In this document: piece by piece, positions 1 to 64,000 of the stretch | Numbering within the stretch: the first letter of the stretch is position 1 | How the letters are laid out: each line of letters opens with the position of its first letter | Source of the DNA: Chloroflexota bacterium | Lineage (GTDB): Bacteria > Chloroflexota > Anaerolineae > Aggregatilineales > Phototrophicaceae | Direction of reading: 5' to 3' | Assembly: GCA_016223085.1 (NCBI GenBank) | Contig: JACRPS010000003.1 | Span: 62,001 to 126,000 of the forward strand | DNA length: 64,000 bases | Translations under genes and position numbers: made by a program | Notes under the pieces: model-generated | Databases searched by the model: none | Seen by the model: the letters and a program-made list of their open reading frames with translations, nothing else | What the model was told of the DNA's origin: nothing

Positions 1-1
1 G

Positions 2-1108
2 CGGTTGTGGCGGGACATCCGCCTACCGCTGCTGCGCCCGGCGATTTTGGCGGCGGGTGTGCTGGTGTTTATCTTCACCTTCACCAGCTTCGGCGTGGTG
101 CTGATTCTGGGCGGCCCGCGCTTCGCCACGCTGGAAGTGGAAATTTACCGGCAGGCCGCCAACCTGTTTAACCTGCCGATGGCCGCCTCGCTCTCCATCG
201 TACAGATCGGCCTGATGTTCCTGACGATGACAGTCTACACCCGCTTGCAGCGCCGCATCGCCGCCGACGTGGTGAGCGCGGGTTATGTCGCCCGCCGCCC
301 GCGCAACCTGCGGGAACGGGCGCTGGTGCTGGCGAACCTGGCGCTGCTGGTGGTGCTGCTGTTCGCGCCGCTGCTGGCGCTGGTGCTACGCTCATTTATG
401 GCGGTTGGCGCGGGCTTCACGACCCAGTATTACCGCCTGCTGGCGGACAATCCGCGCCAGTCGGTGCTGTTTGTGCCGCCCCTGCAAGCCATCGGCAATT
501 CGCTGACGTTCGCGCTGGCGACCACTGCGCTGGCGCTGGTACTGGGCCTGATAACGGCCTATCTGCTGTCGCGCCGTGATACGGGGTTGGTTCGCTGGCT
601 TGACCCGTTGTTTATGCTGCCGCTGGCGACCAGCGCCGTCACGCTCGGCTTTGGTTACATCATCGCGCTGGACGAACCGCCGCTGAACCTGCGCGCCTCG
701 CCGGTCCTGATTCCGCTGGCGCATACACTGGTGGCGCTGCCCTTTGTCGTGCGCAGCGTGCTGCCGGCCCTGCGCAGCATCACGCCCAGCATTCAGGAAG
801 CGGCGCGCGTGCTGGGCGCGTCGGCGTGGCAGGTGTGGCGCTGGATTGACCTGCCGCTGATTAGCCGGGGATTGATCGTCGGCGCGATCTTCGCCTTTAC
901 CGTCAGCATGGGTGAGTTTGGCGCGTCCCTGTTTATCGCCCGCCCGGACACGCCGACCATGCCGGTTGTCATCTTCCGCCTGCTCGGTCAGCCGGGCGCG
1001 GCCAACTACGGGCAGGCCCTGGCGATGAGTACGCTGCTGATGGCCGTGTCCGCCGCCGGTTTTGTGCTGATCGAACGGCTGCGCGCCTTCGGGATGGGAG
1101 AGTTTTAA
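2..1108 (+). CDS. ABC transporter permease, FbpB/ThiP type (5' truncated)
   Basis: Inner-membrane permease of a binding-protein-dependent importer of the ferric-iron/thiamine type. The reading frame is open to the window edge, so the N-terminus is missing; about 368 residues remain of a family usually near 530-560. Two permease halves are visible: the end of the first, with the motif GGPRFATLEVEIY, and a complete second half carrying an EAA-type loop (EAARVLGASAWQVW) and then MGEFGASLFIARP, both typical of FbpB/ThiP. The stop codon overlaps the ATG of the ATPase gene (TAATG), so the two are translationally coupled. The substrate cannot be read from sequence; iron is the default guess, thiamine or another small solute is possible. 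Confidence 0.85.
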   Translation, partial: RLWRDIRLPLLRPAILAAGVLVFIFTFTSFGVVLILGGPRFATLEVEIYRQAANLFNLPMAASLSIVQIGLMFLTMTVYTRLQRRIAADVVSAGYVARRPRNLRERALVLANLALLVVLLFAPLLALVLRSFMAVGAGFTTQYYRLLADNPRQSVLFVPPLQAIGNSLTFALATTALALVLGLITAYLLSRRDTGLVRWLDPLFMLPLATSAVTLGFGYIIALDEPPLNLRASPVLIPLAHTLVALPFVVRSVLPALRSITPSIQEAARVLGASAWQVWRWIDLPLISRGLIVGAIFAFTVSMGEFGASLFIARPDTPTMPVVIFRLLGQPGAANYGQALAMSTLLMAVSAAGFVLIERLRAFGMGEF

Positions 1109-2133
1109 TGCTGGAAGTGCGTGATGTGCGCGTGTCGTTCGGAGACACGCCGGTTTTGCGCGGTGTCAGTCTGGAAGTCGCTCAGGGCGAAATTGTGTGT
1201 CTGCTGGGGCCAAGCGGCTGTGGCAAAACCACGCTGCTGCGCGTGATCGCCGGGCTGGAACAACCTCAAAGCGGTGACGTGTGGTTTGACGGCCAATCGG
1301 TGCTGAACGTCCCCATCCATCGGCGCGGCTTTGGCCTGATGTTCCAGGACTTCGCGCTGTTCCCGCATATGAACGTGGCGCAGAACGTGGCGTTTGGTTT
1401 GAAGATGCTGCGTGTGCCGCCAGCAGAACGCGACCGGCGCGTGCGCGACGCGCTGGAACTGGTCGGCTTGCAGGGGTTTGAACAGCGTGACGTGGCGCGC
1501 CTCTCCGGCGGCGAACGCCAGCGCGTGGCGCTGGCCCGCAGCCTGGCGCCGAACCCGCGCCTGCTGATGCTGGACGAGCCGCTGGGGTCGCTGGACGCGG
1601 CGCTGCGCGAACGGCTGGTGGTGGAACTGCGCGAGATCATCAGGCGCGTCGGGCTGACCGCCGTCTACGTCACCCACGACCAGCACGAAGCGTTTGCGAT
1701 TGCCGACCGGATGGCCGTCATGAACGCGGGTGTGATCGAACAAATCGGGACGCCCCAGGCGGTTTACACCCGCCCGGTTTCCACCTTTGTCGCCCGCTTC
1801 CTGGGGCTGAACAACATCGTGCCGGTGCTGCGTCAGCAGGACGACACCGCGCAGACCGCGCTGGGTAATTTCCATGTCTCAGCGCCGGCGGACGCCTTAC
1901 TCCTGCATCCTGATGGCATCGAGCTGTCCGACCCCAACGCGCCCGGCGCTATCGCTGGTTCGGTCGAGGAATGTGTCTACCTGGGCGATTCGTACCGGCT
2001 GCAACTGCGCGCCGCAGACGGCATATCGCTGATGTTTAAGCTGCCTGCTGTCAACCATCTGCCGCACGTCGGCGACCTTCTGGCGGTGCAGCCGGCGCGG
2101 GTGCTGCCGCTGGCGAACGGTCGGCTCGGCTGA
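1108..2133 (+). CDS. ABC transporter ATP-binding protein (FbpC/PotA-like)
   Basis: Cytoplasmic ATPase that powers the upstream permease. Walker A is GPSGCGKTT (residues 34-42), the signature is LSGGE (132-136), Walker B is LLMLDEP (152-158), and the switch histidine is in THD near 190. The first 235 residues are the nucleotide-binding domain. The last 100 or so resemble a TOBE regulatory domain, as in FbpC, PotA and ThiQ relatives. Length 341 aa is normal for the FbpC/PotA group. It begins inside the permease stop codon. No binding-protein gene follows, so that gene should lie upstream of the window. Confidence 0.88.
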   Translation: MLEVRDVRVSFGDTPVLRGVSLEVAQGEIVCLLGPSGCGKTTLLRVIAGLEQPQSGDVWFDGQSVLNVPIHRRGFGLMFQDFALFPHMNVAQNVAFGLKMLRVPPAERDRRVRDALELVGLQGFEQRDVARLSGGERQRVALARSLAPNPRLLMLDEPLGSLDAALRERLVVELREIIRRVGLTAVYVTHDQHEAFAIADRMAVMNAGVIEQIGTPQAVYTRPVSTFVARFLGLNNIVPVLRQQDDTAQTALGNFHVSAPADALLLHPDGIELSDPNAPGAIAGSVEECVYLGDSYRLQLRAADGISLMFKLPAVNHLPHVGDLLAVQPARVLPLANGRLG

Positions 2134-2140
2134 CCACCGC

Positions 2141-3184
2141 TTATGGCGTGGCAAGCGCCTCCGCCTGTACCGCCAGCCGCAGGCTGTCCAGCCCATCCTG
2201 CCCGGTAACGGCCAGCGTGTGAGCCGGGTTGCGCACCGCCCGCGCCAGATCGCGCATCCCGGCCTGAATGCTGGCGCGGTAGATGGCGGATTTTCCCTCC
2301 GGCGCGAAGGCGCAAACACGGTGCTGCGAACCAACCCGTTCCGATTCGGCCACCTGCCCCGGTAGATAGTGGCGCAGCGTTTCAGGCTCGACCGTTGTCA
2401 GCAGTTCCATCGAGGTTGGCACCCATTCGCGCAGGGTGACGTAACCCTGCTCAAAGGTCAGAATCACGGTCGTCTGTTCGGTCTGGCCGCTTTTGTCGAA
2501 GGCATGGTAGAAGTGTGCGGCGGCATCGCCAAAGCGCGCTAAGGCTTCCACGCGGTCGGTCGCGCCGTCAGCGCGGGTGAAGGACTGCGACGCCGTGATC
2601 TGCCCCGGCGTTCCTGCTACCCACGTGAAGGCATCGAAGAAATGCACCCCATGCTCAATCCAGATGCCGCCGCTTTTCGCCTTATCCCAGAACCAGTGAC
2701 TGGCGGGCAAATCCAGCCCGGCGGCGTGGTTCGCCAAATCCATCTGGCGCAGCGCGCCGAGAACGCCTGACCGTGCCAGATGCGCCGCCGCTGCCCAGTA
2801 TGGATTCCAGCGCATGACATAATCCACCGTCAGCCGCAGGTTGCGCGCGCCTGCTTCTTGGATGAGCGCCGCGCCATCTTCCAGTGTCAGCGCCAGTGGT
2901 TTTTCGTTAAACAGGTGCTTGCCTGCCGCCAGCGCCGCCAATCCCTGCGCGGCGTGTAGGTACGGCGGCGTGTTCAGCGCCACGATTTCGACCGACTCAT
3001 CAGCTAACAGCGCGTCGAGCGAGTCGTAGGTAGCGGCGTGATGTTTGGCGGCCAACGAACGGGCGCGGTTAGCGTCCACGTCCGCTACCGCCGTGATGCG
3101 CACGTCCGGCATTTCTGCGAAAGCATCCAGGCAAAAGACGCCAAACGCCCCCGCCCCAACCAGTCCAATCCCGACCGGCTGCAT
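2141..3184 (-). CDS. Gfo/Idh/MocA family oxidoreductase
   Basis: NAD(P)-dependent sugar or inositol dehydrogenase-like protein of 347 aa. The N-terminal Rossmann fold has GxGxxG as GAGAFG (residues 10-15), and the family EKP signature is at 94-96. The C-terminal half has the alpha/beta dimerisation domain, with an EHGVHFFD motif that probably carries the active-site histidine. It lies 6 bases downstream of a GH130-type enzyme on the same strand, which suggests one transcript and a role in processing a sugar released from a glycan. The exact substrate is unknown. The gene converges with the ATPase gene, with only 7 bases between the stops. Confidence 0.85.
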   Translation of the reverse strand: MQPVGIGLVGAGAFGVFCLDAFAEMPDVRITAVADVDANRARSLAAKHHAATYDSLDALLADESVEIVALNTPPYLHAAQGLAALAAGKHLFNEKPLALTLEDGAALIQEAGARNLRLTVDYVMRWNPYWAAAAHLARSGVLGALRQMDLANHAAGLDLPASHWFWDKAKSGGIWIEHGVHFFDAFTWVAGTPGQITASQSFTRADGATDRVEALARFGDAAAHFYHAFDKSGQTEQTTVILTFEQGYVTLREWVPTSMELLTTVEPETLRHYLPGQVAESERVGSQHRVCAFAPEGKSAIYRASIQAGMRDLARAVRNPAHTLAVTGQDGLDSLRLAVQAEALATP

Positions 3185-3190
3185 CAGTCC

Positions 3191-4075
3191 CTACTTTCCC
3201 AAACGGGCGAAATCCACGATGTCCGCCAGTGGCGCGGTCGCCAGCCCGATCAGGCGGTCAGCGCCGGCATAGTAGAAATACACCTCGTCGCCAACAACGT
3301 TGTTGGAGCAGCTAAACAGCGCATTGGGCACGTCGCCCCGGATTTCCCACGTTTCCTGTGGTTCAAAAATGAAGTCTTTCGGTCGGTTAATGACCTTCGT
3401 CGGGTCGTCCAGATCGAGCAGCGCCACCGAATGGCGGTACACAAACGGCGCTTCGCCGTAACCGTGATAGAACAGCACCCAGCCATGCTCGGTTTTGATC
3501 GGCAGGCCGTTGGAGCCGATACTGCGTGCATCCCAGCCGTTTTCCGGGCGCGGCGCCATGATGTTCTGGTGATCGCCCCACGTCGTCAGATCGTCACTGA
3601 AGCCAATCCAGATGTGCCGTGACCGGCGGTGTAGAATCACGTAGCGTCCGCCGATTTTCTCCGGGAACAGGATGTGATCCTTGTTTTCGGCGCGTTCCAG
3701 CGGGCCAACATCTTCCCACGTGATCAGGTTGTCCGAACGGGCGATCATCGGGAAATAGCTGTTTGCGCCGTAGACGGTGTAGGTCATGTAAAACGTGCCG
3801 TCCAGCGGCGTCACGCGCGGGTCTTCCACGCCGCGATAATCATCCGCGCCCATGTGCGGCGCGAGCACCGGGTGTTCCAGCCGGTTCCAGTTCAGCCCGT
3901 CGGCGCTGACGGCGTAGCCGATGCGCGAAACATAATCCACGCCCTGCGCCCGGTAGTGCATGTGGAACAGGCCGTTGTGCCACGTCACCGCCGGGTTAAA
4001 CACGTTGATCGCCTCCCACTGGTGCAGCGGGTTCGGGTACAGCAGCGGGCTTTGCGGGTGGCGGACAAGCTGCAT
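3191..4075 (-). CDS. GH130-type glycoside phosphorylase/hydrolase
   Basis: Predicted cytoplasmic five-bladed beta-propeller enzyme of family GH130, whose members phosphorolyse or hydrolyse beta-mannosides. Diagnostic stretches are GVEDPRV (E84, D85, the catalytic-acid region), [17 protein letters not shown] near 145, and the [18 protein letters not shown] block. Length 294 aa is in the family range. It is the first gene of a pair with the Gfo/Idh oxidoreductase. A second, divergent GH130 gene lies at 14.5 kb, so the region probably handles mannose-containing oligosaccharides. Whether this one is a phosphorylase or a hydrolase cannot be decided by eye. Confidence 0.82.
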
Positions 4076-4094
4076 GAGATACTCCTGAGATAGG

Positions 4095-4187
4095 TAATCA
4101 TGGTATAGGTCAGGTCGCGCCGGACACTGAAAACCGTCCGGCTGAAGCGCAAAGCCACCTGGAAAGGGGCTGGATGCGGTTTAACCA
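4095..4187 (-). repeat. Multi-hairpin repeat cluster, reverse orientation
   Basis: The reverse complement contains CCAGGTGGCTTTGCG, then TTCAGCCGGACGG, then TTTTCAGTGTCCGGC. It aligns with the cluster at 48375-48428 and more weakly with 60606-60660. The hairpin arms are degenerate here. Confidence 0.6.
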
Positions 4188-4304
4188 TCGGTCTTGCTGT
4201 TCCTGGCGCAAGTTCAGGTCATTAGAATTGAATGTATCTGAACTGCACGGAAGTCCAAAAGGGTTAGGAGGGTTATCAAAAGTCATCTATAGACTCGCTT
4301 CGAT

Positions 4305-4332
4305 CTGGAAACTGGTGACTGGTAACTAGAAA
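4305..4332. repeat. Heptanucleotide tandem repeat (CTGGTAA type)
   Basis: Four consecutive 7-mers: CTGGAAA, CTGGTGA, CTGGTAA, CTAGAAA. The same unit recurs at 44291-44318, and other heptamer units occur inside the gene at 34.0-36.4 kb. Confidence 0.8.
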
Positions 4333-4339
4333 CTCCACT

Positions 4340-4392
4340 AGCCCCTTCAGTGGGCTTGGTTTGTCGGTAGCCGCAGGTTTTGAACCTGCGGC
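4340..4392. repeat. Hairpin cluster: AGCCC/GGGCT and GCCGCAGGTT/AACCTGCGGC
   Basis: Two adjacent hairpins. The first has 5-bp arms (4340-4344 with 4352-4356) and matches the hairpins at 20404 and 31035. The second has perfect 10-bp arms (4370-4379 with 4383-4392). This is a member of the multi-hairpin family described in the findings. Confidence 0.75.
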
Positions 4393-4429
4393 GTCGCCGC
4401 GATGACCGCAACTTGGAACTTATGGCTCC

Positions 4430-5095
4430 TCACTGGAGCTTCCGCCTCAAAAAAGCCACCGTTCGCTCCCAGGCGGCGTGGGCAGCATCGGCGTGATAGG
4501 CATCCGGGCGGTCCTGCTCGAAAAACCAGTGTCCCGTACCGGGATAGGTATGGAACTCAACCTCTCGCCCCAGTTCGCGCAGCGTGTTCTTAAGCTGCTG
4601 AACAACTTCGGTCGGCTCGAATGGGTCATTGTCGGCAAAGTGGCCGAGAAACGCCGCCTGCGTCCGGTCGTATTCCCCATCGCCCGTGCCATAAAACAGC
4701 ACTACAGCAGCGACATCTTGCGGACGATTCTGCGCCAGCCGCAGCGCCAGGAACGCCCCCAGCGAGAAGCCCACTGCGCCCAGCGCCGGTGACGTGACCG
4801 CTGGATGCTGCTGGAGGTATTCGACGCTGGCGACCATCTCCTGATTGGCGACTTCGTGATTCAGGGTCGAACTCAGGTTTTCGGCTTCCTCAATGGTTGT
4901 GGCGACCGTGCCGTGATACAGGTCGGGGGCGAACACGACAAAGCCTTCGCCCGCCAGCCGGTCGCAGACTTCCTTAAAAAAGACATTTAATCCCCACCAC
5001 GCATGAAGGGCGACGACTCCAGGGCCTTTTTTGCCACCCGCTGGCACTGCTTCATAGCCTGTTACCGTCACGCCGCCGACCTCGACCGTTTTCAT
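4430..5095 (-). CDS. Dienelactone hydrolase family protein (Ser variant)
   Basis: Alpha/beta-hydrolase of about 221 aa, probably cytoplasmic. The nucleophile elbow is GFSLG (S111 from the chosen Met), the acid is probably D157 in FADNDPF, and the histidine is H189 in GTGHWF. Classical dienelactone hydrolases use Cys as nucleophile; this protein has Ser, as many uncharacterised carboxymethylenebutenolidase-like proteins do. The ATG at 5095 was preferred over a TTG 12 bases upstream because GAGGGA precedes it at suitable spacing. It lies downstream of the sugar-importer genes on the same strand, with a 34-base gap. The substrate is unknown. Confidence 0.82.
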   Translation of the reverse strand: MKTVEVGGVTVTGYEAVPAGGKKGPGVVALHAWWGLNVFFKEVCDRLAGEGFVVFAPDLYHGTVATTIEEAENLSSTLNHEVANQEMVASVEYLQQHPAVTSPALGAVGFSLGAFLALRLAQNRPQDVAAVVLFYGTGDGEYDRTQAAFLGHFADNDPFEPTEVVQQLKNTLRELGREVEFHTYPGTGHWFFEQDRPDAYHADAAHAAWERTVAFLRRKLQ

Positions 5096-5129
5096 ACGTT
5101 CCCTCAATCCCCAAATGACGTTTCATGGA

Positions 5130-7574
5130 TTACGGCGCGTGGTCATCCCACGTCGCCCTGCCCGTCAGCGTGTTATACGTCAGCGTGATCGTGCGGCCAT
5201 CGGGATGCTGGAAGACGCGGCGGGCAGTCACCGGCTGGATGTAGAACGCATCAATCTTGCTCAGGCCGGGATTGTCGCCGCTTTCGCCGGCGTAGCGATA
5301 GCGAATGACATTCTCGCCCGCGTTGAGTTTGACCGGCTGCGGCGTGAGCAGATCGAGCCAGAAATAATCGCTGTCCGGCGAAACGCTCTCCGGCAGCGTG
5401 ATCGTCTCACCGTCGTTCAGTCGCACGTCGAGCGCCACAGCCGGCGTCACCCCAGCCGCTGCGTCCATGCCGGGTTCGGCCAGCATCAGCGTTAGCAGAT
5501 TGGCGGGCACATCCGGGTCGCGCCCGGTTAAGTCCATAAACGAATTGCCGCCGATACCGCGCCCCGCTTCGAAGCCGATCTGCTGCCCGGCGGCGGGCTG
5601 CTCCACGTCCAGCGATGACCAGGGAATCGCGGCTTCATAGGTATAACCACCCTCGGTTGCCTGCCATGCCAGCGCCGCGCCCCTCAAAAAGCCGGTGCTC
5701 ACCCAGTCCCACACCTGCGGGCCATCCGGTGTTTGCGCCAGCGTGAATTTGGCCGACAACCGCCGGGCGTTCGGGTCACTGGTGACATAAATCCACAGCG
5801 TATCACCCTGCCAGACGTTGCTGAGCGTGGCCGTCTGGACGTGTTCGGGGTCGCGCACGTCCACCAGCATATACAGGTTCGTATCATCCCAGGCCAGCGT
5901 TACCCGGTGGCTGTCCACGTCTGCGCCCTGCCACAGCCCCGCGCCGCGCAAAAACTGCCGCGCCGTGTTGGATTCCAGCACCGGCAGATCGGCGGGCCAG
6001 TCCGCGCCGCTGCCGTCAATAACGGGTGCGGTGTCCACCCGCTGAATCAGATTCGCGCCGCTGTTTTTCGCCTGCCGCAGGTGGGCCACGTAAACGAGAT
6101 ATTCCTCATTGGCCTGTTCCGGCGTCAGTTCAAACACCAGCCGCATCCGCTGCCCTTCGCCAATGCCGACGTAGCGCCCGCCGCTGACGTACCCTTCGCC
6201 CGTCCAGTTGACGGAAAAATACGTCGGCGTGCCCACGACGCGCTCGCCGTTCTCGGCTTCCAGCACCAGCCAGCTATTGCCTTCGACCGTCTGCACCCGC
6301 AGCAGCTCAACCGCCGCCGGGATGTCCGCCAGCGCGATCAGGCTCATCAGCCCTTCGATGGTGGACTCCGCGCCGGAGTTGCGGTTCACGCGCCACGCCA
6401 CCGGCCCGTTGATGCCATCCAGCGTGCGCCCGGTGGCCGGGTCGTACATCGGCACGCCGGCCATGTTGTTGCCAAAATACCAGCTTCCGGCCAGCCCGGC
6501 GTAACGCGCGTAGCGTTCCTCGCCTGTTGCCTGATACAGCGCGGCGTAGGTCTGCACCAGCATGTTTGTGCCGTAGGCGATCTGCTCCAGCCGGTACGGC
6601 ACAACGCCAATGTGGCGGAAGCGTTCAAACGCCAGTTGCCGCAGCAGGAACGAATCCGCCGATTCCGCCGCCGACTGGATCCAGTCCGGGCGGTCGAGCG
6701 TCATGCCGGCCACCACCAGCGCGTGCGTCATATGCGCGCCCCAGTCGTGCCAGAAGCCGGGCGCGTTGGCGCTGACCGGGTGCATGTTAAACGGATACAC
6801 GCTGTCCTCGCCCAGACGGTACTGGCTCACGCTGTCCGCGATTTTAGTGATAATGTCCGCCGTCGTATCGTTAGGCCGCGCCTGCTGGTAGGCCGCCAGC
6901 CCCAGCAGCCCAACGCTGGCGACCGCCGGTTCGCCGCCGGGAATCCACGCCGGAATGCGAAAACCGTGCCGTTCGATGAACTCGCCGTAGTTACCCAGCG
7001 TATCGCCCAGCGCGGCTTCGGTTCGTAAATAGGCCTCCGCCAGCCGGTCGGCATAAGCCTGGTCCACCTTGTCAAACACCCGCACGCCTTCGCCCAGCGC
7101 CCACAGGCCGCGCATCGCCCACCAGCCCAGGCTTTTGAAACTCGTGCCGCCGCGCCGGTTGATCGTACCCTGTTTGTCGGTGACGAAGTTGTAAAATTCA
7201 CCGTCGTCCGCCTGCATGTACCGCACGAAATTCAGGCACAGCCGCGCCAGTTCCAGCAGGCTCTCGTCGCCGGTGCGTTCGTACTGCCACAGGTAAACGA
7301 CCGCCGCCCGCGCCACGTCATCCACCGCGCTCAACCCTTCGCCGGCAGCGTCCACCCACTCATAATCCGGGTATTCCGAGTAGATATGGACGACGGCCAT
7401 TTCCTCGCCGTTCACGGTAACCGGCTCGGTCAGAAAGCGCAGGTGATCGAGGTTGACCAGATCGCTTGCCTCCTGTGAAGCGACCACGCCCGACAGCATC
7501 AGCAGCACCATAACAATGAGTATGATCGTAGGGGCACGGCATACTATGCCCCTACAGACTCGGCTTCCATCCAT
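5130..7574 (-). CDS. Secreted glycosidase-like protein with CBM9/DOMON-type domain
   Basis: Large exported protein of 814 aa. The hydrophobic signal core is at residues 17-32 (IILIVMVLLMLSGVVA). Residues about 35-430 are helix-rich with repeated aromatic and charged motifs, resembling an (alpha/alpha)6 toroid of six-hairpin glycosidases. Residues about 510-710 resemble a CBM9/DOMON-type sugar-binding domain (PVIDGSGADWP, then DTLWIYVTSD). The ATG at 7574 has a GAAAGGG ribosome site. Residues 5-16 are encoded by an intergenic-type palindrome (7528-7555), giving an odd Cys/Arg-rich n-region. The gene is 3 bases downstream of a MalG-type permease, so it probably attacks the glycan whose fragments are imported. 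Enzymatic activity is inferred only. Confidence 0.72.
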   Translation of the reverse strand: MDGSRVCRGIVCRAPTIILIVMVLLMLSGVVASQEASDLVNLDHLRFLTEPVTVNGEEMAVVHIYSEYPDYEWVDAAGEGLSAVDDVARAAVVYLWQYERTGDESLLELARLCLNFVRYMQADDGEFYNFVTDKQGTINRRGGTSFKSLGWWAMRGLWALGEGVRVFDKVDQAYADRLAEAYLRTEAALGDTLGNYGEFIERHGFRIPAWIPGGEPAVASVGLLGLAAYQQARPNDTTADIITKIADSVSQYRLGEDSVYPFNMHPVSANAPGFWHDWGAHMTHALVVAGMTLDRPDWIQSAAESADSFLLRQLAFERFRHIGVVPYRLEQIAYGTNMLVQTYAALYQATGEERYARYAGLAGSWYFGNNMAGVPMYDPATGRTLDGINGPVAWRVNRNSGAESTIEGLMSLIALADIPAAVELLRVQTVEGNSWLVLEAENGERVVGTPTYFSVNWTGEGYVSGGRYVGIGEGQRMRLVFELTPEQANEEYLVYVAHLRQAKNSGANLIQRVDTAPVIDGSGADWPADLPVLESNTARQFLRGAGLWQGADVDSHRVTLAWDDTNLYMLVDVRDPEHVQTATLSNVWQGDTLWIYVTSDPNARRLSAKFTLAQTPDGPQVWDWVSTGFLRGAALAWQATEGGYTYEAAIPWSSLDVEQPAAGQQIGFEAGRGIGGNSFMDLTGRDPDVPANLLTLMLAEPGMDAAAGVTPAVALDVRLNDGETITLPESVSPDSDYFWLDLLTPQPVKLNAGENVIRYRYAGESGDNPGLSKIDAFYIQPVTARRVFQHPDGRTITLTYNTLTGRATWDDHAP
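7528..7555. repeat. Palindrome GTAGGGGCA/TGCCCCTAC inside a coding sequence
   Basis: Member of the main palindrome family with 9-bp perfect arms and a 10-base centre. It lies within the N-terminal codons of the secreted glycosidase-like gene (minus strand) and is read through in a frame without stops. Confidence 0.9.
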
Positions 7575-7577
7575 CGC

Positions 7578-8495
7578 CTACCCTTTCACCGCGCCGATGT
7601 TGATGCCTTCGATAAACTGCTTCTGCGCCAGGAAGTACAGCAGCAGCACCGGCGCGGCCATCATCGTTGCCAGCGCCATCATGTAATGCCACTGCGGCGC
7701 TTCCTTCGACAGCGACTGGTCGAAGAAACGCATCGCGAGCGCCAGCGGGAACTTTTCCGGCGTGCTCAGGTATAGCAGTGGCCCCTGGAAGTTGTTCCAG
7801 TTGCCCTGGAACGACAGCACCGCGATTGCCAGCAGAATCGGGCGAATCAGCGGCAGCATAATGTACCAGTACACCTGCGCCACGTTCGCGCCGTCCATGA
7901 TGGCCGCTTCTTCGATGTCGCGTGGGATGGACAGGAAAAACTGGCGCATCAGGAACACGTACAGCGGCCCCCAGGCGAACAGCGACGGCCACGTCAGCGG
8001 GTCATACGTGTCCAGCAGCCCCAGTTCCTTCCAGATGAGGAAGCCGGGCACGCGCGTCACGATGCCGGGAATCATGATCGTTGCCAGCATGATGGCAAAC
8101 ACCAGATTGCGCCCGCGCCAGCGGAAACGGGCGAAGCCATAGGCCACCAGCGACGCGCTGAAGATTTCACCGAACATCGCCAGCACCGTAATGAACAGGG
8201 TGTTGCCGATGATCCGCGTGAACGTCATGCCCGGCTTGATCGAGTTCAGCCGTTCCCACACGCGGATGTAGTTCTCCGGCACGATGGGATTCGGGATGAA
8301 GTTGATCTCGCGCGTGAACAGTTGATCCTGTGTTTTGAGCGAGGTGGACAGCATCCACAGGAACGGAATCAGCACCAGCGCGGCGCACAGCACCAGCAGC
8401 GCGTAAACGATGATTCGGTGCAGCGTGCCGGTTCGTTCGGCAGGTGTGGTCTCCACAAAAACGCGGTCAGTGGTTGGTGCGGTCGTGGTTGCCAT
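7578..8495 (-). CDS. Carbohydrate ABC transporter permease, MalG type
   Basis: Inner-membrane permease of 305 aa with six predicted membrane spans and the EAA loop EEAAIMDGANVAQVYWYIMLPLIRP-like segment (about residues 195-219), which docks the ATPase. The N-terminal tail of about 25 residues is Thr-rich and cytoplasmic. Its ATG follows the stop of the MalF-type gene directly (TAAATG), so the pair is translationally coupled. No dedicated ATPase gene is present, so a shared MsmX/UgpC-like ATPase encoded elsewhere is the likely partner, as in many sugar importers of this class. Confidence 0.9.
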   Translation of the reverse strand: MATTTAPTTDRVFVETTPAERTGTLHRIIVYALLVLCAALVLIPFLWMLSTSLKTQDQLFTREINFIPNPIVPENYIRVWERLNSIKPGMTFTRIIGNTLFITVLAMFGEIFSASLVAYGFARFRWRGRNLVFAIMLATIMIPGIVTRVPGFLIWKELGLLDTYDPLTWPSLFAWGPLYVFLMRQFFLSIPRDIEEAAIMDGANVAQVYWYIMLPLIRPILLAIAVLSFQGNWNNFQGPLLYLSTPEKFPLALAMRFFDQSLSKEAPQWHYMMALATMMAAPVLLLYFLAQKQFIEGINIGAVKG

Positions 8496-9620
8496 TTATG
8501 CCGCCTCCTCACGCGCGCCCTGGTAAAACACCCAGGCGGATGATGAACGGAAGATGAGCGCCGTCAGCGCCAGGATGATGAGCAGCATCACCCAGGCCAT
8601 CGCCGAAGCCATGCCCATATTACGGAAGTTAAACGCTTCCTGGTAAATCTGCCAGTTGAGGAACGTGCCGACCGCCTCCGACGTGGGGATGAAAGCCGCC
8701 ACCTCGAAGATTTGCAGCGCCGCAATTGTGGACGTGACCAGATTGTAAAACAGCGATGGGCTGAGCATGGGAATCGTGACATGGCGGAACTTCGCCCACG
8801 CGCCCGCGCCGTCAATCGCGGCAGCTTCGTACAGTTCCTGCGGGATGCCTTTTAAACCGGCCAGCAGGATTACCGAATTGGCACCGAACACCCCCCACAG
8901 ACCGATGATGATGAAGGCCGTCATGGCGTACGAGGGGTCAGTGAACCAGCGCGGCGTTTCGATGTTCATCACCTGGTACAGCGGCGCAAACAGCGTGTTG
9001 ATAATGCCGGTCTGGGAGAACATCCAGCGCCACAGCAGCGCCATCGCCACCGCCGGCAGCACGGCGGGCAGGTAAAACAGCACGCGCCAGAAGCTAAGGC
9101 CACGCACTTTCTGGTTGAGCAGCAGCGCCACTCCCAGCGCCCCTAGCAGGCCAAGCGGGACGTTGAGCAGCGCATACGGCAGGTTCAGCCGCATGGCGCG
9201 CCAGAAGCCATCTTCCTTCGCGCCCAGCACCAGACCACCGTCGCCCACCTCGACCCGGATGATTTCTTCGTACCGGCGCGGCAGCACGTCCGAACTGCGC
9301 TGGCCGCGTGAGTCGAGCGAAGCCAGATGCAGGCTGAACAACTCCTGATAGTTCTGCGTCCCCACCCATTCCGGCGCTTTAAACAGATTGTATTCGGTGA
9401 AACTCAGGTATAAGGACGCGCCAATCGCAAACACATTAAATATCAAAAAGCCGATCACCCAGGGCATCACCAGCGCGCGCCCGGTGGCGGCTTCGCGCTT
9501 CACGCCGAAGGCAATCTGCACGCGGTAAACCACGAACATAATCAGGCCAACGCCGATTGCCACCAGCACGTAGCGAACGAGTGTCGGCCAGTACGATTGG
9601 AGTGCGCCGGGGTCCGTCAT
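8496..9620 (-). CDS. Carbohydrate ABC transporter permease, MalF/UgpA type
   Basis: Inner-membrane permease of 374 aa. It is longer than the usual 290-320 because of an extra N-terminal membrane span (about residues 15-35) and an enlarged first extracytoplasmic loop (about 85-140, containing RRYEEIIRVEVGDGG). The EAA loop YEAAAIDGAGAWAKFRHVTI is present. It pairs with the MalG-type permease downstream and the binding protein upstream to form the importer core. An intergenic region of 349 bases rich in repeats separates it from the binding-protein gene, so mRNA levels of the two parts may differ. Confidence 0.9.
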   Translation of the reverse strand: MTDPGALQSYWPTLVRYVLVAIGVGLIMFVVYRVQIAFGVKREAATGRALVMPWVIGFLIFNVFAIGASLYLSFTEYNLFKAPEWVGTQNYQELFSLHLASLDSRGQRSSDVLPRRYEEIIRVEVGDGGLVLGAKEDGFWRAMRLNLPYALLNVPLGLLGALGVALLLNQKVRGLSFWRVLFYLPAVLPAVAMALLWRWMFSQTGIINTLFAPLYQVMNIETPRWFTDPSYAMTAFIIIGLWGVFGANSVILLAGLKGIPQELYEAAAIDGAGAWAKFRHVTIPMLSPSLFYNLVTSTIAALQIFEVAAFIPTSEAVGTFLNWQIYQEAFNFRNMGMASAMAWVMLLIILALTALIFRSSSAWVFYQGAREEAA

Positions 9621-9655
9621 GGGTCGCTCCCATCGTCAAACAGGGACGGTCTGTG

Positions 9656-9676
9656 GGGGCGAGGCAGCCTCGCCCC
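9656..9676. repeat. Palindrome GGGGCGAGGC/GCCTCGCCCC
   Basis: Perfect 10-bp arms with a one-base centre. Member of the main palindrome family. Confidence 0.85.
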
Positions 9677-9687
9677 ATGCGTACCAG

Positions 9688-9768
9688 GTTAGAACCTATC
9701 CGTAAACCGCATTTATCCGTCGGTAGGGGCACGGCATGCCGTGCCCTACGAGGAATTATGGATAAAGC
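9688..9768. repeat. Extended MITE-like copy with TATCCGTAA/TTATGGATA ends
   Basis: About 80 bases around the palindrome at 9723 align with 63402-63490: TTAGAA, CTGTAAACC-like, TTTATC, GTCGG, the palindrome, then TTATGGATA. The outer segments TATCCGTAA and TTATGGATA are near-inverted repeats of each other. Confidence 0.6.
9723..9749. repeat. Palindrome GTAGGGGCACGGCAT...
   Basis: Near-perfect palindrome with one C missing in the right arm. Member of the main family; the core is the same as at 62102 and 63443. Confidence 0.9.
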
Positions 9769-9793
9769 GATTTTTTGACCTCTCCCCTGCCCC

Positions 9794-9858
9794 CTCCCCG
9801 AATTTGGGGAGGCGCGTCCGGCGTCTGCTCCCCTCTCCCCTGAATTCGGGGGAGAGGG
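9794..9858. repeat. CCCTCTCCCC-type hairpin pair
   Basis: Hairpin 1 is CTCCCC/GGGGAG (9794-9811). Hairpin 2 is a longer stem of CCCTCTCCCC with GGGGAGAGGG (9831-9858), followed after 20 bases by GGGGTGAGGGCG. The same type of hairpin with a GGGTGAGG tail occurs at 36456-36482 inside a coding region. Confidence 0.8.
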
Positions 9859-9924
9859 CGACTCGAATGGGGACGAACGTCCCCTGAGAGAAGGGGGTGA
9901 GGGCGTCACGTCAACTGCTGTATA

Positions 9925-9946
9925 GGGGCGCACGGCGGTACGCCCC
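9925..9946. repeat. Palindrome GGGGCG/CGCCCC
   Basis: Six-bp perfect arms with a 10-base centre. A short, degenerate member of the main palindrome family. Confidence 0.75.
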
Positions 9947-9969
9947 AACGAAGGTTTTACCGATAGCCC

Positions 9970-11241
9970 TTATTCCGGCAGCGTATCTTCCAGTTCAGGC
10001 CGGACTTCGGCGGCCAGTTCCGCCGGGCTAAGGTCGGTTTCGTTGTTCATCAGCGGCCCCCAGAACTCGCTCCAGAACACGCTGTCAAACTCGGCATAGT
10101 TGCCGAAGATCGGCAGCGCCCGCATGTTTTTGGCGGCTTCCAGGATCGCCTCGGCGCTGGCTTCCTTACGGGGTTCGGCAGACACCAGATGTTCAACCGT
10201 CGCCTGCGAAATGCGCGGCGAAACGATCTTCCAGTTATGGATGCCCTCGGTGATTTGCACCAGCGCGTCGCACACCAGTTCCGGGTTTTCCTGCGCCAGC
10301 GGCGAACTGGCGTTAATCACCGTGCTGGCGTTCCAGGCGAAGGTCGTGTTATCGCCCGTTTCGGGGTGCGCCGGGACCGGAATCACACCCACGTCCAGCC
10401 CTTCCACGCGGTCGAGATCATCCGCCGCGCCGCCCATGAACATGGCAATCTTGCCGGCTTTGAACATCTCGCCAAAACCCTGTTCGGCGATCACCTCGCG
10501 GCTGGGCGACATTTCCGGGTTGTAGGCCGTGCTCAGGAAAAACTCGAAACCTTCCAGAAATTCCGGCGAGTCAATCGGCGCTTCGGTGAAGTCTTCATTA
10601 ATCAGGTCGCCACCTGCCTGCCAAATGAAGATGTAGGGCGGCGGCCAGCCGTTGTTGGTGAAGCCCCACTGGTCGGTGTTGCCGTCGCCGTCGGTATCCA
10701 GCGTCAGCGCCTTGGCCTTCTCCACGAAGTCGTCCCATGTCCAGCCGGGCTGCGGATATTCCACGCCCGCCGCGTCGAACAGCCCCTTGTTGTAATACAG
10801 CACGACCGGCTGGGCGATCCACGGCAGACCGTAGGTGCCGCCGTCAAACTGGTTGACGGCCAGGATGCCGGGGTAGTAGTCGCTCAGGTCGCCCGCCGAA
10901 CCGGGTTCGGCATCGGCCAGGCAGTCGGTCAGGTCCATAAAGACGCCTTCCGCCGCCAGCGCCATGTTGTTCTGGTCCATCCAGTACATATCCGCGCCGG
11001 TGCCGGGGGCCGCCAACTGCGTTTTTACCGTCGTGTAGTAGTCGGCGGGGATCGGCGTGTGAACAACCTGGAACTCGGTGTTATTGGCGTTGATCTCGTC
11101 CAGAATTTCCTGGAATTCGGCGGCTTCATCCACGCCTGCCCAGGTCGAAATCGTGATGGTGGGCGGCTCCTGCGCCAGCGTAGGCACGGCGGCGATCAGG
11201 AGTAGTAAAACAGCCACAGCAGCAAACAAACGGCCTTTCAT
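9970..11241 (-). CDS. Sugar ABC transporter substrate-binding protein
   Basis: Extracytoplasmic solute-binding protein of 423 aa, family 1 (MalE/UgpB-like). It has an N-terminal Sec signal peptide ([18 protein letters not shown]) with likely cleavage after PTLA at residue 23. No lipobox Cys is present, so anchoring is unclear. Aromatic-rich segments ([32 protein letters not shown]-like region) are typical of sugar binders. AAGGAGG precedes the ATG at ideal spacing. A LacI operator-like site lies in its promoter region (11282-11299). It is the first gene of the importer series (binding protein, MalF, MalG, secreted glycosidase). Confidence 0.9.
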
Positions 11242-11255
11242 CTGCTTTCCTCCTT

Positions 11256-11305
11256 AAGACGTGCGGTAAGCACTATGCCTTCAGTTAAGCGATTACTGGC
11301 AACGA
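11256..11305 (-). promoter_or_regulatory. Candidate promoter of the sugar-binding-protein gene
   Basis: On the minus strand TTGCCA is followed after about 19 bases by CATAGT, upstream of the binding-protein ATG. The spacing is longer than ideal. The operator-like site at 11282-11299 lies between the two hexamers, where a LacI repressor would block transcription. Confidence 0.35.
11282..11299. promoter_or_regulatory. Candidate LacI-family operator, second copy
   Basis: The core TTAAGCGATTAC matches the strong operator core GTAAGCGTTTAC (12396-12407) at 10 of 12 positions and has the same CG centre. The flanking bases do not match. It lies upstream of the binding-protein gene, as expected if the LacI regulator controls the importer. 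Confidence 0.45.
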
Positions 11306-11333
11306 ATGGCAGCGTTACCCTCCTTTCTACGGT

Positions 11334-12365
11334 TCAGATGGCACGGCCATCCCGGCATGGGCCGGTGGACCGGCGTTCAATCAACTGGACGGAAACCACA
11401 ACTTCGACCGGATGAGTATCCGGCTCGTTGAGGAGCGATAACAGGCGACGCACCGCTTCCTGCCCGACCTGCCGCTTGGGCACGCTGATGGTGGTCAGCG
11501 GCGGGTTGTTCAGCGCCGCCCAGTCAATATCGTCAAACCCCACCACCGACAGATCATCCGGCACGACGCGCCCCTGGGCCTGTGCCGCCCGAATCGCGCC
11601 AATCGCCATCGAGTCATTCACAGCGCACACGGCAGTTAAATCGGGCTGCTGTTCGATCAGGCGGTGATAGGCGCTCTCACCGGAGTCAATCGTCGTGCGG
11701 CCAGCGTGGACGATGCACACAGGGACGCCCGCCTCGGCCAGTGCGCGCCGGTAGCCTCGTACCCGCCGGGCGTTACTGTACCAGTCCTGCGGGCCGGAGA
11801 TAATGCCGATGCGTCGGTGGCCGGCTTCGATCAGGTGCCGCGCCGCCAGATACCCCCCCTGTTCATCGTCGGTGTTTACACTGTCAATTCGGGCATGGTC
11901 GAGCTTGTTATCCACCAGCACAATCGGCATCCCGGTCTGGCGCATGGCGATAATGAAGTCATTCGGGATGTCCGGACCGGCCAGAATCATGCCGTCCACC
12001 CGCCGTTCGCGGACGAAGCGGAAGTCCTGCGGTGTTGAGAGGATGCTGTCGGTCAGCGTGCCGATGGCAACGTGATAATCGCTCTGCGCCGATACCTGTT
12101 CCACACCATGCAGGATTTCGCCGTAAAACGGATCCGTTTTGGTGGATAGGTTGGGCTTCTGGCGGACAAAAAAGCCGAGCGTGAAGGTCTGCGAGGTTGC
12201 CAGTCCGCGCGCGGTGACACTGGGAGTGTAGTTCAGTTCCCGCGCCCGCTGGAGAATTCGCTCGCGGAGTTCTTTACCCACGCCGGGGCGATCATTGAGC
12301 GCGCGCGACACCGATGCGCTGGAGATATTTAAATCACTGGCGATTTGCTCAATAATCGAAGGCAT
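11334..12365 (-). CDS. LacI family transcriptional regulator
   Basis: Sugar-responsive repressor of 343 aa. The N-terminal helix-turn-helix is IIEQIASDLNISSASVSRAL (residues 4-23) with the hinge helix near 50, followed by a periplasmic-binding-protein-like ligand domain (GFFVRQKPN onwards). The open frame extends 25 codons further upstream, but that extension runs through the operator, so the ATG at 12365, placed just before the HTH, is chosen. It is transcribed from a divergent promoter region with an operator over its start site (autoregulation). The importer genes follow 92 bases downstream, and a weaker copy of the operator precedes them. Confidence 0.92.
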   Translation of the reverse strand: MPSIIEQIASDLNISSASVSRALNDRPGVGKELRERILQRARELNYTPSVTARGLATSQTFTLGFFVRQKPNLSTKTDPFYGEILHGVEQVSAQSDYHVAIGTLTDSILSTPQDFRFVRERRVDGMILAGPDIPNDFIIAMRQTGMPIVLVDNKLDHARIDSVNTDDEQGGYLAARHLIEAGHRRIGIISGPQDWYSNARRVRGYRRALAEAGVPVCIVHAGRTTIDSGESAYHRLIEQQPDLTAVCAVNDSMAIGAIRAAQAQGRVVPDDLSVVGFDDIDWAALNNPPLTTISVPKRQVGQEAVRRLLSLLNEPDTHPVEVVVSVQLIERRSTGPCRDGRAI

Positions 12366-12392
12366 GTAAAATAATCTCAGTAACGCATAGCG

Positions 12393-12410
12393 AACGTAAG
12401 CGTTTACGTT
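12393..12410. promoter_or_regulatory. LacI-family operator, 18 bp
   Basis: Inverted repeat AACGTAAGC / GTTTACGTT with CG at the centre and a single mismatch in 9-bp arms. This is the form typical of LacI/GalR operators. It lies immediately downstream of the minus-strand -10 box, across the likely start site of the regulator gene, and upstream of the divergent gene at 12477. Confidence 0.8.
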
Positions 12411-12440
12411 AAAATAACGTGAAACGGCTGCCGTTGTCAA
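12411..12440 (-). promoter_or_regulatory. Sigma70-type promoter of the LacI regulator gene
   Basis: On the minus strand TTGACA (12440-12435), an 18-base spacer, then TATTTT (12416-12411), directly followed by the operator. The plus strand reads TTGTCA over the same bases (12434-12439), which may serve as the -35 of the divergent gene with TACAAA at 12459-12464 (19-base spacing, weaker). Confidence 0.65.
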
Positions 12441-12476
12441 GCCATTTTAGGTAAAAGGTACAAAAAGAGTGTTGGA

Positions 12477-14531
12477 ATGACGTTTTTATCCGCTACCGAC
12501 AATCTGCGACTACAGCTTTTGCAGGCTGTGAGCGGCGCCGGTTTCTCGACCGAACTGCGCCGCGCCGGCGGCTGGCAGCCGGTTTCCCCTACCCTCAGCC
12601 GCCCGCTTGACACTTTGCCGCCTGCGGCCATCCTGCCCGACGGCCTGGCGGGCAGCGCGCCGGGGCTGCGCTGGCGAACGACCATCACACCGCAGGCTGG
12701 CGGTTTCTGGCTGGAAACAGTGTTGGAAGCCGAACGTGAGGTGACATTCAGTCCGGCCATGATTCTCTGGCTGGGCGCGCTCGACAATCTGGACGACCGG
12801 CAGGCGCACACCTGGCGGCAGACCATCCTGCGCGCGCCGACGACCAACCAGCAGGGACTCGGCGGCAACGACCTGCCCGCCGCTTACGTTTATGACCATG
12901 CCACGCGCACCGAAACCATCTGCTACTTCCCGCCGGATGCCTTCGCCTGGGCGCCGCACCGCTTTTACGATTTCAGCATCCGGGAAGTGCTGGTCTACCG
13001 CCCTGAAGGTCGCTATGGTCTCGGCCTCGTTCCCAACACCCCCACCGTAGATTTCACCTTCCCTGCCGGCACGCACCGTTTTTGCTGGTGGTTTATGCAA
13101 AGCCCCCGCCCTACCGTGCCGACTCCCTGGGAAGCGCAGCGCGCGCTGGTGGAAGCGGTCGCGCCGCTGCTGGACGACCAGCCGCGTCCCATGCCGGACG
13201 CGCTGCCCTGGCACGACATGGCCGTGCGGGCGCTGCATGATCTGAACCACGATGCCTGCTGGGTGACTGCCGGCGGCGTGGACGGCCTGCGCGCCTACGT
13301 GCGTGGCAGTTCGGCGGTCGGACGTGACGCAGCGCCGGGCTTCGAGTTGATGACGCAGTTGGATGTGCTGTGGCCGCTGCTGCTGTGGCGGCAGGCCACC
13401 GGCGCGCCGGATACTGGCCGCATCGCTGAACGGCTGCACCGTACGCTGGCCGGTTTTGCGCGTCCCGAACTGGATTTTGTCGCCAACAACTTCCCGCCGA
13501 AGCCGGGCGACAGCTTCATGGATACGTGGTACTTCCTCGAAAACGCGCTCATCAAGCTGCCCTGGGTCGCCTACCTGACCGGCGACGACAGCCTGAAAAC
13601 CATGTTCTTCAGTGCCCTGCGCGGCGCGGCTCAACTGGCGCGCCACACCGGCTACCTGTTCCCCCTGTTTGCCGACGCTGCCGGCTGGCAGCCGCGCGGT
13701 AGCCTGCTCAACGTCAGCGTGGGTGGTCTGTACGCCGCCGGTTGTGTGCTGGCGCACCAGTTCGACCGCGACCCGGCTTATCTGGCGGAAGCGGCGCGGG
13801 CGCTGCGGGTGCTGCATACCCTGCCGCCGCACCAGTTGACCCACGAGCCGCAGCAGCTTTCTTTTGGGGCGGCAGCAGCGGCTTACCTGGCGCGCGCCGG
13901 TTACGAGCCGCAAACCGACTGGCGCGCCATCGCCGCCGATCTGGTGTATCTGTCGCTGCGCATGGGCTACTGGGCGGCAGACCCCGCCGTACCGTTTTAC
14001 GACCCGCGCGGCATGTTCCAGGCCTGCGCCTCGCTGTGTTATCCGGCCTTCAAGGAGAACGTGGAAACGCTGCTGGTCTGGGCGGAACTGCTGGCCGCAG
14101 GCATCGGCCCGGCGCGGCTCATGGCCGCCTTTGCCAATCTCCAGCGTCGCCACAATTACGCCTTCTTTGACCCGTTCCTGCCGCCGGAACTGCGGCGCGG
14201 GCCATGCGCCTGTGTTCCCTACGAAGATTTGGCAACGGCGGAATTCACCCACACCGCCAAACTGGGCAAGGAACTCTACGGTGCGGGTGAGGTGTTCTGG
14301 AGCGCGCTGCTGTTCGACGCGCTCGGCAGCGTGGACGCGCCGGATGTACTGTGCCTGTCGCTGGACGTGCCCGCGCTGAACCTTAAGCCTGTACCGGTTG
14401 ATCGCCGCCGCTACCTGCTTTACAATCCCGCCGACGCTGCGCAAACCGTTACGCTGCACTCGCCGGCGGGAAGCCAGTCCGTTGCTTTAATGCCGCGCCA
14501 GACACTGGTTGTCACGGTTGAAAAAGGATAG
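12477..14531 (+). CDS. Uncharacterised (alpha/alpha)-barrel-like carbohydrate protein
   Basis: A 684-aa protein that I cannot assign to a named family. The N-terminal third (about 1-230) looks beta-rich. The rest is a helical repeat with recurring Gly/Ala/Trp motifs (GDSFMDTWYFLENALIKLPW at about 342-361, SLLNVSVGGLYAAGCVLAHQ at about 410-429), resembling (alpha/alpha)6 toroids of glycosidases and epimerases. No signal peptide or membrane span is seen, so it is probably cytoplasmic. It is divergent from the LacI regulator, shares its operator region, and precedes a GH130-type enzyme by 6 bases, so a role in degrading or isomerising an imported oligosaccharide is likely. No catalytic residues can be named. 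Confidence 0.7.
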   Translation: MTFLSATDNLRLQLLQAVSGAGFSTELRRAGGWQPVSPTLSRPLDTLPPAAILPDGLAGSAPGLRWRTTITPQAGGFWLETVLEAEREVTFSPAMILWLGALDNLDDRQAHTWRQTILRAPTTNQQGLGGNDLPAAYVYDHATRTETICYFPPDAFAWAPHRFYDFSIREVLVYRPEGRYGLGLVPNTPTVDFTFPAGTHRFCWWFMQSPRPTVPTPWEAQRALVEAVAPLLDDQPRPMPDALPWHDMAVRALHDLNHDACWVTAGGVDGLRAYVRGSSAVGRDAAPGFELMTQLDVLWPLLLWRQATGAPDTGRIAERLHRTLAGFARPELDFVANNFPPKPGDSFMDTWYFLENALIKLPWVAYLTGDDSLKTMFFSALRGAAQLARHTGYLFPLFADAAGWQPRGSLLNVSVGGLYAAGCVLAHQFDRDPAYLAEAARALRVLHTLPPHQLTHEPQQLSFGAAAAAYLARAGYEPQTDWRAIAADLVYLSLRMGYWAADPAVPFYDPRGMFQACASLCYPAFKENVETLLVWAELLAAGIGPARLMAAFANLQRRHNYAFFDPFLPPELRRGPCACVPYEDLATAEFTHTAKLGKELYGAGEVFWSALLFDALGSVDAPDVLCLSLDVPALNLKPVPVDRRRYLLYNPADAAQTVTLHSPAGSQSVALMPRQTLVVTVEKG

Positions 14532-14537
14532 TCAAGC

Positions 14538-15581
14538 ATGTTCACTCGTCATCCTGGTAACCCGCTGCTTCGCCCGCCGGCTGTCAGGCCGTCGCGGACT
14601 GATCTGGAAGTGATCGGCACGTTTAACGCCGGCGCTGCGCTCTACCAGACGGAAACGCTGCTGCTGCTGCGCGTGGCGGAACGCCCGACCAACACGCCGC
14701 CCGGTGAAATCTGGTGCCCGTATTACGAGGCTGGCAGCTTGCAGTTCCACGTTGTCCGGCGCGACGACCCCACTTACGACACCCGCGACAGCCGCTTTGT
14801 CCAGAATGTGCAGACCGGCGATCTGTGGCTGACCAGCATCAGCCATTTACGGCTGGCGCGCAGCCGGGACGGCGTCCAGTTCATGATTGGCGATACCCCC
14901 TGGCTGCTCCCGACAACACCGGAAGAAGCGTTTGGCGTCGAGGATGCCCGCATCACGGCGATGGACGGCGTGTATTACGTCAATTACACGGCCGTCAGCC
15001 AGTACGGTATCGCCACCGCGCTGGTCGCCACACGCGATTTTGTGAATATTGAACGCCTCGGCATCATCTTTCCCCCGGCCAACCGCGATGTCACCCTTTT
15101 TCCCCAGAAGGTGCGCGGCCAGTACGTCAGCTATCACCGGCCCATGCCGGGCATGTTTGGCCGCTATAACATCTGGCTGGCGACCTCGCCCGATCTGGTG
15201 CGCTGGGGCGATCACCGCCGCGTGCTGGAAGCCAGCGCCACCGGCTGGGAATCCGGGCGTGTTGGTGGCGGCGCGCCGCCCATCCTCACCGCGCAGGGCT
15301 GGCTTTCAATCTACCACGCCGCCGACCGTTCCGACCGTTACGCCCTGGGTGCGTTCCTGACACCGGTGGATGAACCGGCGCGTGTTATCGCCCGCAGCCG
15401 GACGCCAATCCTCGCGCCGGAAGCGCCGTATGAAACGCGGGGGTTTTTCCCGAATGTGGTCTTCACCTGCGGCGCGGTGGTGCAGGGCGACACCCTGCGG
15501 CTGTACTACGGCGCGGCGGACGAAACAATCGCCCTGGCGGAAACGTCGCTCTCGGCGCTCCTGTCATCGCTGCTGCCCTGA
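14538..15581 (+). CDS. GH130-type glycoside phosphorylase/hydrolase
   Basis: Second GH130-like five-bladed propeller enzyme of the window, 347 aa. Key blocks are GVEDARIT (E135, D136), then RDVTLFPQKV, then YVSYHRPM near 200, and GGGAPPILTAQGWLSIYHAA. These match the catalytic acid and phosphate/sugar contact regions of the family. It is about 50 residues longer than the minus-strand homologue and clearly divergent from it. It follows the unknown barrel protein by 6 bases and probably acts with it on mannosides in the cytoplasm under LacI control. Phosphorylase versus hydrolase is undecided. Confidence 0.85.
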   Translation: MFTRHPGNPLLRPPAVRPSRTDLEVIGTFNAGAALYQTETLLLLRVAERPTNTPPGEIWCPYYEAGSLQFHVVRRDDPTYDTRDSRFVQNVQTGDLWLTSISHLRLARSRDGVQFMIGDTPWLLPTTPEEAFGVEDARITAMDGVYYVNYTAVSQYGIATALVATRDFVNIERLGIIFPPANRDVTLFPQKVRGQYVSYHRPMPGMFGRYNIWLATSPDLVRWGDHRRVLEASATGWESGRVGGGAPPILTAQGWLSIYHAADRSDRYALGAFLTPVDEPARVIARSRTPILAPEAPYETRGFFPNVVFTCGAVVQGDTLRLYYGAADETIALAETSLSALLSSLLP

Positions 15582-15652
15582 CCGGCTTCCAGCAGGACAA
15601 TCTTTGACCAGAACTGCTCACCGAACCTTCATCCGTCTGGCGCGAACGGCTC

Positions 15653-15681
15653 TTGCTTACGCGGCCAACATGGGTTACATA
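15653..15681 (+). promoter_or_regulatory. Candidate promoter of the DsbA-like selenoprotein gene
   Basis: TTGCTT (15653-15658), a 17-base spacer, then TACATA (15676-15681), about 38 bases upstream of the ATG. The match to consensus is moderate. Confidence 0.4.
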
Positions 15682-15718
15682 TTGTGCTTCGTGACCCACT
15701 CAACCGATTGGCAGGACC

Positions 15719-16432
15719 ATGGAACCAAACACAAGAACGCTTTCCAACCGGCCCCCGCAGCGCAGTCTGCTGATTATTGCCATCATCGTGATAATCGCCG
15801 TGATCGCCGCCGGCGTGGCGATCTTCCTGGTGAGCAACACCCGCACGGTCACACCCGGCAATTACGAAGGGGTCCCTTTCTCGCGCCAGCCCGATGGCGG
15901 TTTTCTGCTGGGCAATCCCGATGCGCGGGTGACGATCATCGAATTTGCCGACTATACCTGACCGGCCTGCCTCTCGTATCTGGAAGATACGGAAAGGTTC
16001 ATTAACACTTACGTCAAAACCGGCAGAGCCAACTTTGAGTTCCGCATTCTCCCCACCGCCGGGCGTGAGCTGACGGCCTTCCTCGGCGAAATGGCCGTCT
16101 GCCTGGACGAGCAGCGTCCCGGCGCGTTCTGGCAGGCCAAGGACGAACTGTTCCAGATGGCTTCCACCGGCAATTACAACGGCGACAGCGGGCGCGAACT
16201 GGCACGCCGGCTGAATCTGGACTACGGTCAGGCGCTGGAATGTGTCCGTTCCAGCAAGCAGGTCGCTACCGATACCGCGCTGGCGAACCGGCTGGGTGTC
16301 AGCGGTACGCCGGCGGTCATGATGCGCCTGAATGATGGCGACCCAACCTGGATTCAGGTGGGCGACCAGCGGCTTGACCGGGGCGGCGTTCCCTACGAAG
16401 TTCTGGCAAGTGTGGTAGACAGCAACTCCTGA
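15719..16432 (+). CDS. DsbA-like thiol-disulfide oxidoreductase with in-frame TGA at the first active-site Cys (probable selenoprotein)
   Basis: Membrane-anchored DsbA/thioredoxin-fold protein, probably 237 aa if TGA at 15959-15961 is read as selenocysteine (residue 81). Residues 16-38 are one hydrophobic anchor, so the catalytic domain faces outside. The text around the TGA is FADYT-(TGA)-PACLSYL, exactly the DsbA active site FADYTCPAC with the first Cys replaced. The frame stays open for a further 156 codons and contains the rest of the fold, including the cis-Pro loop SGTPAVMM. A hairpin at 15975-15991 has SECIS-like geometry. A point mutation or sequencing error (TGC or TGT to TGA) is the alternative. 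No selA, selB, selC or selD gene is in the window. Confidence 0.78.
15959..15997 (+). promoter_or_regulatory. Candidate bacterial SECIS element
   Basis: Immediately after the in-frame TGA, CGTATCT (15975-15981) pairs perfectly with AGATACG (15985-15991) around a three-base loop GGA. The loop starts 20 bases after the TGA and has G in its first two positions. Further pairing (CCT at 15970-15972 with AGG at 15995-15997) can extend the stem across a small internal loop. Spacing, short loop and leading G agree with the general bacterial SECIS pattern. Confidence 0.65.
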
Positions 16433-16442
16433 TCACGATGTT

Positions 16443-16466
16443 GGGGCGAATCACGTGGTTCGCCCC
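16443..16466. repeat. Palindrome GGGGCGAA/TTCGCCCC
   Basis: Eight-bp perfect arms around TCACGTGG, 10 bases after the stop of the DsbA-like gene. Main palindrome family. Confidence 0.9.
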
Positions 16467-16607
16467 CTCTCACCCAAGCCTCATTTGATAACCGCTGCCG
16501 CCTGCGCAAAAATAATTTGTAGTGCTGGCAACAGCGATTGCTGCCTACCAGCAAATGCCCAAAAGAGGCGTGTCAGTTCGCTTCTTGATGAAGCAGAGGA
16601 TATGAAC

Positions 16608-17351
16608 ATGGCACAAACGCAAACAACATTGATTGACGTTGACACCTTCATCGAGCAGAGCCGTCCGTTTATCGCCTGGATGCTGGACTGGAAAGCCGGG
16701 TTGAAACCGCTGTCGCTCTCCTCGCTCACCCAGCCGGACGCGCGCGCGGTGGGCATCATTTCGGTGGACGTGATCGAAGGTTTCTGCCACGTCGGGCCGC
16801 TGTCATCACCGCGTGTCAAAAATATCGTCCAGCCGATTGCCCGCCTGTTTGAACTGGCGTGGTCGCAGGGCGTGCGCGACATCGCCCTGCCGCAGGACAC
16901 CCACCCGGAAGACGCCGTCGAATTTGCGCAGTACGGCGTTCACTGCGTTCGGGGGACGGTGGAGTCGGAAACGGTCGAAGCCTTCAAACGGCAGCCGTTT
17001 TTTGACCAGATCACCGTCATCCCCAAAAATTCGATCAACAGCGGCCTGGCGCCGGGTTTTGACGACTGGGTAGCCGCACGTCCGCAAATCACCAACTGGA
17101 TTGTCACCGGCGACTGCACCGACCTGTGCACCTATCAACTGGCGATGCACCTCCGGCTGTCCGCCAACCAGCACCAGCGGCGCGGCTGGCGCGTCATTCT
17201 GCCGGTGAACACGGTGGATACCTACGATATGCCGGTTGACCGCGCGCGGGAACTGGGCATCGTGCCGCACGACGCCGAATTTTTGCACCTCGTCTTCCTG
17301 TATCACATGATGCTGAACGGGATTGAGATCGTCACCGAAATCGTGCCGTAA
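16608..17351 (+). CDS. Isochorismatase-like cysteine hydrolase
   Basis: Predicted cytoplasmic hydrolase of 247 aa in the isochorismatase/nicotinamidase superfamily. The catalytic triad is visible: D54 in SVDVIEGF, K140 in IPKNSINS and C174 in CTDLCTYQLAM. The open frame extends upstream into repeat sequence, but AGAGGA lies 7 bases before the ATG at 16608, which fixes the start. A nicotinamidase function would fit the nicotinate phosphoribosyltransferase gene 1.4 kb away on the other strand. The protein is longer than typical PncA and its metal-site histidines are not obvious, so the substrate is uncertain. Confidence 0.82.
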   Translation: MAQTQTTLIDVDTFIEQSRPFIAWMLDWKAGLKPLSLSSLTQPDARAVGIISVDVIEGFCHVGPLSSPRVKNIVQPIARLFELAWSQGVRDIALPQDTHPEDAVEFAQYGVHCVRGTVESETVEAFKRQPFFDQITVIPKNSINSGLAPGFDDWVAARPQITNWIVTGDCTDLCTYQLAMHLRLSANQHQRRGWRVILPVNTVDTYDMPVDRARELGIVPHDAEFLHLVFLYHMMLNGIEIVTEIVP

Positions 17352-17381
17352 AAACGGACCACAGCGGCTCATAGACTCAGA

Positions 17382-17410
17382 GTAGGGGCGAACCGGCGGT
17401 TCGCCCTTAC
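17382..17410. repeat. Palindrome GTAGGGGCGAACC... that supplies a stop codon
   Basis: Palindrome with arms GTAGGGGCGAACC and GGTTCGCCCTTAC (one mismatch). The TAA stop of the CpaF-like gene (17409-17407, minus strand) lies inside its right arm. Confidence 0.92.
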
Positions 17411-18705
17411 TTCCAGAACGTTTCCGGCAGCGCCAATGGCAGCGCGGGCCGTTCGCCGGTTAGCCGCGGCGCGCCGTTTTCCACCCGCATCAGGGGGACA
17501 TAGGTCGGGTAATCCGGGCTGTGTTTGAACTGCCACTCCCCCACGCTCCACAGGCGCAGCGCCCCGTTCTGGTTAAAAACCGTCACCACAAACGGCAGCC
17601 GTTGATACAGCGCGCGCACCATGTCTTCGCTCTGGCTCATGTCGGCGCGGCGGGCCAGCATCCCCAGCGCGCTTTGCAGCCGCTTGTCGAAGATTGGCCC
17701 ACGAAATGACCAGATTTGCCGGGGTGCGTCCGCCTGCTGTAACAGCGGCGCGATGGTCAGCGGCTCGTCGGAACGCACTTCGTCCAGCAGCAGGCACGCC
17801 GGCTGCTGTTCCAGCGCCCGGCCAATCAGTTCACCGAACGTCACGCCCGGCTGATCGCCCACCGGCCACTTCACGACCAGACGCCGCATCCCAGGCGGCA
17901 GGCGCAGTTCCCCGGCACGCTCAACGGACACACTTTGCTCCGGCTGTGGCAGCCATTGGGAGAGCAGACTTAAGAGCGTCGTCTTGCCGGATTCCGGCTC
18001 GCCCACCACGATCAGCCCGTGCCGCGACTGTACCAGCGCGCGCAGCAGTTCAACCGCCTCGGCAGTCCAGAAGCCGGCTTCGATCAGCACCTCAGGCGTG
18101 GGCAGCGTTTTGGGATGCACGCGAATATCGGCGCTGTAGTGAATCGTGACCGGCGGCGCCACCAGATTCAGGCACACCGGACGATCATCCACCGTCAGCC
18201 CCACCTCGATATACGGCTGATCGTCACGTAGTTCGGCCCCGGCGTCCAGCAGCAGGCGCTTGAGGACGCGCCGGAACTGCCCCTCGTCCTGGAAAATCGT
18301 CCCCAGCGAAGTCAGGTCACCGTGACCGTACCGCACCGCCGCCCGGCCCGCGCCGTCCAGCGAAATCGTGGTCACGCGCCCGTCCAGAAACAGCGCATCC
18401 AGCGGCCCGTAGCTGAACAGATTGCTGTACACCCGGCGCACCACGTCGGCGCGTTCGTCCGCCGCAAGCTGCACTGACTCCACCGCCAGCACGTAATCCG
18501 CCGTCGCCAGCACCAGCTTCAGCCGCTTGGCCAGGGTATCGGCCTCGCGCAGTTCCGGCGACTCCGTGCCGTGTTCGTCAACAAACGCGGCTTCGATACG
18601 CTCCACCAGCGCGGCCATCGAATACATCCGTCGTCCCATCTGCCCCGGCACGAAGCGGGGTTCGCGGCCATCACCGGCCTTCCGGCTGCTGTCATCACGT
18701 TGCAT
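17407..18705 (-). CDS. CpaF/TadA-like secretion ATPase, stand-alone
   Basis: P-loop ATPase of 432 aa, VirB11/CpaF superfamily. Walker A is GEPESGKT (residues 235-242) and Walker B is CLLLDEV near 308. The N-terminal half (about 60-200) resembles the CpaF N-terminal domain (YGPLDALFLDGRVTTISL). Such ATPases normally drive pilus or type II/IV secretion assembly from the cytoplasmic face, but no tad, pil or secretin gene is nearby. It starts 12 bases after the nicotinate phosphoribosyltransferase gene with its own GAGG site, so the two are co-transcribed. The last codons lie in a main-family palindrome. Confidence 0.8.
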   Translation of the reverse strand: MQRDDSSRKAGDGREPRFVPGQMGRRMYSMAALVERIEAAFVDEHGTESPELREADTLAKRLKLVLATADYVLAVESVQLAADERADVVRRVYSNLFSYGPLDALFLDGRVTTISLDGAGRAAVRYGHGDLTSLGTIFQDEGQFRRVLKRLLLDAGAELRDDQPYIEVGLTVDDRPVCLNLVAPPVTIHYSADIRVHPKTLPTPEVLIEAGFWTAEAVELLRALVQSRHGLIVVGEPESGKTTLLSLLSQWLPQPEQSVSVERAGELRLPPGMRRLVVKWPVGDQPGVTFGELIGRALEQQPACLLLDEVRSDEPLTIAPLLQQADAPRQIWSFRGPIFDKRLQSALGMLARRADMSQSEDMVRALYQRLPFVVTVFNQNGALRLWSVGEWQFKHSPDYPTYVPLMRVENGAPRLTGERPALPLALPETFWK

Positions 18706-18717
18706 CGCGCTGCCTCG

Positions 18718-20058
18718 CTACAACTGGCTCAGGTCTACCGCCTGCAAATTCGGATGATCGTTTGGCTTGCGCCCCAGTTTCGCCATCTCTACCCAGCGCC
18801 CTTCGACCTCAACCCGTACCACGTCCATCGTGAAATCAGTGTTGGTTTCGGCGTCGTTGCGCAGGAAGGTTGAGCCGACGCCGTAAATGTCCACCGGCAC
18901 GCCCTCTTTTTCAAACTGCTCGATCTTCTCGCGCTTAAAGCCGCCGCTGGCGACGATCTTCACGCCCCGGCAGAACGCCTGCGCCGCCTCCGCCATGTCG
19001 CCAGTCACGTTCCAGTCCTGCCAGGCGTTGTCCAGCGCCTGCCGCACCACCCGCACCAGCTCGGCGCTGACGCCGTAACCATCCCCCATGCCCAGCGACA
19101 CGTCGCGCATGTTGGCGCTGGTATCCAGCCGCACGCCGTACAGTGTCCAGCGTTTGCGTTCCTCGGCATCGCCGTTCAGCAGCGCCGCCTGATAGCGCGG
19201 CCAGTACGCCCGCAGCGTGGCGACCGACGCGCCCACCGAGTCGTTGTTGAAGTCCACCAGCGCGATCCGCGGCACGTCTACCGGCACGTACTCGGCAAAG
19301 GCCATCATTGCCGCGACCGTATCCCCCAGGTAGCAGGCGATCAGCGCATGGGGTACCGTACCACCGCCGCGCCCGCCCCACCACGCCGCCTGCGCATCGG
19401 TGCTGACCAGCGGCGCAACCTGAGCGCCGCTGTCGTGGTTATACCGCTGCACCGCCACCCAGTAGGCGTAACCGTCAGCAGGCTGCACCTCCGGCAGGTC
19501 GAACCGGGCCGGGAAAAACAGCACCGGCTTACCCCGCGCCGCCACTAGCGCCTCATACACGTTGGTGGCGATTCGGCTGGCGCGTGTCAGCACGCCCAGA
19601 ATCGGCGTCTCCAGCAGCGCAAAATCGCGGTAGCAGCCGCGAATTTTAAGCACCGGCTGCACGTCCTCCGTATCCCCTTCATAGTCTGTAAACGTGCCAT
19701 CTTCCGCCGCTTCCACCTCAAGCTGCCGCCAGCGTTCCACAAACTGCCCGCCATCGTCATACCCGGCGGCGTGCCGCAGCATCGCCAGCGCCGCGTCAAT
19801 CCCCACGTTCAGGGCGCGCGGCGCGCGGCGGTTAAAGATTTGCGCCTCGACGCGGATTTCACCCACCTTTAACGGTGATGGGTCAACCGGCAGCGGGCGC
19901 GGGCTGACGCCGTTAAAGTGGTAGTCCGCCTTGCGCGCCCCTTCCAGCACCCGCACCACATTTTCAAAGTACTTATCGCTGTACCAGCCGCGCCGCAGAC
20001 CGTCCACGTCCAGCTTAAGCGTCGCCGCGTTTAACCGTTGGTGATCGAAGATCGTCAT
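18718..20058 (-). CDS. pncB: Nicotinate phosphoribosyltransferase
   Basis: Cytoplasmic enzyme of NAD salvage that joins nicotinate with PRPP to form nicotinate mononucleotide. Length 446 aa suits the short bacterial class. Recognisable blocks are GWYSDKYFENVVRVLEG near residues 24-40, the centre ALVDFNNDSVGASV, VRLDTSANMRDVS, and the C-terminal ASGGFKREKIEQFEKEGVPVD region that forms the phosphate-binding loop and precedes GVGSTFLRND. It is first in a two-gene operon with the CpaF-like ATPase. AGGA precedes the ATG. A nicotinamidase-like gene lies nearby, consistent with a salvage theme. Confidence 0.92.
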   Translation of the reverse strand: MTIFDHQRLNAATLKLDVDGLRRGWYSDKYFENVVRVLEGARKADYHFNGVSPRPLPVDPSPLKVGEIRVEAQIFNRRAPRALNVGIDAALAMLRHAAGYDDGGQFVERWRQLEVEAAEDGTFTDYEGDTEDVQPVLKIRGCYRDFALLETPILGVLTRASRIATNVYEALVAARGKPVLFFPARFDLPEVQPADGYAYWVAVQRYNHDSGAQVAPLVSTDAQAAWWGGRGGGTVPHALIACYLGDTVAAMMAFAEYVPVDVPRIALVDFNNDSVGASVATLRAYWPRYQAALLNGDAEERKRWTLYGVRLDTSANMRDVSLGMGDGYGVSAELVRVVRQALDNAWQDWNVTGDMAEAAQAFCRGVKIVASGGFKREKIEQFEKEGVPVDIYGVGSTFLRNDAETNTDFTMDVVRVEVEGRWVEMAKLGRKPNDHPNLQAVDLSQL

Positions 20059-20226
20059 GAAAGCGTCCTGTGTGTCGGAAAAATAAACACCATTCTACAA
20101 CGTGCTGGGACAGGCGTACCAAGTTAAGGTCATCGTGGCGTCGCCGGTTTGAACCTGAAGCTACCGAAAAACCATGCCCACTGAAGGGGCGAGTACACTG
20201 ACAGGATGAGAATGTTGGGGGTTTCA

Positions 20227-20254
20227 GTAGGGGCGCCAGTCCCTGCGCCCCTAC
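20227..20254. repeat. Palindrome GTAGGGGCGC/GCGCCCCTAC
   Basis: Ten-bp perfect arms with an 8-base centre. Main palindrome family. Confidence 0.9.
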
Positions 20255-20282
20255 AACCCTGCAACTTGAGGTTGTTGACGTA

Positions 20283-20376
20283 CTTATGGTTAAATGAAAA
20301 CCGATACATGGATTTTTCGTAGGGGCGAACCGCCGTTTCGCCCCTACATTCTATGAATCTGTTTTCGGTCATCCAT
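20283..20376. repeat. Long repeat, near-identical to 48155-48247
   Basis: From GGTTAAATGAAAACCG, through GGATTTTTCGTAGGGGCGAA and the palindrome (20319-20347), to GAATCTGTTTTCGGTCATCC, this segment matches the copy at 48 kb with only a few substitutions over about 90 bases. See the 48139-48249 entry for the terminal inverted repeats. Confidence 0.9.
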
Positions 20377-20403
20377 TAGAACCAGCAGGGCCGATGTCTT
20401 AAC

Positions 20404-20470
20404 AGCCCCTTTAGTGGGCTTACAGCAGCCTTCAGGCTGCCCCGGTCAGCCAGGCGTTCAAAACGCCTGG
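20404..20470. repeat. Three-hairpin repeat cluster
   Basis: Three hairpins in a row: AGCCC/GGGCT (20404-20420), GCAGCC/GGCTGC (20425-20440) and CCAGGCGTT/AACGCCTGG (20450-20470, perfect 9-bp arms). The first two match 31035-31071 almost base for base. Confidence 0.85.
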
Positions 20471-20555
20471 CGACGCTGACGCGAGTAAGAATCCAATGCC
20501 GAACAAGCATTTGAACCCCTGGCGGCGCAAAACGCTTAACTTGGTGCATATGTAT

Positions 20556-20585
20556 TCTACAACGCGCCGGGGCATATGGTATACT
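20556..20585 (+). promoter_or_regulatory. Promoter of the PfkB kinase gene
   Basis: TCTACA (20556-20561), an 18-base spacer, then TATACT (20580-20585). The start site would be near 20592, and AAGAGG (20607-20612) precedes the ATG at 20625. Confidence 0.55.
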
Positions 20586-20624
20586 CTCTCGCTGCTTCCG
20601 TTTGAAAGAGGTACAGCATAAGCT

Positions 20625-21608
20625 ATGGACATTATCGTCACTGGCTCAATCGCCTACGATTACCTGATGCGCTTTCCGGGGCGCTTCACCGATTATTTCA
20701 TCAGGGAACAGCTTCACCAGGTCAGCCTCAGCTTCCTGGTGGATGAGATGACCAAACACTGGGGTGGCGTGGCGGCCAATATCGCCTTTAACATGGCGCT
20801 CATGGGCCTTCGCCCCCGGTTGATGGGCACGGTCGGGCGCGACTTCCCCGAATATCGCGCCTGGCTGGAGCGCGTCGGCGTGGACACCAGTACCGTCCGG
20901 CAGATTGACGAGGTGTTCACCGCCTCATTTTTTGCCAACACCGACCTCGACAACAACCAGATTGCCTCGTTTTACACCGGCGCGATGTCCTACGCCAAAA
21001 ACTATCGCCTTGCCGATGTGTTCGACGGCAAGCCTGATCTCGTGATGATCTCCCCCAACGACCCGCAGGCCATGAGCAATCTGGCACAGGAATGCCGCGA
21101 ACGTGGTATTCGCTTTATCTACGACCCCAGCCAGCAGGTGCCGCGCCTGTCCGGCGAAGAACTGTACCGCGATATGCAGGGCGCGTATGCGCTGGTCGTC
21201 AACGCTTACGAAGCCGAAATTATCTGCAAGAAGACCGGGCAGACGCTGGACGATCTGCGCCGCACTATCGAAATCCTGGTTATCACGCAGGGGGCGCGCG
21301 GCTCGCACATCTATCACAACGGTGACCTGATCGAAGTCCCCGCCTTCCCCACCGACCATATCAAGGACCCGACCGGCGTCGGCGACGCTTTCCGCGCCGG
21401 GCTGGTGCGCGGGCTGGTCGCCGGCTGGCCGATGAAGCTGGCCGGGCTGGTCGGGGCGCTGTGCGCCACTTACGTGCTGGAACAGGTGGGCACGCAGAAC
21501 CACAGCTACTCGCTGCCGGATTTTGTGCAGCGCTTCCGCGCTCATTTTGACGATGAGGGGCGGCTGGACAGCCTGCTGGAGCCGGCATCCCGGCTGGCGG
21601 CATCGTAG
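20625..21608 (+). CDS. PfkB-family carbohydrate/adenosine kinase
   Basis: Cytoplasmic kinase of 327 aa, ribokinase/adenosine-kinase fold. The substrate-side motif GGVAANIAFNMALMG is near residues 47-60, and the C-terminal signature DPTGVGDAFRAG is at 248-259 with catalytic Asp 254. It is followed 93 bases later by adenosylhomocysteinase on the same strand. This context argues for adenosine kinase activity, which removes the adenosine released from S-adenosylhomocysteine and pulls that reversible reaction forward. The family cannot be assigned to adenosine rather than a sugar from motifs alone. Confidence 0.85.
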   Translation: MDIIVTGSIAYDYLMRFPGRFTDYFIREQLHQVSLSFLVDEMTKHWGGVAANIAFNMALMGLRPRLMGTVGRDFPEYRAWLERVGVDTSTVRQIDEVFTASFFANTDLDNNQIASFYTGAMSYAKNYRLADVFDGKPDLVMISPNDPQAMSNLAQECRERGIRFIYDPSQQVPRLSGEELYRDMQGAYALVVNAYEAEIICKKTGQTLDDLRRTIEILVITQGARGSHIYHNGDLIEVPAFPTDHIKDPTGVGDAFRAGLVRGLVAGWPMKLAGLVGALCATYVLEQVGTQNHSYSLPDFVQRFRAHFDDEGRLDSLLEPASRLAAS

Positions 21609-21683
21609 GGTAAACGCCCGCTTCCAATATTTCACGGCTGGCGTTCGCTTGAACGTGTGTTAAAATCCTTCCGTTTTGTTTAG

Positions 21684-22967
<1,284 letters not shown>

Positions 22968-22981
22968 GCTCTGTTTTGCCG

Positions 22982-23009
22982 GTAGGGGCAAGGCATGCCT
23001 CGCCCCTAC
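22982..23009. repeat. Palindrome GTAGGGGC...GCCCCTAC after ahcY
   Basis: Arms GTAGGGGC and GCCCCTAC around AAGGCATGCCTC, beginning 14 bases after the ahcY stop. Main palindrome family. Confidence 0.9.
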
Positions 23010-23090
23010 CTGTTCATTATCCTACGCCGCAGCCATCGTGACGATCACCAACATCGGGCAGCCGGGATATGTGTACTGGCTGTGACAGGC

Positions 23091-23107
23091 GCGAGGGATA
23101 CCCTCGC
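23091..23107. repeat. Hairpin GCGAGGG/CCCTCGC
   Basis: Perfect 7-bp arms, three-base loop, in the leader of the DUF4397/SH3 gene. It may be a shortened main-family member. Confidence 0.65.
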
Positions 23108-23141
23108 CTCGTGGTTCGAGCAATAGAGGAGAGTTGTAAGC

Positions 23142-25838
23142 ATGAATCATTATTTGAAACGAAGCGTTATCGCGCTGCTGGCGCTGGCGCTGATCTTAAC
23201 CCTGGCGGGCACCGCCTTCGCGCAGGACGCCGACAGCGCGCTGGTCCGCTTTGTTCACGTCGTGCCGGATGCCCCGGCCGTGGATGTGTACACCGACGGC
23301 CAGTTGACCATCACCAATCTGGATTACGGCCAGGCTTCCGGTTATGTCAACCTTCCTGCGGGCGAACACCGCCTGACTGTGACCCCCACCGGCGAAACCA
23401 CGCTGCTGTGGGAGCAGACCATTGCCCCGACGGCGGGCGCGGCGCTGACGCTGGTGGCCGCCCCCGGCGATCAGCCGTCCTTCCTGACCTATCAGGACGA
23501 TCTTACCCCGCTGCCGCTGGGCCGGGCGCGCTTTGCCGCCATTCACGCCGTCGTGGGAGCGCCGGCGGTTGACGTGGCGCTGGCGGACGGTCAGGTTGCC
23601 GTTCCGAATCTCGAATTCGGCCAGCCGGCGGGCAGTCTCGATCTCGACACCGGCTTTGTCTACGACTTTGTGGTGGTGCCGGCAGGCGGCACGGCAGATG
23701 ACGCCCTGCTGACGCCCGACCCTCTGGCGCTGACGACTGGCACGTCCTACGTGCTGGTGGTGTACGGCCCGGCGGACTCCCCCACCGCGCTGCTGCTGAC
23801 CGCCCCCACGACCGCTGATGGTGATGCCGGTCTGGTGCGGCTGGCGCATGGTGTGGCCGGCGCGCCCGCCGTTGACGTGTACCTGAATGACACCCTGGTG
23901 GCCGCCGGGCTGGAATTTGGCGACGTGACGGAACATGTCGCCGTCCCCGCCGCCGATTATGACCTGGCGCTGAATGCCGCCGGCACGGACGAGCAGGTGC
24001 TGGCTGGCAGCCTGTCGGTTGAGGCCGGTCAGGCCGTGACGGTCGCCGCGCTGGGCACGCCGGACGAAATCACACCGGCGATACTGACCGATGACATCAG
24101 TGGTCTGGACTCCACGCAGGCGCGTATCAGCCTGATAAACGGCATTCCGGGTGATTCGAGTGTCACGGCCACCCTGGGCGATACAACGGTGGCGTCCGAA
24201 CTGCCGTTCGGCGACAGCGCCGCCGCTGATGTCGCTCCGACCACCTCCGCCCTGGCGCTGGAAATCAACGTCGACGGCAGCGCCACGATGGTGGACGGCG
24301 TGCCGCAGAACTTCTACGGCGGCGTCTATTACAACGTGCTGGTGCTGGCTGGCGACGATGGCACGCCGCAGATCGTGGTGAAGCCCACCGCCATCGCGCA
24401 GGGTATCGCCAGCGCGCCCGGCGCGGGTGAAGCGGTTGTCGCCGCACCGGCGGAAACCACGCCGGAAGCGGTTGCGGTCGAACCGACCACCGCGCCCACG
24501 CTGGCCGCCCCCCCCGCCCAGCCGACCGCCGCGCCAGCCGCCAGCGCCTTCACCGCGCGTCCGCTGGTTGACCCCGGCGTTAACCTCCAGCTACGCCAGT
24601 ATCCCAACCCTGACGCCCTGTCGCTTGGCCTCGCACCCTCGGACGCGACGCTGATCGTGAACGGGCGTATGGGTGGCGAAGCGGCCCTCCCCGGTCAGCC
24701 GTCGGACCCCAACGCGACGCCGTTTGTGGACCCGGCTACCCTGCTGGAAGGCAATGCCGACCTGACGCCGGAAGACACCTGGCTCAACGTCACCTATCAG
24801 ACCCCCGACGGTGGCAGCATAACCGCCTGGGTGAACGCGCAGTTCCTCAGCGTCAGCGACGCGGCGGGTAAGCCGGTGCGGCTGGCCTCCCTGCCGCTGA
24901 TTCCCATGAACCAGCCGGGCGAAGCGCAGAACACGGGTGTAACCCCGCCGCCGGTGCTGGTGGACCGTGTGGCCGCGACCGTGTTTAACCTCGACCCCGG
25001 TGTGAACCTGAATATCCGCCGCGTGCCCAGCACCGATGGTGAAGTGCTGGCGCGTGTCCCGAACGGCACGGTGATGGAACTGCTGGCCGTGACCGAGGAA
25101 CGCGACTGGGCGTTTGTCAGCTACACGCCGCCGGAAGGTGGCAGCATCACCGGTTGGGTGAATACACTGTACGTCCAGTACACGCTGAACGGTAGGCCGA
25201 TTGACTACGAAGGTATGGAAGCCCGCAATCTGCTGGTCATTTCTGACGGCACGGAGCGTGGCGAAGTCACCGCCGGCGTCGCGCCGGTGGCGCGTCCCAC
25301 GACCGACCCCCTGCGGGATGCCATCGTAGCAACCGTCGTGCTGGACGCCGGCTCCAACCTCAACCTGCGCCGCAACCCCAACGCTGATTCCGAAGTGCTG
25401 CTGCAAATCCCCAGCGGCGGCCAGGCTGTGGTGACCGGGCGCAGCGGCGATGGCAACTGGCTCCAGGTGACCTTTGAAGGCGCGGAAGGCTGGATTGCCG
25501 CCCGCACCGAAACGGCTACGTTTGTGCGTCTGACGCTCAACGGCAAGCCGGTAGATGTCAAGGACGTGCCGATTGTCACTGACGAGGCAGACACCGCCAC
25601 GCGGACGGTGCCAACGGCGGCGGCTCAGGCTACGCTGTCCGGGACAACCGTGCCGGTCGTTGTAACCGATGTTGTCGTGCAGATGACCGGCTCTCCCGGT
25701 GGCAGCGCCGACGGCCTGCCGATTCTCGGTCAGGGGCAGGAAGCGATTCTCCTGTTCACCGATGGCACGTTCAGCCACATTCAACTGCCTGACGGAACAA
25801 CCGGTTGGGTTCCCGCCGGCTCGGTCAGGCCGCGCTGA
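23142..25838 (+). CDS. Secreted DUF4397 protein with SH3-like repeats
   Basis: Exported protein of 898 aa with a Sec signal peptide (hydrophobic 8-24, cleavage likely after AFA at 27). Residues about 30-420 hold four DUF4397-like units, each starting with a version of VRFVHVVPDAPAVDVYTDG. An Ala/Pro/Thr-rich linker follows (about 425-475). The C-terminal half carries bacterial SH3-like modules with NLNLRRNPNADSEVL-type motifs near 490, 625 and 735, and a last degenerate one near 840. A GAGGAGAG ribosome site precedes the ATG. A surface or extracellular role in binding wall polymers is inferred. The next gene encodes a DUF4397 paralogue, followed after a terminator. Confidence 0.85.
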   Translation: MNHYLKRSVIALLALALILTLAGTAFAQDADSALVRFVHVVPDAPAVDVYTDGQLTITNLDYGQASGYVNLPAGEHRLTVTPTGETTLLWEQTIAPTAGAALTLVAAPGDQPSFLTYQDDLTPLPLGRARFAAIHAVVGAPAVDVALADGQVAVPNLEFGQPAGSLDLDTGFVYDFVVVPAGGTADDALLTPDPLALTTGTSYVLVVYGPADSPTALLLTAPTTADGDAGLVRLAHGVAGAPAVDVYLNDTLVAAGLEFGDVTEHVAVPAADYDLALNAAGTDEQVLAGSLSVEAGQAVTVAALGTPDEITPAILTDDISGLDSTQARISLINGIPGDSSVTATLGDTTVASELPFGDSAAADVAPTTSALALEINVDGSATMVDGVPQNFYGGVYYNVLVLAGDDGTPQIVVKPTAIAQGIASAPGAGEAVVAAPAETTPEAVAVEPTTAPTLAAPPAQPTAAPAASAFTARPLVDPGVNLQLRQYPNPDALSLGLAPSDATLIVNGRMGGEAALPGQPSDPNATPFVDPATLLEGNADLTPEDTWLNVTYQTPDGGSITAWVNAQFLSVSDAAGKPVRLASLPLIPMNQPGEAQNTGVTPPPVLVDRVAATVFNLDPGVNLNIRRVPSTDGEVLARVPNGTVMELLAVTEERDWAFVSYTPPEGGSITGWVNTLYVQYTLNGRPIDYEGMEARNLLVISDGTERGEVTAGVAPVARPTTDPLRDAIVATVVLDAGSNLNLRRNPNADSEVLLQIPSGGQAVVTGRSGDGNWLQVTFEGAEGWIAARTETATFVRLTLNGKPVDVKDVPIVTDEADTATRTVPTAAAQATLSGTTVPVVVTDVVVQMTGSPGGSADGLPILGQGQEAILLFTDGTFSHIQLPDGTTGWVPAGSVRPR

Positions 25839-25855
25839 ACCTCGCTGTAACCTCC

Positions 25856-25884
25856 GTAGGGACACGGCACGGCTGTGTCCCTAC
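25856..25884. repeat. Palindrome GTAGGGACAC.../GTGTCCCTAC
   Basis: Arms GTAGGGACAC and GTGTCCCTAC with a 9-base centre, 17 bases after the stop of the DUF4397/SH3 gene. Main family, A/T variant of the fifth arm pair. Confidence 0.9.
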
Positions 25885-25900
25885 CGCACACCGACTTCGT

Positions 25901-25943
25901 GTCCTGTCCGTCCCACCAGCGCGGTGGACAGGACTTTTTCTTT
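25901..25943 (+). terminator. Rho-independent terminator
   Basis: GTCCTGTCC (25901-25909) pairs perfectly with GGACAGGAC (25926-25934), followed by TTTTTCTTT. An inner CCACC/GGTGG stem is possible. It ends the transcript of the DUF4397/SH3 gene. It is the only classical stem plus T-tract terminator I recognised in the window. Confidence 0.88.
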
Positions 25944-26013
25944 AATGCTGGCAGCTCCACTTGTCGTTACAATTGAACCAGCCTTTCGGCCAATCGCCGT
26001 TTGAGGGGGTGTT

Positions 26014-28038
26014 ATGCCTGTGTTATCCCGCTTTGCGCTGTTGCTGCTGCTGGTACTGGCCGCCTGTGCCCCGGCGCCGTCCGCCAGCCCAACGCCGGAC
26101 ATAACGGCTACCTCCCCGCCGCCAACGGCCACCGCGCCGGCTGTCCAGCGCACCGCTGCCCCCAGTCCCACGCCGGTCGGCACGACCATTGTGCGCTTCG
26201 CCCACGCCGCGCCCGACCTGCCGGCCATCACCATCTATGCCGGCAGCAATGCCGTTGCCACCAACCTCGCCTTTGGCCAGTCCACCGAGCCGACCACGAT
26301 TCAGGCCGGTGAGTACACGCTGCGGGCGACCGAATCGGGTTCGCGCTCGGATGCCGCGCCGCTGTTTGAACAGCCCCTGTCGTTCCAGGCCAATGACTCG
26401 CTGCTGCTGGTGCTCACCGGCACGGGTGAGACTCCGTTTCAGGTGTTTCCCCAGGTTGTAACACCGTTAGGCAGCGGCGAAAGTGCCGTGACGCTCATCA
26501 ACCTGCTGGACGACGCGCCACCTTCCTACGCCGTCTACCAGGGTGACGACATTGTAGCAACGCCCAACGTGCCTGACGCCATCGCCCCGATCCGCCTGTC
26601 CAGCGGCGCTTCCGCGCTCGAACTGCGTGACGGCGCGGACACGCTGCTGACACTGGAGGACAACTGGCCGGAAGGCATTCAGCGAACGTTGATTCTGGCG
26701 GGCGACCGATCAAATCCCACCACCATCGCCGTTGACACTCGCGCGCCGGGACGAACGGCGCTGCGTGTCCTCAACGCGACCGCGACCGCCGTAGACGTAT
26801 ACCTGGACGCTACGCTGCTGGCCGCCGGTGTCGAACCCAGCCGGACGACCGACCGCCGCGACGTGATAACCGGCGCTGCTTCCGTCCGGGTGTTCGCTGC
26901 CGGCGCGAACCCGGACAGCGATTCGCCGCTGTTAAACCAGCCGGTCACGCTGGATACCGCGCCGAACAGCACGCTGTATCTTCTCGGTTCAGCGGACAAG
27001 CCGCTGGTTGCCGTGTACCCCGATGATCTATCACCCACCCTCCCCGGTGACGCCCGTATTACGTTTGTGAATACGCTTGACCACTTTCCAACCGTTCGGC
27101 TGGAAACGGGCAGCGGTACGCTGGTGACAGCGCGCTTTGCCGAAGCGCCAGCCACCACCACCCTGATTGAAGGCAGCTACAGCCTGATCTGGATTGGCAC
27201 GGCGACCGACGGCAGCGAAGCGACGGTTGAACTGGCGGACGATGTTCAGTTTGACGCCGGTCATCGCTATCTGTACCTCGTCACCGGGCGCACCGACAGC
27301 CCGCCGTTGGTCCTCGGCGACCGGGTCGGCGTCGCGGGTGAGGCCGGTGAAGCAGCCGTCGTGGCAGCGGACAGCGCCCAGGTACGGTTGGTGAACGCGC
27401 TGCACGACCAGCCGCCGGTGACGTTCCTCGCCGGTGATGCGCCGCTGGCGACCGTTGACTACGGACAGGCGTCAGAACTCGTTGCCGTCCCACAGCGCAG
27501 CCTGGTTGTCGGCGCCCAGGTGAACGGCAGCGTGCTGGCAACCGCTGACCTGACGCTGGACAGTGGCCGGCCCTACACCATCGTGGCCTACGGCGCGGCG
27601 GCGGAACAGGTCAACCTGCTGGTTATCTCGGACACCGGGCTGATTCTGGCCGGCGACGCGCCCCATCTGCGGCTCATCAATGCCAGCCTCGACAGCGACG
27701 TGGCCCTCGGCCTCGGCTATTCCGAACCCGCGCCCGCTATCGAAAACCTGCCGGAAGGCACGGACGAACCGACTCTTGACGATTACCGCCGCTCGATTCC
27801 GCTGGGGCTGTTCCAACTGGTCAACGACGTGCCCGGCGGCGCTGCGTCCGGCCTTATCCTGATGTCCCCCGGCACGTTTAACCTGTATGTGCTCGATTCG
27901 AACCTTTCCGCACTGGCCGCTACGCTGGATTTTGTGGATTTGCAAGCCGGGGCGCACTATGATGTCTTTGCCTATCAGGAACCTGATTCGCCACGCGTGC
28001 GGGCGTTTCTGTTGGCATATCCGGCGCGGGCGGACTAG
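26014..28038 (+). CDS. DUF4397 lipoprotein
   Basis: Predicted lipoprotein of 674 aa. The signal ends in the lipobox LAAC (Cys 18), followed by a Pro/Thr/Ser-rich tether up to about residue 58. The rest is a string of DUF4397-like units of about 95-105 residues, beginning with VRFAHAAPDLPAITIYAG and recurring with VRLVNALHDQPPVTFLAG near 455. It has no SH3 modules, unlike the upstream paralogue. GAGGGGG precedes the ATG. Location is the outer face of the cell membrane. Function is unknown; these repeats are common in large exported proteins of Chloroflexota and Bacteroidota. Confidence 0.85.
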   Translation: MPVLSRFALLLLLVLAACAPAPSASPTPDITATSPPPTATAPAVQRTAAPSPTPVGTTIVRFAHAAPDLPAITIYAGSNAVATNLAFGQSTEPTTIQAGEYTLRATESGSRSDAAPLFEQPLSFQANDSLLLVLTGTGETPFQVFPQVVTPLGSGESAVTLINLLDDAPPSYAVYQGDDIVATPNVPDAIAPIRLSSGASALELRDGADTLLTLEDNWPEGIQRTLILAGDRSNPTTIAVDTRAPGRTALRVLNATATAVDVYLDATLLAAGVEPSRTTDRRDVITGAASVRVFAAGANPDSDSPLLNQPVTLDTAPNSTLYLLGSADKPLVAVYPDDLSPTLPGDARITFVNTLDHFPTVRLETGSGTLVTARFAEAPATTTLIEGSYSLIWIGTATDGSEATVELADDVQFDAGHRYLYLVTGRTDSPPLVLGDRVGVAGEAGEAAVVAADSAQVRLVNALHDQPPVTFLAGDAPLATVDYGQASELVAVPQRSLVVGAQVNGSVLATADLTLDSGRPYTIVAYGAAAEQVNLLVISDTGLILAGDAPHLRLINASLDSDVALGLGYSEPAPAIENLPEGTDEPTLDDYRRSIPLGLFQLVNDVPGGAASGLILMSPGTFNLYVLDSNLSALAATLDFVDLQAGAHYDVFAYQEPDSPRVRAFLLAYPARAD

Positions 28039-28057
28039 CGCCGGGGGTGGCATCGGT

Positions 28058-28063
28058 TATAAT
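28058..28063 (+). promoter_or_regulatory. -10 box TATAAT upstream of rmd
   Basis: Perfect TATAAT 20 bases after the lipoprotein stop. A start site near 28070 would give a leader of about 36 bases to the GTG at 28106, with an AGGACAGGG ribosome site. No convincing -35 box was found. Confidence 0.55.
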
Positions 28064-28105
28064 TCCGCCGCGATGGATGGACGGGCGCATACAGGACAGG
28101 GTAAC

Positions 28106-29071
28106 GTGCGGATTCTGATTACGGGTGTTGGCGGGTTTGTTGGCGGACATTTATCACACCAGCTTCACGCGGCGCTGCCGGACGCGGATTTGCACGGCAC
28201 AACGCTGCCGGGAAGTCGCGTCGCGTCCGGCGTAACCAGTCACGAAATTGACCTGAAAGACGAACGCGCCGTCCACGATCTGCTGGCGGTGGTACGCCCT
28301 GACCACATCTACCATCTGGCCGCCCAGGCCTCTCCCCGGCGCTCGTTTACCATCCCCTGGGACACGCTGGAAAACAACATCCGGTCGCAGTTGAACCTGT
28401 TCCTGGCGTGTCTTTCCTTAAACCTCAGGCCGCGTATTCTGGTCATTAGCTCGGCGGAAATCTACGGCGCGGTCCGCCCGGAGCAGCAGCCGTTGGACGA
28501 GGACACGCCGCTGCGCCCGAATAACCCGTATGCCGTCAGCAAGGTCGCGCAGGATATGCTTGGCTTGCAGTATTACCTCAGCCACCGCCTGCCGGTTATC
28601 CGCGTGCGCCCGTTTAACCATTTTGGCCCCGGCCAGAGCGAGGGCTTTGTCGCGCCGGACTTTGCCATGCAGATCGCGCGGATTGAAGCCGGATTGCAGG
28701 AGCCGGTTATCCACGTTGGCAATCTGTCGGCGGAACGCGACTTCACCGACGTGCGCGATGTTGTCCGCGCCTATACCCTGCTGCTGGAGCGCGGCGTCCC
28801 CGGCGAGGTCTACAACGTGGCCTCCGGCAGCGCGATCAGCATTCAAACGCTGCTGGCTACCCTGCTCCAGTACAGCCGTGCCGCAATTGAGATTCAGCCT
28901 GACGCCGCGCGGCTGATGCCGGTGGACACCCCCGTTATACGCGGCGACGCGGCACGCCTGCATCAGGCCACCGGCTGGCAGCCAACCATTTCGTTTGAAC
29001 AATCACTGCGCGATCTGCTGGACGACTGCCGGCAGCGTGTCACCGGCGCTGAAGTGCCGGCCACCCGTTGA
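28106..29071 (+). CDS. rmd: GDP-6-deoxy-D-mannose reductase (probable)
   Basis: Extended short-chain dehydrogenase of about 321 aa that would reduce GDP-4-keto-6-deoxymannose to GDP-D-rhamnose. The NAD(P) motif GVGGFVGG is at the N-terminus, and the catalytic YAVSK has Tyr 142 and Lys 146. The block RPFNHFGPGQSEGFVAPDFA is typical of Rmd. GTG at 28106 is preferred over ATG at 28073 because it has an upstream purine-rich site and the 28073 ATG would lie almost on the transcript start. Gmd follows 64 bases downstream and makes its substrate. A general NAD-dependent epimerase is the fallback assignment. Confidence 0.82.
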   Translation: MRILITGVGGFVGGHLSHQLHAALPDADLHGTTLPGSRVASGVTSHEIDLKDERAVHDLLAVVRPDHIYHLAAQASPRRSFTIPWDTLENNIRSQLNLFLACLSLNLRPRILVISSAEIYGAVRPEQQPLDEDTPLRPNNPYAVSKVAQDMLGLQYYLSHRLPVIRVRPFNHFGPGQSEGFVAPDFAMQIARIEAGLQEPVIHVGNLSAERDFTDVRDVVRAYTLLLERGVPGEVYNVASGSAISIQTLLATLLQYSRAAIEIQPDAARLMPVDTPVIRGDAARLHQATGWQPTISFEQSLRDLLDDCRQRVTGAEVPATR

Positions 29072-29135
29072 CCAACCATCCCCGTTACGGGTTTACGGGT
29101 TGACTCGATGAATCACAGCTACAGGAGAAGCCACA

Positions 29136-30113
29136 ATGACGAAAAAACGTGTCTTTATCACCGGCATCACCGGTCAGGACGGCTCGTACCTGGCCGAGTT
29201 TTTGCTGTCTCAGGGTTACGAGGTGTTTGGCCTGGTGCGCCGCACCAGCACCCTCAACTTTGAGCGCATCCGCCATATCCAGGACCAGATCACGCTGATT
29301 TCTGGCGACATGCTCGACCAGACCAGCCTCACGCGGGCGCTCAAGGACATCCAGCCCGACGAGGTCTACAATCTGGCCGCGCAGAGTTTTGTGCAAACCT
29401 CGTGGCAGCAGCCGGTATTCACCGGCGATGTGACGGCGCTCGGTGTCACTCGTCTGCTCGACGCCATCATGACGGTCAACCCCGCCATTCGCTTCTATCA
29501 GGCGTCCAGCAGCGAGATGTTTGGCAAGGTGCAGGAAGTGCCGCAGCGCGAAACCACGCCGTTTTACCCCCGCAGCCCTTACGGTGTCGCCAAAGTCTAC
29601 GGCCACTGGATTACCGTCAACTACCGCGAAAGTTACAACCTTCACGCCACCAGTGGCATCCTGTTCAATCACGGTTCACCGCGCCGGGGTCTCGAATTTG
29701 TTGAGCGTAAGGTTGCTTATCACGCTGCCAAAATCAAGCTGGGGCTAATCAATGAAATCCGCATTGGTAACCTGGAATCCCAGCGCGATTGGGGATTTGC
29801 CGGTGATTATGTCTACGCCATGTGGCTGATGCTCCAGCAGGATACCCCCGCCGATTATGTCATCGCGTCTGGCAAAACCCACTCGATCGAAAGACTGCTT
29901 GACATTGCGTTTAGCTGCGTTGATCTGAATTGGAAGAACTACGCGGTGCAGGACGAACGCTTCATGCGCCCCGCCGAGGTGGATTTGCTTATCGGCGACG
30001 CCAGTAAAGCCAGAGCGGAGTTGGGGTGGCAGCCACAGGTATCCTTCGAGCAGTTGATTCAGATGATGGTCGAGGCGGATTTGAAGCTGCTGAAGGCGGA
30101 ACACCGGCTGTGA
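29136..30113 (+). CDS. gmd: GDP-mannose 4,6-dehydratase
   Basis: Cytoplasmic enzyme of 325 aa that converts GDP-D-mannose to GDP-4-keto-6-deoxymannose. The N-terminus has [12 protein letters not shown] (NADP binding), then [13 protein letters not shown]. The active site is [10 protein letters not shown] with [12 protein letters not shown] (Tyr 149, Lys 153). The [12 protein letters not shown] block matches Gmd proteins. AGGAGA precedes the ATG. With rmd it provides GDP-rhamnose for the glycosyltransferases at 32-34 kb. Its stop overlaps the GTG of the tatD-like gene. Confidence 0.93.
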
Positions 30114-30895
30114 TTGACACCCACTGCCACCTCAATTTCGACAGCTATGACGACGACCGCGACGCGGTGATCGCCCGCGCGGCAGCCGCCGGCGTAGACC
30201 GTATCATTCTGCCGGCGGTGGACATCACCACCAGCCGGGAAGTGCTGGCGCTGTGCGACCGCTACCCCGGCCTGTACGCCGCCGTCGGCATTCATCCCAA
30301 CGACACCGCCGATTTTACCGAGTCGACTCTGGACGAAATCGCCACACTGGTTCACCATCCCCGGGTGGTGGCGATTGGCGAAATCGGCCTGGATTATTAC
30401 TGGAACAAAAGCCCGAAGGCGCAGCAGTTCGCCGCCTTCGAGGCGCAGTTGGCGCTGGCGGCACGCGTCGGTCTGCCCGTTATCATCCACAACCGCGACG
30501 CCAGTGACGACGTGATTCGCATTCTCGAAACCTGGGCCAGCACCCTGCCGGAGCCGCTGAAAACGCGCCCCGGCGTTTTGCACTCGTTCTCCGGCTCAAT
30601 GGCGATTGCCGAACGTGCCCTGGCTGCCGGGTTCTATCTCGGTTTTACCGGGCCGATCACCTACAAAAAAGCCGACGAAACCCGCGCCATTGCCGCCCGC
30701 GTGCCGCCTGACCGCCTGCTGGTGGAAACCGACGGCCCGTTCCTCACGCCGACCCCCTATCGCGGCAAACGCAACGAGCCGGCCTACATCCTCTACATCG
30801 TGGACCGGCTGGCTGCGTTGCATCTGATGAAGGCCGAGGAGATGGCACGCATCACGACCGAAAACGCCGAACGCCTGTTTAATTTTCCCCAGTAA
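30110..30895 (+). CDS. tatD: TatD family metal-dependent hydrolase
   Basis: Amidohydrolase-fold nuclease-like enzyme of 261 aa. Metal ligands are visible: HCH at residues 5-7, GEIGLDYYW near 91-99, [16 protein letters not shown], and [13 protein letters not shown] at 30110 overlaps the gmd stop (GTGA), and this start gives the standard TatD length; longer upstream extensions read through gmd in another frame. TatD proteins are 3'-5' exonucleases involved in DNA repair or quality control. Its link with sugar-nucleotide genes is probably only positional. Confidence 0.92.
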
Positions 30896-30929
30896 GACAT
30901 AGGACACGGCAACGCTGTGTCCTATGTCT
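30895..30929. repeat. Palindrome AGACATAGGACAC/GTGTCCTATGTCT
   Basis: Perfect 13-bp arms with a 9-base loop, starting on the last base of the tatD stop codon. Variant of the main family. Confidence 0.9.
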
Positions 30930-31108
30930 GCCAGGTTAAGGTCGTCGCAGCGGCCCCGCCGGTTCAAAACCTCCGGCTGTCTCACGACCAGTCCCACCAA
31001 AAGGCCTTAGCACTAACGCATCAGCGGTCTTAACAGCCCCTTTAGTGGGCTTAAAACAGCCTTCAGGCTGTCAGATTCAGCCGGATGGCTTTAGCCTCTG
31101 GCGACGCT
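30930..31108. repeat. Multi-hairpin repeat cluster
   Basis: Contains CCAGGTTAAGGTCGTCG, a hairpin GCCGG/CCGGC (30958-30976), AGCCC/GGGCT (31035-31051), ACAGCC/GGCTGT (31056-31071) and TTCAGCCGGATGGCT (31077-31091). The same order of elements appears at 20110-20470 and near 48 kb. Confidence 0.8.
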
Positions 31109-31112
31109 CCGC

Positions 31113-31796
31113 TTACCCCTCCCCGCCTGCCCCGCCGGGCCGGTTGATACGCTCCGTCAGCCGGGCGCGGAACTGCGCCAGCAGGTCGTCGGCGCGTTCC
31201 TGCGTGATGCGCCCGCGCTCCACCAGCCTGTCCAGGCGGGTATCCAGCCGTTCGGCGGCGTCGTTGATAAACGTATTCACATCCACGCCGTTTTCCGTCA
31301 GGATGTCCGCCAGCGTGCTGCCATCGCGCAGTTGGACGATGATCTCGCGCGGGAGCAGACCGGTTTCGTCAGCGGCCAGGTGCAGGACGCCGAGTTGTAC
31401 GGCGCGCTCGACCGCCCGGCGTGGCAGTTCGCCGTTGATGACCCGCGCCACCACCTCGTCCAGCCGTTCCAGCAGCCGGTCGGCCCGCTTCTGCGTCAGG
31501 TCACCGTTTTCGACCGCTGCGTTGATCGCATCGGTCAGCGCCACCACGACTTCGGCAGTCACCGCGTCCACGCTGCCGCCCTGCGCTTCGATGATGTCCG
31601 CCAGCGTTTCGCCGTTCAGCAGCCGGTCGGCAACCTGTTCGCGCGTCAGACCAATTGCCTCCGCCACCACCTGTGCCACCTCGCGTGCCAGCCGTTCTCC
31701 GCGCCGCAGCGGTTCGTCCTGCGCACCCACCGCGCCGACGCCCACCAGCAGCAGGCCAATAATCAGAGAGATGATGAGCCATTTCCGCTTGTTCAT
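31113..31796 (-). CDS. Secreted helical-repeat protein, function unknown
   Basis: Exported protein of 227 aa. Residues 1-26 are a signal peptide (NKRKWLIISLIIGLLLVGVGA, cleavage near VGAQ). The mature part is charged and helical, and consists of two homologous units: one with GETLADIIEAQGGSVDAV then GDLTQKRADRLLERL, the other with GSTLADILTENGVDVNTF then GRITQERADDLLAQF. The frame extends 13 codons further up, but GGAAGG precedes the ATG at 31796. I do not recognise a named family. It stands alone between the tatD operon and the glycosyltransferase operon, on the opposite strand. Confidence 0.78.
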   Translation of the reverse strand: MNKRKWLIISLIIGLLLVGVGAVGAQDEPLRRGERLAREVAQVVAEAIGLTREQVADRLLNGETLADIIEAQGGSVDAVTAEVVVALTDAINAAVENGDLTQKRADRLLERLDEVVARVINGELPRRAVERAVQLGVLHLAADETGLLPREIIVQLRDGSTLADILTENGVDVNTFINDAAERLDTRLDRLVERGRITQERADDLLAQFRARLTERINRPGGAGGEG

Positions 31797-31889
31797 GTTG
31801 CCTTCCTTTCCCGTTGCGTCGAATGCACCCATCATCCGGCAAAAGTGTTATCAAAGTGTGACGCAAACCGAAATCTTGTGTAAAGCTGG

Positions 31890-31895
31890 TATAAT
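31890..31895 (+). promoter_or_regulatory. -10 box TATAAT of the glycosyltransferase operon
   Basis: Perfect TATAAT. The start site would be near 31902. AGGAGA at 31924-31929 then supports initiation at TTG 31939 rather than ATG 31909. Confidence 0.6.
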
Positions 31896-31938
31896 CCTCG
31901 CGCTGTGAATGAGCGCGCAACCCAGGAGAAGCGTCCGG

Positions 31939-32865
31939 TTGGTTGACCTCTCGATCATCATCGTGAGTTGGAACGTCTGCGATCTGCTGGCCACCTGCCT
32001 GGACAGCATCATCACCACCACATGGGACAAACTGGAACTGGAACTGATTGTGGTTGATTCGGCCAGCAGCGACAACACCGTCCCCATGCTGCGCGAGCGT
32101 TTCCCTCAGGTCAAATTACTGCCCCAATCGGAAAACTTGGGCTTTACCCGCTGCAACAACATCGGTCTGGCCGCCGCCTCCGGGCGCCACCTGATGCTGC
32201 TCAACCCGGACACCGAGATCATTGGCGATGCGCTGGTGACACTGGTGAACTTCCTCGATGCCTATCCGACGGTTGGCATTGTCGGACCGCACACCCTCAA
32301 CAGCGACGGCACGACCCAATCCACCCGGCGGCGCTTCCCCACGCCGCTGGTGCTGTTTTTTGAAAGCACCTGGCTTCAACCCTATGCCCCCCGGTGGCTG
32401 CTGGACTCCTATTACATCGCCAACGGCGCGGGTGATGACGACGTCATCGAAATTGACTGGGCGCAGGGGTCGGCGCTGATGGCGCGGCGCGCCGTCTACG
32501 ATCAGATCGGCGGGCTGGACGAAGGTTACGTCATGTATTCCGAAGAAGTAGACTGGTGCAAACGCGCCAAGAACGCCGGCTGGCGCGTAGTCTACGTCGG
32601 CACGGCGCACATCATTCATCACGGCGGCAAAAGCTCGGAGCAGGTGGTCGCGCGCAGCCACATCCTGTTCCAGCAGAGCAAGCTGCGTTATACCCGCAGG
32701 TATTACGGCTGGCTGATGGCCGCCCTGCTGCGCGATTTCCTGCTGTTGAACTACACCTGGCAAATCGGGCTGGAAGGCATCAAGTGGCTGCTGGGGCATA
32801 ACCGTGACCTGCGCCGGGAACGGCTGGCTGCCTATTGGCAGGTCATTCGCACCGGGTTACGCTAA
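31939..32865 (+). CDS. Glycosyltransferase family 2 (rhamnosyltransferase-like)
   Basis: GT-A fold transferase of about 308 aa, membrane-associated on the cytoplasmic side. The N-terminus is LSIIIVSWNVCDLLATCLDS, followed by VVDSASSDNT, SENLGFTRCNN and the metal-binding NPDTE. The C-terminal part contains GLDEGYVMYSEEVDWCKR, as in WbbL/RfbF-like rhamnosyltransferases. TTG at 31939 is chosen from an AGGAGA at 9-base spacing; an ATG 30 bases upstream is the alternative. Its stop overlaps the next start. Given the gmd-rmd genes nearby, it may transfer rhamnose in a cell-surface glycan. Confidence 0.88.
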   Translation: MVDLSIIIVSWNVCDLLATCLDSIITTTWDKLELELIVVDSASSDNTVPMLRERFPQVKLLPQSENLGFTRCNNIGLAAASGRHLMLLNPDTEIIGDALVTLVNFLDAYPTVGIVGPHTLNSDGTTQSTRRRFPTPLVLFFESTWLQPYAPRWLLDSYYIANGAGDDDVIEIDWAQGSALMARRAVYDQIGGLDEGYVMYSEEVDWCKRAKNAGWRVVYVGTAHIIHHGGKSSEQVVARSHILFQQSKLRYTRRYYGWLMAALLRDFLLLNYTWQIGLEGIKWLLGHNRDLRRERLAAYWQVIRTGLR

Positions 32866-34007
32866 TGCGTATCGGACTGGTCACGGGGGAATATCCGCCC
32901 ATGCACGGCGGCGTCGGCGCGTACAGCCACCTCCTCGCGGTGGAACTGGCGCGGCAGGGACGGGCGGTTTTTGTTCTCAGCAGCAGCGCGACACGGGAAG
33001 ACCATCCAGCCATTAACCTCAGCAACAACATTCGGCGCTGGAATCTGGGCAGTCTGCGAGCCATTGGCAACTGGGCGCATAATAACCGGCTGGATGTAGT
33101 TAATCTCCAGTTCCAGACCGCCGCGTTTGCGCTGTCACCCTGGATTCACTTCCTGCCGGACGCGCTGCGAACAATCCCGGTTGTGACGACGTTCCACGAT
33201 CTGCGTTATCCCTATCTGTTCCCCAAAGCCGGGCCGTTGCGTCCCTGGATTGTCCACCATCTGGCGCGCGCCTCTGCCGGCATCATCGTGACCAACCACG
33301 AGGACGCGCAGCAGGTACAAATGCTGTCAAAGGTGGCGCTGATTCCGATTGGCAGCAACATTTTAGAGCCGCTGCCCCCTGATTTTGACCCGAGGAAATG
33401 GCGGGCGAAAGCCGGGGCGCAGCCGGGCGATTTTCTGCTGGCCTATTTCGGCCTGTTCAACCGCAGCAAGGGGATTGACACGCTGCTGGCAGGGCTGGCG
33501 CAGCTACACGCGGCAGGCCTTCCGGCTCGGCTGGTGCTCATCGGTGGCGGCGCCGGTAGCAGCGACCCGACCAACGCCGCGTTTATGGCTCAGATGAACA
33601 GCATGATCGAGCGCCACCACCTCGCGCCGTTCATTCACCAGACGGGCTATCTGGACGAAAGCGCGGTCGGCGCGTACCTGACGGCCAGCGACGCGGTTGT
33701 GCTGCCGTTTGCGGACGGTGCATCCTATCGGCGCGGCAGCCTGATGGCGGCGCTTCACTACGGCTGCGCCATCATCACCACCACGCCGCAGGTGGCCGTA
33801 CCAACATTTAAGGACGGTGACAATATGCTGCTCGTTCCACCGGGTGACAGCGCCGCGCTGGTTCAGGCCATCAACCGTTTGCGCGCCGCGCCCGACCTGC
33901 GCGACCATCTGCGGCGGGGCGCAGCCCGGCTTGCGAATGCTTTTCGCTGGGATACAATCGCGCGCGACACCATAACTTTTTTCCGGCGAATTACCGAAGG
34001 CAGTTAA
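32865..34007 (+). CDS. Glycosyltransferase family 4
   Basis: GT-B fold transferase of 380 aa. The N-terminal acceptor domain starts MRIGLVTGEYPPMHGGVGAY; the C-terminal domain has LAYFGLFNRSKGIDTLL, then LIGGGAG and the donor-site region HQTGYLDESAVGAYL with FADGASYRRGSLMAALHYG. ATG 32865 overlaps the stop of the family 2 transferase (TAATG), so the two are coupled. It probably adds a sugar to the same lipid-linked glycan. The donor is not deducible. Confidence 0.9.
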   Translation: MRIGLVTGEYPPMHGGVGAYSHLLAVELARQGRAVFVLSSSATREDHPAINLSNNIRRWNLGSLRAIGNWAHNNRLDVVNLQFQTAAFALSPWIHFLPDALRTIPVVTTFHDLRYPYLFPKAGPLRPWIVHHLARASAGIIVTNHEDAQQVQMLSKVALIPIGSNILEPLPPDFDPRKWRAKAGAQPGDFLLAYFGLFNRSKGIDTLLAGLAQLHAAGLPARLVLIGGGAGSSDPTNAAFMAQMNSMIERHHLAPFIHQTGYLDESAVGAYLTASDAVVLPFADGASYRRGSLMAALHYGCAIITTTPQVAVPTFKDGDNMLLVPPGDSAALVQAINRLRAAPDLRDHLRRGAARLANAFRWDTIARDTITFFRRITEGS

Positions 34008-34008
34008 C

Positions 34009-36432
34009 TTGGCGCAGCACCGGCGCATCCTGATTTTTATCCTGTCCGCTTACGTCATCCTCGCCACCCTGTACAGCATTGTCACGCCGCTGTTTGAGGC
34101 CAGCGACGAACTGTGGCACTATCCGATGGTGAAATACCTGGCGGACAACGGCCTCCAACTGCCGCCGCAGGACCCGGCCAATCCCGGCCCCTGGCGGCAG
34201 GAAGGCAGCCAGCCGCCCCTGTATTACCTGCTTGCTGCCGTGTTGACCGCCGGCATTGACACGTCTGATATGGCGTACGTGCGGCGCGTCAATCCCCATG
34301 CGGACATCGGCATCATGCGCCCGGACGGCAACGCCAACATGATCGTACACCGTCCCGGCGCGGAAGAAGTCCCCTGGCGCGGCACGACGCTGGCCGTCCA
34401 TCTCGTCCGCTTTTTTTCGATTGCGCTCGGCCTGGGCACGGTGCTCGTAACCTACCAACTGGCGCGGGAGATTTTCCCCGCCTGGCCACTGATGGCGCTG
34501 GGCGCGGCGGCGCTGAACGCCTTCCTGCCGATGTTCCTGTTCATCAGCGGCTCGGTCAACAACGATAACCTGTCGAATCTGCTTGGCAATCTGCTGACGC
34601 TGCTGATCGTGCGCCTGCTGAAAAATACGTCGCCGCCTGCTGGCGAATCTCCGGTTCGCGTGAACTCCCCTGGCCTGCGTGACTACGCGCTGATCGGCGT
34701 TGTAACCGGCGCGGGGCTGCTGGCGAAACTTAACATCGGCTTTCTGATCCCGCTGGTGGCGCTGGCGCTGCTGGTTGTCAGCCTGCGCCGGCGCGACTGG
34801 CGTCCGCTGGTTGTCGGCGGGCTGGTATCCGGCGGGCTGACGATTCTGATCGCCGGCGGGTGGTATCTCCGCAACTGGCAGCTATACAATGACCCGACCG
34901 GCCTCACCATGTTTCTCCAGATGGTCGGCGTCCGCGCCATGCCCGCCAACCTGGCCCAGTTGTGGAGCGAGCGCCACAGTTTCACCCAGGCGTTTTGGGG
35001 CTTCTTCGGTGGTGTCAACGTCCCCCTGCCCGACCCGGTTTACCTGATCTTCAACCTCATCGGCGGCCTGTCCCTCCTTAGCGCCCTGGTGTTCCTCATC
35101 TATCAGGCCGTAAAATGGCTGCCCGGTTCATATAAGCAGTCTTCAGTCTTCAGTCTTCAGTCTTCAGTCGTGAATAAACATACTCCAGTAGCCAGTACTC
35201 ACAACTCGGAACTCCCTTCACCACTCAGCACTCAGCACTCAGTACTCAGTACTCAGCACTCAGCACTCAGCACTCCCCAACTCCTCCCCGCCGCTATCAC
35301 CCTCATCTGGCCGCTTGTCACCTTCATCTCGTTCCTGCGCTGGACGGCGGAAACGCCCGCCTCGCAGGGGCGGCTGGTGTTTGGCGCGCTGTCATCCATC
35401 TGTCTGTGGCTGGCGGTCGGTCTGCTGTGGTGGCTGCCGAAGCGTTGGCAGCCGGTGATGATGGCCGGAACTGCCGGCTATTTCGCAATCGTGGCTGCGC
35501 TTGCGCTATTTCTGGTGATCGCGCCGGCCTACGCGCTGCCTGCCAGTATTCAGCCCGGTGAACCGCAAGCCATATTCAGCGAACCGGGCACTTCGGGCGG
35601 CATTGGCCTGTTGGATGCACGTATCATCAGTGAACAGGTACAGCCGGAAGATTACGTTCAGATCGTCACGAACTGGCAAATCGTCCAGCCGTTGAGCCGT
35701 GATTGGAGCCTGTTTGTGCATCTGGTTACGCCCGACGGTGTGATCGTCGCCCAGCGCGACGTGTATCCCGGCGGCGGCACGCTGGCAACCTCGGATTTAC
35801 CCGCCGGGCGTTCCTGGTCGAACCCGGTAGCCGTATGGCTGCCGCCGGCCACTTACGCGCCGGTGACGCTGGAGGTCGTTGTCGGCTGGTATCATCTGCC
35901 AACCGGCGACCGGCTGCGGCTGGCGAACGGCACGGAAACGCTCACCGTTGGACAGGTCGAACTGCTGCCGCGCCGCAGTGAATTTAACGTCCCGAACCCG
36001 ATCTCGATCAACTTTGACAATCAACTGGAACTGGTCGGTTATTCACTGACCGATCTCAGCCCACGGGCCGGGGATACCATCGAACTGACGTTACACTGGC
36101 GCGGCTTGCGCAAAATGGACGCTGATTATAAAGTCTTTGCCAACGTTCTTGACCCGCAAACGCTGACCAAATACGCCGCGTCGGACGCCATGCCCGTCCA
36201 GTGGCAGCGCCCGACGACCACCTGGACGCCAGGCGAAATCATCGAAGATACGCATACGCTGACGGTGGACCCGAACACGCCGCCCGGCATTTACGACATC
36301 CAACTGGGGCTGTACCGCGAAGCGCCGGATGGCACGTTCCCCCGCCTGCGCATTGTCACGCCGGACGGCGGCATGGCGTTTAACTTCACCACGCTCAGCC
36401 GGGTGCGGGTGCTGCCGCGAGAGGACACATGA
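34009..36432 (+). CDS. Dolichyl-phosphomannose-mannosyltransferase-like membrane protein (PMT/GT39 type)
   Basis: Large polytopic protein of 807 aa starting with TTG one base after the previous stop. The first outer loop carries FEASDELWHYPM, the acidic DE motif of GT39/GT83-like transferases that use polyprenyl-phosphate sugars. About ten membrane spans lie between residues 7 and 510; the rest (about 520-800) is an extracytoplasmic beta-rich domain. Residues about 377-423 are encoded by two heptanucleotide tandem arrays (35137-35169 and 35224-35272), giving a Ser/Gln/His-rich hydrophilic loop without breaking the frame. It overlaps the next gene by four bases (ATGA). Confidence 0.82.
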   Translation: MAQHRRILIFILSAYVILATLYSIVTPLFEASDELWHYPMVKYLADNGLQLPPQDPANPGPWRQEGSQPPLYYLLAAVLTAGIDTSDMAYVRRVNPHADIGIMRPDGNANMIVHRPGAEEVPWRGTTLAVHLVRFFSIALGLGTVLVTYQLAREIFPAWPLMALGAAALNAFLPMFLFISGSVNNDNLSNLLGNLLTLLIVRLLKNTSPPAGESPVRVNSPGLRDYALIGVVTGAGLLAKLNIGFLIPLVALALLVVSLRRRDWRPLVVGGLVSGGLTILIAGGWYLRNWQLYNDPTGLTMFLQMVGVRAMPANLAQLWSERHSFTQAFWGFFGGVNVPLPDPVYLIFNLIGGLSLLSALVFLIYQAVKWLPGSYKQSSVFSLQSSVVNKHTPVASTHNSELPSPLSTQHSVLSTQHSALSTPQLLPAAITLIWPLVTFISFLRWTAETPASQGRLVFGALSSICLWLAVGLLWWLPKRWQPVMMAGTAGYFAIVAALALFLVIAPAYALPASIQPGEPQAIFSEPGTSGGIGLLDARIISEQVQPEDYVQIVTNWQIVQPLSRDWSLFVHLVTPDGVIVAQRDVYPGGGTLATSDLPAGRSWSNPVAVWLPPATYAPVTLEVVVGWYHLPTGDRLRLANGTETLTVGQVELLPRRSEFNVPNPISINFDNQLELVGYSLTDLSPRAGDTIELTLHWRGLRKMDADYKVFANVLDPQTLTKYAASDAMPVQWQRPTTTWTPGEIIEDTHTLTVDPNTPPGIYDIQLGLYREAPDGTFPRLRIVTPDGGMAFNFTTLSRVRVLPREDT
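35137..35169. repeat. Heptanucleotide array CAGTCTT, in frame inside a gene
   Basis: Four full copies of CAGTCTT plus a partial one. Read in frame as a Ser/Val/Phe/Leu/Gln pattern of seven-residue period. Confidence 0.95.
35224..35272. repeat. Heptanucleotide array CTCAGCA/CTCAGTA, in frame inside a gene
   Basis: Seven consecutive copies: CTCAGCA twice, CTCAGTA twice, CTCAGCA three times. Read in frame as repeated LSTQHS-type residues. The 54 bases between the two arrays (35170-35223) are also low-complexity, with ACTCNNAACT motifs. Confidence 0.95.
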
Positions 36433-38792
36433 CTCAAGACAAAGCTTTATCACTCCCCCCTCTCCAGGCAGTGGAGAGGGGGACAGTGGGTGAGGTTCAT
36501 TCGCCGCCACGCCCGCGCCTGTCGCCTGATCTGCTGGCCGTTCTGATGCTGGCCGCGCTGTGGCTGCTGTTTTTCTGGCGGCTGCTGACGCCCATCGAAG
36601 CCGATCAGGCCTCGCTCAAAAAAGGGGATTTCTCCGGCCAGTTTGTCGCCTTTGCGGCTTACCAGTATGACCGGCTGACGGCAGGTGAAGTGCCGCTGTG
36701 GAATCCGTACAACAACGGCGGCCTGCCCTTTTTGGCAGATACCCAGTCAGCGGTGTTTTACCCGCCCCGGCTGGCGACGATTGCCCTCAGCTACCTGTCC
36801 GGTGGCTGGACGTACCACGCGCTGGAACTTGAAATGGCGTTCCACATGCTGGCCTATTCGCTGCTGCTGTACGCGCTGGTACGCCGTATGACACTGGCGC
36901 AGCCGGGCAGCATCGTTGGCGGGCTGGTCGCCGCGATTGTTGGCAGCTACGGCGGTTTTATGACCGGCTACCCGCCGCTGCAACTGGCGCTGCTGGAAGC
37001 CGGCGTCTGGCTGCCGCTGGCCGCGCTCGGTATTCTGGAGGCAACCCGCACGGCGCGCCTGCGCTGGGGGTGGCTGGCGCTCACCGGCGCGGCGCTTGGC
37101 CTGTCGTGGCTGGCCGGACACCCGCAGACCAGCTATTTTCTGACGCTGCTGCTGGTCGCCTATCTCGGTTATCGGGCTTACCTGCAACATTATCCTTGGG
37201 CCGTGTTTGTGCTCGGCGCGGCGCTGTTCGGGCTGATCGCGCTGGGGGTAGCGGCGGTGCAGCTTTTGCCCGGTCTGGAATATCTGCCGCGCACGGCGCG
37301 GGTGGGCTTCAGCTATGACGCAAAAGGCAACGGCTTCCCCATCCGCGATGTGGTTCAGTTGCTTTTCCCCGGCGTGATGAGCCTGTTTTCCCCGTTGTAT
37401 GTTGGCGTGGTGGCGCTGGCGCTGGCGGTCATCGCGCTGTGGCGGCGCGTGCCGGGCAGCCTGTTCTGGGGCCTGGTGGCGCTGGTGGGGCTGGGACTCA
37501 GCCTGGGCGCGAACAGCGCAGTTTTCCCGGCGCTCTACAATCTGCTGCCGGGGATGCGCTTCTTCCGGGGGCAGGAACGCGCCGCCTATCTCGTCGCCAA
37601 CAGCCTGGCGCTGCTGGCCGGGTTAGGCGCGTCGCATCTGGCCGCCTTCGACAAATTGCAGGACTTCAAGGCCGCGCGCCGAATCCAGCAGGCGTTGGCC
37701 GTACTGACGGTTGCCTGTGGTACTTTCGCTGCTGTTCTCGTCATCGTCTGGCTGTCCGATAACGAGGCTTACGGCCCGTTTGTGAATCCGGTCGTGTTCA
37801 GCGCCGTGATCGCCGCTGCCGCGCTGCTGCTGATCCCCTGGCTGCTGGCGAACCCGCACCAACCCCTGCGGCTGGCGCTGCTGGTCGCGCTGGTGGCCTT
37901 TGAGTTGTTCACCGTCAACCTGGACTCGCCCGCGACTTACGATTCCATCCCGCCTGACGAGCAGCTTGTCATGCCGCCGGAACACCCGCCGCTGCTCGAT
38001 ATTCCACTGAATGACAACGATACACCTTTTCGTGTGGATGGCTATCGCGGCCTGCATGACAACTTCGGCAGCCTGTACCGGTTGATGGACATGCGCGGTA
38101 TCAGCCCGCTGTGGCTGGACGGGCCGTACCGTATCATTGAACCCGACCTGATTAATCCGCTGGCCTGGGAATTGTTTGCGGTCCGTTACGTATATACTGA
38201 TTGGGAGCAGATGCCCGTTGCGAGTGAAGTCATTGCCAGTGGCGAAGATCGCTACGGCAAAGTGAATCTGCACCGGCTGACCAATCCCCGCCCGTTCGCC
38301 CATCTCGTCTATGACTATACAATAGCCAGCAGCGACGAATTGGCGTACGCGATGCTTCAGGACCCCGCCTTCCAGCCGCGCCGCGCCGTCATCCTCAACC
38401 GTGACCCCGGCATCACCCGAAGCGGGACTGCGCCAGAGACAGCGCAGGCCATCGTGACCGGATTTAAGCCGGAGTCCTTCACCGTCGAAGTCAGCACACC
38501 GGCTGATGCAATCTTGACGCTGGCGCACCCGGATTACCCCGGCTGGCAGGCGGCGCTTGACGGCCAACCGGCAGCCATCTTCCGCGCTTACGGCGCGCTG
38601 TCCGCCGTCGTTGTCCCGGCGGGCGACCACACCGTGCGCTTCACCTACGATCCGCTCACGTACCGCGCCGGCGCGCTCCTCAGCCTGGTCACGTGGGGCG
38701 CGTTGGGTATACTGGTGGCGGTGTCTTTTGGAAAATCATGGATAAACCGGAAACCGCAGGGGAGGGTCTGGGACCTTCCCCATAGGCAGTAA
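36429..38792 (+). CDS. YfhO-family membrane protein
   Basis: Polytopic membrane protein of 787 aa with about 12 spans, resembling YfhO and other GT-C-fold transferases. A typical block is FAAYQYDRLTAGEVPLWNPY, then NGGLPFLADTQSAVFYPPR near residues 97-115. The last 150 residues form an extracytoplasmic domain ending in one more span. Residues about 9-24 are encoded by a CCCCCTCTCC/GGAGAGGGGG hairpin repeat with its GGGTGAGG tail (36456-36494), so the N-terminus is partly repeat-derived. The stop TAA lies within a main-family palindrome. It is part of the surface-glycan operon and coupled to the preceding gene. Confidence 0.83.
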   Translation: MTQDKALSLPPLQAVERGTVGEVHSPPRPRLSPDLLAVLMLAALWLLFFWRLLTPIEADQASLKKGDFSGQFVAFAAYQYDRLTAGEVPLWNPYNNGGLPFLADTQSAVFYPPRLATIALSYLSGGWTYHALELEMAFHMLAYSLLLYALVRRMTLAQPGSIVGGLVAAIVGSYGGFMTGYPPLQLALLEAGVWLPLAALGILEATRTARLRWGWLALTGAALGLSWLAGHPQTSYFLTLLLVAYLGYRAYLQHYPWAVFVLGAALFGLIALGVAAVQLLPGLEYLPRTARVGFSYDAKGNGFPIRDVVQLLFPGVMSLFSPLYVGVVALALAVIALWRRVPGSLFWGLVALVGLGLSLGANSAVFPALYNLLPGMRFFRGQERAAYLVANSLALLAGLGASHLAAFDKLQDFKAARRIQQALAVLTVACGTFAAVLVIVWLSDNEAYGPFVNPVVFSAVIAAAALLLIPWLLANPHQPLRLALLVALVAFELFTVNLDSPATYDSIPPDEQLVMPPEHPPLLDIPLNDNDTPFRVDGYRGLHDNFGSLYRLMDMRGISPLWLDGPYRIIEPDLINPLAWELFAVRYVYTDWEQMPVASEVIASGEDRYGKVNLHRLTNPRPFAHLVYDYTIASSDELAYAMLQDPAFQPRRAVILNRDPGITRSGTAPETAQAIVTGFKPESFTVEVSTPADAILTLAHPDYPGWQAALDGQPAAIFRAYGALSAVVVPAGDHTVRFTYDPLTYRAGALLSLVTWGALGILVAVSFGKSWINRKPQGRVWDLPHRQ
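36456..36482. repeat. CCCCCTCTCC/GGAGAGGGGG hairpin in coding sequence
   Basis: Perfect 10-bp arms around AGGCAGT, followed by GGGTGAGG at 36487-36494. Same type as 9794-9858. It encodes part of the cytoplasmic N-terminus of the YfhO-like protein. Confidence 0.9.
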
Positions 38793-38816
38793 GGGTACGG
38801 CATGCCGTGTCCCTAC
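38789..38816. repeat. Palindrome GTAAGGGTACGGCAT... supplying a stop and a possible start codon
   Basis: Near-perfect main-family palindrome. The TAA of the YfhO-like gene is bases 38790-38792. The central CATG provides an in-frame ATG (38802) for the next gene, encoding MPCPY. Confidence 0.92.
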
Positions 38817-38828
38817 GCAACACGAATA

Positions 38829-40301
38829 ATGATGCAATCCAATGCTTTGCAGGAATGGTTAACACAGTTTAACCGTCGCCGTTATGCCGTACTGGTCGGG
38901 CTGGCAATCGGGCTGACCGGCGGGCTGGCGGGGCTGCTGGTCGCGGTCGCCGGACCGCTGATCGCGGTTGGTGCGGTATTGGGCGTGCTGGCCGGGTTAT
39001 ACGTGCTGACCAGCGTGTCGGCGGCGCTGTACGGCGTCATCCTCATCACCGCCCTGCTGCCGTTTGGCACGCTGCCGTTTAAGATCGGCCTGACGCCGAC
39101 GTTCCTCGACGTGGCGCTGGGCGCGTTCCTGCTGGTCTACCTGTTCCAGTGGATGACCGGACGCCGTTCCGCCCTGCGCCTGACGCCCGTTCACGCGCTG
39201 ATCGGCGTGTATGTAATGTGGCTGATTATCAGCTTCCTGCTGGGGATGCGCCATGCCCCACCCACCTCGGCCATTCTGCGCCAGTTCGCGGAAACGCTGC
39301 TCAGCATCGGCCTCACGTTTATCCTGGTGGATTTGCTGCGCGACCCGGCCACGCTGCGGCGGCTGGTGCTGGTGGTCATCATCGCTGCCGGAACGCAGGC
39401 CCTGGCCGCGCTCGTGCTGTATGTGCTGCCCGATGATGTGACCGAGCGCCTGCTCGTGCGGCTGGCGCGTTTCGGCTACCCCGACGGCGGCGTCGTGCGC
39501 TATATCGAAGACAATCCCCTGCTGGCGGAACGCGCCATCGGCACCTGGGTTGACCCCAACGCCCTGGGTGGGATGCTGGCGATCTCGGCGGCTATGATCG
39601 CGCCCCAGCTTTTCGCGCACAGGCCGGTGCTGCGAACGCGCTGGCTGACCCTGCTCGTGCTGGCGCTGGTCGGCGCGGCGCTGGCGCTGACCTTCTCCCG
39701 CGCTTCGATGCTGGCCTTCGCCGTTGGCCTGCTGTTTGTCAGCCTGTTCCGCCCCTATCGCCGGTATCTGCTGCTGATGCTCGCCGGCGGCCTGCTCCTG
39801 CTCCTGCTGCCACAGACGCAGGGGTTCATCGAACACTTCATCAACGCCTTCACCGCCTCCGATCTTTCGACTCAAATGCGGCTGGGCGAATACAGCGACT
39901 CGCTGCGGCTGATTCAGCGTTACCCGGTGACGGGCGTCGGCTTTACCGGCACGCCGGAGATTGACATCTACACCAACGTCGCCAGCATGTACCTGATGAT
40001 GGCAAACCAGATCGGTCTGGTTGGCCTGCTGATCTTCCTCGTCACTATCGGCGGCGTGTTCCTGTACGGCTGGGCCGCCTGGCGGGCGGCGCGTGCCAAT
40101 CCTGATCTGGCGTCCATTCACATCGGCTACCACGCAGCGCTCATAACCGCGCTCTTGAACGCCACCGCCGACCTGTATTTCTTCCGGCTGGATTTCCAGA
40201 GTTCGATCACGCTCTTCTGGCTGGTGGTCTCGCTGGCGCTGGCGAGTTCCCGGCTGGCGCTGGCCGAATCCACCGTTGCCAAAACCGGCGGCATCCGGTA
40301 A
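38829..40301 (+). CDS. O-antigen ligase/polymerase-like membrane protein
   Basis: Polytopic protein of 490 aa with about 11 spans, of the Wzy/WaaL O-antigen ligase type. A large outer loop (about residues 190-235) carries RYIEDNPLLAERAIGTWVDPN, and the downstream TGVGFTGTPEIDIYTN region is typical of the family. ATG 38829 (or 38832) starts MMQSNALQEW. A longer form from ATG 38802 would add the palindrome-encoded MPCPYATRI. Neither start has a strong ribosome site. It closes the surface-glycan gene series; polymerisation or ligation of the glycan on the outer membrane face is inferred. Confidence 0.83.
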   Translation: MMQSNALQEWLTQFNRRRYAVLVGLAIGLTGGLAGLLVAVAGPLIAVGAVLGVLAGLYVLTSVSAALYGVILITALLPFGTLPFKIGLTPTFLDVALGAFLLVYLFQWMTGRRSALRLTPVHALIGVYVMWLIISFLLGMRHAPPTSAILRQFAETLLSIGLTFILVDLLRDPATLRRLVLVVIIAAGTQALAALVLYVLPDDVTERLLVRLARFGYPDGGVVRYIEDNPLLAERAIGTWVDPNALGGMLAISAAMIAPQLFAHRPVLRTRWLTLLVLALVGAALALTFSRASMLAFAVGLLFVSLFRPYRRYLLLMLAGGLLLLLLPQTQGFIEHFINAFTASDLSTQMRLGEYSDSLRLIQRYPVTGVGFTGTPEIDIYTNVASMYLMMANQIGLVGLLIFLVTIGGVFLYGWAAWRAARANPDLASIHIGYHAALITALLNATADLYFFRLDFQSSITLFWLVVSLALASSRLALAESTVAKTGGIR

Positions 40302-40335
40302 CATTCCGCCCTGTGTTTGATACACACTGTGCTTT

Positions 40336-40368
40336 CCGCTTCGCGCCGGCGCGCCCGCGCCGCAGCGG
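40336..40368 (+). promoter_or_regulatory. Candidate S6:S18 autoregulatory leader hairpin
   Basis: CCGCT (40336-40340) pairs with AGCGG (40364-40368), with further GC-rich pairing inside, in the 100-base leader of rpsF. Many bacteria carry an S6:S18-binding CCG-containing structure here. The match is only by position and the CCG; the fold was not computed. Confidence 0.3.
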
Positions 40369-40403
40369 GGCAAACCCGGGGAAAGGAGAATTCGAGATTC
40401 CCT

Positions 40404-40700
40404 ATGCGTTATCCATACGAACTGACCTTTATCGTCCGCAATGACCCCAGCGACGAGGTCATTAACAACGCCATCGGCCAGGTCCAATCGTGGGTTGAGG
40501 CCAACAGCATGGGCCAGGTTACGAAGGTTGACCGCTGGGGCCGCCGCCGGCTGGCGTATGAGCTGGACAAGCAGCGCGAAGGTTATTACGTCTGCCTCAC
40601 TGCCGAAATGGACCCGGCCAATCTGGCGGAACTGGAACGTAACCTCAAACTGTCCCCCAGTATCCTGCGTTATCTGCTCATCAGGACCGACCGCAACTAA
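40404..40700 (+). CDS. rpsF: 30S ribosomal protein S6
   Basis: Small-subunit protein of 98 aa that binds 16S rRNA as a dimer with S18. The sequence MRYPYELTFIVRND and the block WGRRRLAYELDKQREGYYVCL are diagnostic. The frame extends upstream through the leader, but ATG 40404 gives the normal length. AAAGGAG lies about 15 bases upstream, farther than usual. It is first in the conserved order rpsF-ssb-rpsR. No rplI follows, unlike in many bacteria. Confidence 0.97.
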   Translation: MRYPYELTFIVRNDPSDEVINNAIGQVQSWVEANSMGQVTKVDRWGRRRLAYELDKQREGYYVCLTAEMDPANLAELERNLKLSPSILRYLLIRTDRN

Positions 40701-40737
40701 GCCCTGCACGATGCACGAAGATTGAAGGAGCACTTGA

Positions 40738-41142
40738 ATGGGACGCGGGCTAAACAAAGTCATGATTATCGGCTACCTGGGGCGCGACCCGGAAATGCGG
40801 TATACCCCCAGTGGCCGCCCCGTGACCAGCTTCAGTGTGGCGACCAGCCGCACCTGGACATCGGCAGAGGGTGAACGCCGTGAAGAAACCGAATGGTTTA
40901 ACGTCGTAGCCTGGGGCACGCTGGCGGAAATCTGCAAATCCCACCTGACCAAAAACCAGCAGGTTTACGTCGAAGGTCGGCTCCAGACACGCGGCTGGGA
41001 AGACGAAACCGGCAAAAAACACTTCCGCACCGAACTGGTGGCGAACGAGATGATTTTGCTGGGCGAACGTCGCCGCGATCAGCCGCACCTGGATATGGAT
41101 TTCACCGATGAGAATAACGAGGATGGCGATTACGCCTTTTAA
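40738..41142 (+). CDS. ssb: Single-stranded DNA-binding protein
   Basis: OB-fold protein of 134 aa that coats single-stranded DNA in replication and repair. It starts GRGLNKVMIIGYLGRDPEMRYTPSG, then VTSFSVATSRTW and ETEWFNVVAWGTLAEIC. The tail is short and acidic (DENNEDGDYAF), ending in the Phe needed for partner binding, although the usual DDIPF form is altered. AAGGAG is 9 bases before the ATG. It lies between rpsF and rpsR as in many Gram-positive genomes. Confidence 0.97.
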   Translation: MGRGLNKVMIIGYLGRDPEMRYTPSGRPVTSFSVATSRTWTSAEGERREETEWFNVVAWGTLAEICKSHLTKNQQVYVEGRLQTRGWEDETGKKHFRTELVANEMILLGERRRDQPHLDMDFTDENNEDGDYAF

Positions 41143-41158
41143 CAGGAGATAGACCAAC

Positions 41159-41458
41159 GTGAGTGATATGACTCCCGATACCGAAATCGCCGCGCCGGAC
41201 GACGCGCGTGAATCCCGCGTCGACCGTCCCGACCGCGACCGCCGCCGGGGCCGGGGCCGCACCGTCCAGTACTGCCCGGAAGGCCGCTGCTTTGATTATA
41301 AGGATGTGGAAACCCTGAAGCGGTACATCAACGAAACCGGCAAGATCAAGCCGCGCCGCCAGACCGGCAACTGCGCCCGCTGCCAGCGCGAACTGGCGCG
41401 GGAGATCAAACGCGCCCGCCATCTGGCAATGCTGCCGTTTATCGTTTCGGCAGAATAA
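41159..41458 (+). CDS. rpsR: 30S ribosomal protein S18
   Basis: Small-subunit protein of 99 aa. The core is [20 protein letters not shown] followed by [20 protein letters not shown]. Four cysteines (two in the N-terminal CxxxxC, two in CARC) indicate the zinc-binding C+ form. GTG 41159 has AGGAGA 9 bases upstream; an ATG at 41168 is an alternative. The first 35 residues are an acidic/Arg-rich extension. It is last in the rpsF-ssb-rpsR operon. Confidence 0.96.
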
Positions 41459-41538
41459 CCCCGCTGCCGATGGGCAAACTATTCCTGGGCATGGTTGCAG
41501 TGTAACTATGCCCATTTTCTTGTCAGCAGGAGTTTAGC

Positions 41539-42915
41539 ATGACCAAACGCCAGACCACCGGCCTGCCCAAACAGACGCCCAAACCGGCGGGCAGCGCCGC
41601 GAAAGCTACCCGAGGCGAGCGCAAATCCATTCTGCCGGCCAGCGAACGCCGGCAGGCGGGCGGCCTCACCCGTGAGTATCGCTCCCGCGCCGAACGTGAA
41701 CAGCAGCTTCAGCGGCGGATTGTCCAGGGCACGCTGATTACTGCCGCCGCCATCATCGTGATTCTGGTGATCGCCATCGTCCTCGACCAGATCATCCGTC
41801 CCAATCAGGTGGTGGCTGCTGTCGGCAGCGATAACGTCACCGTCGGCCAGTTCGAGCGCCGCGTTAAGCTGGAACGCGTGCTGCGGATCGAGCAGCTTAC
41901 CAACGTCATCAACACCTACCAGAGTCTGGGTATTGACGTTAACCAGCTTGTCCAGCAGGAGCCGTACAGCACCTGGCTGTCTGACCTGCGCATCCCCGAC
42001 CAGCTTGGTCTCACGGTGGTCAACGAACTGGTGGACGAGCAGATTGTCCGTCAGGAAGCCGCTGCCCGCGGGATTACCGCCTCGCCGGAAGAAGTTCAAA
42101 CGCGTATCCAGGAATTTTTTGGCTACGACCCGGCGGCGCTGACCACCACCCCAACGGCCACCACGCCGCCGACCGAAACGCCAACGCCCTTTGTGTCACC
42201 CACGCCGTCGCCCACACCAACCGTGACGCCAACACCGGAAGCGACTGCCGAAGCGACGGCCACCGTAACGCCCTTCCCCACCATCCCGCCGGAGCCGACG
42301 CTTAACGCGACCCAGCAGGCCGACCAGTTTAATACCACCCGTAACAACTTCTTCGATGTTCTGCGTCGCGATGCCGGTTTGAGCGAAGGTGACATCAACG
42401 CCTACTTCGAGGTCCAGGTGCTGCGCGAAAAACTGCGCGATGCCGTCGCAGCCGAGCAGGGGATTGGCGAGACCGGCCCGTTTGTGAACGCCCGGCATAT
42501 TCTGGTGGATACGGAAGAACAGGCGCAGGACGTGCTGGCGGCGCTGCACGCCGGCGAATCGTTTGCTGCACTGGCGCAGGCCGTCTCGAAGGACACCGGT
42601 TCGGGTGCCAACGGCGGCGAATTGGGTTGGTCTCCCGTCACCGGCTTTGTGAAACCGTTTGCCGATGCCGTGCGCGACGCGCCGGTTGGTGAAATCATCG
42701 GCCCGGTGCAGACCGAGTTCGGCTATCACATCATTCAGGTACGCGCGCGGGAAGACCGCGAACTGACGCCCTCCCAGTTGGAAGACGCCAAAAACAACGC
42801 CTTCCAGACCTGGCTGGAAGACCTGCGCCAGCAGAGGGAAACCGACCAGCAGGTGCAAATCTTCCCGGTCTGGAGCAGCAACGTTCCGACCGTACCGGCG
42901 TCGCCGTTTGGCTAA
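41539..42915 (+). CDS. Membrane-anchored parvulin-type peptidyl-prolyl isomerase (SurA/PrsA-like)
   Basis: Extracytoplasmic foldase of 458 aa. A basic cytoplasmic tail of about 60 residues precedes one membrane span (GTLITAAAIIVILVIAIVLD, about 64-83). A SurA-N-like chaperone region follows, interrupted by a Thr/Pro-rich low-complexity insert at about 201-254. The parvulin domain is at about 320-420 (NARHILVDTEEQAQ, GGELGWSPVTGFVKPF, TEFGYHIIQVRAR). AGGAG precedes the ATG. It lies upstream of the FHA/FtsW/PBP group and may help fold exported wall-associated proteins. The inserted linker splits the chaperone region, which is unusual. Confidence 0.9.
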   Translation: MTKRQTTGLPKQTPKPAGSAAKATRGERKSILPASERRQAGGLTREYRSRAEREQQLQRRIVQGTLITAAAIIVILVIAIVLDQIIRPNQVVAAVGSDNVTVGQFERRVKLERVLRIEQLTNVINTYQSLGIDVNQLVQQEPYSTWLSDLRIPDQLGLTVVNELVDEQIVRQEAAARGITASPEEVQTRIQEFFGYDPAALTTTPTATTPPTETPTPFVSPTPSPTPTVTPTPEATAEATATVTPFPTIPPEPTLNATQQADQFNTTRNNFFDVLRRDAGLSEGDINAYFEVQVLREKLRDAVAAEQGIGETGPFVNARHILVDTEEQAQDVLAALHAGESFAALAQAVSKDTGSGANGGELGWSPVTGFVKPFADAVRDAPVGEIIGPVQTEFGYHIIQVRAREDRELTPSQLEDAKNNAFQTWLEDLRQQRETDQQVQIFPVWSSNVPTVPASPFG

Positions 42916-42924
42916 ACCCCTTCT

Positions 42925-42952
42925 GTAGGGACACGGCATGCCGTGTCCCTAC
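42925..42952. repeat. Perfect 28-bp palindrome GTAGGGACACGGCA/TGCCGTGTCCCTAC
   Basis: Perfect dyad symmetry over 28 bases, 9 bases after the parvulin stop. Its central ATG opens a spurious N-terminal extension (MPCPY) of the FhaA frame. Confidence 0.95.
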
Positions 42953-42996
42953 ATTCCTCGGCCTAATCCGCAATTGTCGCCTCTGGGCGCGTGGGC

Positions 42997-43002
42997 TATA
43001 AT
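42997..43002 (+). promoter_or_regulatory. -10 box TATAAT for fhaA, leaderless arrangement
   Basis: Perfect TATAAT ending 7 bases before the ATG at 43010, so the transcript would start on or next to the start codon. No -35 box is evident. Confidence 0.55.
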
Positions 43003-43009
43003 GCGCCCC

Positions 43010-43789
43010 ATGAACAGCCAGCACATCACCCGACTGGAAGAACAGCTTGAACGGCTGGTCGAGGGCGCGTTTACCCAGTTCTTTGGGAAAAAAGTCCACG
43101 CCCACGACATCGCCCTCGAACTGTCCCGCGCCATGGAAGATAACGCAATCGCCGGGCATCCGGGCGACCCCCGCCCCGTCGCGCCGGATCGTTTCACCAT
43201 CCTCCTGAATAGCGACGTGCTGAACCATCTGCTGCACCGCCAGCCCGCCCTGGCCGACATCCTCAGCCAGCATATGATCGAACTGGCGACCAACGCCGGC
43301 TATCGCCTCAATAACGTGCCTCAGATCGAAATCCTGCCGGATGCTAGTCTGGGCACGGGCACGGTGATGGTTCAGGCGCAGCACAGCGACCGCCGCCGCA
43401 GCACTACCGCGCTGATGCAGCGGGTTGAACCGCCGGCAGCCCTGCCCGCGCCGCTGAACCCGCAGCTACTCATTCACGGTAGGCCGCCGATTCCGCTCCA
43501 GCAGGATGTCATCAACATTGGCCGCAGCCGGGATAATCACGTCATCGTGGACGACGGCACTGTATCGCGCCATCACCTGCAAATCCGCCTGCGGCTGGGA
43601 CGGTTTATGCTGTTTGACACCCAGAGCCAGGGTGGCACGTTTGTGAACGGCGTGCGGGTGAAGGAACACACCCTCCAGGCCGGGGATGTCATCCGCATCG
43701 GCAACACGCAGATGGTTTATATGGAAGACCATCCGTTGAGCGAAACTGAAACCGGGGTTTACCCGCCTGCGCCGTCCGAGTCCTCATGA
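43010..43789 (+). CDS. FhaA-like protein (DUF3662 plus FHA domain)
   Basis: Predicted cytoplasmic adaptor of 259 aa. The N-terminal domain (MNSQHITRLEEQLERLVEGAF to about 120) matches the DUF3662 region of actinobacterial FhaA. The C-terminal FHA domain (about 155-245) has GRSRDNHVIVDDGTVSRHH and TFVNGVRV, the phosphothreonine-binding residues. In Actinobacteria FhaA works with PknA/PknB and MurJ in wall synthesis; here MurJ is 9 kb away and no kinase is in the window. The start at 43010 is leaderless; upstream codons come from the palindrome. It overlaps fhaB by 4 bases. Confidence 0.88.
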   Translation: MNSQHITRLEEQLERLVEGAFTQFFGKKVHAHDIALELSRAMEDNAIAGHPGDPRPVAPDRFTILLNSDVLNHLLHRQPALADILSQHMIELATNAGYRLNNVPQIEILPDASLGTGTVMVQAQHSDRRRSTTALMQRVEPPAALPAPLNPQLLIHGRPPIPLQQDVINIGRSRDNHVIVDDGTVSRHHLQIRLRLGRFMLFDTQSQGGTFVNGVRVKEHTLQAGDVIRIGNTQMVYMEDHPLSETETGVYPPAPSESS

Positions 43790-44229
43790 GCACCGACGTT
43801 ATCCTTCTGCTGCTGCGAATCGTGTCTGGTCTGCTGCTGGCCGCCGTCCTCGTGGTGTTATTCCTGGCGCTGTGGCGGGATTATAGCCACGTCGCCTCCG
43901 GCGTGGCCGCGCGGCGGCGCAGTTATGGCCGGTTGGTGGCGCTGCGCGAACTGGACGGCCACACCGTTGCCACCGGCGAAACCTACCCCCTGCTGGCGAT
44001 CACCAGCCTGGGGCGCGCCCCGACCAACACCGTGCCGATCAGCGACAGCTTTGCCAGCAGCGAACATGCGCTGGTCGCCATGCGTGACGGCCAGTGGTGG
44101 CTGGAAGACCGGAACAGCCGCAACGGTACCATGTTAAACGATATGCCCGTGACCGCGCCGGTGGTGCTCACCGAGGGTGATGTCATCGGCATCGGCCAGG
44201 CCCGGTTCCGCGTCGAACTGGAACCGTGA
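43786..44229 (+). CDS. FhaB-like membrane-anchored FHA protein
   Basis: Protein of 147 aa with one N-terminal membrane span (ILLLLRIVSGLLLAAVLVVLFLALW, about 5-29), a basic segment, then an FHA domain (about 65-145). Core motifs are SLGRAPTNTV, ASSEHALV and DRNSRNGTML. The usual Ser of the S-x-x-H motif is kept. In Actinobacteria FhaB precedes the phosphatase-FtsW-PBP group; here it precedes MTA phosphorylase and then ftsW and the PBP homologue. It is translationally coupled with fhaA. Confidence 0.88.
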   Translation: MSTDVILLLLRIVSGLLLAAVLVVLFLALWRDYSHVASGVAARRRSYGRLVALRELDGHTVATGETYPLLAITSLGRAPTNTVPISDSFASSEHALVAMRDGQWWLEDRNSRNGTMLNDMPVTAPVVLTEGDVIGIGQARFRVELEP

Positions 44230-44239
44230 ATGATGATCC

Positions 44240-44268
44240 GCAGGGGCGAACGGACGGTTCGCCCCTGC
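44240..44268. repeat. Palindrome GCAGGGGCGAAC.../GTTCGCCCCTGC
   Basis: Arms GCAGGGGCGAAC and GTTCGCCCCTGC with a short centre, 10 bases after the fhaB stop. Main family with C replacing T at the ends. Confidence 0.9.
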
Positions 44269-44290
44269 TCAACTCAGCTAATTCTATTGG

Positions 44291-44318
44291 CTGGTAACTG
44301 GTAACTGGCAACTAACAA
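44291..44318. repeat. Heptanucleotide tandem repeat CTGGTAA
   Basis: Four 7-mers: CTGGTAA twice, CTGGCAA, CTAACAA. It lies in the leader of the MTA phosphorylase gene and matches the array at 4305-4332. Confidence 0.85.
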
Positions 44319-44342
44319 TTGTTTCAGGAGCAGCTTTCGCCT

Positions 44343-45218
44343 ATGAATGAACCGGTCAGCATCGGCGTTATCGGCGGGTCGGGACTGTACCAGATGCCCG
44401 AAATTACCGATAAAATTACCCATGTCATCCCAACTCCGTTTGGCAATCCCAGCAGCGAAATTGTTGTCGGCACGCTGCGCGGCAGGCGTGTTGCCTTCCT
44501 GGCGCGGCACGGCGTGGGGCACATCTATACCCCGTCTACCGTCCCCTACCGCGCCAACATCTACGCGCTGAAGCAGCTTGGCGTCCGGCACATCATCGCC
44601 GTCAACGCCTGCGGCTCGCTCCGCGAAGACTACGCGCCCGGCCATCTCGTCATCCCCGACCAATTATTTGATTACACGATGGGGCAGCGCCCGCGTTCGT
44701 TCTTCGACACCGGCCTGGTCGCGCACGTCTCGGTGGCGGAGCCGTTCTGCCGCGAGTTGTGCGACCTGCTCTACCGATCGGTGATTAAGGTCGGCGGCAC
44801 GGTCCACAGGGGCGGCACGTTTTTGATCGAAGACGGCGCGCGCTTTGCCACCAAAGCGGAAAGTAACATCTTCCGCCAGTGGGGATGCAGCCTGATCGGC
44901 ATGACCACCGCGCCGGAAGCCTTTCTGGCGCGGGAAGCCGAAATTGCTTACGCCACCATCGCTCACATCACCGATTACGATTCATGGCACGTCAGTGAAG
45001 AGCCGGTTACTGTGGATAAGGTCATTGCCACCATGCAGCGTAATATCGAAATCGTGCAGATGGCCGTTGCCGCCGCCGTGGAACGGCTGGACGAAACCGC
45101 CGACTGCGACTGTCATCACGCGCTGCAAACCGCCCTGCTCACCGACCGGAAAGCCGTACCGCAGGCCATCCTGGAGCGCCTGAAACCCATCGTTGGCCGC
45201 TATTTCGCCGAAGGTTGA
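44343..45218 (+). CDS. mtnP: S-methyl-5'-thioadenosine phosphorylase
   Basis: Cytoplasmic enzyme of 291 aa that splits methylthioadenosine, a polyamine-synthesis by-product, into adenine and 5-methylthioribose-1-phosphate. Motifs: IGVIGGSGLY, LARHGVGHIYTPSTVPYRANIYALK, VNACGSLRE, and the C-terminal MTTAPEAFLAREAEIAYA. ATG 44343 lies after AGGAG (44325-44329); the TTG at 44319 falls in the heptad repeat. Its position between fhaB and ftsW is unusual and seems to be an insertion into a wall/division gene set. Confidence 0.94.
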   Translation: MNEPVSIGVIGGSGLYQMPEITDKITHVIPTPFGNPSSEIVVGTLRGRRVAFLARHGVGHIYTPSTVPYRANIYALKQLGVRHIIAVNACGSLREDYAPGHLVIPDQLFDYTMGQRPRSFFDTGLVAHVSVAEPFCRELCDLLYRSVIKVGGTVHRGGTFLIEDGARFATKAESNIFRQWGCSLIGMTTAPEAFLAREAEIAYATIAHITDYDSWHVSEEPVTVDKVIATMQRNIEIVQMAVAAAVERLDETADCDCHHALQTALLTDRKAVPQAILERLKPIVGRYFAEG

Positions 45219-45219
45219 T

Positions 45220-46521
45220 GTGACTGCGTCGCTTGTCCGGCCCACCACATTTCGCCGCTGGCATCGGGAAACCGTGCTGCTCGGCCTGTCCTGGGCGTTC
45301 CTGTTTACCAATCTGGCGGCGCTCACCCTGCTGCGCCCGGCCAGTTTGCTGACCCACGGCTTTCTGCTGGCGGTCTGGTCCGCCTGCGCGGTGTTTGGCC
45401 GGCGTGTGCTGCATCAGCGCCTGCCCGGCCACGACCCGCTGTTTTTCCCGCTGGTGATGTTCCTCAGTGGCTGGGGATTGGTGCTGATCGCCCGCCTCGC
45501 GCCGCCCTTCGCCGAACGGCAGGCCGTGTGGCTGCTGCTGTCCACCGGCGCGCTGCTGCTGGCGGCCAGCCTGCCGCACAGCCTGCGCTGGCTGCGCAAC
45601 TACCGCTATATCCTGCTGCTGGGCGGCCTGCTGCTGCTGGGGTTGACCATCGTGTTTGGCACGAATCCATCCGGCCAAGCCGGCGCGCCGGAACTGTGGC
45701 TTGGTCTGTGGCCGGTTTTTTTCCAGCCGTCGGAGGCGCTCAAGATCATTCTGGTCGCCTTCCTGGCGAGTTATCTGGCGGAACAGTACCCGGCCCTGCG
45801 GGCGAAGGGGCTGGAAGGCGAAGCGCCGCGTCTGGCGCTGTCGCCGCGCGTGTTTGGACCTATCCTGCTGATGTGGGGGCTGTCCGTTATCATCCTCATC
45901 TGGCAGCGTGATCTGGGCACGGCGGCGCTCTTTTTTGTCGTCTTTCTGGTGCTCCTCTACGTCGCCAGCGGCTACCGCCTGATTCTGGTCAGCGGCGCGC
46001 TGCTTATTCTGATCGCCGGGGTGATCGCCTACCGTGAATTTAGCGTGGTGCAGCTTCGGGTGGATATCTGGCTGAACCCCTGGCCGGAAGCCGATAACCG
46101 CGCCTTCCAGATCGTGCAGAGTCTGCTGGCCTTCGCCGCCGGCGGCATCTTCGGTCAGGGAGTGGGTCAGGGGTCGCCCACCTACATTCCGGTAGTTCAC
46201 TCGGATTTTGTGTTTGCGGCGCTGGCGGAGGAATGGGGGCTGCACGGGGTGATCGTGGCGCTGGTGTGTATCGCGGCGCTGTTCACGCGTGGCCTGCGCA
46301 CCGGCATCCAGCAGCAGGGGCGACCGTTCCGCGCGCTGCTGGCCGTCGGCCTCAGCACCCTCATCGCCACCCAGAGCCTGCTTATCATGGCCGGCGTGCT
46401 GAAAGTGATGCCGCTGACCGGCGTCACCCTGCCCTTTATGAGCTACGGCGGCAGTTCACTGCTTGCCAGCTTTGTCATCGTCGGGCTGCTGCTCCGGCTG
46501 TCCGTTGCGGAATCAACCTGA
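45220..46521 (+). CDS. ftsW: FtsW/RodA/SpoVE family lipid II polymerase
   Basis: SEDS-family membrane protein of 433 aa with about 10 spans, which polymerises lipid II into glycan strands with a partner class B PBP. Family motifs are WQRDLGTAALFF (catalytic-Asp region) and the C-terminal LPFMSYGGSSLLASF. The GTG at 45220 directly follows the mtnP stop with AAGG upstream; longer frames run back into mtnP. Its stop overlaps the start of a PBP-like gene (TGATG). Whether it serves division or elongation is not clear. Confidence 0.9.
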   Translation: MTASLVRPTTFRRWHRETVLLGLSWAFLFTNLAALTLLRPASLLTHGFLLAVWSACAVFGRRVLHQRLPGHDPLFFPLVMFLSGWGLVLIARLAPPFAERQAVWLLLSTGALLLAASLPHSLRWLRNYRYILLLGGLLLLGLTIVFGTNPSGQAGAPELWLGLWPVFFQPSEALKIILVAFLASYLAEQYPALRAKGLEGEAPRLALSPRVFGPILLMWGLSVIILIWQRDLGTAALFFVVFLVLLYVASGYRLILVSGALLILIAGVIAYREFSVVQLRVDIWLNPWPEADNRAFQIVQSLLAFAAGGIFGQGVGQGSPTYIPVVHSDFVFAALAEEWGLHGVIVALVCIAALFTRGLRTGIQQQGRPFRALLAVGLSTLIATQSLLIMAGVLKVMPLTGVTLPFMSYGGSSLLASFVIVGLLLRLSVAEST

Positions 46522-47951
46522 TGCAGTTCACGCGCGAAATCACCCGTCTGCTGATCGGCGTGCTGGCCGCCTTCGGGCTGGTTGGTCTGGCCGCCCTGTA
46601 CTGGGCTATCGCCGGCCCGGACACGATCCTGCTGCGCAGCGATAACCCGCGCCTGGTGGAAGCGGAAGCGCGCCTCATTCGCGGCGATCTGGTAGACCGC
46701 AATGGTGACGTGCTGGCAACATCGGAAACACTGCCCGACGGCAGCGCGGCGCGGCGCTACCTGCACCCGGAGACCAGCGGCGCGCTCGGCTACGCCAGTC
46801 TGCGTTACGGCGTCAACGGCGCGGAAGCGGCCTTTAACGCCCTCCTGCGCGGGGATGACCTGCCGCAGACCCTGAGCACCTATTTTGACACCGGCATCCT
46901 GCACCAGCCGCGCCGGGGTTCGGACGTGCAGCTTACGCTTGATCTGGCGATCCAGCAGGCGGCAGCGCAGGCGATGGCCCGGCAAACCGGCGCCGTCGTT
47001 GTGCTGGCCGTGCCGGAAGGCGACGTGCTGGCGCTCGTCAGCCGCCCCACTTACGACCCCAACACGCTTGATGCCGATTGGGAAACGCTGATCCAGGCCG
47101 CCGGCAATCCGTTTTTTAACCGCGCCCTGCAGGGCAACTACCAGCCCGGCAGCGCCCTGCAAACGCCGCTGGTCGCCGCCGCGCTGCTCACCGATTACCC
47201 GATGGATGCGCCGCAGGAGAACGCCACCCGACCGGTGCAGGTCAATGGCGTGACGCTGAACTGTGCCGCCCTGCTGCCCGGTCGCGCCCTGACGCTGCGC
47301 GAAGCCTACGCCTTTGCCTGTCCCGCGCCCTTTGCCGACCTCATCACTAGTCTGGGGTTCAGCACGGTGCAGGCCGCCTTTGATACCTTCCGCCTGCACC
47401 AGCCGCCCACGCTGCCCGGCTTCGTGGCCGAACCCGAAGAGCGCCCCACCCCGACGCCGCCGTTGTTCCGCCTGCGTCCGGAAACCCTACTGGAAACGGC
47501 GCTTGGCCAGGGTACGCTTACGGTGACGCCGCTGGAAATGGCGACCATCGCCGCCGCGATTGTTAACGACGGCAACGCGCCGGCGCCGCGCGCCCTGCTG
47601 GCGACCCGTGCTCCGAACGATTCCCGCTGGACGCCTGTCGAGGCGTCCGGTAACACCCTGCCGATCACAACGGCCAACACCGCGCGCCAGCTTCAGGATA
47701 TGATGCGGCTGGCAGTGGCGCAGGGCGCGGCGCAGAATGCCGCCCGCCCCAACCGCGACATTGGCGGCCATGCGGCGGTGGCTTATTCCGGCGACCAGTC
47801 GCAGGTGTGGTTTGTGGGGTTTGCCACGCTGGCCGGTCGGCGCGGTGTCGCCATTGCCGTTGTGCTGGAAAACAGCAGTGACCCCGGCCTGGCGGCGGAC
47901 ATTGGCGGGCGCGTGCTGGAAGTTGCCCACGAACGGTTACAGGAATCGTAG
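46521..47951 (+). CDS. PBP2/PbpA-like transpeptidase-fold protein lacking catalytic residues
   Basis: Single-span membrane protein of 476 aa (anchor about 8-31) with the layout of class B penicillin-binding proteins such as PbpA. The fold is clear: RGDLVDRNGDVLATS, GAVVVLAVPEGDVLALVSRPTYDPN, LGQGTLTVTPLEMATIAAAIVNDG and the C-terminal VWFVGFA. All three active-site motifs are altered. SxxK reads SALQ (211-214, Lys missing), SxN reads ACP (266-268), and KTG reads GGH near 415-417. It is therefore probably a pseudo-enzyme that binds or activates FtsW. The TAG stop lies in a main-family palindrome. Confidence 0.88.
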   Translation: MQFTREITRLLIGVLAAFGLVGLAALYWAIAGPDTILLRSDNPRLVEAEARLIRGDLVDRNGDVLATSETLPDGSAARRYLHPETSGALGYASLRYGVNGAEAAFNALLRGDDLPQTLSTYFDTGILHQPRRGSDVQLTLDLAIQQAAAQAMARQTGAVVVLAVPEGDVLALVSRPTYDPNTLDADWETLIQAAGNPFFNRALQGNYQPGSALQTPLVAAALLTDYPMDAPQENATRPVQVNGVTLNCAALLPGRALTLREAYAFACPAPFADLITSLGFSTVQAAFDTFRLHQPPTLPGFVAEPEERPTPTPPLFRLRPETLLETALGQGTLTVTPLEMATIAAAIVNDGNAPAPRALLATRAPNDSRWTPVEASGNTLPITTANTARQLQDMMRLAVAQGAAQNAARPNRDIGGHAAVAYSGDQSQVWFVGFATLAGRRGVAIAVVLENSSDPGLAADIGGRVLEVAHERLQES

Positions 47952-47975
47952 GGGCAAACCGGCGGTTCGCCCCAT
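47948..47975. repeat. Palindrome GTAGGGGC... supplying the stop codon of the PBP-like gene
   Basis: Main-family palindrome with arms GGGGCaAACC and GGTTcGCCCC. The TAG at 47949-47951 ends the PBP-like reading frame. Confidence 0.9.
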
Positions 47976-48047
47976 GCCTGTCAGGTTAAGTGTCTATTCG
48001 TAAACAGCTTTTGACAGATACAAAATGGACTTGGAGGGATGGCTCCT

Positions 48048-48119
48048 CGGCGGGTTTGAGCCGGCTTCAGCCGACTTCCCGCCGCCAACCGGCAGCCGGA
48101 CGGCTTTAGCCTCTGGCGG
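48048..48119. repeat. Nested hairpin repeat cluster
   Basis: CGGCGGG (48048-48054) pairs with CCCGCCG (48078-48084) around an inner GCCGGC-ttca-GCCGAC hairpin. CCGCCA and TGGCGG then enclose AGCCGGACGGCTTTAGCC. Related to 31077-31108. Confidence 0.75.
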
Positions 48120-48138
48120 CCAACCAGCGGATTTTGGG

Positions 48139-48249
48139 TTTATGGATAGATTCAAACGGTTAAATGAAAACCGGTACAAGGATTTTTCGTAGGGGCGAAT
48201 CGGCGGTTCGCCCCTACATTCCATGAATCTGTTTTCGGTCATCCATAAA
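48139..48249. repeat. MITE-like element with terminal inverted repeats
   Basis: 111 bases bounded by TTTATGGAT (48139-48147) and ATCCATAAA (48241-48249), a perfect 9-bp terminal inverted repeat, with a main-family palindrome (48189-48217) in the middle. The interior is nearly identical to 20283-20376, whose ends are worn. No coding capacity. Confidence 0.7.
48189..48217. repeat. Palindrome GTAGGGGCGAA.../TTCGCCCCTAC
   Basis: Eleven-bp perfect outer arms. Central part of the 111-bp element. Confidence 0.92.
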
Positions 48250-48311
48250 CGTTTTGCAGCGCCAGGGGTCTTCACTCAGGGGACATCCACCCCCGTTCGT
48301 AGGAAAGCTCC

Positions 48312-48428
48312 CTGGCTGACGCGTGCCGGTAAGCCTGCTCCAGCAGGCTGAAGAACATGATAACTTGTCTTGCCAGCCACCTTCCAGGTGGCTTTCTCGT
48401 TCAGCCGGACGGCTTTCAGCGTCCGGCT
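48312..48428. repeat. Multi-hairpin repeat cluster
   Basis: TGGCTGACGCGTGCCGGTAA, then hairpins AGCCTGCT/AGCAGGCT (48332-48349), AGCCACCT/AGGTGGCT (48375-48393) and AGCCGGAC/GTCCGGCT (48403-48428), all with perfect 8-bp arms. The order and sequence match 60553-60660. Confidence 0.85.
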
Positions 48429-48440
48429 ACCCGCCCGATT

Positions 48441-49124
48441 CTATCCCCCCGCCCACTGGCGCGGCCTTAACCCCAGCTTCTTCGACCACTTGGCTGCCGT
48501 ACTGCCCGCGTGGACAAACCAGGGACTCAGCCGTTCCACCACCTGTCCCTGCCGCAGCGACTCCAGAAATTCCTGCGGCGTGTTAAACGGCGCAAGCTGC
48601 ACGACCGCGCGGCCATATTCCAGCGGCGTATGTGCGTCCGACCCCGCCGTGCCGGGCAGCCCGCGCTGGCGGGCAAATTCCAGCGCGCGGGCGTTGTCCT
48701 GCCGGAACAGACAGCGGGAATTAAACACCTCAATCGCGTCCACCTGATCGGCGATCCGCCGCAGATCATCCGCCTGCCACGCCCCTTTGCGCAGCCGGTC
48801 GAACGGGTGTGACACGCTGATGACCGCGCCCTGCTGGCGTAAACGCCGGATTGTCTCCTCCGGCGTCAGTCCGGCGGGAACGCTTTCCTGCACAAAATAC
48901 GCCAGGATTTCGCCCTGCGGCGTCATGATTTCTTCGCCAGGAATCACCAGTTCCGGCGCGAGGGCGTGCATCTTCAGCGCGCTGTCCGCCGTGTTATGGT
49001 CGGTGATGGCAATCCGGTGGATGCCGCGCCGCCGGCACAGTTCGATGATCGTTTCAAACGAGGTCAGGCAGTCCTTCGACCACAGCGTATGGCTGTGCAA
49101 ATCCACGTTCCACCGTTCGCTCAT
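48441..49124 (-). CDS. PHP-domain phosphoesterase
   Basis: Cytoplasmic metal-dependent phosphoesterase-like protein of 227 aa. PHP motifs in order: DLHSHTLWSKD (His 10, His 12), ITDHNT near 40, GEEIMTPQGEILAYF, ISVSHPFD and GSDAHTPLEYG. The ligands for a trinuclear metal site appear complete. It overlaps the following membrane-protein gene on the same strand by 4 bases (the ATG of this gene lies in the stop of the YbhN-type gene). Known relatives include nucleoside and oligonucleotide phosphatases; the substrate here is not known. Confidence 0.87.
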   Translation of the reverse strand: MSERWNVDLHSHTLWSKDCLTSFETIIELCRRRGIHRIAITDHNTADSALKMHALAPELVIPGEEIMTPQGEILAYFVQESVPAGLTPEETIRRLRQQGAVISVSHPFDRLRKGAWQADDLRRIADQVDAIEVFNSRCLFRQDNARALEFARQRGLPGTAGSDAHTPLEYGRAVVQLAPFNTPQEFLESLRQGQVVERLSPWFVHAGSTAAKWSKKLGLRPRQWAGG

Positions 49125-50185
49125 GCCGCCATGCCCTCGCTTTCAACCGGATGCGCCCGCTGTGGGCCCGTTTCAGCTTCCGCCAGCGCCGTTTCAACCG
49201 AGGGTGGAAACAGCCGCCGCCGGAACACCACCGCCACCACTGTCCCCATCAGCACCCGCAGCCACTTGTGCGAAAAGCCCTCGATCATCGCTGCCGCCAG
49301 CGCGACAGCCGGTGTCAAACCGGGATGCGTGGGCGCGATGATCGCCGTAATCATGCTGCTGCTGGTCACTTCGGTGATACCCGCGCCGTTTGGGATGCCG
49401 GACAGCGCGCCGATGGCCGCCGTCAGGCCGGTGATAAACACCCCCTGCAAATACAGCGTCCAGGTGATGTCGAGGCCGAAGCCCGACAGGATGATGCAAA
49501 AACTGAGCGCGTCCAGCAGGTGCGCCACGCCGCCGAGGATGCCGGTCGGCAGCACGTGCCGGACGTGGAAGATTTCCCGGCTGCTCTCGTAAAAATCCAC
49601 CAGCGGGTGGTACAGCCGTTTCACCATCGGCAATCGGTGGATGAGGTTCAGCACAATATAGGCCAGTGGCCGAATCTGCACGGCCACCAGCCCGAACACC
49701 AGCAGCCCGCCGGACAGGAATACCAGCAGGCGGTACGCGCCCATGTCAATCGCGCTGCCGGCGAGAAAATAGGCCAGCAGCAGCATCGCCAGCACCGCCA
49801 CGCCGTCCATCACCCGCTCGGCGATCACAATTGGCGCGCTGCGGGCAACCGGCACGCCGGTTTTGACCTTCAGCACCACTGCCTTCAGCAGTTCCGCCAG
49901 CTTTCCGGGACTCACCACCATCGCAAAGCCGGACACAAAGAGGATGGCGCTGTCCCCCACGCTGATTTTTTGACTGGCGCCGATCACCCACAGGTAATAA
50001 TGCCAGCGCCAGAAGCGCAGGAACCACGCGCCCGCCTTCAGCCCGATCACCGGGATAAACAGCGCCCAGGGATAGCTTCGCAGATGCGCCAGCAGGTCGC
50101 TGGCGTTAGTCAGCACCAGCAGCGCGGCGTAGATGACAAAGACGATGGCAAAGCCGGTCAGGATACGATTTCGATACGTCCGCAT
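49121..50185 (-). CDS. Lysylphosphatidylglycerol synthase TM-region (YbhN/UPF0104) family protein
   Basis: Polytopic membrane protein of 354 aa with about eight spans, of the flippase-like family that forms the membrane part of MprF. The family block FAMVVSPGKLAELLKAVVLK is at about residues 66-85, and GALSGIPNGAGITE is near 263. There is no catalytic aminoacyl-transferase domain. ATG 50185 has GGTGGAG upstream; a GTG at 50191 is too close to that site. A good promoter lies at 50203-50232. Function is likely transport of a lipid-linked or glycolipid substrate. Confidence 0.85.
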   Translation of the reverse strand: MRTYRNRILTGFAIVFVIYAALLVLTNASDLLAHLRSYPWALFIPVIGLKAGAWFLRFWRWHYYLWVIGASQKISVGDSAILFVSGFAMVVSPGKLAELLKAVVLKVKTGVPVARSAPIVIAERVMDGVAVLAMLLLAYFLAGSAIDMGAYRLLVFLSGGLLVFGLVAVQIRPLAYIVLNLIHRLPMVKRLYHPLVDFYESSREIFHVRHVLPTGILGGVAHLLDALSFCIILSGFGLDITWTLYLQGVFITGLTAAIGALSGIPNGAGITEVTSSSMITAIIAPTHPGLTPAVALAAAMIEGFSHKWLRVLMGTVVAVVFRRRLFPPSVETALAEAETGPQRAHPVESEGMAA

Positions 50186-50202
50186 GGTCACTCCACCGCC
50201 TT

Positions 50203-50232
50203 ACTATAATCGTCTCGTCTTTTCCCCGTCAA
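50203..50232 (-). promoter_or_regulatory. Sigma70-type promoter of the YbhN-PHP operon
   Basis: On the minus strand TTGACG (50232-50227), an 18-base spacer, then TATAGT (50208-50203), 18 bases before the ATG at 50185. Confidence 0.7.
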
Positions 50233-50459
50233 GCCTCGCCACCCAACATACGGTATCGCGCAAAGCCAGCGCAGCGTTTATAATCGCGCCCGGCGTGGGG
50301 TGAGCGTATGGCAATCGTCAGCCTGCTCCCCTGCGCGTCTGGCGCAGCTATGAAAAAATCGTTACACTGCGCCCTTTGCCAGTATACAAGCCGTGCCGCC
50401 CTGCTGAGCCTTAACGTAACGATGGGAACAGGCGGCAGACACCGGATGGTGGAAGTACA

Positions 50460-52091
50460 ATGGACACGCAGAATAATTGGAGTACGGTACGGATGCGAGA
50501 TCAACGTGATCCCCTCGCTCCGCCACCACGCGGGTTGATGGCGGTTTTCCTGGGACTGTTTATTGTGCTGGTGCTGGGGGGCATCGGCGGATTGATCCTG
50601 CTGCAAAGTCGCCCGGCGCTCAGTTCGCTGCTGCAACTGGCGCTGGTCGCTGCCGTTGTCGTCACGCTGGCCGTGCTCGCGGCGGCCTTTGCCTTTCGCC
50701 GGCGTCTGCCTCGCCGGACGCTGCCGGCGCTGGTGATCGTCGTGGCCGCGCTGTGGCTGCTCGGCGGTGCGGCGTTTGTTGTGCTCTATCGCACCGCTTT
50801 CCAGCCGGGCCAGCGTGAAACGGCCAAGTATTATCTGCCGTTCCTGCGCGCCTTTGACCCGCCTGTGCCCGCGCCGGATACCACCCTGCCGACCGTTTCG
50901 CCCGATCAGACCGAGGCCATTTCGCCGGCGGATTTGCTGTCTTCCCCCTTTGGACTGGCAACGGCAACGCCGGAGCAGCCCGCCGTGATTCAGGTTGAAC
51001 CGAGTCCGACTGCCAGCCCGACGCCCGTGCCCAGCGCCACCCCCGCGCCGACGCAAACCGCCGTTGCGCAGGCAGCGACCGAAGCGCCCGCCCAACCGAC
51101 CAGCGCCCCCATGCAAAGCACGCTCCAGGCAGCGGCGCAGGTGCGCCCCGTCTCGCGGGTGCTGGGCGGGTTCACGCACGTCAAGCAGACCTGGAACAAC
51201 TGCGGCCCGGCCAACATCACGATGGCCCTGAGCTACTACGGCTGGAAGGAAGGTCAGGAAGTCGCCGCGGCTTACCTGAAACCGAGCAAGGAGGATAAAA
51301 ACGTTAGCCCCGGCGAGATGGTCGCGTTTGTGAACGAGGAAACCGGCGTGCGTGCTTTGACGCGCATCGGCGGCAGTATGGAACTGCTCAAGACCTTTAT
51401 CGCCAACGGCTTCCCGGTCGTTGTTGAAAGCGTGCTGGATGCCGAAGCCTACGACTGGATTGGCCACTACGAAACGGTGGTCGGCTACGACGACTCCACC
51501 GGCGTCTTTTACATTTACGACAGCTACGTTGGCATCGGCGAAGGCAGCGGGCGCACCGACTCGTATGCCGACTTCGACCGCGCCTGGCAGAACTTCAACC
51601 GGACGTTTATCGTCCTCTACCGTCAGGAAGAAGAAATGAAAGTGCGGGACATCCTCGGCCCGCTGGCCGACCCGCTGCAGGCCGCCGAAATTGCGGCGGA
51701 AACCGCCCGCCAGGAAGCCCTGGCCGACCCCGGCAACGCCTTCGCCTGGTTTAACCTGGGGTCATCGCTCACCAAACTGGGTGAATACGACAAGGCGGCG
51801 TCGGCCTTCGATCAGGCGCGGCGTATCGGCGCGCCCTGGCGCATGACGCTGTACCAGTTCGGGCCGTTTGAGGCCTATTTTAACGTCGGGCGCTACGACG
51901 ATGTCCTGGCGCTGGTGAAGGCCAACCTCAACAACGGCGGTGAGTACGTCGAGGAAACGCACTACTGGAACGGCAGGGTGCTGGAAGCGCAGGGCCAAAA
52001 GCAGCAGGCTTCGGCTGCCTTCCGTCAGGCGCTGGCGCACAACCCCCGCTTCACCGCTGCCAAGGACGCGCTGGACAAGTTGAATCTGTAA
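50460..52091 (+). CDS. Membrane protein with C39-like peptidase domain and TPR repeats
   Basis: Protein of 543 aa. Three membrane spans lie in the first 112 residues. A Pro/Thr/Ala-rich linker follows (about 140-225), then a C39-type papain-fold domain (about 235-395) with Cys 248 in NNCGPANIT, His 336 in GHYETVVGYD and Asp 354 in YDSY. The last 130 residues contain TPR-like helices (AFAWFNLGSSLTKLGEYDKA). No ABC transporter is attached, so it is not a bacteriocin exporter. The peptidase probably acts outside the membrane on an unknown peptide. The upstream 270 bases hold no gene; a weak promoter-like TTACAC...TATACA lies at 50362-50388. Confidence 0.85.
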   Translation: MDTQNNWSTVRMRDQRDPLAPPPRGLMAVFLGLFIVLVLGGIGGLILLQSRPALSSLLQLALVAAVVVTLAVLAAAFAFRRRLPRRTLPALVIVVAALWLLGGAAFVVLYRTAFQPGQRETAKYYLPFLRAFDPPVPAPDTTLPTVSPDQTEAISPADLLSSPFGLATATPEQPAVIQVEPSPTASPTPVPSATPAPTQTAVAQAATEAPAQPTSAPMQSTLQAAAQVRPVSRVLGGFTHVKQTWNNCGPANITMALSYYGWKEGQEVAAAYLKPSKEDKNVSPGEMVAFVNEETGVRALTRIGGSMELLKTFIANGFPVVVESVLDAEAYDWIGHYETVVGYDDSTGVFYIYDSYVGIGEGSGRTDSYADFDRAWQNFNRTFIVLYRQEEEMKVRDILGPLADPLQAAEIAAETARQEALADPGNAFAWFNLGSSLTKLGEYDKAASAFDQARRIGAPWRMTLYQFGPFEAYFNVGRYDDVLALVKANLNNGGEYVEETHYWNGRVLEAQGQKQQASAAFRQALAHNPRFTAAKDALDKLNL

Positions 52092-52095
52092 CGAT

Positions 52096-52125
52096 GTAGG
52101 GGCGGGTTTCGAAACCCGCCCCTAC
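52096..52125. repeat. Perfect 30-bp palindrome GTAGGGGCGGGTTTC/GAAACCCGCCCCTAC
   Basis: Perfect dyad of 15-bp arms, 4 bases after the stop of the C39 gene and 11 bases before murJ's start. GGAGA, the ribosome site of murJ, touches its end. Confidence 0.95.
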
Positions 52126-52136
52126 GGAGAATGCCC

Positions 52137-53804
52137 ATGACTCCCACCGTCGAAAAACGCACGCGCCAGCTTGCCCGCTCCACGCTTGTGGTCATGATCG
52201 CCTTTGGCGCGGCCAAGCTCATCAGCCTGGGGCAAACGATCATCATCGCCAACGTGTTTGGCGTCGGGCGCGAATGGGATGCGTTTGTCACCGCCAACAG
52301 CATCCCGGAACTGATCTTCACGCTCATCGCCGGTGGCGCGCTGGCGCACGCCTTTATCCCCATCTTCAGCGGCTTTCTGGCGCGCGACGACATGAACGGC
52401 GCGTGGCGCACGGCCAGCCACGTCATCAACACCGTATTTCTGACTACGTTTATCGTCAGCGCCATTGTGTTTGTCATCGCGCCCTGGCTCGTCGCCAACG
52501 TCGTCGCGCCGGGCTTTGACGAAATCGGTCGCCAGCAGACGGTTGAACTGATGCGGATTCTGCTCCTCAGCACGCTGATCTTTTCCGTCAGCGGCATTGT
52601 CATGGGCATCCTGCAAAGTTTTAACCACTTTCTCACCCCCGCCCTCGCGCCGATCATGTTTGACGTGGGCATTCTGCTGGGTGTGATTTTGCTCATCAGG
52701 CCGTTTGGCGTGCGTGGCATCGCTTATGGCGCGGTGCTGGGCGCGGCCATGCACCTGCTGATTCAGGTGCCGGGGCTGGTTCGCTTCCGCGCCCGCTGGC
52801 TGCCGGAACTTGGCCTGCGCGACCCCGTGCTGTGGCGTGTCGTCCGGCTGATGCTGCCGCGTGTCGCCGGGCTGGGGCTGTTCAGCTTCAACTTCCTCAT
52901 CATGAACAACATCGCCTCGCGCCTGGGTGAGGGTTCGGTCAGCGCGCTCAACTGGGGCTGGCGGCTCATGCAAATCCCGCAAACGTTAATCGGCACGGCG
53001 ATGGGCACCGTCATCTTCCCTACGCTGGCCGCCCTCAGCGAAATCGGCGATGAGGCTGGCAAGCGCAACGCCATGTCCGGCGCGCTGCGCTTCATTATGA
53101 TCGCCAGCATTCCGTCGGCCATCGGTTTGATCTTCGTCGGCCAGCCGCTGATTAGCCTGCTCGAACGCGGTGCGTTTGATGCTTCCGCCTCGGCGCTGGT
53201 CTACTCGACGCTGCGCTTTTTTGCGCTTGGCATCGTCGTGCATTCGGCGCTGGAAGTGGTCGCCCGCAGCTTTTACGCCGATAAGGACACGCTCACGCCG
53301 CTGTGGGCGGCGCTCGGCGGCGCGGCCATTAACCTGGCGCTGGCCTTCCTGCTGTCCGGCGTGGCGCGGGTCGAAGCCGGTTACGTCAACCACATGGTGA
53401 TGGAGCAGTTTGGCTACCTGGGCACGCCGCTGTTTGTTGGCAACGTCGGCGGGCTGGCGCTGGCGAACACGCTCGGCACGACCTTTGAGGTCGGCGCGCT
53501 GCTGGTGGCGCTGCGCCGCCGCTGGCATGGCATCAACGAAAACGCCCTGGCGCGCACCGTGCTCAAAACGCTGGCCGCCAGCCTGATCATGGCGCTGGCG
53601 ATTGTGCTGCTCAATGCCACGTGGCACAGTCTGGGACTGGCCGGGCGCGGGTTGGCCTGGACGATCATCCAGATCGGCGTGGAAGTGAGCGTCGGCGCCG
53701 GCGTGTTTCTGGCCGTCGCCACCCTGCTGAAAATGGACGAACTGCGAACGCTGCTGGCGCTGGTGCTGCGCCGCCAACCGGCGCTGGTCGAAAAAACGGC
53801 GTAG
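52137..53804 (+). CDS. murJ: MurJ-like lipid II flippase
   Basis: MOP-superfamily membrane protein of 555 aa with about 14 spans, which moves lipid II to the outer face for wall synthesis. Typical N-terminus: AKLISLGQTIIIANVFGVGREWDAFVTA, matching the MurJ first two helices, and APGFDEIGRQQTVELMRI after span 3. The C-terminal SFYADKDTLTPL block is diagnostic. GGAGA lies 6 bases before ATG 52137, preferred over ATG 52131. With ftsW it indicates a real peptidoglycan pathway despite the dead PBP homologue. Confidence 0.92.
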   Translation: MTPTVEKRTRQLARSTLVVMIAFGAAKLISLGQTIIIANVFGVGREWDAFVTANSIPELIFTLIAGGALAHAFIPIFSGFLARDDMNGAWRTASHVINTVFLTTFIVSAIVFVIAPWLVANVVAPGFDEIGRQQTVELMRILLLSTLIFSVSGIVMGILQSFNHFLTPALAPIMFDVGILLGVILLIRPFGVRGIAYGAVLGAAMHLLIQVPGLVRFRARWLPELGLRDPVLWRVVRLMLPRVAGLGLFSFNFLIMNNIASRLGEGSVSALNWGWRLMQIPQTLIGTAMGTVIFPTLAALSEIGDEAGKRNAMSGALRFIMIASIPSAIGLIFVGQPLISLLERGAFDASASALVYSTLRFFALGIVVHSALEVVARSFYADKDTLTPLWAALGGAAINLALAFLLSGVARVEAGYVNHMVMEQFGYLGTPLFVGNVGGLALANTLGTTFEVGALLVALRRRWHGINENALARTVLKTLAASLIMALAIVLLNATWHSLGLAGRGLAWTIIQIGVEVSVGAGVFLAVATLLKMDELRTLLALVLRRQPALVEKTA

Positions 53805-53815
53805 ACATGGATTTT

Positions 53816-53845
53816 GTACGGACACGATATATATCGTGTCCGTAC
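53816..53845. repeat. Perfect 30-bp palindrome GTACGGACACGATAT/ATATCGTGTCCGTAC
   Basis: Perfect 15-bp arms, 11 bases after the murJ stop. It is the most divergent main-family member (C in place of the fourth-position G). Confidence 0.95.
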
Positions 53846-53860
53846 CCCACGAGGCCCATT

Positions 53861-54520
53861 ATGACCATCGAAATCAAACAACTGACCCTCGGCATCGCGG
53901 CGACCCACTCTTACATCGTTGGTGATACCAACACCCGCGAGGCGCTGGTGATTGACCCGGTGGATAACGCGCCGCTGCTGCTCCAAACGGCGCAGGCCGC
54001 CGGCTGGACCATCAGGCTGATTCTGGCGACCCACGCCCACTTCGATCACGTGCTTGCCAGCCGGGAACTGAAGGAACTGACCAGCGCGCCGTTTTACATC
54101 CATGCCGAAGCCGCGCCGATGCTGGCGACCCTGCCGCAGCAGGGTGTGCTGTTCACCGGACGACCATTCCCGGAAGCTGCCGCGCCTGACCGCCTGCTGA
54201 CCACCGAACCGGAAACCATCACGCTCGGCGCGATTGCGTTGGAAACGCTGTATACCCCCGGCCACGCGCCCGGCCATGTCGCCTTTTACTTCCGTGACGG
54301 CAATCTGGTGTTCAGCGGCGATTGTTTATTTGCCGGCAGTATCGGGCGCACCGATCTGCCGGGCGGCGACTATGACTTACTGATGCGCTCGATCTTTGAA
54401 AAACTGCTGCCGTTGGGAGATAATGTGCAGGTGCTGCCCGGGCACATGGAACTGACCACCATCGGCCAGGAACGGGCTACCAATCCGTTTATTCTGGACT
54501 ACGCGAACGAGCGCAGATAG
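53861..54520 (+). CDS. MBL-fold metallo-hydrolase (glyoxalase II-like)
   Basis: Cytoplasmic metallo-beta-lactamase-fold hydrolase of 219 aa. Metal motifs are THAHFDH (His 58, His 60, Asp 62, His 63), TPGHAPGH, SGDCLF and LPGHM. This set matches the glyoxalase II-like/YcbL group rather than RNase Z or lactamases. GAGG lies 8 bases before ATG 53861. Upstream codons in the same frame come from the murJ end and a palindrome and are not part of the gene. It starts a tight series with a thioredoxin and a PGM-like enzyme. Confidence 0.92.
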   Translation: MTIEIKQLTLGIAATHSYIVGDTNTREALVIDPVDNAPLLLQTAQAAGWTIRLILATHAHFDHVLASRELKELTSAPFYIHAEAAPMLATLPQQGVLFTGRPFPEAAAPDRLLTTEPETITLGAIALETLYTPGHAPGHVAFYFRDGNLVFSGDCLFAGSIGRTDLPGGDYDLLMRSIFEKLLPLGDNVQVLPGHMELTTIGQERATNPFILDYANERR

Positions 54521-54522
54521 GC

Positions 54523-55005
54523 ATGGCGCAGGTTTTTAACCAGTATTCGTATCTGTTTTTAAGCGCCGGGCTGGCGCTGGCGCTGCTGGTGCTGCTGCGC
54601 TGGCGGCGCGTCCGCTGGCCGCTGACGCTGCTTGGTGTCGCCGTGCTCATCCTGCTGGCCGGCGGCGTGTGGCTGCTGGTACGCCCCGGCAGCAGCGATG
54701 TGAGCGAACTCAGCATGGCAGAGGCCACGCTGGGCAACGGCAAACCCACCTTTCTCGAATTTTTTAGCAATTACTGCCTCGGCTGTGTCAGCGCCCGCCC
54801 CACCGTTGATCAGATCGTCACCGAGATACAGGATCGTTTTAACATCCTGCGCGTGGACATTCATACCGGGATGGGCCGCGCTCTGCGGCAGAAACTCGGT
54901 TTTTCCTACACGCCGGAATTTGTGCTGTTTGACTCTCAGGGACAGGAAGTGTGGCGCAGCAATCGCCCGCCGTCGCCCGCTCAGTTGGCGCTGGCTGCGC
55001 CGTAA
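54523..55005 (+). CDS. Membrane-anchored thioredoxin-fold protein (CLGC)
   Basis: Protein of 160 aa with two N-terminal hydrophobic segments (about 7-26 and 33-53) and an extracytoplasmic thioredoxin domain. The active site is YCLGC (Cys 85, Cys 88), following FLEFFSN. The fold continues with ILRVDIHTGMGRALRQKLG and YTPEFVLFDSQGQEVWR, including the cis-Pro region. Two bases separate it from the MBL gene. Unlike the DsbA-like gene at 15.7 kb, both redox positions are normal Cys codons. A CcdA/DsbD-like partner is not in the window. Confidence 0.88.
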   Translation: MAQVFNQYSYLFLSAGLALALLVLLRWRRVRWPLTLLGVAVLILLAGGVWLLVRPGSSDVSELSMAEATLGNGKPTFLEFFSNYCLGCVSARPTVDQIVTEIQDRFNILRVDIHTGMGRALRQKLGFSYTPEFVLFDSQGQEVWRSNRPPSPAQLALAAP

Positions 55006-55008
55006 ATC

Positions 55009-55923
55009 ATGCATATCCTGCTGCTGTTCCTCGATGGCGTTGGCCTGGGCGACGATAATCCGGCAGTGAACCCGCTGGCCGCCGCCAGTCTGCCCACCCT
55101 GACGGCGCTGGCAAACGGCCACCGCTGGCTGCGGACGACCGGCATCCAGCACAGCACCCGCGCCAGCTTCGTGCCAACCGACCCCCGCCTCGGCGTCCCC
55201 GGCAAACCACAGAGCGCCACCGGTCAGGCGACGATTCTGACCGGGCGCAACCTGCCGCAAATCCTCGGCGAGCATTACGGGCCAAAGCCGAACGAAGCGA
55301 TTCGCCGCGTTCTGGCGCAGGACAGCTTTTTTAAGCAGGTGCGGGCGCGCGGCCTGTCCGCTGCCCTGCTTGATGCCTACCCCCCGCGCCTGCACCACGA
55401 TATCGCGCGTGGCAAAACGCTGCGTTCCAGCATCCAGCAGGCGGCTTACGACGGCGGGCAGGAACTGTTTGGCATGGACGAACTGCTGGCCGGGCGCGCG
55501 CTGACGCCCGAATGGACCGGGCAAAGCTGGCACACCTACCTCAGGTTGACGGACACGCCGGTCTACACCCCGCGTGAGGCCGGGCGCCGGTTGGTGGAAA
55601 TGTCCCGCGACTATGCCTTTGCCATGCACTCCCACTGGATGACCGATCACGTCGGCCACCGCGGGCCGGTGGAGCGTGGCGTCGAACTGCTGGAATTATT
55701 CGACGGCGTGATGGCCGGCATTCTGGAAACGTGGGACGACGACGAAGGGCTGGTCATCGTCACCAGCGATCACGGCAATCTGGAAGATGTCAGCAGCCGC
55801 AGCCATACCGAAAACGACGTGCCCACGCTTATCATCGGCAGCGCGAAGGCCGCTTTTGCCGCTGGCTTGCGCGACTTGAGCGATCTCGTGCCGCGTATGG
55901 CGGCGTTTCTATTCAAACATTAA
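55009..55923 (+). CDS. Alkaline phosphatase-superfamily enzyme, phosphoglycerate mutase-like
   Basis: Cytoplasmic protein of 304 aa in the metalloenzyme superfamily that includes cofactor-independent phosphoglycerate mutase. The N-terminal LLLFLDGVGLGDDN gives the first metal Asp, SATGQATILTGRN carries the phosphorylated residue position, and the C-terminal HWMTDHVGHRG and SDHGNLEDVSSRSHTEN provide the remaining ligands. It is much shorter than iPGM (about 510 aa) because the inserted transferase domain is missing. A phosphatase, or a mutase with a small substrate, is possible. It is three bases downstream of the thioredoxin gene. Confidence 0.82.
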   Translation: MHILLLFLDGVGLGDDNPAVNPLAAASLPTLTALANGHRWLRTTGIQHSTRASFVPTDPRLGVPGKPQSATGQATILTGRNLPQILGEHYGPKPNEAIRRVLAQDSFFKQVRARGLSAALLDAYPPRLHHDIARGKTLRSSIQQAAYDGGQELFGMDELLAGRALTPEWTGQSWHTYLRLTDTPVYTPREAGRRLVEMSRDYAFAMHSHWMTDHVGHRGPVERGVELLELFDGVMAGILETWDDDEGLVIVTSDHGNLEDVSSRSHTENDVPTLIIGSAKAAFAAGLRDLSDLVPRMAAFLFKH

Positions 55924-56053
55924 TCCACCTTTCAAACCTTTGTACAATATTGAACCAACACAGCCGGGGTATACTGAACAGACTTAACGGTAGTATTGGC
56001 GATAGGATTTTCTCTTGTCTGTTCAGACCTTACCTCACACGGGATATAAGACC

Positions 56054-56551
56054 ATGACGGCGGCCCCAGAAGCGTTACGGGAAACCATGCGGCAGTGGAC
56101 CAGCGGCATCGTTGTTGTGACAACGGCGCTGGGTGACCGCCGCGCGGGTGTCACCGTCAGTTCGTTTACCTCGGTATCGCTGGAGCCGCCGCTGGTGCTG
56201 ATCTGCCTGCAAAAGACCATCCTCCCGCTGCAACTGGTGCGTGAGTCCGGTATCTTCGCCGCTTCCATGCTGCGCGAGGGACAGGCCGATGTTTCGGCGC
56301 AGTTCGCCGGCTTTACGCCGCTGCCGGAAGGTGCGGACCGCTTCTACGGCATCGAGACGTTTTATGCCGTCACTGGCGCGCCGGTTCTGGTGGACGCGCT
56401 GGCCTGGGTGGACTGCCGCGTCCACGCCATTTACGACGGCGGCGGCAGCGATATCGTGGTGGGTAAGGTGCTTGCCACCGCCCATCGGCCCGATGTGCTG
56501 CCTCTCGCCTACCATAACCGGCAGTATTATTCCCTCGCGCCATCCCCTTAA
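56054..56551 (+). CDS. Flavin reductase family protein
   Basis: FMN-binding split-barrel protein of 165 aa, similar to flavin reductase components of two-component monooxygenases. Characteristic segments: LRETMRQWTSGIVVVTTAL, the flavin-binding GVTVSSFTSVSLEPPLVLICL (S/T residues contact FMN), and the C-terminal PLAYHNRQYYSL. ATG 56054 starts right before the conserved region; a TTG start 39 bases upstream has no ribosome site. The 130-base leader has a TATACT (55970-55975) but no well-spaced -35. No monooxygenase partner is next to it. Confidence 0.9.
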   Translation: MTAAPEALRETMRQWTSGIVVVTTALGDRRAGVTVSSFTSVSLEPPLVLICLQKTILPLQLVRESGIFAASMLREGQADVSAQFAGFTPLPEGADRFYGIETFYAVTGAPVLVDALAWVDCRVHAIYDGGGSDIVVGKVLATAHRPDVLPLAYHNRQYYSLAPSP

Positions 56552-56555
56552 ATGT

Positions 56556-56581
56556 GTAGGGACGCACGGTGTGCGCCCCAT
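56556..56581. repeat. Palindrome GTAGGGaCGCAC...
   Basis: Imperfect main-family palindrome with CGCAC/GTGCG inner arms, 4 bases after the flavin reductase stop. Confidence 0.8.
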
Positions 56582-56607
56582 GAGATTTGACGATCAGGTT
56601 CGGTATT

Positions 56608-56636
56608 GTAGGGACAAGGCGGCGCCATGTCCCTAC
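56608..56636. repeat. Palindrome GTAGGGACA/TGTCCCTAC
   Basis: Nine-bp perfect arms with an 11-base centre. It lies between the convergent flavin reductase and subtilase genes, next to the palindrome at 56556. Confidence 0.9.
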
Positions 56637-56697
56637 AGAAAGCCTTTACCGGTGTTGAATGTCAAGGACCATCAGGTTTAACCGATCAAACAACTGG

Positions 56698-58431
56698 TTA
56701 CGGATACGCGTTTCGCTGCGCCTCCACCACGAAGGTGCTCGCCGGACTCCACGCGCCGAACGTGCCCGTCGCTGTAATTCCGCGCACGCGCCAGTAATAC
56801 GTGCCATCGGACAGCGACCCGGTTCTGGCGCTGGGGAACGGTACACCGGAACCGCCGGGAACGGTCGTCGCGTATTCCGGGCTGGTGAAGGTGCTGGTGT
56901 TGTCCACCTGAATTTCGTAGCGTGATGCCCAGCTCAGATACGTCCACGTCAGCGTCACCTCACGGGTGAAAAACCGGCTGGGAATCGGGACGGCGGCGGC
57001 GCTCGACAGGGTGATCTGCCCGGCGATCAAACGCGCCGCGCGCCCCACGTCAATGCGCGGGCGCGTGACACCGGCGCGTGTCACCAGTCGGCCTGTGTCT
57101 TTCAGCGCCCGGTAGACCGCTTCCACCGTAGCGTTGCCGCCGCTCCAGGTGTCATCGTAGGCATCTTTCAGCACCGCCCACGCCCCTGCCACGTGCGGCG
57201 TTGCCATCGAAGTGCCATCCCAGCAGCTTGTACCGCCGACCACTGACGAACAGATGAAGACCCCCGGCGCGTACAGGTCCAGCATGGCTTGGCTGTTCGA
57301 GAACGTGGCCGGTACATCAAACTTGTCGGTCGCGCCGACCGCGATAGCCGTTGAAACACAGCCCGGCGCGCCGATACCGGTGGTAAAGCCATCGTTACCG
57401 GACGCGATCACGGTGGCGATGCCGACCGACCGCAGGTTGTCAATCGCGGCTTTGGTGGCGGCATACACGGTATCGCAGGTCGTCTGGTTGTTGTAGAACT
57501 CGCCGCCGATGCTCATATTCACCGCCGCCACCGGCACCGCAAAACCGTCCCGGTTGACGTACACCCAGTTCAGGGCGCTGATCTGGTCCGAAGTCCAGGT
57601 ATACACGTCGTTTGCGCTGGTGAAATAGCTGAACACCTGAACGCCGATGAGTCGCGCCGCGCGCGCTACCCCCTGGTATAACGTGCCACCGACGCTGCCA
57701 TTCCCGGCGGCGATGCCGGATACGTGTGTGCCGTGACTGCACCCGCTGTCATCCCCGGTCACTTTGGCGATGCAGTCATTCGGCGACGACGCGCCGGGGC
57801 CGGTCGCCGTAATCTGCCCAGCCGCCGCCGAGGCGACAGTGCTGCAAATTTCCTGTGATGGGCCAATCGGCGACGACGCGATATTGGACGAAAAACAGGC
57901 TTCGGCTACCACCTTACCCCCGCTCAGCATCGGGTGGGTTGCGTCCACGCCCGTATCCAGCACGGCCACCGCCCAGCCCTCGCCATCGTAACCCCAGTCC
58001 CAGGCTTCGTCGGCGTGGATGACGCGTGTGCTCTGCACCAGAGTCCGCTTGAGGATGCGATCTTCCTGCACCGAAAACACCAGCGGCGATGCGCGTAACT
58101 GCTGCACGCCTTCCGCCGTCACCTGCATCGCTACAAACGGAATCAGCCAGTTGAACGAATCGGCTTTCACCACTGCCTGGCTGCCCAACTGAGTCACCAG
58201 CGACCGCCGCGCCGTCTGAATCCGCGCCATCTGGTCGGCGGCCTGCGCCCCGCTCAACTCACCCATTGGGCTGTACGTCATCCGCAGCCCGACGATGACC
58301 GCGACCGTTCCCTGTTCCCGCGCTTTCGCCAGCAGCGCATCCTGCGCGACCGCAACACCGGCGCTGGCGAGGGAGAGAACCGCGACCAGAACGGTCAGCA
58401 GACCAGCCGTAAGCATCTTTTTGTGAATCAT
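56698..58431 (-). CDS. Secreted S8 family serine protease (subtilase)
   Basis: Exported protease of 577 aa. The signal peptide is at 1-29 (cleavage after AVA). An inhibitor-like propeptide covers about 40-125. The catalytic domain has Asp 159 (AVLDTGVD), His 233 (CSHGTHVSGIAAG), the oxyanion Asn 346 (ASGND) and Ser 408 (DGTSMATPHVAG). The last 90 residues form a Fn3-like module with YEIQVDNTSTFTSPEY and YYWRVRGI, nearly the same as the C-terminus of the upstream lamin-tail protein. Several Cys pairs suggest disulphides. It lies 16 bases downstream of that gene on the same strand. Confidence 0.93.
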   Translation of the reverse strand: MIHKKMLTAGLLTVLVAVLSLASAGVAVAQDALLAKAREQGTVAVIVGLRMTYSPMGELSGAQAADQMARIQTARRSLVTQLGSQAVVKADSFNWLIPFVAMQVTAEGVQQLRASPLVFSVQEDRILKRTLVQSTRVIHADEAWDWGYDGEGWAVAVLDTGVDATHPMLSGGKVVAEACFSSNIASSPIGPSQEICSTVASAAAGQITATGPGASSPNDCIAKVTGDDSGCSHGTHVSGIAAGNGSVGGTLYQGVARAARLIGVQVFSYFTSANDVYTWTSDQISALNWVYVNRDGFAVPVAAVNMSIGGEFYNNQTTCDTVYAATKAAIDNLRSVGIATVIASGNDGFTTGIGAPGCVSTAIAVGATDKFDVPATFSNSQAMLDLYAPGVFICSSVVGGTSCWDGTSMATPHVAGAWAVLKDAYDDTWSGGNATVEAVYRALKDTGRLVTRAGVTRPRIDVGRAARLIAGQITLSSAAAVPIPSRFFTREVTLTWTYLSWASRYEIQVDNTSTFTSPEYATTVPGGSGVPFPSARTGSLSDGTYYWRVRGITATGTFGAWSPASTFVVEAQRNAYP

Positions 58432-58447
58432 CGCTTCACCTCCCCGC

Positions 58448-60334
58448 CTAGAACCGGATCACAAACGAGCGAACACTGCTCCAGCCGCCCCACGTCCCGT
58501 CGTCGCGTTTCGCCCGGATGCGCCAGTAGTACAGCCCATCGCGCGGCAGCGGCCCGGCAATCCACGATTCGGCGTCACGCGGCACGTCAAACTCGACGTA
58601 TTCAGGGCTGGTGAAGGTCGAGGAGTCATCTACCTGAAGTTCGTAGCCGTTTGCCCAGCTCACCGGCAGCCACGACAGAATGACCACGCTCCCGCTGGAG
58701 TAGTTCAGCGTTGGCGCCGCGCCCGTTGCCGTCGCTACGTCAAAGTTCGTCACGCCACTCCATGGCCCGGCGTTGCCGGCGGTATCCAGCGCGCGCACCC
58801 GCCACCAGTACCATTGGGGCAGAAAACGCGAGGGCTGGAGCGGATTGATAACCGTGAACGAGGTCGTTGTGACCGTCGCAATCGTTTCCGGGTTCGCCGA
58901 GTCACCGTATTCCAGCGCGACTTCGTATCGCGCCGCGCCGGCCACGCTGCTCCATTTCAGCAGCGGCTTGGGCGTCGTTAAAATCACGCCGCCAGTGGGT
59001 GAAATCAGCATCGGCGCGACGGTCGGCGCCGTGTTATCCACCGTGAATTTGCGGCAGGTGCTCCACGGCCCGTTGCCAACCGGGTTTTCGGCCCGCACCC
59101 GCCAGTAAAATACACCATCAAGACTCACGCCGACGCTTGCAAACAGATTGGTTGTCGTCGGCGAGAAAATTGGGCTGCCGGTGCAGGCAGTGGCATACAG
59201 TTCCCAGTGGTATACCGTCGCATTGGGAACGGGATTCCAGCGCAGGTTAAAACCCAGGGCGCCGTTAAAGATCGCGTTGGCGGCAGGCGCGGTCTGCACC
59301 GGCGCCAGCGTCGGCGCGACCGTCGGCGCGGGCGGCTGGTTGGCGGCGTTGATCGTGTCGTTCTGTGGCTGGCTCCAGTCGCTGCCCCGGTTGGTGTCCA
59401 GGCTAAACGCATCCCGCCCAAACGAGTCGTTGCTTTGGTTCGAGAAGGGGTCAGGACCAAGCCAGGTCGTGCCGGCGGGCGGCGCGACGGTGGATGTCAG
59501 CGTACTACCCCGGAAGCGCACGAAATCAATGCCGGTTGGCGCGGTGCTGCGCAGCATGATCGCACCCGCGCTGCCGCCGACGTAAGGAATGTTGTTATTT
59601 GGACCAAGATAGATTTTATCGGGGTCTGGTGAACCGGGCGCTGCCCCTTCGACGATGCTGACGTAATCGTTCGGGGCCAGAACATAGGCGGGAAGGTAAT
59701 AATCCAGGAACAAAACGTTGGACGGCACACCCAGGGAAACGAGCGTGATATACAGCGTCAGCCGCCAGTTGGTGATGTCCACCGGCGTTGTCCCGGCGTT
59801 GTACAGCTCAACCGTATCCCCTGTCCCATCGCAGACCTCGGTACACACCTCGTTAATGACCACCTGCCCCGTTGGCTGCCCCGCCGGAATGCCGAACTGT
59901 GGCCCACTCACGTACTGCTCGCCCATCCACTCCGGTTCCATCGGCAGCGCCGTATTAATGGCGATCTGCCGCGTCTGGCTCCACTCGCCCGTCACGCCGT
60001 CGCCGTTCACCGAGCGCACGCGCCAGTAGTACCTGCCGTTCGGCAGTTCTGCCGCCGTGAAGCGCGTGCCATCAATCACCCGTGCCGTCTGCTCCGGGCT
60101 GCTGAAATCGGCGTTATTATCAACCTGGATGTCATAGGCGCTGATCCCCGCCACCATCTGCCACGACAGCGTCGGGCGCGGATTGCTGACCGTAAACGCG
60201 GGCGGCGGCAGCAACAGCGCCGGTTTCGCCGGTAGCGGCGTCTGCGCCTGGGCTGGGATGCCGACGACCAGCGCCAGCGCCACCGCCAGCAGCGCGAGCG
60301 GACCGCCCCTGCCAGCCAATAAAAGCCTGTGCAT
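58448..60334 (-). CDS. Secreted protein with lamin-tail-like domain and Fn3-like repeats
   Basis: Exported protein of 628 aa. The signal peptide is at about 1-31 (LALLAVALALVVGIPAQA). A Fn3-like module (about 45-135) is followed by a lamin-tail/LTD-like domain (about 160-315, VVINEVCTEVCDGTGDTVELYN and DITNWRL). Three more Fn3-like modules end in YELQVDDSSTFTSPEYVEF and YYWRIRAK. Each module carries a YYWRVR-type motif. The ATG at 60334 follows AGGAGGAG; an in-frame start 24 bases upstream lacks support. It is co-transcribed with the subtilase and may be a surface adhesin or scaffold, or the protease's substrate or partner. Confidence 0.83.
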   Translation of the reverse strand: MHRLLLAGRGGPLALLAVALALVVGIPAQAQTPLPAKPALLLPPPAFTVSNPRPTLSWQMVAGISAYDIQVDNNADFSSPEQTARVIDGTRFTAAELPNGRYYWRVRSVNGDGVTGEWSQTRQIAINTALPMEPEWMGEQYVSGPQFGIPAGQPTGQVVINEVCTEVCDGTGDTVELYNAGTTPVDITNWRLTLYITLVSLGVPSNVLFLDYYLPAYVLAPNDYVSIVEGAAPGSPDPDKIYLGPNNNIPYVGGSAGAIMLRSTAPTGIDFVRFRGSTLTSTVAPPAGTTWLGPDPFSNQSNDSFGRDAFSLDTNRGSDWSQPQNDTINAANQPPAPTVAPTLAPVQTAPAANAIFNGALGFNLRWNPVPNATVYHWELYATACTGSPIFSPTTTNLFASVGVSLDGVFYWRVRAENPVGNGPWSTCRKFTVDNTAPTVAPMLISPTGGVILTTPKPLLKWSSVAGAARYEVALEYGDSANPETIATVTTTSFTVINPLQPSRFLPQWYWWRVRALDTAGNAGPWSGVTNFDVATATGAAPTLNYSSGSVVILSWLPVSWANGYELQVDDSSTFTSPEYVEFDVPRDAESWIAGPLPRDGLYYWRIRAKRDDGTWGGWSSVRSFVIRF

Positions 60335-60552
60335 GAACTCTCCTCCTCGAATTACCAACAGGTGAAGGTATTACATCTTGCCGTAAACCCGCTTACAACC
60401 TACACTGGTTTACCTTACGACTGAATAAAATAAATACAAAATTATGCCGCTTTTCAAATGTACTGCAAACAATGTAAGCGCGCGAGTCAGCCAGGTATCA
60501 ACCTATTCTAAACCCATCACCGCCCAAACCCATGATTGTCACCACTCATGGT

Positions 60553-60660
60553 CTTGGCTGACTGATGCCGGTAAGCCGCCCACCGCGCCTGACTCACACG
60601 CCCTGCCAGCCACCTTTCAGTCGGCTTTTTCCTTCAGCCGGTCGGCTTTCACCCTCCGGC
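60553..60660. repeat. Multi-hairpin repeat cluster, degenerate
   Basis: TTGGCTGACTGATGCCGGTAAGCC, shortened here to its core TGATGCCGGTAAGCC, is followed by CCAGCCACCTTTCAG, TTCAGCCGGTCGGCTTTC and CCTCCGGCGCGGCC. It aligns in order with 48312-48428. Confidence 0.7.
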
Positions 60661-60690
60661 GCGGCCTTACCCCTCCCCTGAACCCCCATC

Positions 60691-60719
60691 TTGACGGAAT
60701 CTTTCCATTCATCTACAAT
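60691..60719 (+). promoter_or_regulatory. Sigma70 promoter of ffh
   Basis: TTGACG (60691-60696), a 17-base spacer, then TACAAT (60714-60719). The start site is near 60726, and AAGGGGAG (60733-60740) serves as ribosome site. Confidence 0.8.
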
Positions 60720-60751
60720 TTTTACGCTTTATAAGGGGAGTGCTTTCCTGC

Positions 60752-62086
60752 ATGTTTGAAAATCTGAGCGAGCGTTTGCAAGGGATTTTTGACAACCTGG
60801 GGCGCACCGGCAAGTTGACGGAAAAAGACGTTGACACGGCCATGCGTGAGGTGCGCCTGGCGCTGCTGGAAGCCGATGTCTCCCTGCCGGTGGTGAAGGA
60901 TTTTGTGAAGCGCGTCAAGGAACGCGCCGTCGGCGCGGAAGTCGCCAAAAGCCTCAAACCGGCGCAGCAGGTGGTGAAGATCGTTCACGAAGAACTGATA
61001 GACACCCTGGGTGAAGCCGGGCGGCTGAATTTCTCCGGCAGCATCAAACCCCATGTCATCATGCTGGTGGGGTTGCAGGGTTCCGGTAAAACCACGACGG
61101 CGGCCAAGCTGGCCGTCCATCTACGCAAGGACAAACGCCAGCCCTTTCTGATCGCGGCGGACACCTATCGTCCCGCCGCCGTTGACCAGCTTGTCACCCT
61201 CGCCAGGCAGATCAACGTGCCTTACTACGAGGAAGGTGTGAAGTCCAGACCGGCGGACATCTGCGTGAACGGTATCAGGGCCGCGCGGGAAGCCAACGCT
61301 GCGGTTGTCATTCTGGATACGGCAGGCCGGTTGCAGATTGACGACGAGATGATGGCCGAACTGGAGGAAATCAAGCGCCGCACCAGCCCGGCGGAAATCC
61401 TGCTGGTGGCGGACTCCATGACCGGCCAGGAAGCGGTGAACATCGCGCAGGGCTTTAACAATCGTGTTGGCATTACCGGCCTCATCCTGACCAAAGTGGA
61501 CGGTGACGCGCGCGGCGGTGCGGCCATCTCCATGCGCGCCGTGACCGGCGTGCCGATCAAGTTCCTGGGCACGGGCGAGAAGATTGACGGCTTCGAGGTG
61601 TTCCACCCCGACCGGCTGGCGTCCCGTATCCTGGGCATGGGCGATGTGTTGAGCCTGATCGAAAAGGCCGAGGCCGCCTTCGACGAGCAGGAAGCCATCA
61701 AGCTGCAAAAGAAGCTGATGGACAACCAGTTCACCTTGCAGGACTTCCTGGAACAGCTTCAGAAAATCCGGCGTATGGGGCCGCTGACGCAAATCCTGAG
61801 CATGATCCCCGGCATGGACCGGATGCGCAACGAGATCAACCAGGAAGAAGCCGAACAGCGCATGAAGCGCGTCGAGGCCATCATTAACTCGATGACCATC
61901 GCCGAGCGTAACAACCCCAAACTGCTGAACGCCAGCCGCCGCCAGCGTATCGCCGCCGGCAGCGGTGTCGAAGTGCGCGACGTGAACGAACTGATTAAGC
62001 AGTTCCGTGACATGCAAAAAATGATGAGCCAGATTGGCAGGGGGCGAATGCCCCGGATGCCGGGTTTCCCCGGCGCCATGCGCTAA
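60752..62086 (+). CDS. ffh: Signal recognition particle protein Ffh
   Basis: GTPase of 444 aa that binds 4.5S/6S RNA and signal sequences and targets nascent membrane proteins to FtsY. N domain from MFENLSERLQGIFDNLG; G domain with GLQGSGKTTTAAKLA, DTAGRLQ and TKVDGDARGG; M domain from about 300 with MIPGM and a Met-rich end (RMPRMPGFPGAM). The ATG at 60752 has AAGGGGAG upstream at normal distance; the GTG at 60740 overlaps that site. It heads ffh-rpsP-khpA-rimM, a widely conserved order. Confidence 0.98.
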   Translation: MFENLSERLQGIFDNLGRTGKLTEKDVDTAMREVRLALLEADVSLPVVKDFVKRVKERAVGAEVAKSLKPAQQVVKIVHEELIDTLGEAGRLNFSGSIKPHVIMLVGLQGSGKTTTAAKLAVHLRKDKRQPFLIAADTYRPAAVDQLVTLARQINVPYYEEGVKSRPADICVNGIRAAREANAAVVILDTAGRLQIDDEMMAELEEIKRRTSPAEILLVADSMTGQEAVNIAQGFNNRVGITGLILTKVDGDARGGAAISMRAVTGVPIKFLGTGEKIDGFEVFHPDRLASRILGMGDVLSLIEKAEAAFDEQEAIKLQKKLMDNQFTLQDFLEQLQKIRRMGPLTQILSMIPGMDRMRNEINQEEAEQRMKRVEAIINSMTIAERNNPKLLNASRRQRIAAGSGVEVRDVNELIKQFRDMQKMMSQIGRGRMPRMPGFPGAMR

Positions 62087-62101
62087 CGTGTTAAATGAGA
62101 C

Positions 62102-62129
62102 GTAGGGGCACGGCATGCCGTGCCCCTGC
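62102..62129. repeat. Palindrome GTAGGGGCACGGCA/TGCCGTGCCCCTgC
   Basis: One mismatch in 14-bp arms, 15 bases after the ffh stop. The core is the same as at 9723 and 63443. Confidence 0.92.
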
Positions 62130-62158
62130 CAACGATTATCTGAGGAGAAAGCAAACTC

Positions 62159-62554
62159 ATGGTTCGTATTCGTCTTCGCCGTGTTGGCTTGAAGAAACAG
62201 CCCAGCTACCGCATCGTCGTGATTGACCAGCGCGCCGCGCGGGGTGGGGATTACATCGAAAACATCGGCTTCCACAACCCCCGCACCGAACCGATCACCG
62301 ATGATCTGGACGAGGCGCGCGCGCTCTACTGGTTGAGCAAGGGCGCGCAGCCAACCGAAGCGGTGATGTACATTCTCAAACGCACCGGCACCTGGGCGCG
62401 GTTTGAACGCCTGCGTAAGGGTGAAGAGATGGATGCGCTCGTGGCGGAAGCTGCCGCCGCGAAGGCCGCCGCCGCGCCCGTCAGCCCGAAGACCCGCCGC
62501 CCGTCGCCCGGCCCCGGCCAGGGCCGCAAGGCGGTTGAAGAAGCCGCGTCCTAG
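62159..62554 (+). CDS. rpsP: 30S ribosomal protein S16
   Basis: Small-subunit protein of 131 aa. The conserved N-terminus MVRIRLRRVGLKKQPSYRIV is followed by DYIENIGFHNPRTEP and the WLSKGAQPTEAV motif. The last 40 residues or so form an Ala/Pro/Arg-rich tail (AKAAAAPVSPKTRRPSPGP) beyond the usual 80-90 aa core. GAGGAGAAAG precedes the ATG. Part of the ffh transcript, or served by its own promoter around the palindrome. Confidence 0.97.
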   Translation: MVRIRLRRVGLKKQPSYRIVVIDQRAARGGDYIENIGFHNPRTEPITDDLDEARALYWLSKGAQPTEAVMYILKRTGTWARFERLRKGEEMDALVAEAAAAKAAAAPVSPKTRRPSPGPGQGRKAVEEAAS

Positions 62555-62572
62555 CGCGAAAGGCTTCCCACT

Positions 62573-62800
62573 GTGGAACAACTGATTGAGTACATCGCCA
62601 AGAGCCTGGTGGATGACCCCGCCGCCGTGAAAGTCCAGCGGCGTGCATCGGGGTCTACCCTGATTCTGGAACTGCACGTCGCGCCCCAGGACACGGGGCG
62701 TGTCATCGGCAAGGGCGGCCACGTGGCGAACGCGATGCGGTCGCTGCTGCGCGCCGGCGCCGACACACGCTACAACCGGGTTATCCTGAAGATCGTCTAG
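62573..62800 (+). CDS. khpA: KH-domain RNA-binding protein KhpA
   Basis: Small RNA-binding protein of 75 aa with one KH domain. The GxxG loop is GKGG in GRVIGKGGHVANAMRSLL. It begins with GTG 18 bases after rpsP. The order rpsP-khpA-rimM is common in Firmicutes and Chloroflexota, where KhpA affects ribosome maturation and, with KhpB, cell elongation. Confidence 0.95.
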   Translation: MEQLIEYIAKSLVDDPAAVKVQRRASGSTLILELHVAPQDTGRVIGKGGHVANAMRSLLRAGADTRYNRVILKIV

Positions 62801-63358
62801 ATGCCGCCATCGAGCAGCGCCGGGGGGCCGCCGCGCCCCCAGTATCTTCTCCTCGGCAAAATTCTGCGCCCGCATGGCGTCACGGGGGAGTTGCGTGTCC
62901 ACCTGCTGACCGCCTACCCCGAACGCCTGCCGGACATGGAAACGGTCTACATCGGGCGCGACCCTGAATCGCCGGACGTGACACCCCACCTGATTGAGAG
63001 CGTGCGCTTCCATCAGGGGAATGCGCTCATCCGGCTGGCCGGTGTCACCGACCGCGATCAGGCCGACCGTTTCCGCCAGCTTTATCTGATGGTTGCCATC
63101 GCCGACGCCGTGCCGCTGGAAGACGGCGAAGTTTACCTGTTCCAGTTGATCGGCATGGCGGTACAGACGCAGGATGGTGAGACACTTGGTACCATCACTG
63201 ATGTGCTGGAAACGGGCGCGAATGACGTGTACATCGTAGATAGTCCCCGGTATGGCGAAGTCCTCATCCCGGCCACCGACCACACCATCATCAAAACCGA
63301 TGCCGCCAACCGTCTGGTGATCGTTGACCTGCCGGAAGGTCTGCTCCCCGGCAGCTAA
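62801..63358 (+). CDS. rimM: Ribosome maturation factor RimM
   Basis: Cytoplasmic 30S-maturation factor of 185 aa that binds S19. The N-terminal RimM domain starts LLLGKILRPHGVTGELRVHLLT. The C-terminal PRC-barrel has GEVYLFQLIGMAVQT and YGEVLIPATDHTIIKTD. The ATG directly follows the khpA stop. No trmD or rplS follows; dprA comes next after a repeat and a promoter. Confidence 0.95.
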   Translation: MPPSSSAGGPPRPQYLLLGKILRPHGVTGELRVHLLTAYPERLPDMETVYIGRDPESPDVTPHLIESVRFHQGNALIRLAGVTDRDQADRFRQLYLMVAIADAVPLEDGEVYLFQLIGMAVQTQDGETLGTITDVLETGANDVYIVDSPRYGEVLIPATDHTIIKTDAANRLVIVDLPEGLLPGS

Positions 63359-63365
63359 TACACGC

Positions 63366-63395
63366 TTGACAAGCCAAACCGTCGCTTGCTATGCT
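63366..63395 (+). promoter_or_regulatory. Sigma70 promoter upstream of dprA
   Basis: TTGACA (63366-63371), an 18-base spacer, then TATGCT (63390-63395). The 110-base leader to dprA contains a MITE-like repeat (63402-63490). Confidence 0.7.
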
Positions 63396-63401
63396 GGGAT
63401 T

Positions 63402-63490
63402 GCACCGTTTAGAATCTTTCTGTAAACCTCTTTTATCTGTCGGTAGGGGCACGGCATGCCGTGCCCTGCAAGGCGTTTATGGATAGATAC
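63402..63490. repeat. Extended MITE-like copy around a palindrome
   Basis: Aligns over about 85 bases with 9688-9768: TTAGAATC, CTGTAAACC, TTTTATCTGTCGG, the palindrome (63443-63469), then TTTATGGATAGA. It lies in the dprA leader. Confidence 0.7.
63443..63469. repeat. Palindrome GTAGGGGCACGGCA...
   Basis: Main-family palindrome with one base missing in the right arm, the same defect as at 9723. Confidence 0.92.
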
Positions 63491-63513
63491 TTAACCCATC
63501 CCAGAGCAGCATA

Positions 63514-64000
63514 GTGAGTGATCGTCAATTCTGGCTCGGCTTCAGTCTCGTCCCGGAAATCGGCCCCAAACGCCTGTCCCATCTACTGAACTGGTTTGGT
63601 GATCTGGCGAGCGCGTGGACGGCCAGCGAAGCGCAGTTATGCGCGGCTGGCCTCGACCGGCAGCCGCTGGCGAATCTGCTTCAGACACGCCGCACGCTGA
63701 ATCTGGACGCGGAAATGCGGAAGATCGAAGCGGCGGACGCGCGTTTTGTCACCCTGGCCGATGCCGATTACCCTGCCCTGCTCAAGGCGGTGCCGGACGC
63801 GCCAGCCGTGTTGTATGTGCGTGGTACGCTGTCGCCGGACGACAGCCGCGCCCTCAGCATCGTTGGTACGCGGCGGGCGACCAGCTACGGGCGTGACGCC
63901 GCTTACCACTTCGCCAAACATTTGGCTGCCCGGAACATCACCATCATCAGCGGGCTGGCGCATGGGGTGGATGCGGCGGCCCATCGCGGCGCGCTGGATG
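63514..64000 (+). CDS. dprA: DNA-processing protein DprA (3' truncated by window)
   Basis: Start of a DprA/Smf protein that loads RecA on single-stranded DNA during transformation. The first 162 codons are present. A SAM/HhH-like N-terminal region (FWLGFSLVPEIGPKRLSHLL) is followed by the Rossmann-like domain start (YPALLKAVPDAPAVLYVRG, ALSIVGTRRATSYGRDAA, ISGLAHGVDAAAHRGAL), the strongly conserved DprA block. The GTG at 63514 is the likely start; no ATG fits and a clear ribosome site is lacking. The gene runs off the window end. Confidence 0.93.
   Translation, partial: MSDRQFWLGFSLVPEIGPKRLSHLLNWFGDLASAWTASEAQLCAAGLDRQPLANLLQTRRTLNLDAEMRKIEAADARFVTLADADYPALLKAVPDAPAVLYVRGTLSPDDSRALSIVGTRRATSYGRDAAYHFAKHLAARNITIISGLAHGVDAAAHRGALD

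Follow-up and report, generated by a model that had tools for sequence, protein, structure and literature searches.

The forward-strand gene at positions 15719-16432 of the window (by which we mean the whole 64-kb stretch of DNA that was analysed) appears to encode a membrane-anchored DsbA-like thiol-disulfide oxidoreductase of 237 residues, with selenocysteine (Sec) as the first residue of its active site, U81-P-A-C84. Judging from sequence, we give this reading, including the mechanism and the origin by duplication proposed below, a probability of about 0.93. That the in-frame TGA is read as selenocysteine, in an active site for disulfide exchange, seems to us almost certain. A standard annotation would end the gene at this codon.

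The frame, its active site and the hairpin

The sole internal stop of the frame is the TGA at 15959-15961 (context ...EFADYT-TGA-PACLSYL...), and the final stop, at 16430-16432, is again TGA. The initial annotation had placed the internal TGA at the first cysteine of a DsbA-type CxxC site, in a frame intact on both sides and accompanied by a membrane anchor and a cis-Pro loop, and our analysis agrees with it on each of these points. Cysteine stands at 58 of the 65 homologous places that we compared, and the frame has no other defect. Residues 14-38 (15758-15832) form a helix in the AlphaFold2 model and are a hydrophobic stretch, the N-terminal membrane helix, while T197-P198 (16307-16312), invariant in an alignment of 40 rows, belongs to the cis-Pro loop that is typical of thioredoxin-fold oxidoreductases. 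Also invariant in that alignment is Cys84 (15968-15970), the second residue of the active site; Cys128 (16100-16102) and Cys175 (16241-16243) make up a second, nearly invariant pair of cysteines. All of these features lie on the forward strand.

The protein matches Pfam family PF13462 (Thioredoxin_4) over residues 61-202 (E 2.7e-18, 67.1 bits against a cut-off of 23.2) and PF01323 (DSBA) over residues 158-220. The AlphaFold2 model, computed from the 40-row alignment with cysteine in place of selenocysteine, is a confident DsbA-like fold (mean pLDDT 92.9, pTM 0.80); a structure prediction from the single sequence had a mean pLDDT of 47.1 and was set aside. The thioredoxin fold, the DSBA and Thioredoxin_4 matches, the UxxC site and the cis-Pro loop place the protein among the DsbA-like oxidoreductases.

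A SECIS-type hairpin follows the TGA at 15975-15991, with arms CGTATCT (15975-15981) and AGATACG (15985-15991) around the loop GGA (15982-15984), and 20 nucleotides separate the TGA from the loop. It had been described at the outset as a perfect stem of 7 bp with a GGA loop, and so we find it. In the rule given in the part of the review PMC13188914 available, a SECIS element has a loop of 3-9 nucleotides, a stem of 4-16 bp, a G in the first two loop positions, a spacing of 16-37 nucleotides and a minimum free energy of at most -7.5 kcal/mol; the window gene satisfies these published constraints with a loop of 3, a stem of 7, GG, a spacing of 20 and -12.3 kcal/mol. As a bare fold of 50 nucleotides the hairpin is unremarkable (z -0.73; 40 of 200 shuffles fold equally well or better). 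Its shape and position are less common. A stricter rule, namely a perfect stem of at least 7 bp and a loop of 3-8 nucleotides with G in the first two positions, located 16-37 nucleotides after the codon, is satisfied at 198 of 21,309 positions in the window and after one of the 58 homologous cysteine codons. When the codons 3' of the TGA were recoded synonymously (loops of 3-9 nucleotides), such a hairpin arose in 97 of 20,000 cases for the window gene and in 9 of 20,000 for its orthologue in a second species, to which we turn below. Rfam and tRNA scans of the 64-kb window returned no matches.

Decoding of the TGA codon

The genome to which the window belongs (G000; 6,025,450 bases in 37 contigs, 97.85% complete, 4.44% contamination) contains everything that the initial annotation had proposed to look for, that is selA, selB, selD and tRNA-Sec, and their joint presence in one genome is expected of an organism with bacterial selenoproteins. 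SelB scores 373 bits against a cut-off of 242.25, SelA 554.7 bits and SelD 368 bits. The tRNA-Sec scores 73 bits (gathering score 47) and is called tRNA-SeC with anticodon tca by ARAGORN. Since this tRNA and selA are both encoded on C12, the contig of the window itself, contamination does not account for either. Another tRNA-Sec match (L009), barely above the cut-off at 47.2 bits, is a tRNA-Ser according to ARAGORN. The selD gene has one in-frame TGA itself (ACAG-TGA-ASKLGPG), and a hairpin is predicted 3' of it (L017, G000:C35:83024-83959). Within the genus, 11 of the 17 genomes have selA (G000, G279, G163 and 8 of the 14 others), that of the second species, G408, among them.

Homologues of the protein are widespread: a match at E <= 0.001 is found in 352 of 396 genomes of the class, and one at E <= 1e-25 in 94 of 98 genomes of the family. 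In the 17 genomes of the genus, for which all matches were listed, there is one TGA-containing match each in G000 and G408 and none in the other 15; additional stops in sister genomes, a concern raised initially, are not seen, as among the family matches listed an internal stop occurs solely in these two genes. The codon aligned with the TGA encodes cysteine at 58 of 65 homologous places, is TGA at seven and encodes tryptophan at none, and it is this alignment of an in-frame TGA with a conserved redox cysteine that one looks for in a bacterial selenoprotein. The seven TGA places belong to the window gene, its orthologue in G408 (L058), L083 (two), L084, L085 and L086, the last four loci having been included in the comparison because the class search had shown an internal TGA there. 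A wider set of contigs gave 80 loci in 86 aligned segments, with 57 TGC, 27 TGT and 2 TGA. One of these two (L120) is the G408 stretch again, JARKOK010000112.1 from an Aggregatilineales MAG, identical at 100% over 3,711 bases; the other (L172, within 2501-3007, from the MAG 'bacterium isolate LB3_2') has the TGA at the same site, in SDYG-U-PFC. A contig scan with the single window protein gave 36 stretches, none of them a relative, and a plasmid search returned 1,299 records, with 0 covering 80% of the query. In each of two genomes we also observed two adjacent matches inside one frame of about 610 residues, seemingly a fused double DsbA protein (G262:C16:622243-623460 and G376:C111:113902-115110), and frames resembling these occur in other genomes of the same genus as these two.

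The orthologue in G408 deserves particular attention. Its protein is 63% identical to that of the window, and it has the same TGA in an intact frame, followed by TGACCGGCCTGC and then by the arms CGTATCT and AGATACG unchanged; thus the TGA is conserved in the homologue of another organism (the record of L058 being the same as that of L120). Its hairpin agrees with the published rule except in energy, with -6.7 kcal/mol within 50 nucleotides against the -7.5 required, and longer stretches reach -8.0 and -8.8 kcal/mol solely through additional or different base pairs. Where both species have the same residue with a degenerate codon, the codon is identical in nine cases out of nine over the 14 codons that follow the TGA. 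Upstream this holds for 21 of 45 such codons and further downstream for 45 of 90; the contrast has a Fisher p of 0.002 when the whole remainder of the gene is the reference, and of 0.003 when it is the downstream part alone. Identity at third positions is 0.86 in these 14 codons and 0.51 further downstream. Upstream it is 0.42, where second positions reach 0.81, and further downstream 0.51, where they reach 0.80; such a deficit on both sides is what one expects of a protein under selection throughout. The codon identity and the excess at third positions just after the TGA therefore point to selection that would act there both on the RNA and on the protein.

It might be argued that the TGA stems from an error of sequencing or assembly, or that a nonsense mutation has recently turned the gene into a pseudogene, a cysteine codon having been misread or mutated. 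Indeed, TGC and TGT are one base away from TGA, and in the other 15 genomes of the genus the matches at E <= 1e-25 are free of internal stops. However, the frame in the window is otherwise free of defects, and the same TGA recurs in the second species in an intact frame with both hairpin arms unchanged. In our opinion the second species effectively excludes error and pseudogene, and we regard either as very improbable. Nor do we see a real chance for UGA being decoded here by plain read-through or in a reassigned code, for example as tryptophan. Both phenomena exist in bacteria, but the homologous codons (cysteine and TGA, never tryptophan) and the complete selenocysteine machinery in the genome speak against them for this gene, and the frame's own last codon is TGA.

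A selenocysteine pair in a cysteine subfamily

How the gene came about is a question that involves other DsbA-like genes of the class. The pattern GAYTWYNNNTGACCGNNCTGC is found in 54 of the 396 class genomes, with 69 matches compared with 4 for the reversed control; it was built from known cases, so that genes with other codons are missed. We read 31 occurrences in 30 loci. Two (L102 and L109) are not DsbA-like; the other 29, among which is the window gene, are DsbA-like and have UPxC. This suggests that DsbA-like selenoproteins may be common in this class of Chloroflexota. Since the strict 7-bp rule is obeyed at three of the seven TGA places compared and by 12 of these 29 genes (again counting that of the window), such a stem is no sure mark of these genes, and the rest must rely on stems that are weaker or interrupted, or on some different form. 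Two loci stood out on reading. L083 (G013:C24:19500-21200) is one frame with two DsbA-like domains, in each of which a TGA takes the first position of the active site (UPFC and UPAC), and its protein possibly contains two selenocysteines. In L112 (G203:C484) a single contig carries two DsbA-like sites with TGA, 1,221 bases from each other, and more DsbA-like sequence precedes the second.

Our tree has 91 rows. The duplicates L101 and L103, the two loci that are not DsbA-like (L102, L109) and rows of 90 residues or fewer, including L111, were left out; the gene of L086 appears a second time as one row of L112, and L113 contains unknown letters and, after them, seemingly out-of-frame sequence. 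The two Sec genes, of the window and of G408, form a clade (support 100/98) that is nested within a clade of 56 rows (also 100/98), made up of 54 rows from the family and two from the same order. Fifty-four of the 56 have cysteine, and the remaining 31 Sec rows of the tree all lie outside. Nearest to the pair is a group of four Cys rows that includes the Cys copy of G408, through a weak joint (96/32). The Sec label requires five changes on the tree, and the starred branches force at least four. Because the Sec rows were chosen by their TGA or by the pattern, and the tree was rooted at its midpoint with weak support (57/82), it is evidence that the pair is nested but does not tell how the other rows evolved. 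It gives no support to a common descent of the pair with the class-wide Sec DsbA rows, whose Cys relatives are sparsely sampled in it.

The surroundings of the gene add to this picture. Downstream of it, at 16602-17351 on the same strand, lies a candidate isochorismatase-like gene, assigned by reading of the sequence, that stands beside both Sec and Cys orthologues: tblastn from codon 16605 gives matches in 16 of 30 other loci, among them L058 and the Cys orthologues L025, L026, L059 and L060 (the match in L063 covers 48 residues only). The upstream gene, GH130-like by reading of the sequence, was found neither in L058 nor in the other 29 loci. G408 carries a tandem Cys copy, which starts 156 bases past the end of its Sec gene; in G000 there is no close Cys copy, as the five remaining matches are at most 35% identical. 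By eye, the sequence after the Sec gene is alike in both species (window 16433-16601, L058:2215-2370), with an inverted repeat GGGGCGA...TCGCCCC and then a common stretch CTCACCCAA...CATTTGATA; beyond it the Cys copy follows in G408 and none in the window. The 3' arm of the hairpin encodes Asp90-Thr91 in both Sec copies. In the place of Asp90, Thr or Val is found in the five nearest Cys copies, none of which shares the arm codons as a set, while Asp at this position also occurs in some more distant Cys homologues (L064, L067).

One may ask whether selenocysteine was instead ancestral in the subfamily, the Cys genes being later reversions. TGA-containing DsbA-like genes are indeed common elsewhere in the class, and one of the 58 cysteine places is followed by a SECIS-like stem of at least 7 bp. 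However, one has to descend several starred branches into the Cys rows to reach the pair (in a tree with the weak midpoint root given above), so that this scenario would need several separate reversions, and we hold it to be quite unlikely. Somewhat similar is our opinion of a horizontal transfer of the Sec gene into one species, or into the genus, from an unsampled relative. The family sample comprises 98 genomes, and the upstream genes differ, the GH130-like gene of the window not being found in L058. On the contrary, Cys orthologues have the same downstream neighbour and the tree places the pair with members of its genus, and transfer is accordingly an unlikely explanation.

The gene thus looks like the product of a separate gain of selenocysteine from cysteine, which would have followed a tandem duplication within one genus of an otherwise cysteine-containing subfamily. 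The simplest account begins with a Cys-type gene that was duplicated in tandem within this genus, continues with a change from Cys to Sec in one copy, and ends with loss of one or the other copy by lineage; in the lineage of the window it was probably the Cys copy that was lost later. We lean, with little more than even confidence, towards a still bolder proposal, according to which this is a recent birth of a selenoprotein, in which the SECIS element was shaped within the coding sequence, to some extent at the protein's expense, and Cys-only, Sec-plus-Cys and Sec-only stages may coexist in the genus. Three such states in one genus would allow testing both how a coding sequence gains a SECIS element and what selenocysteine adds to extracytoplasmic disulfide chemistry.

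Possible function and relation to known systems

As to mechanism, we propose that SelB carrying Sec-tRNA would bind the hairpin 20 nucleotides after the UGA, upon which selenocysteine would be inserted, and that the N-terminal helix would hold the protein outside the cytoplasm. There the selenolate may exchange with disulfides or thiols of client proteins, with Cys84 resolving the Se-S intermediate, and the active site could be re-oxidised by the VKOR-type protein of the genome or reduced by its DsbD-like protein. VKOR and DsbD_TM genes are each present in six of the six genomes tested. Our preferred reading is an extracytoplasmic disulfide oxidase that would be re-oxidised by VKOR, although sequence alone does not distinguish oxidase, isomerase and reductase.

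Among the closest solved folds are Wolbachia alpha-DsbA1 (PDB 3f4r) and B. subtilis BdbD (3eu3), at Foldseek ranks 1 and 9. The former has a second cysteine pair, C97/C146 (title of 3f4t), with a spacing similar to that of C128/C175 in the window protein. Identity to the window protein is 22% for alpha-DsbA1 and 18% for BdbD. Both presumably use cysteine and not selenocysteine. A Silicibacter thioredoxin-like oxidoreductase, P. aeruginosa DsbA2 and C. diphtheriae DsbA are also near the top of the Foldseek list.

The best NCBIfam match of the window protein is NF041057, the Rcas_1661 thioredoxin-like (seleno)lipoprotein, over residues 44-199. With 83.6 bits against a curated cut-off of 190, it does not belong to that family, and the Sec copy of L058, the Cys copy of L058 and L025 are below the cut-off as well (75.2, 93 and 84.4 bits). 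Unlike that family, the window protein has no cysteine ahead of the active site and is therefore without a lipoprotein cysteine. We take the name Rcas_1661 to point to Roseiflexus castenholzii. Hence, a related selenoprotein family of Chloroflexota is already catalogued; the review PMC13188914, in the part available, lists it as DsbG-like with UxxC. Closer to it in score are five of the DF(Q/K)-U-PxC genes (L083-L086 and most of L090-L119), which, as fragments, reach 99.6-173.2 bits. These genes come from the same class as the window gene and have the same UxxC site, which starts with TGACCG in both (as the pattern requires for L090-L119), but they lie outside its clade of 56 rows and their predicted hairpins are often at other spacings.

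That DsbA-like selenoproteins are a known class was acknowledged from the beginning, and rightly so: in the portions available, the Sargasso Sea survey (PMC1088965) and a bacterial survey (PMC1794560) describe DsbA-like UxxC proteins long ago, and PMC5029168, PMC11227280 and PMC13188914 contain them too. Titles and openings of abstracts revealed no recognisable case of a DsbA-like selenoprotein from Chloroflexota, which is no proof of absence from print, and PMC12013277 has no mention of DsbA, Chloroflexi, Chloroflexota or Anaerolineae. A gain of selenocysteine is not itself new for a DsbA-like protein. In an excerpted table of PMC1794560 the DsbA-like row reads 4, -, 1, 1; the second column has a total of 15, which is also how many Sec-to-Cys events the text counts, so that the third column probably gives Cys-to-Sec, with one event for DsbA-like proteins. 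Similarly, the accessible text of PMC11227280 considers that Asgard selenoprotein sequences might be newly evolved from Cys forms. With the known DsbA-like UxxC family, as far as these sources describe it, the window gene has in common selenocysteine in the first position, a SECIS-type hairpin directly 3' and widespread Cys homologues. It differs from that family in being membrane-anchored, in belonging to an otherwise cysteine-containing subfamily of Aggregatilineales, and in what is apparently a Cys-to-Sec event of its own.
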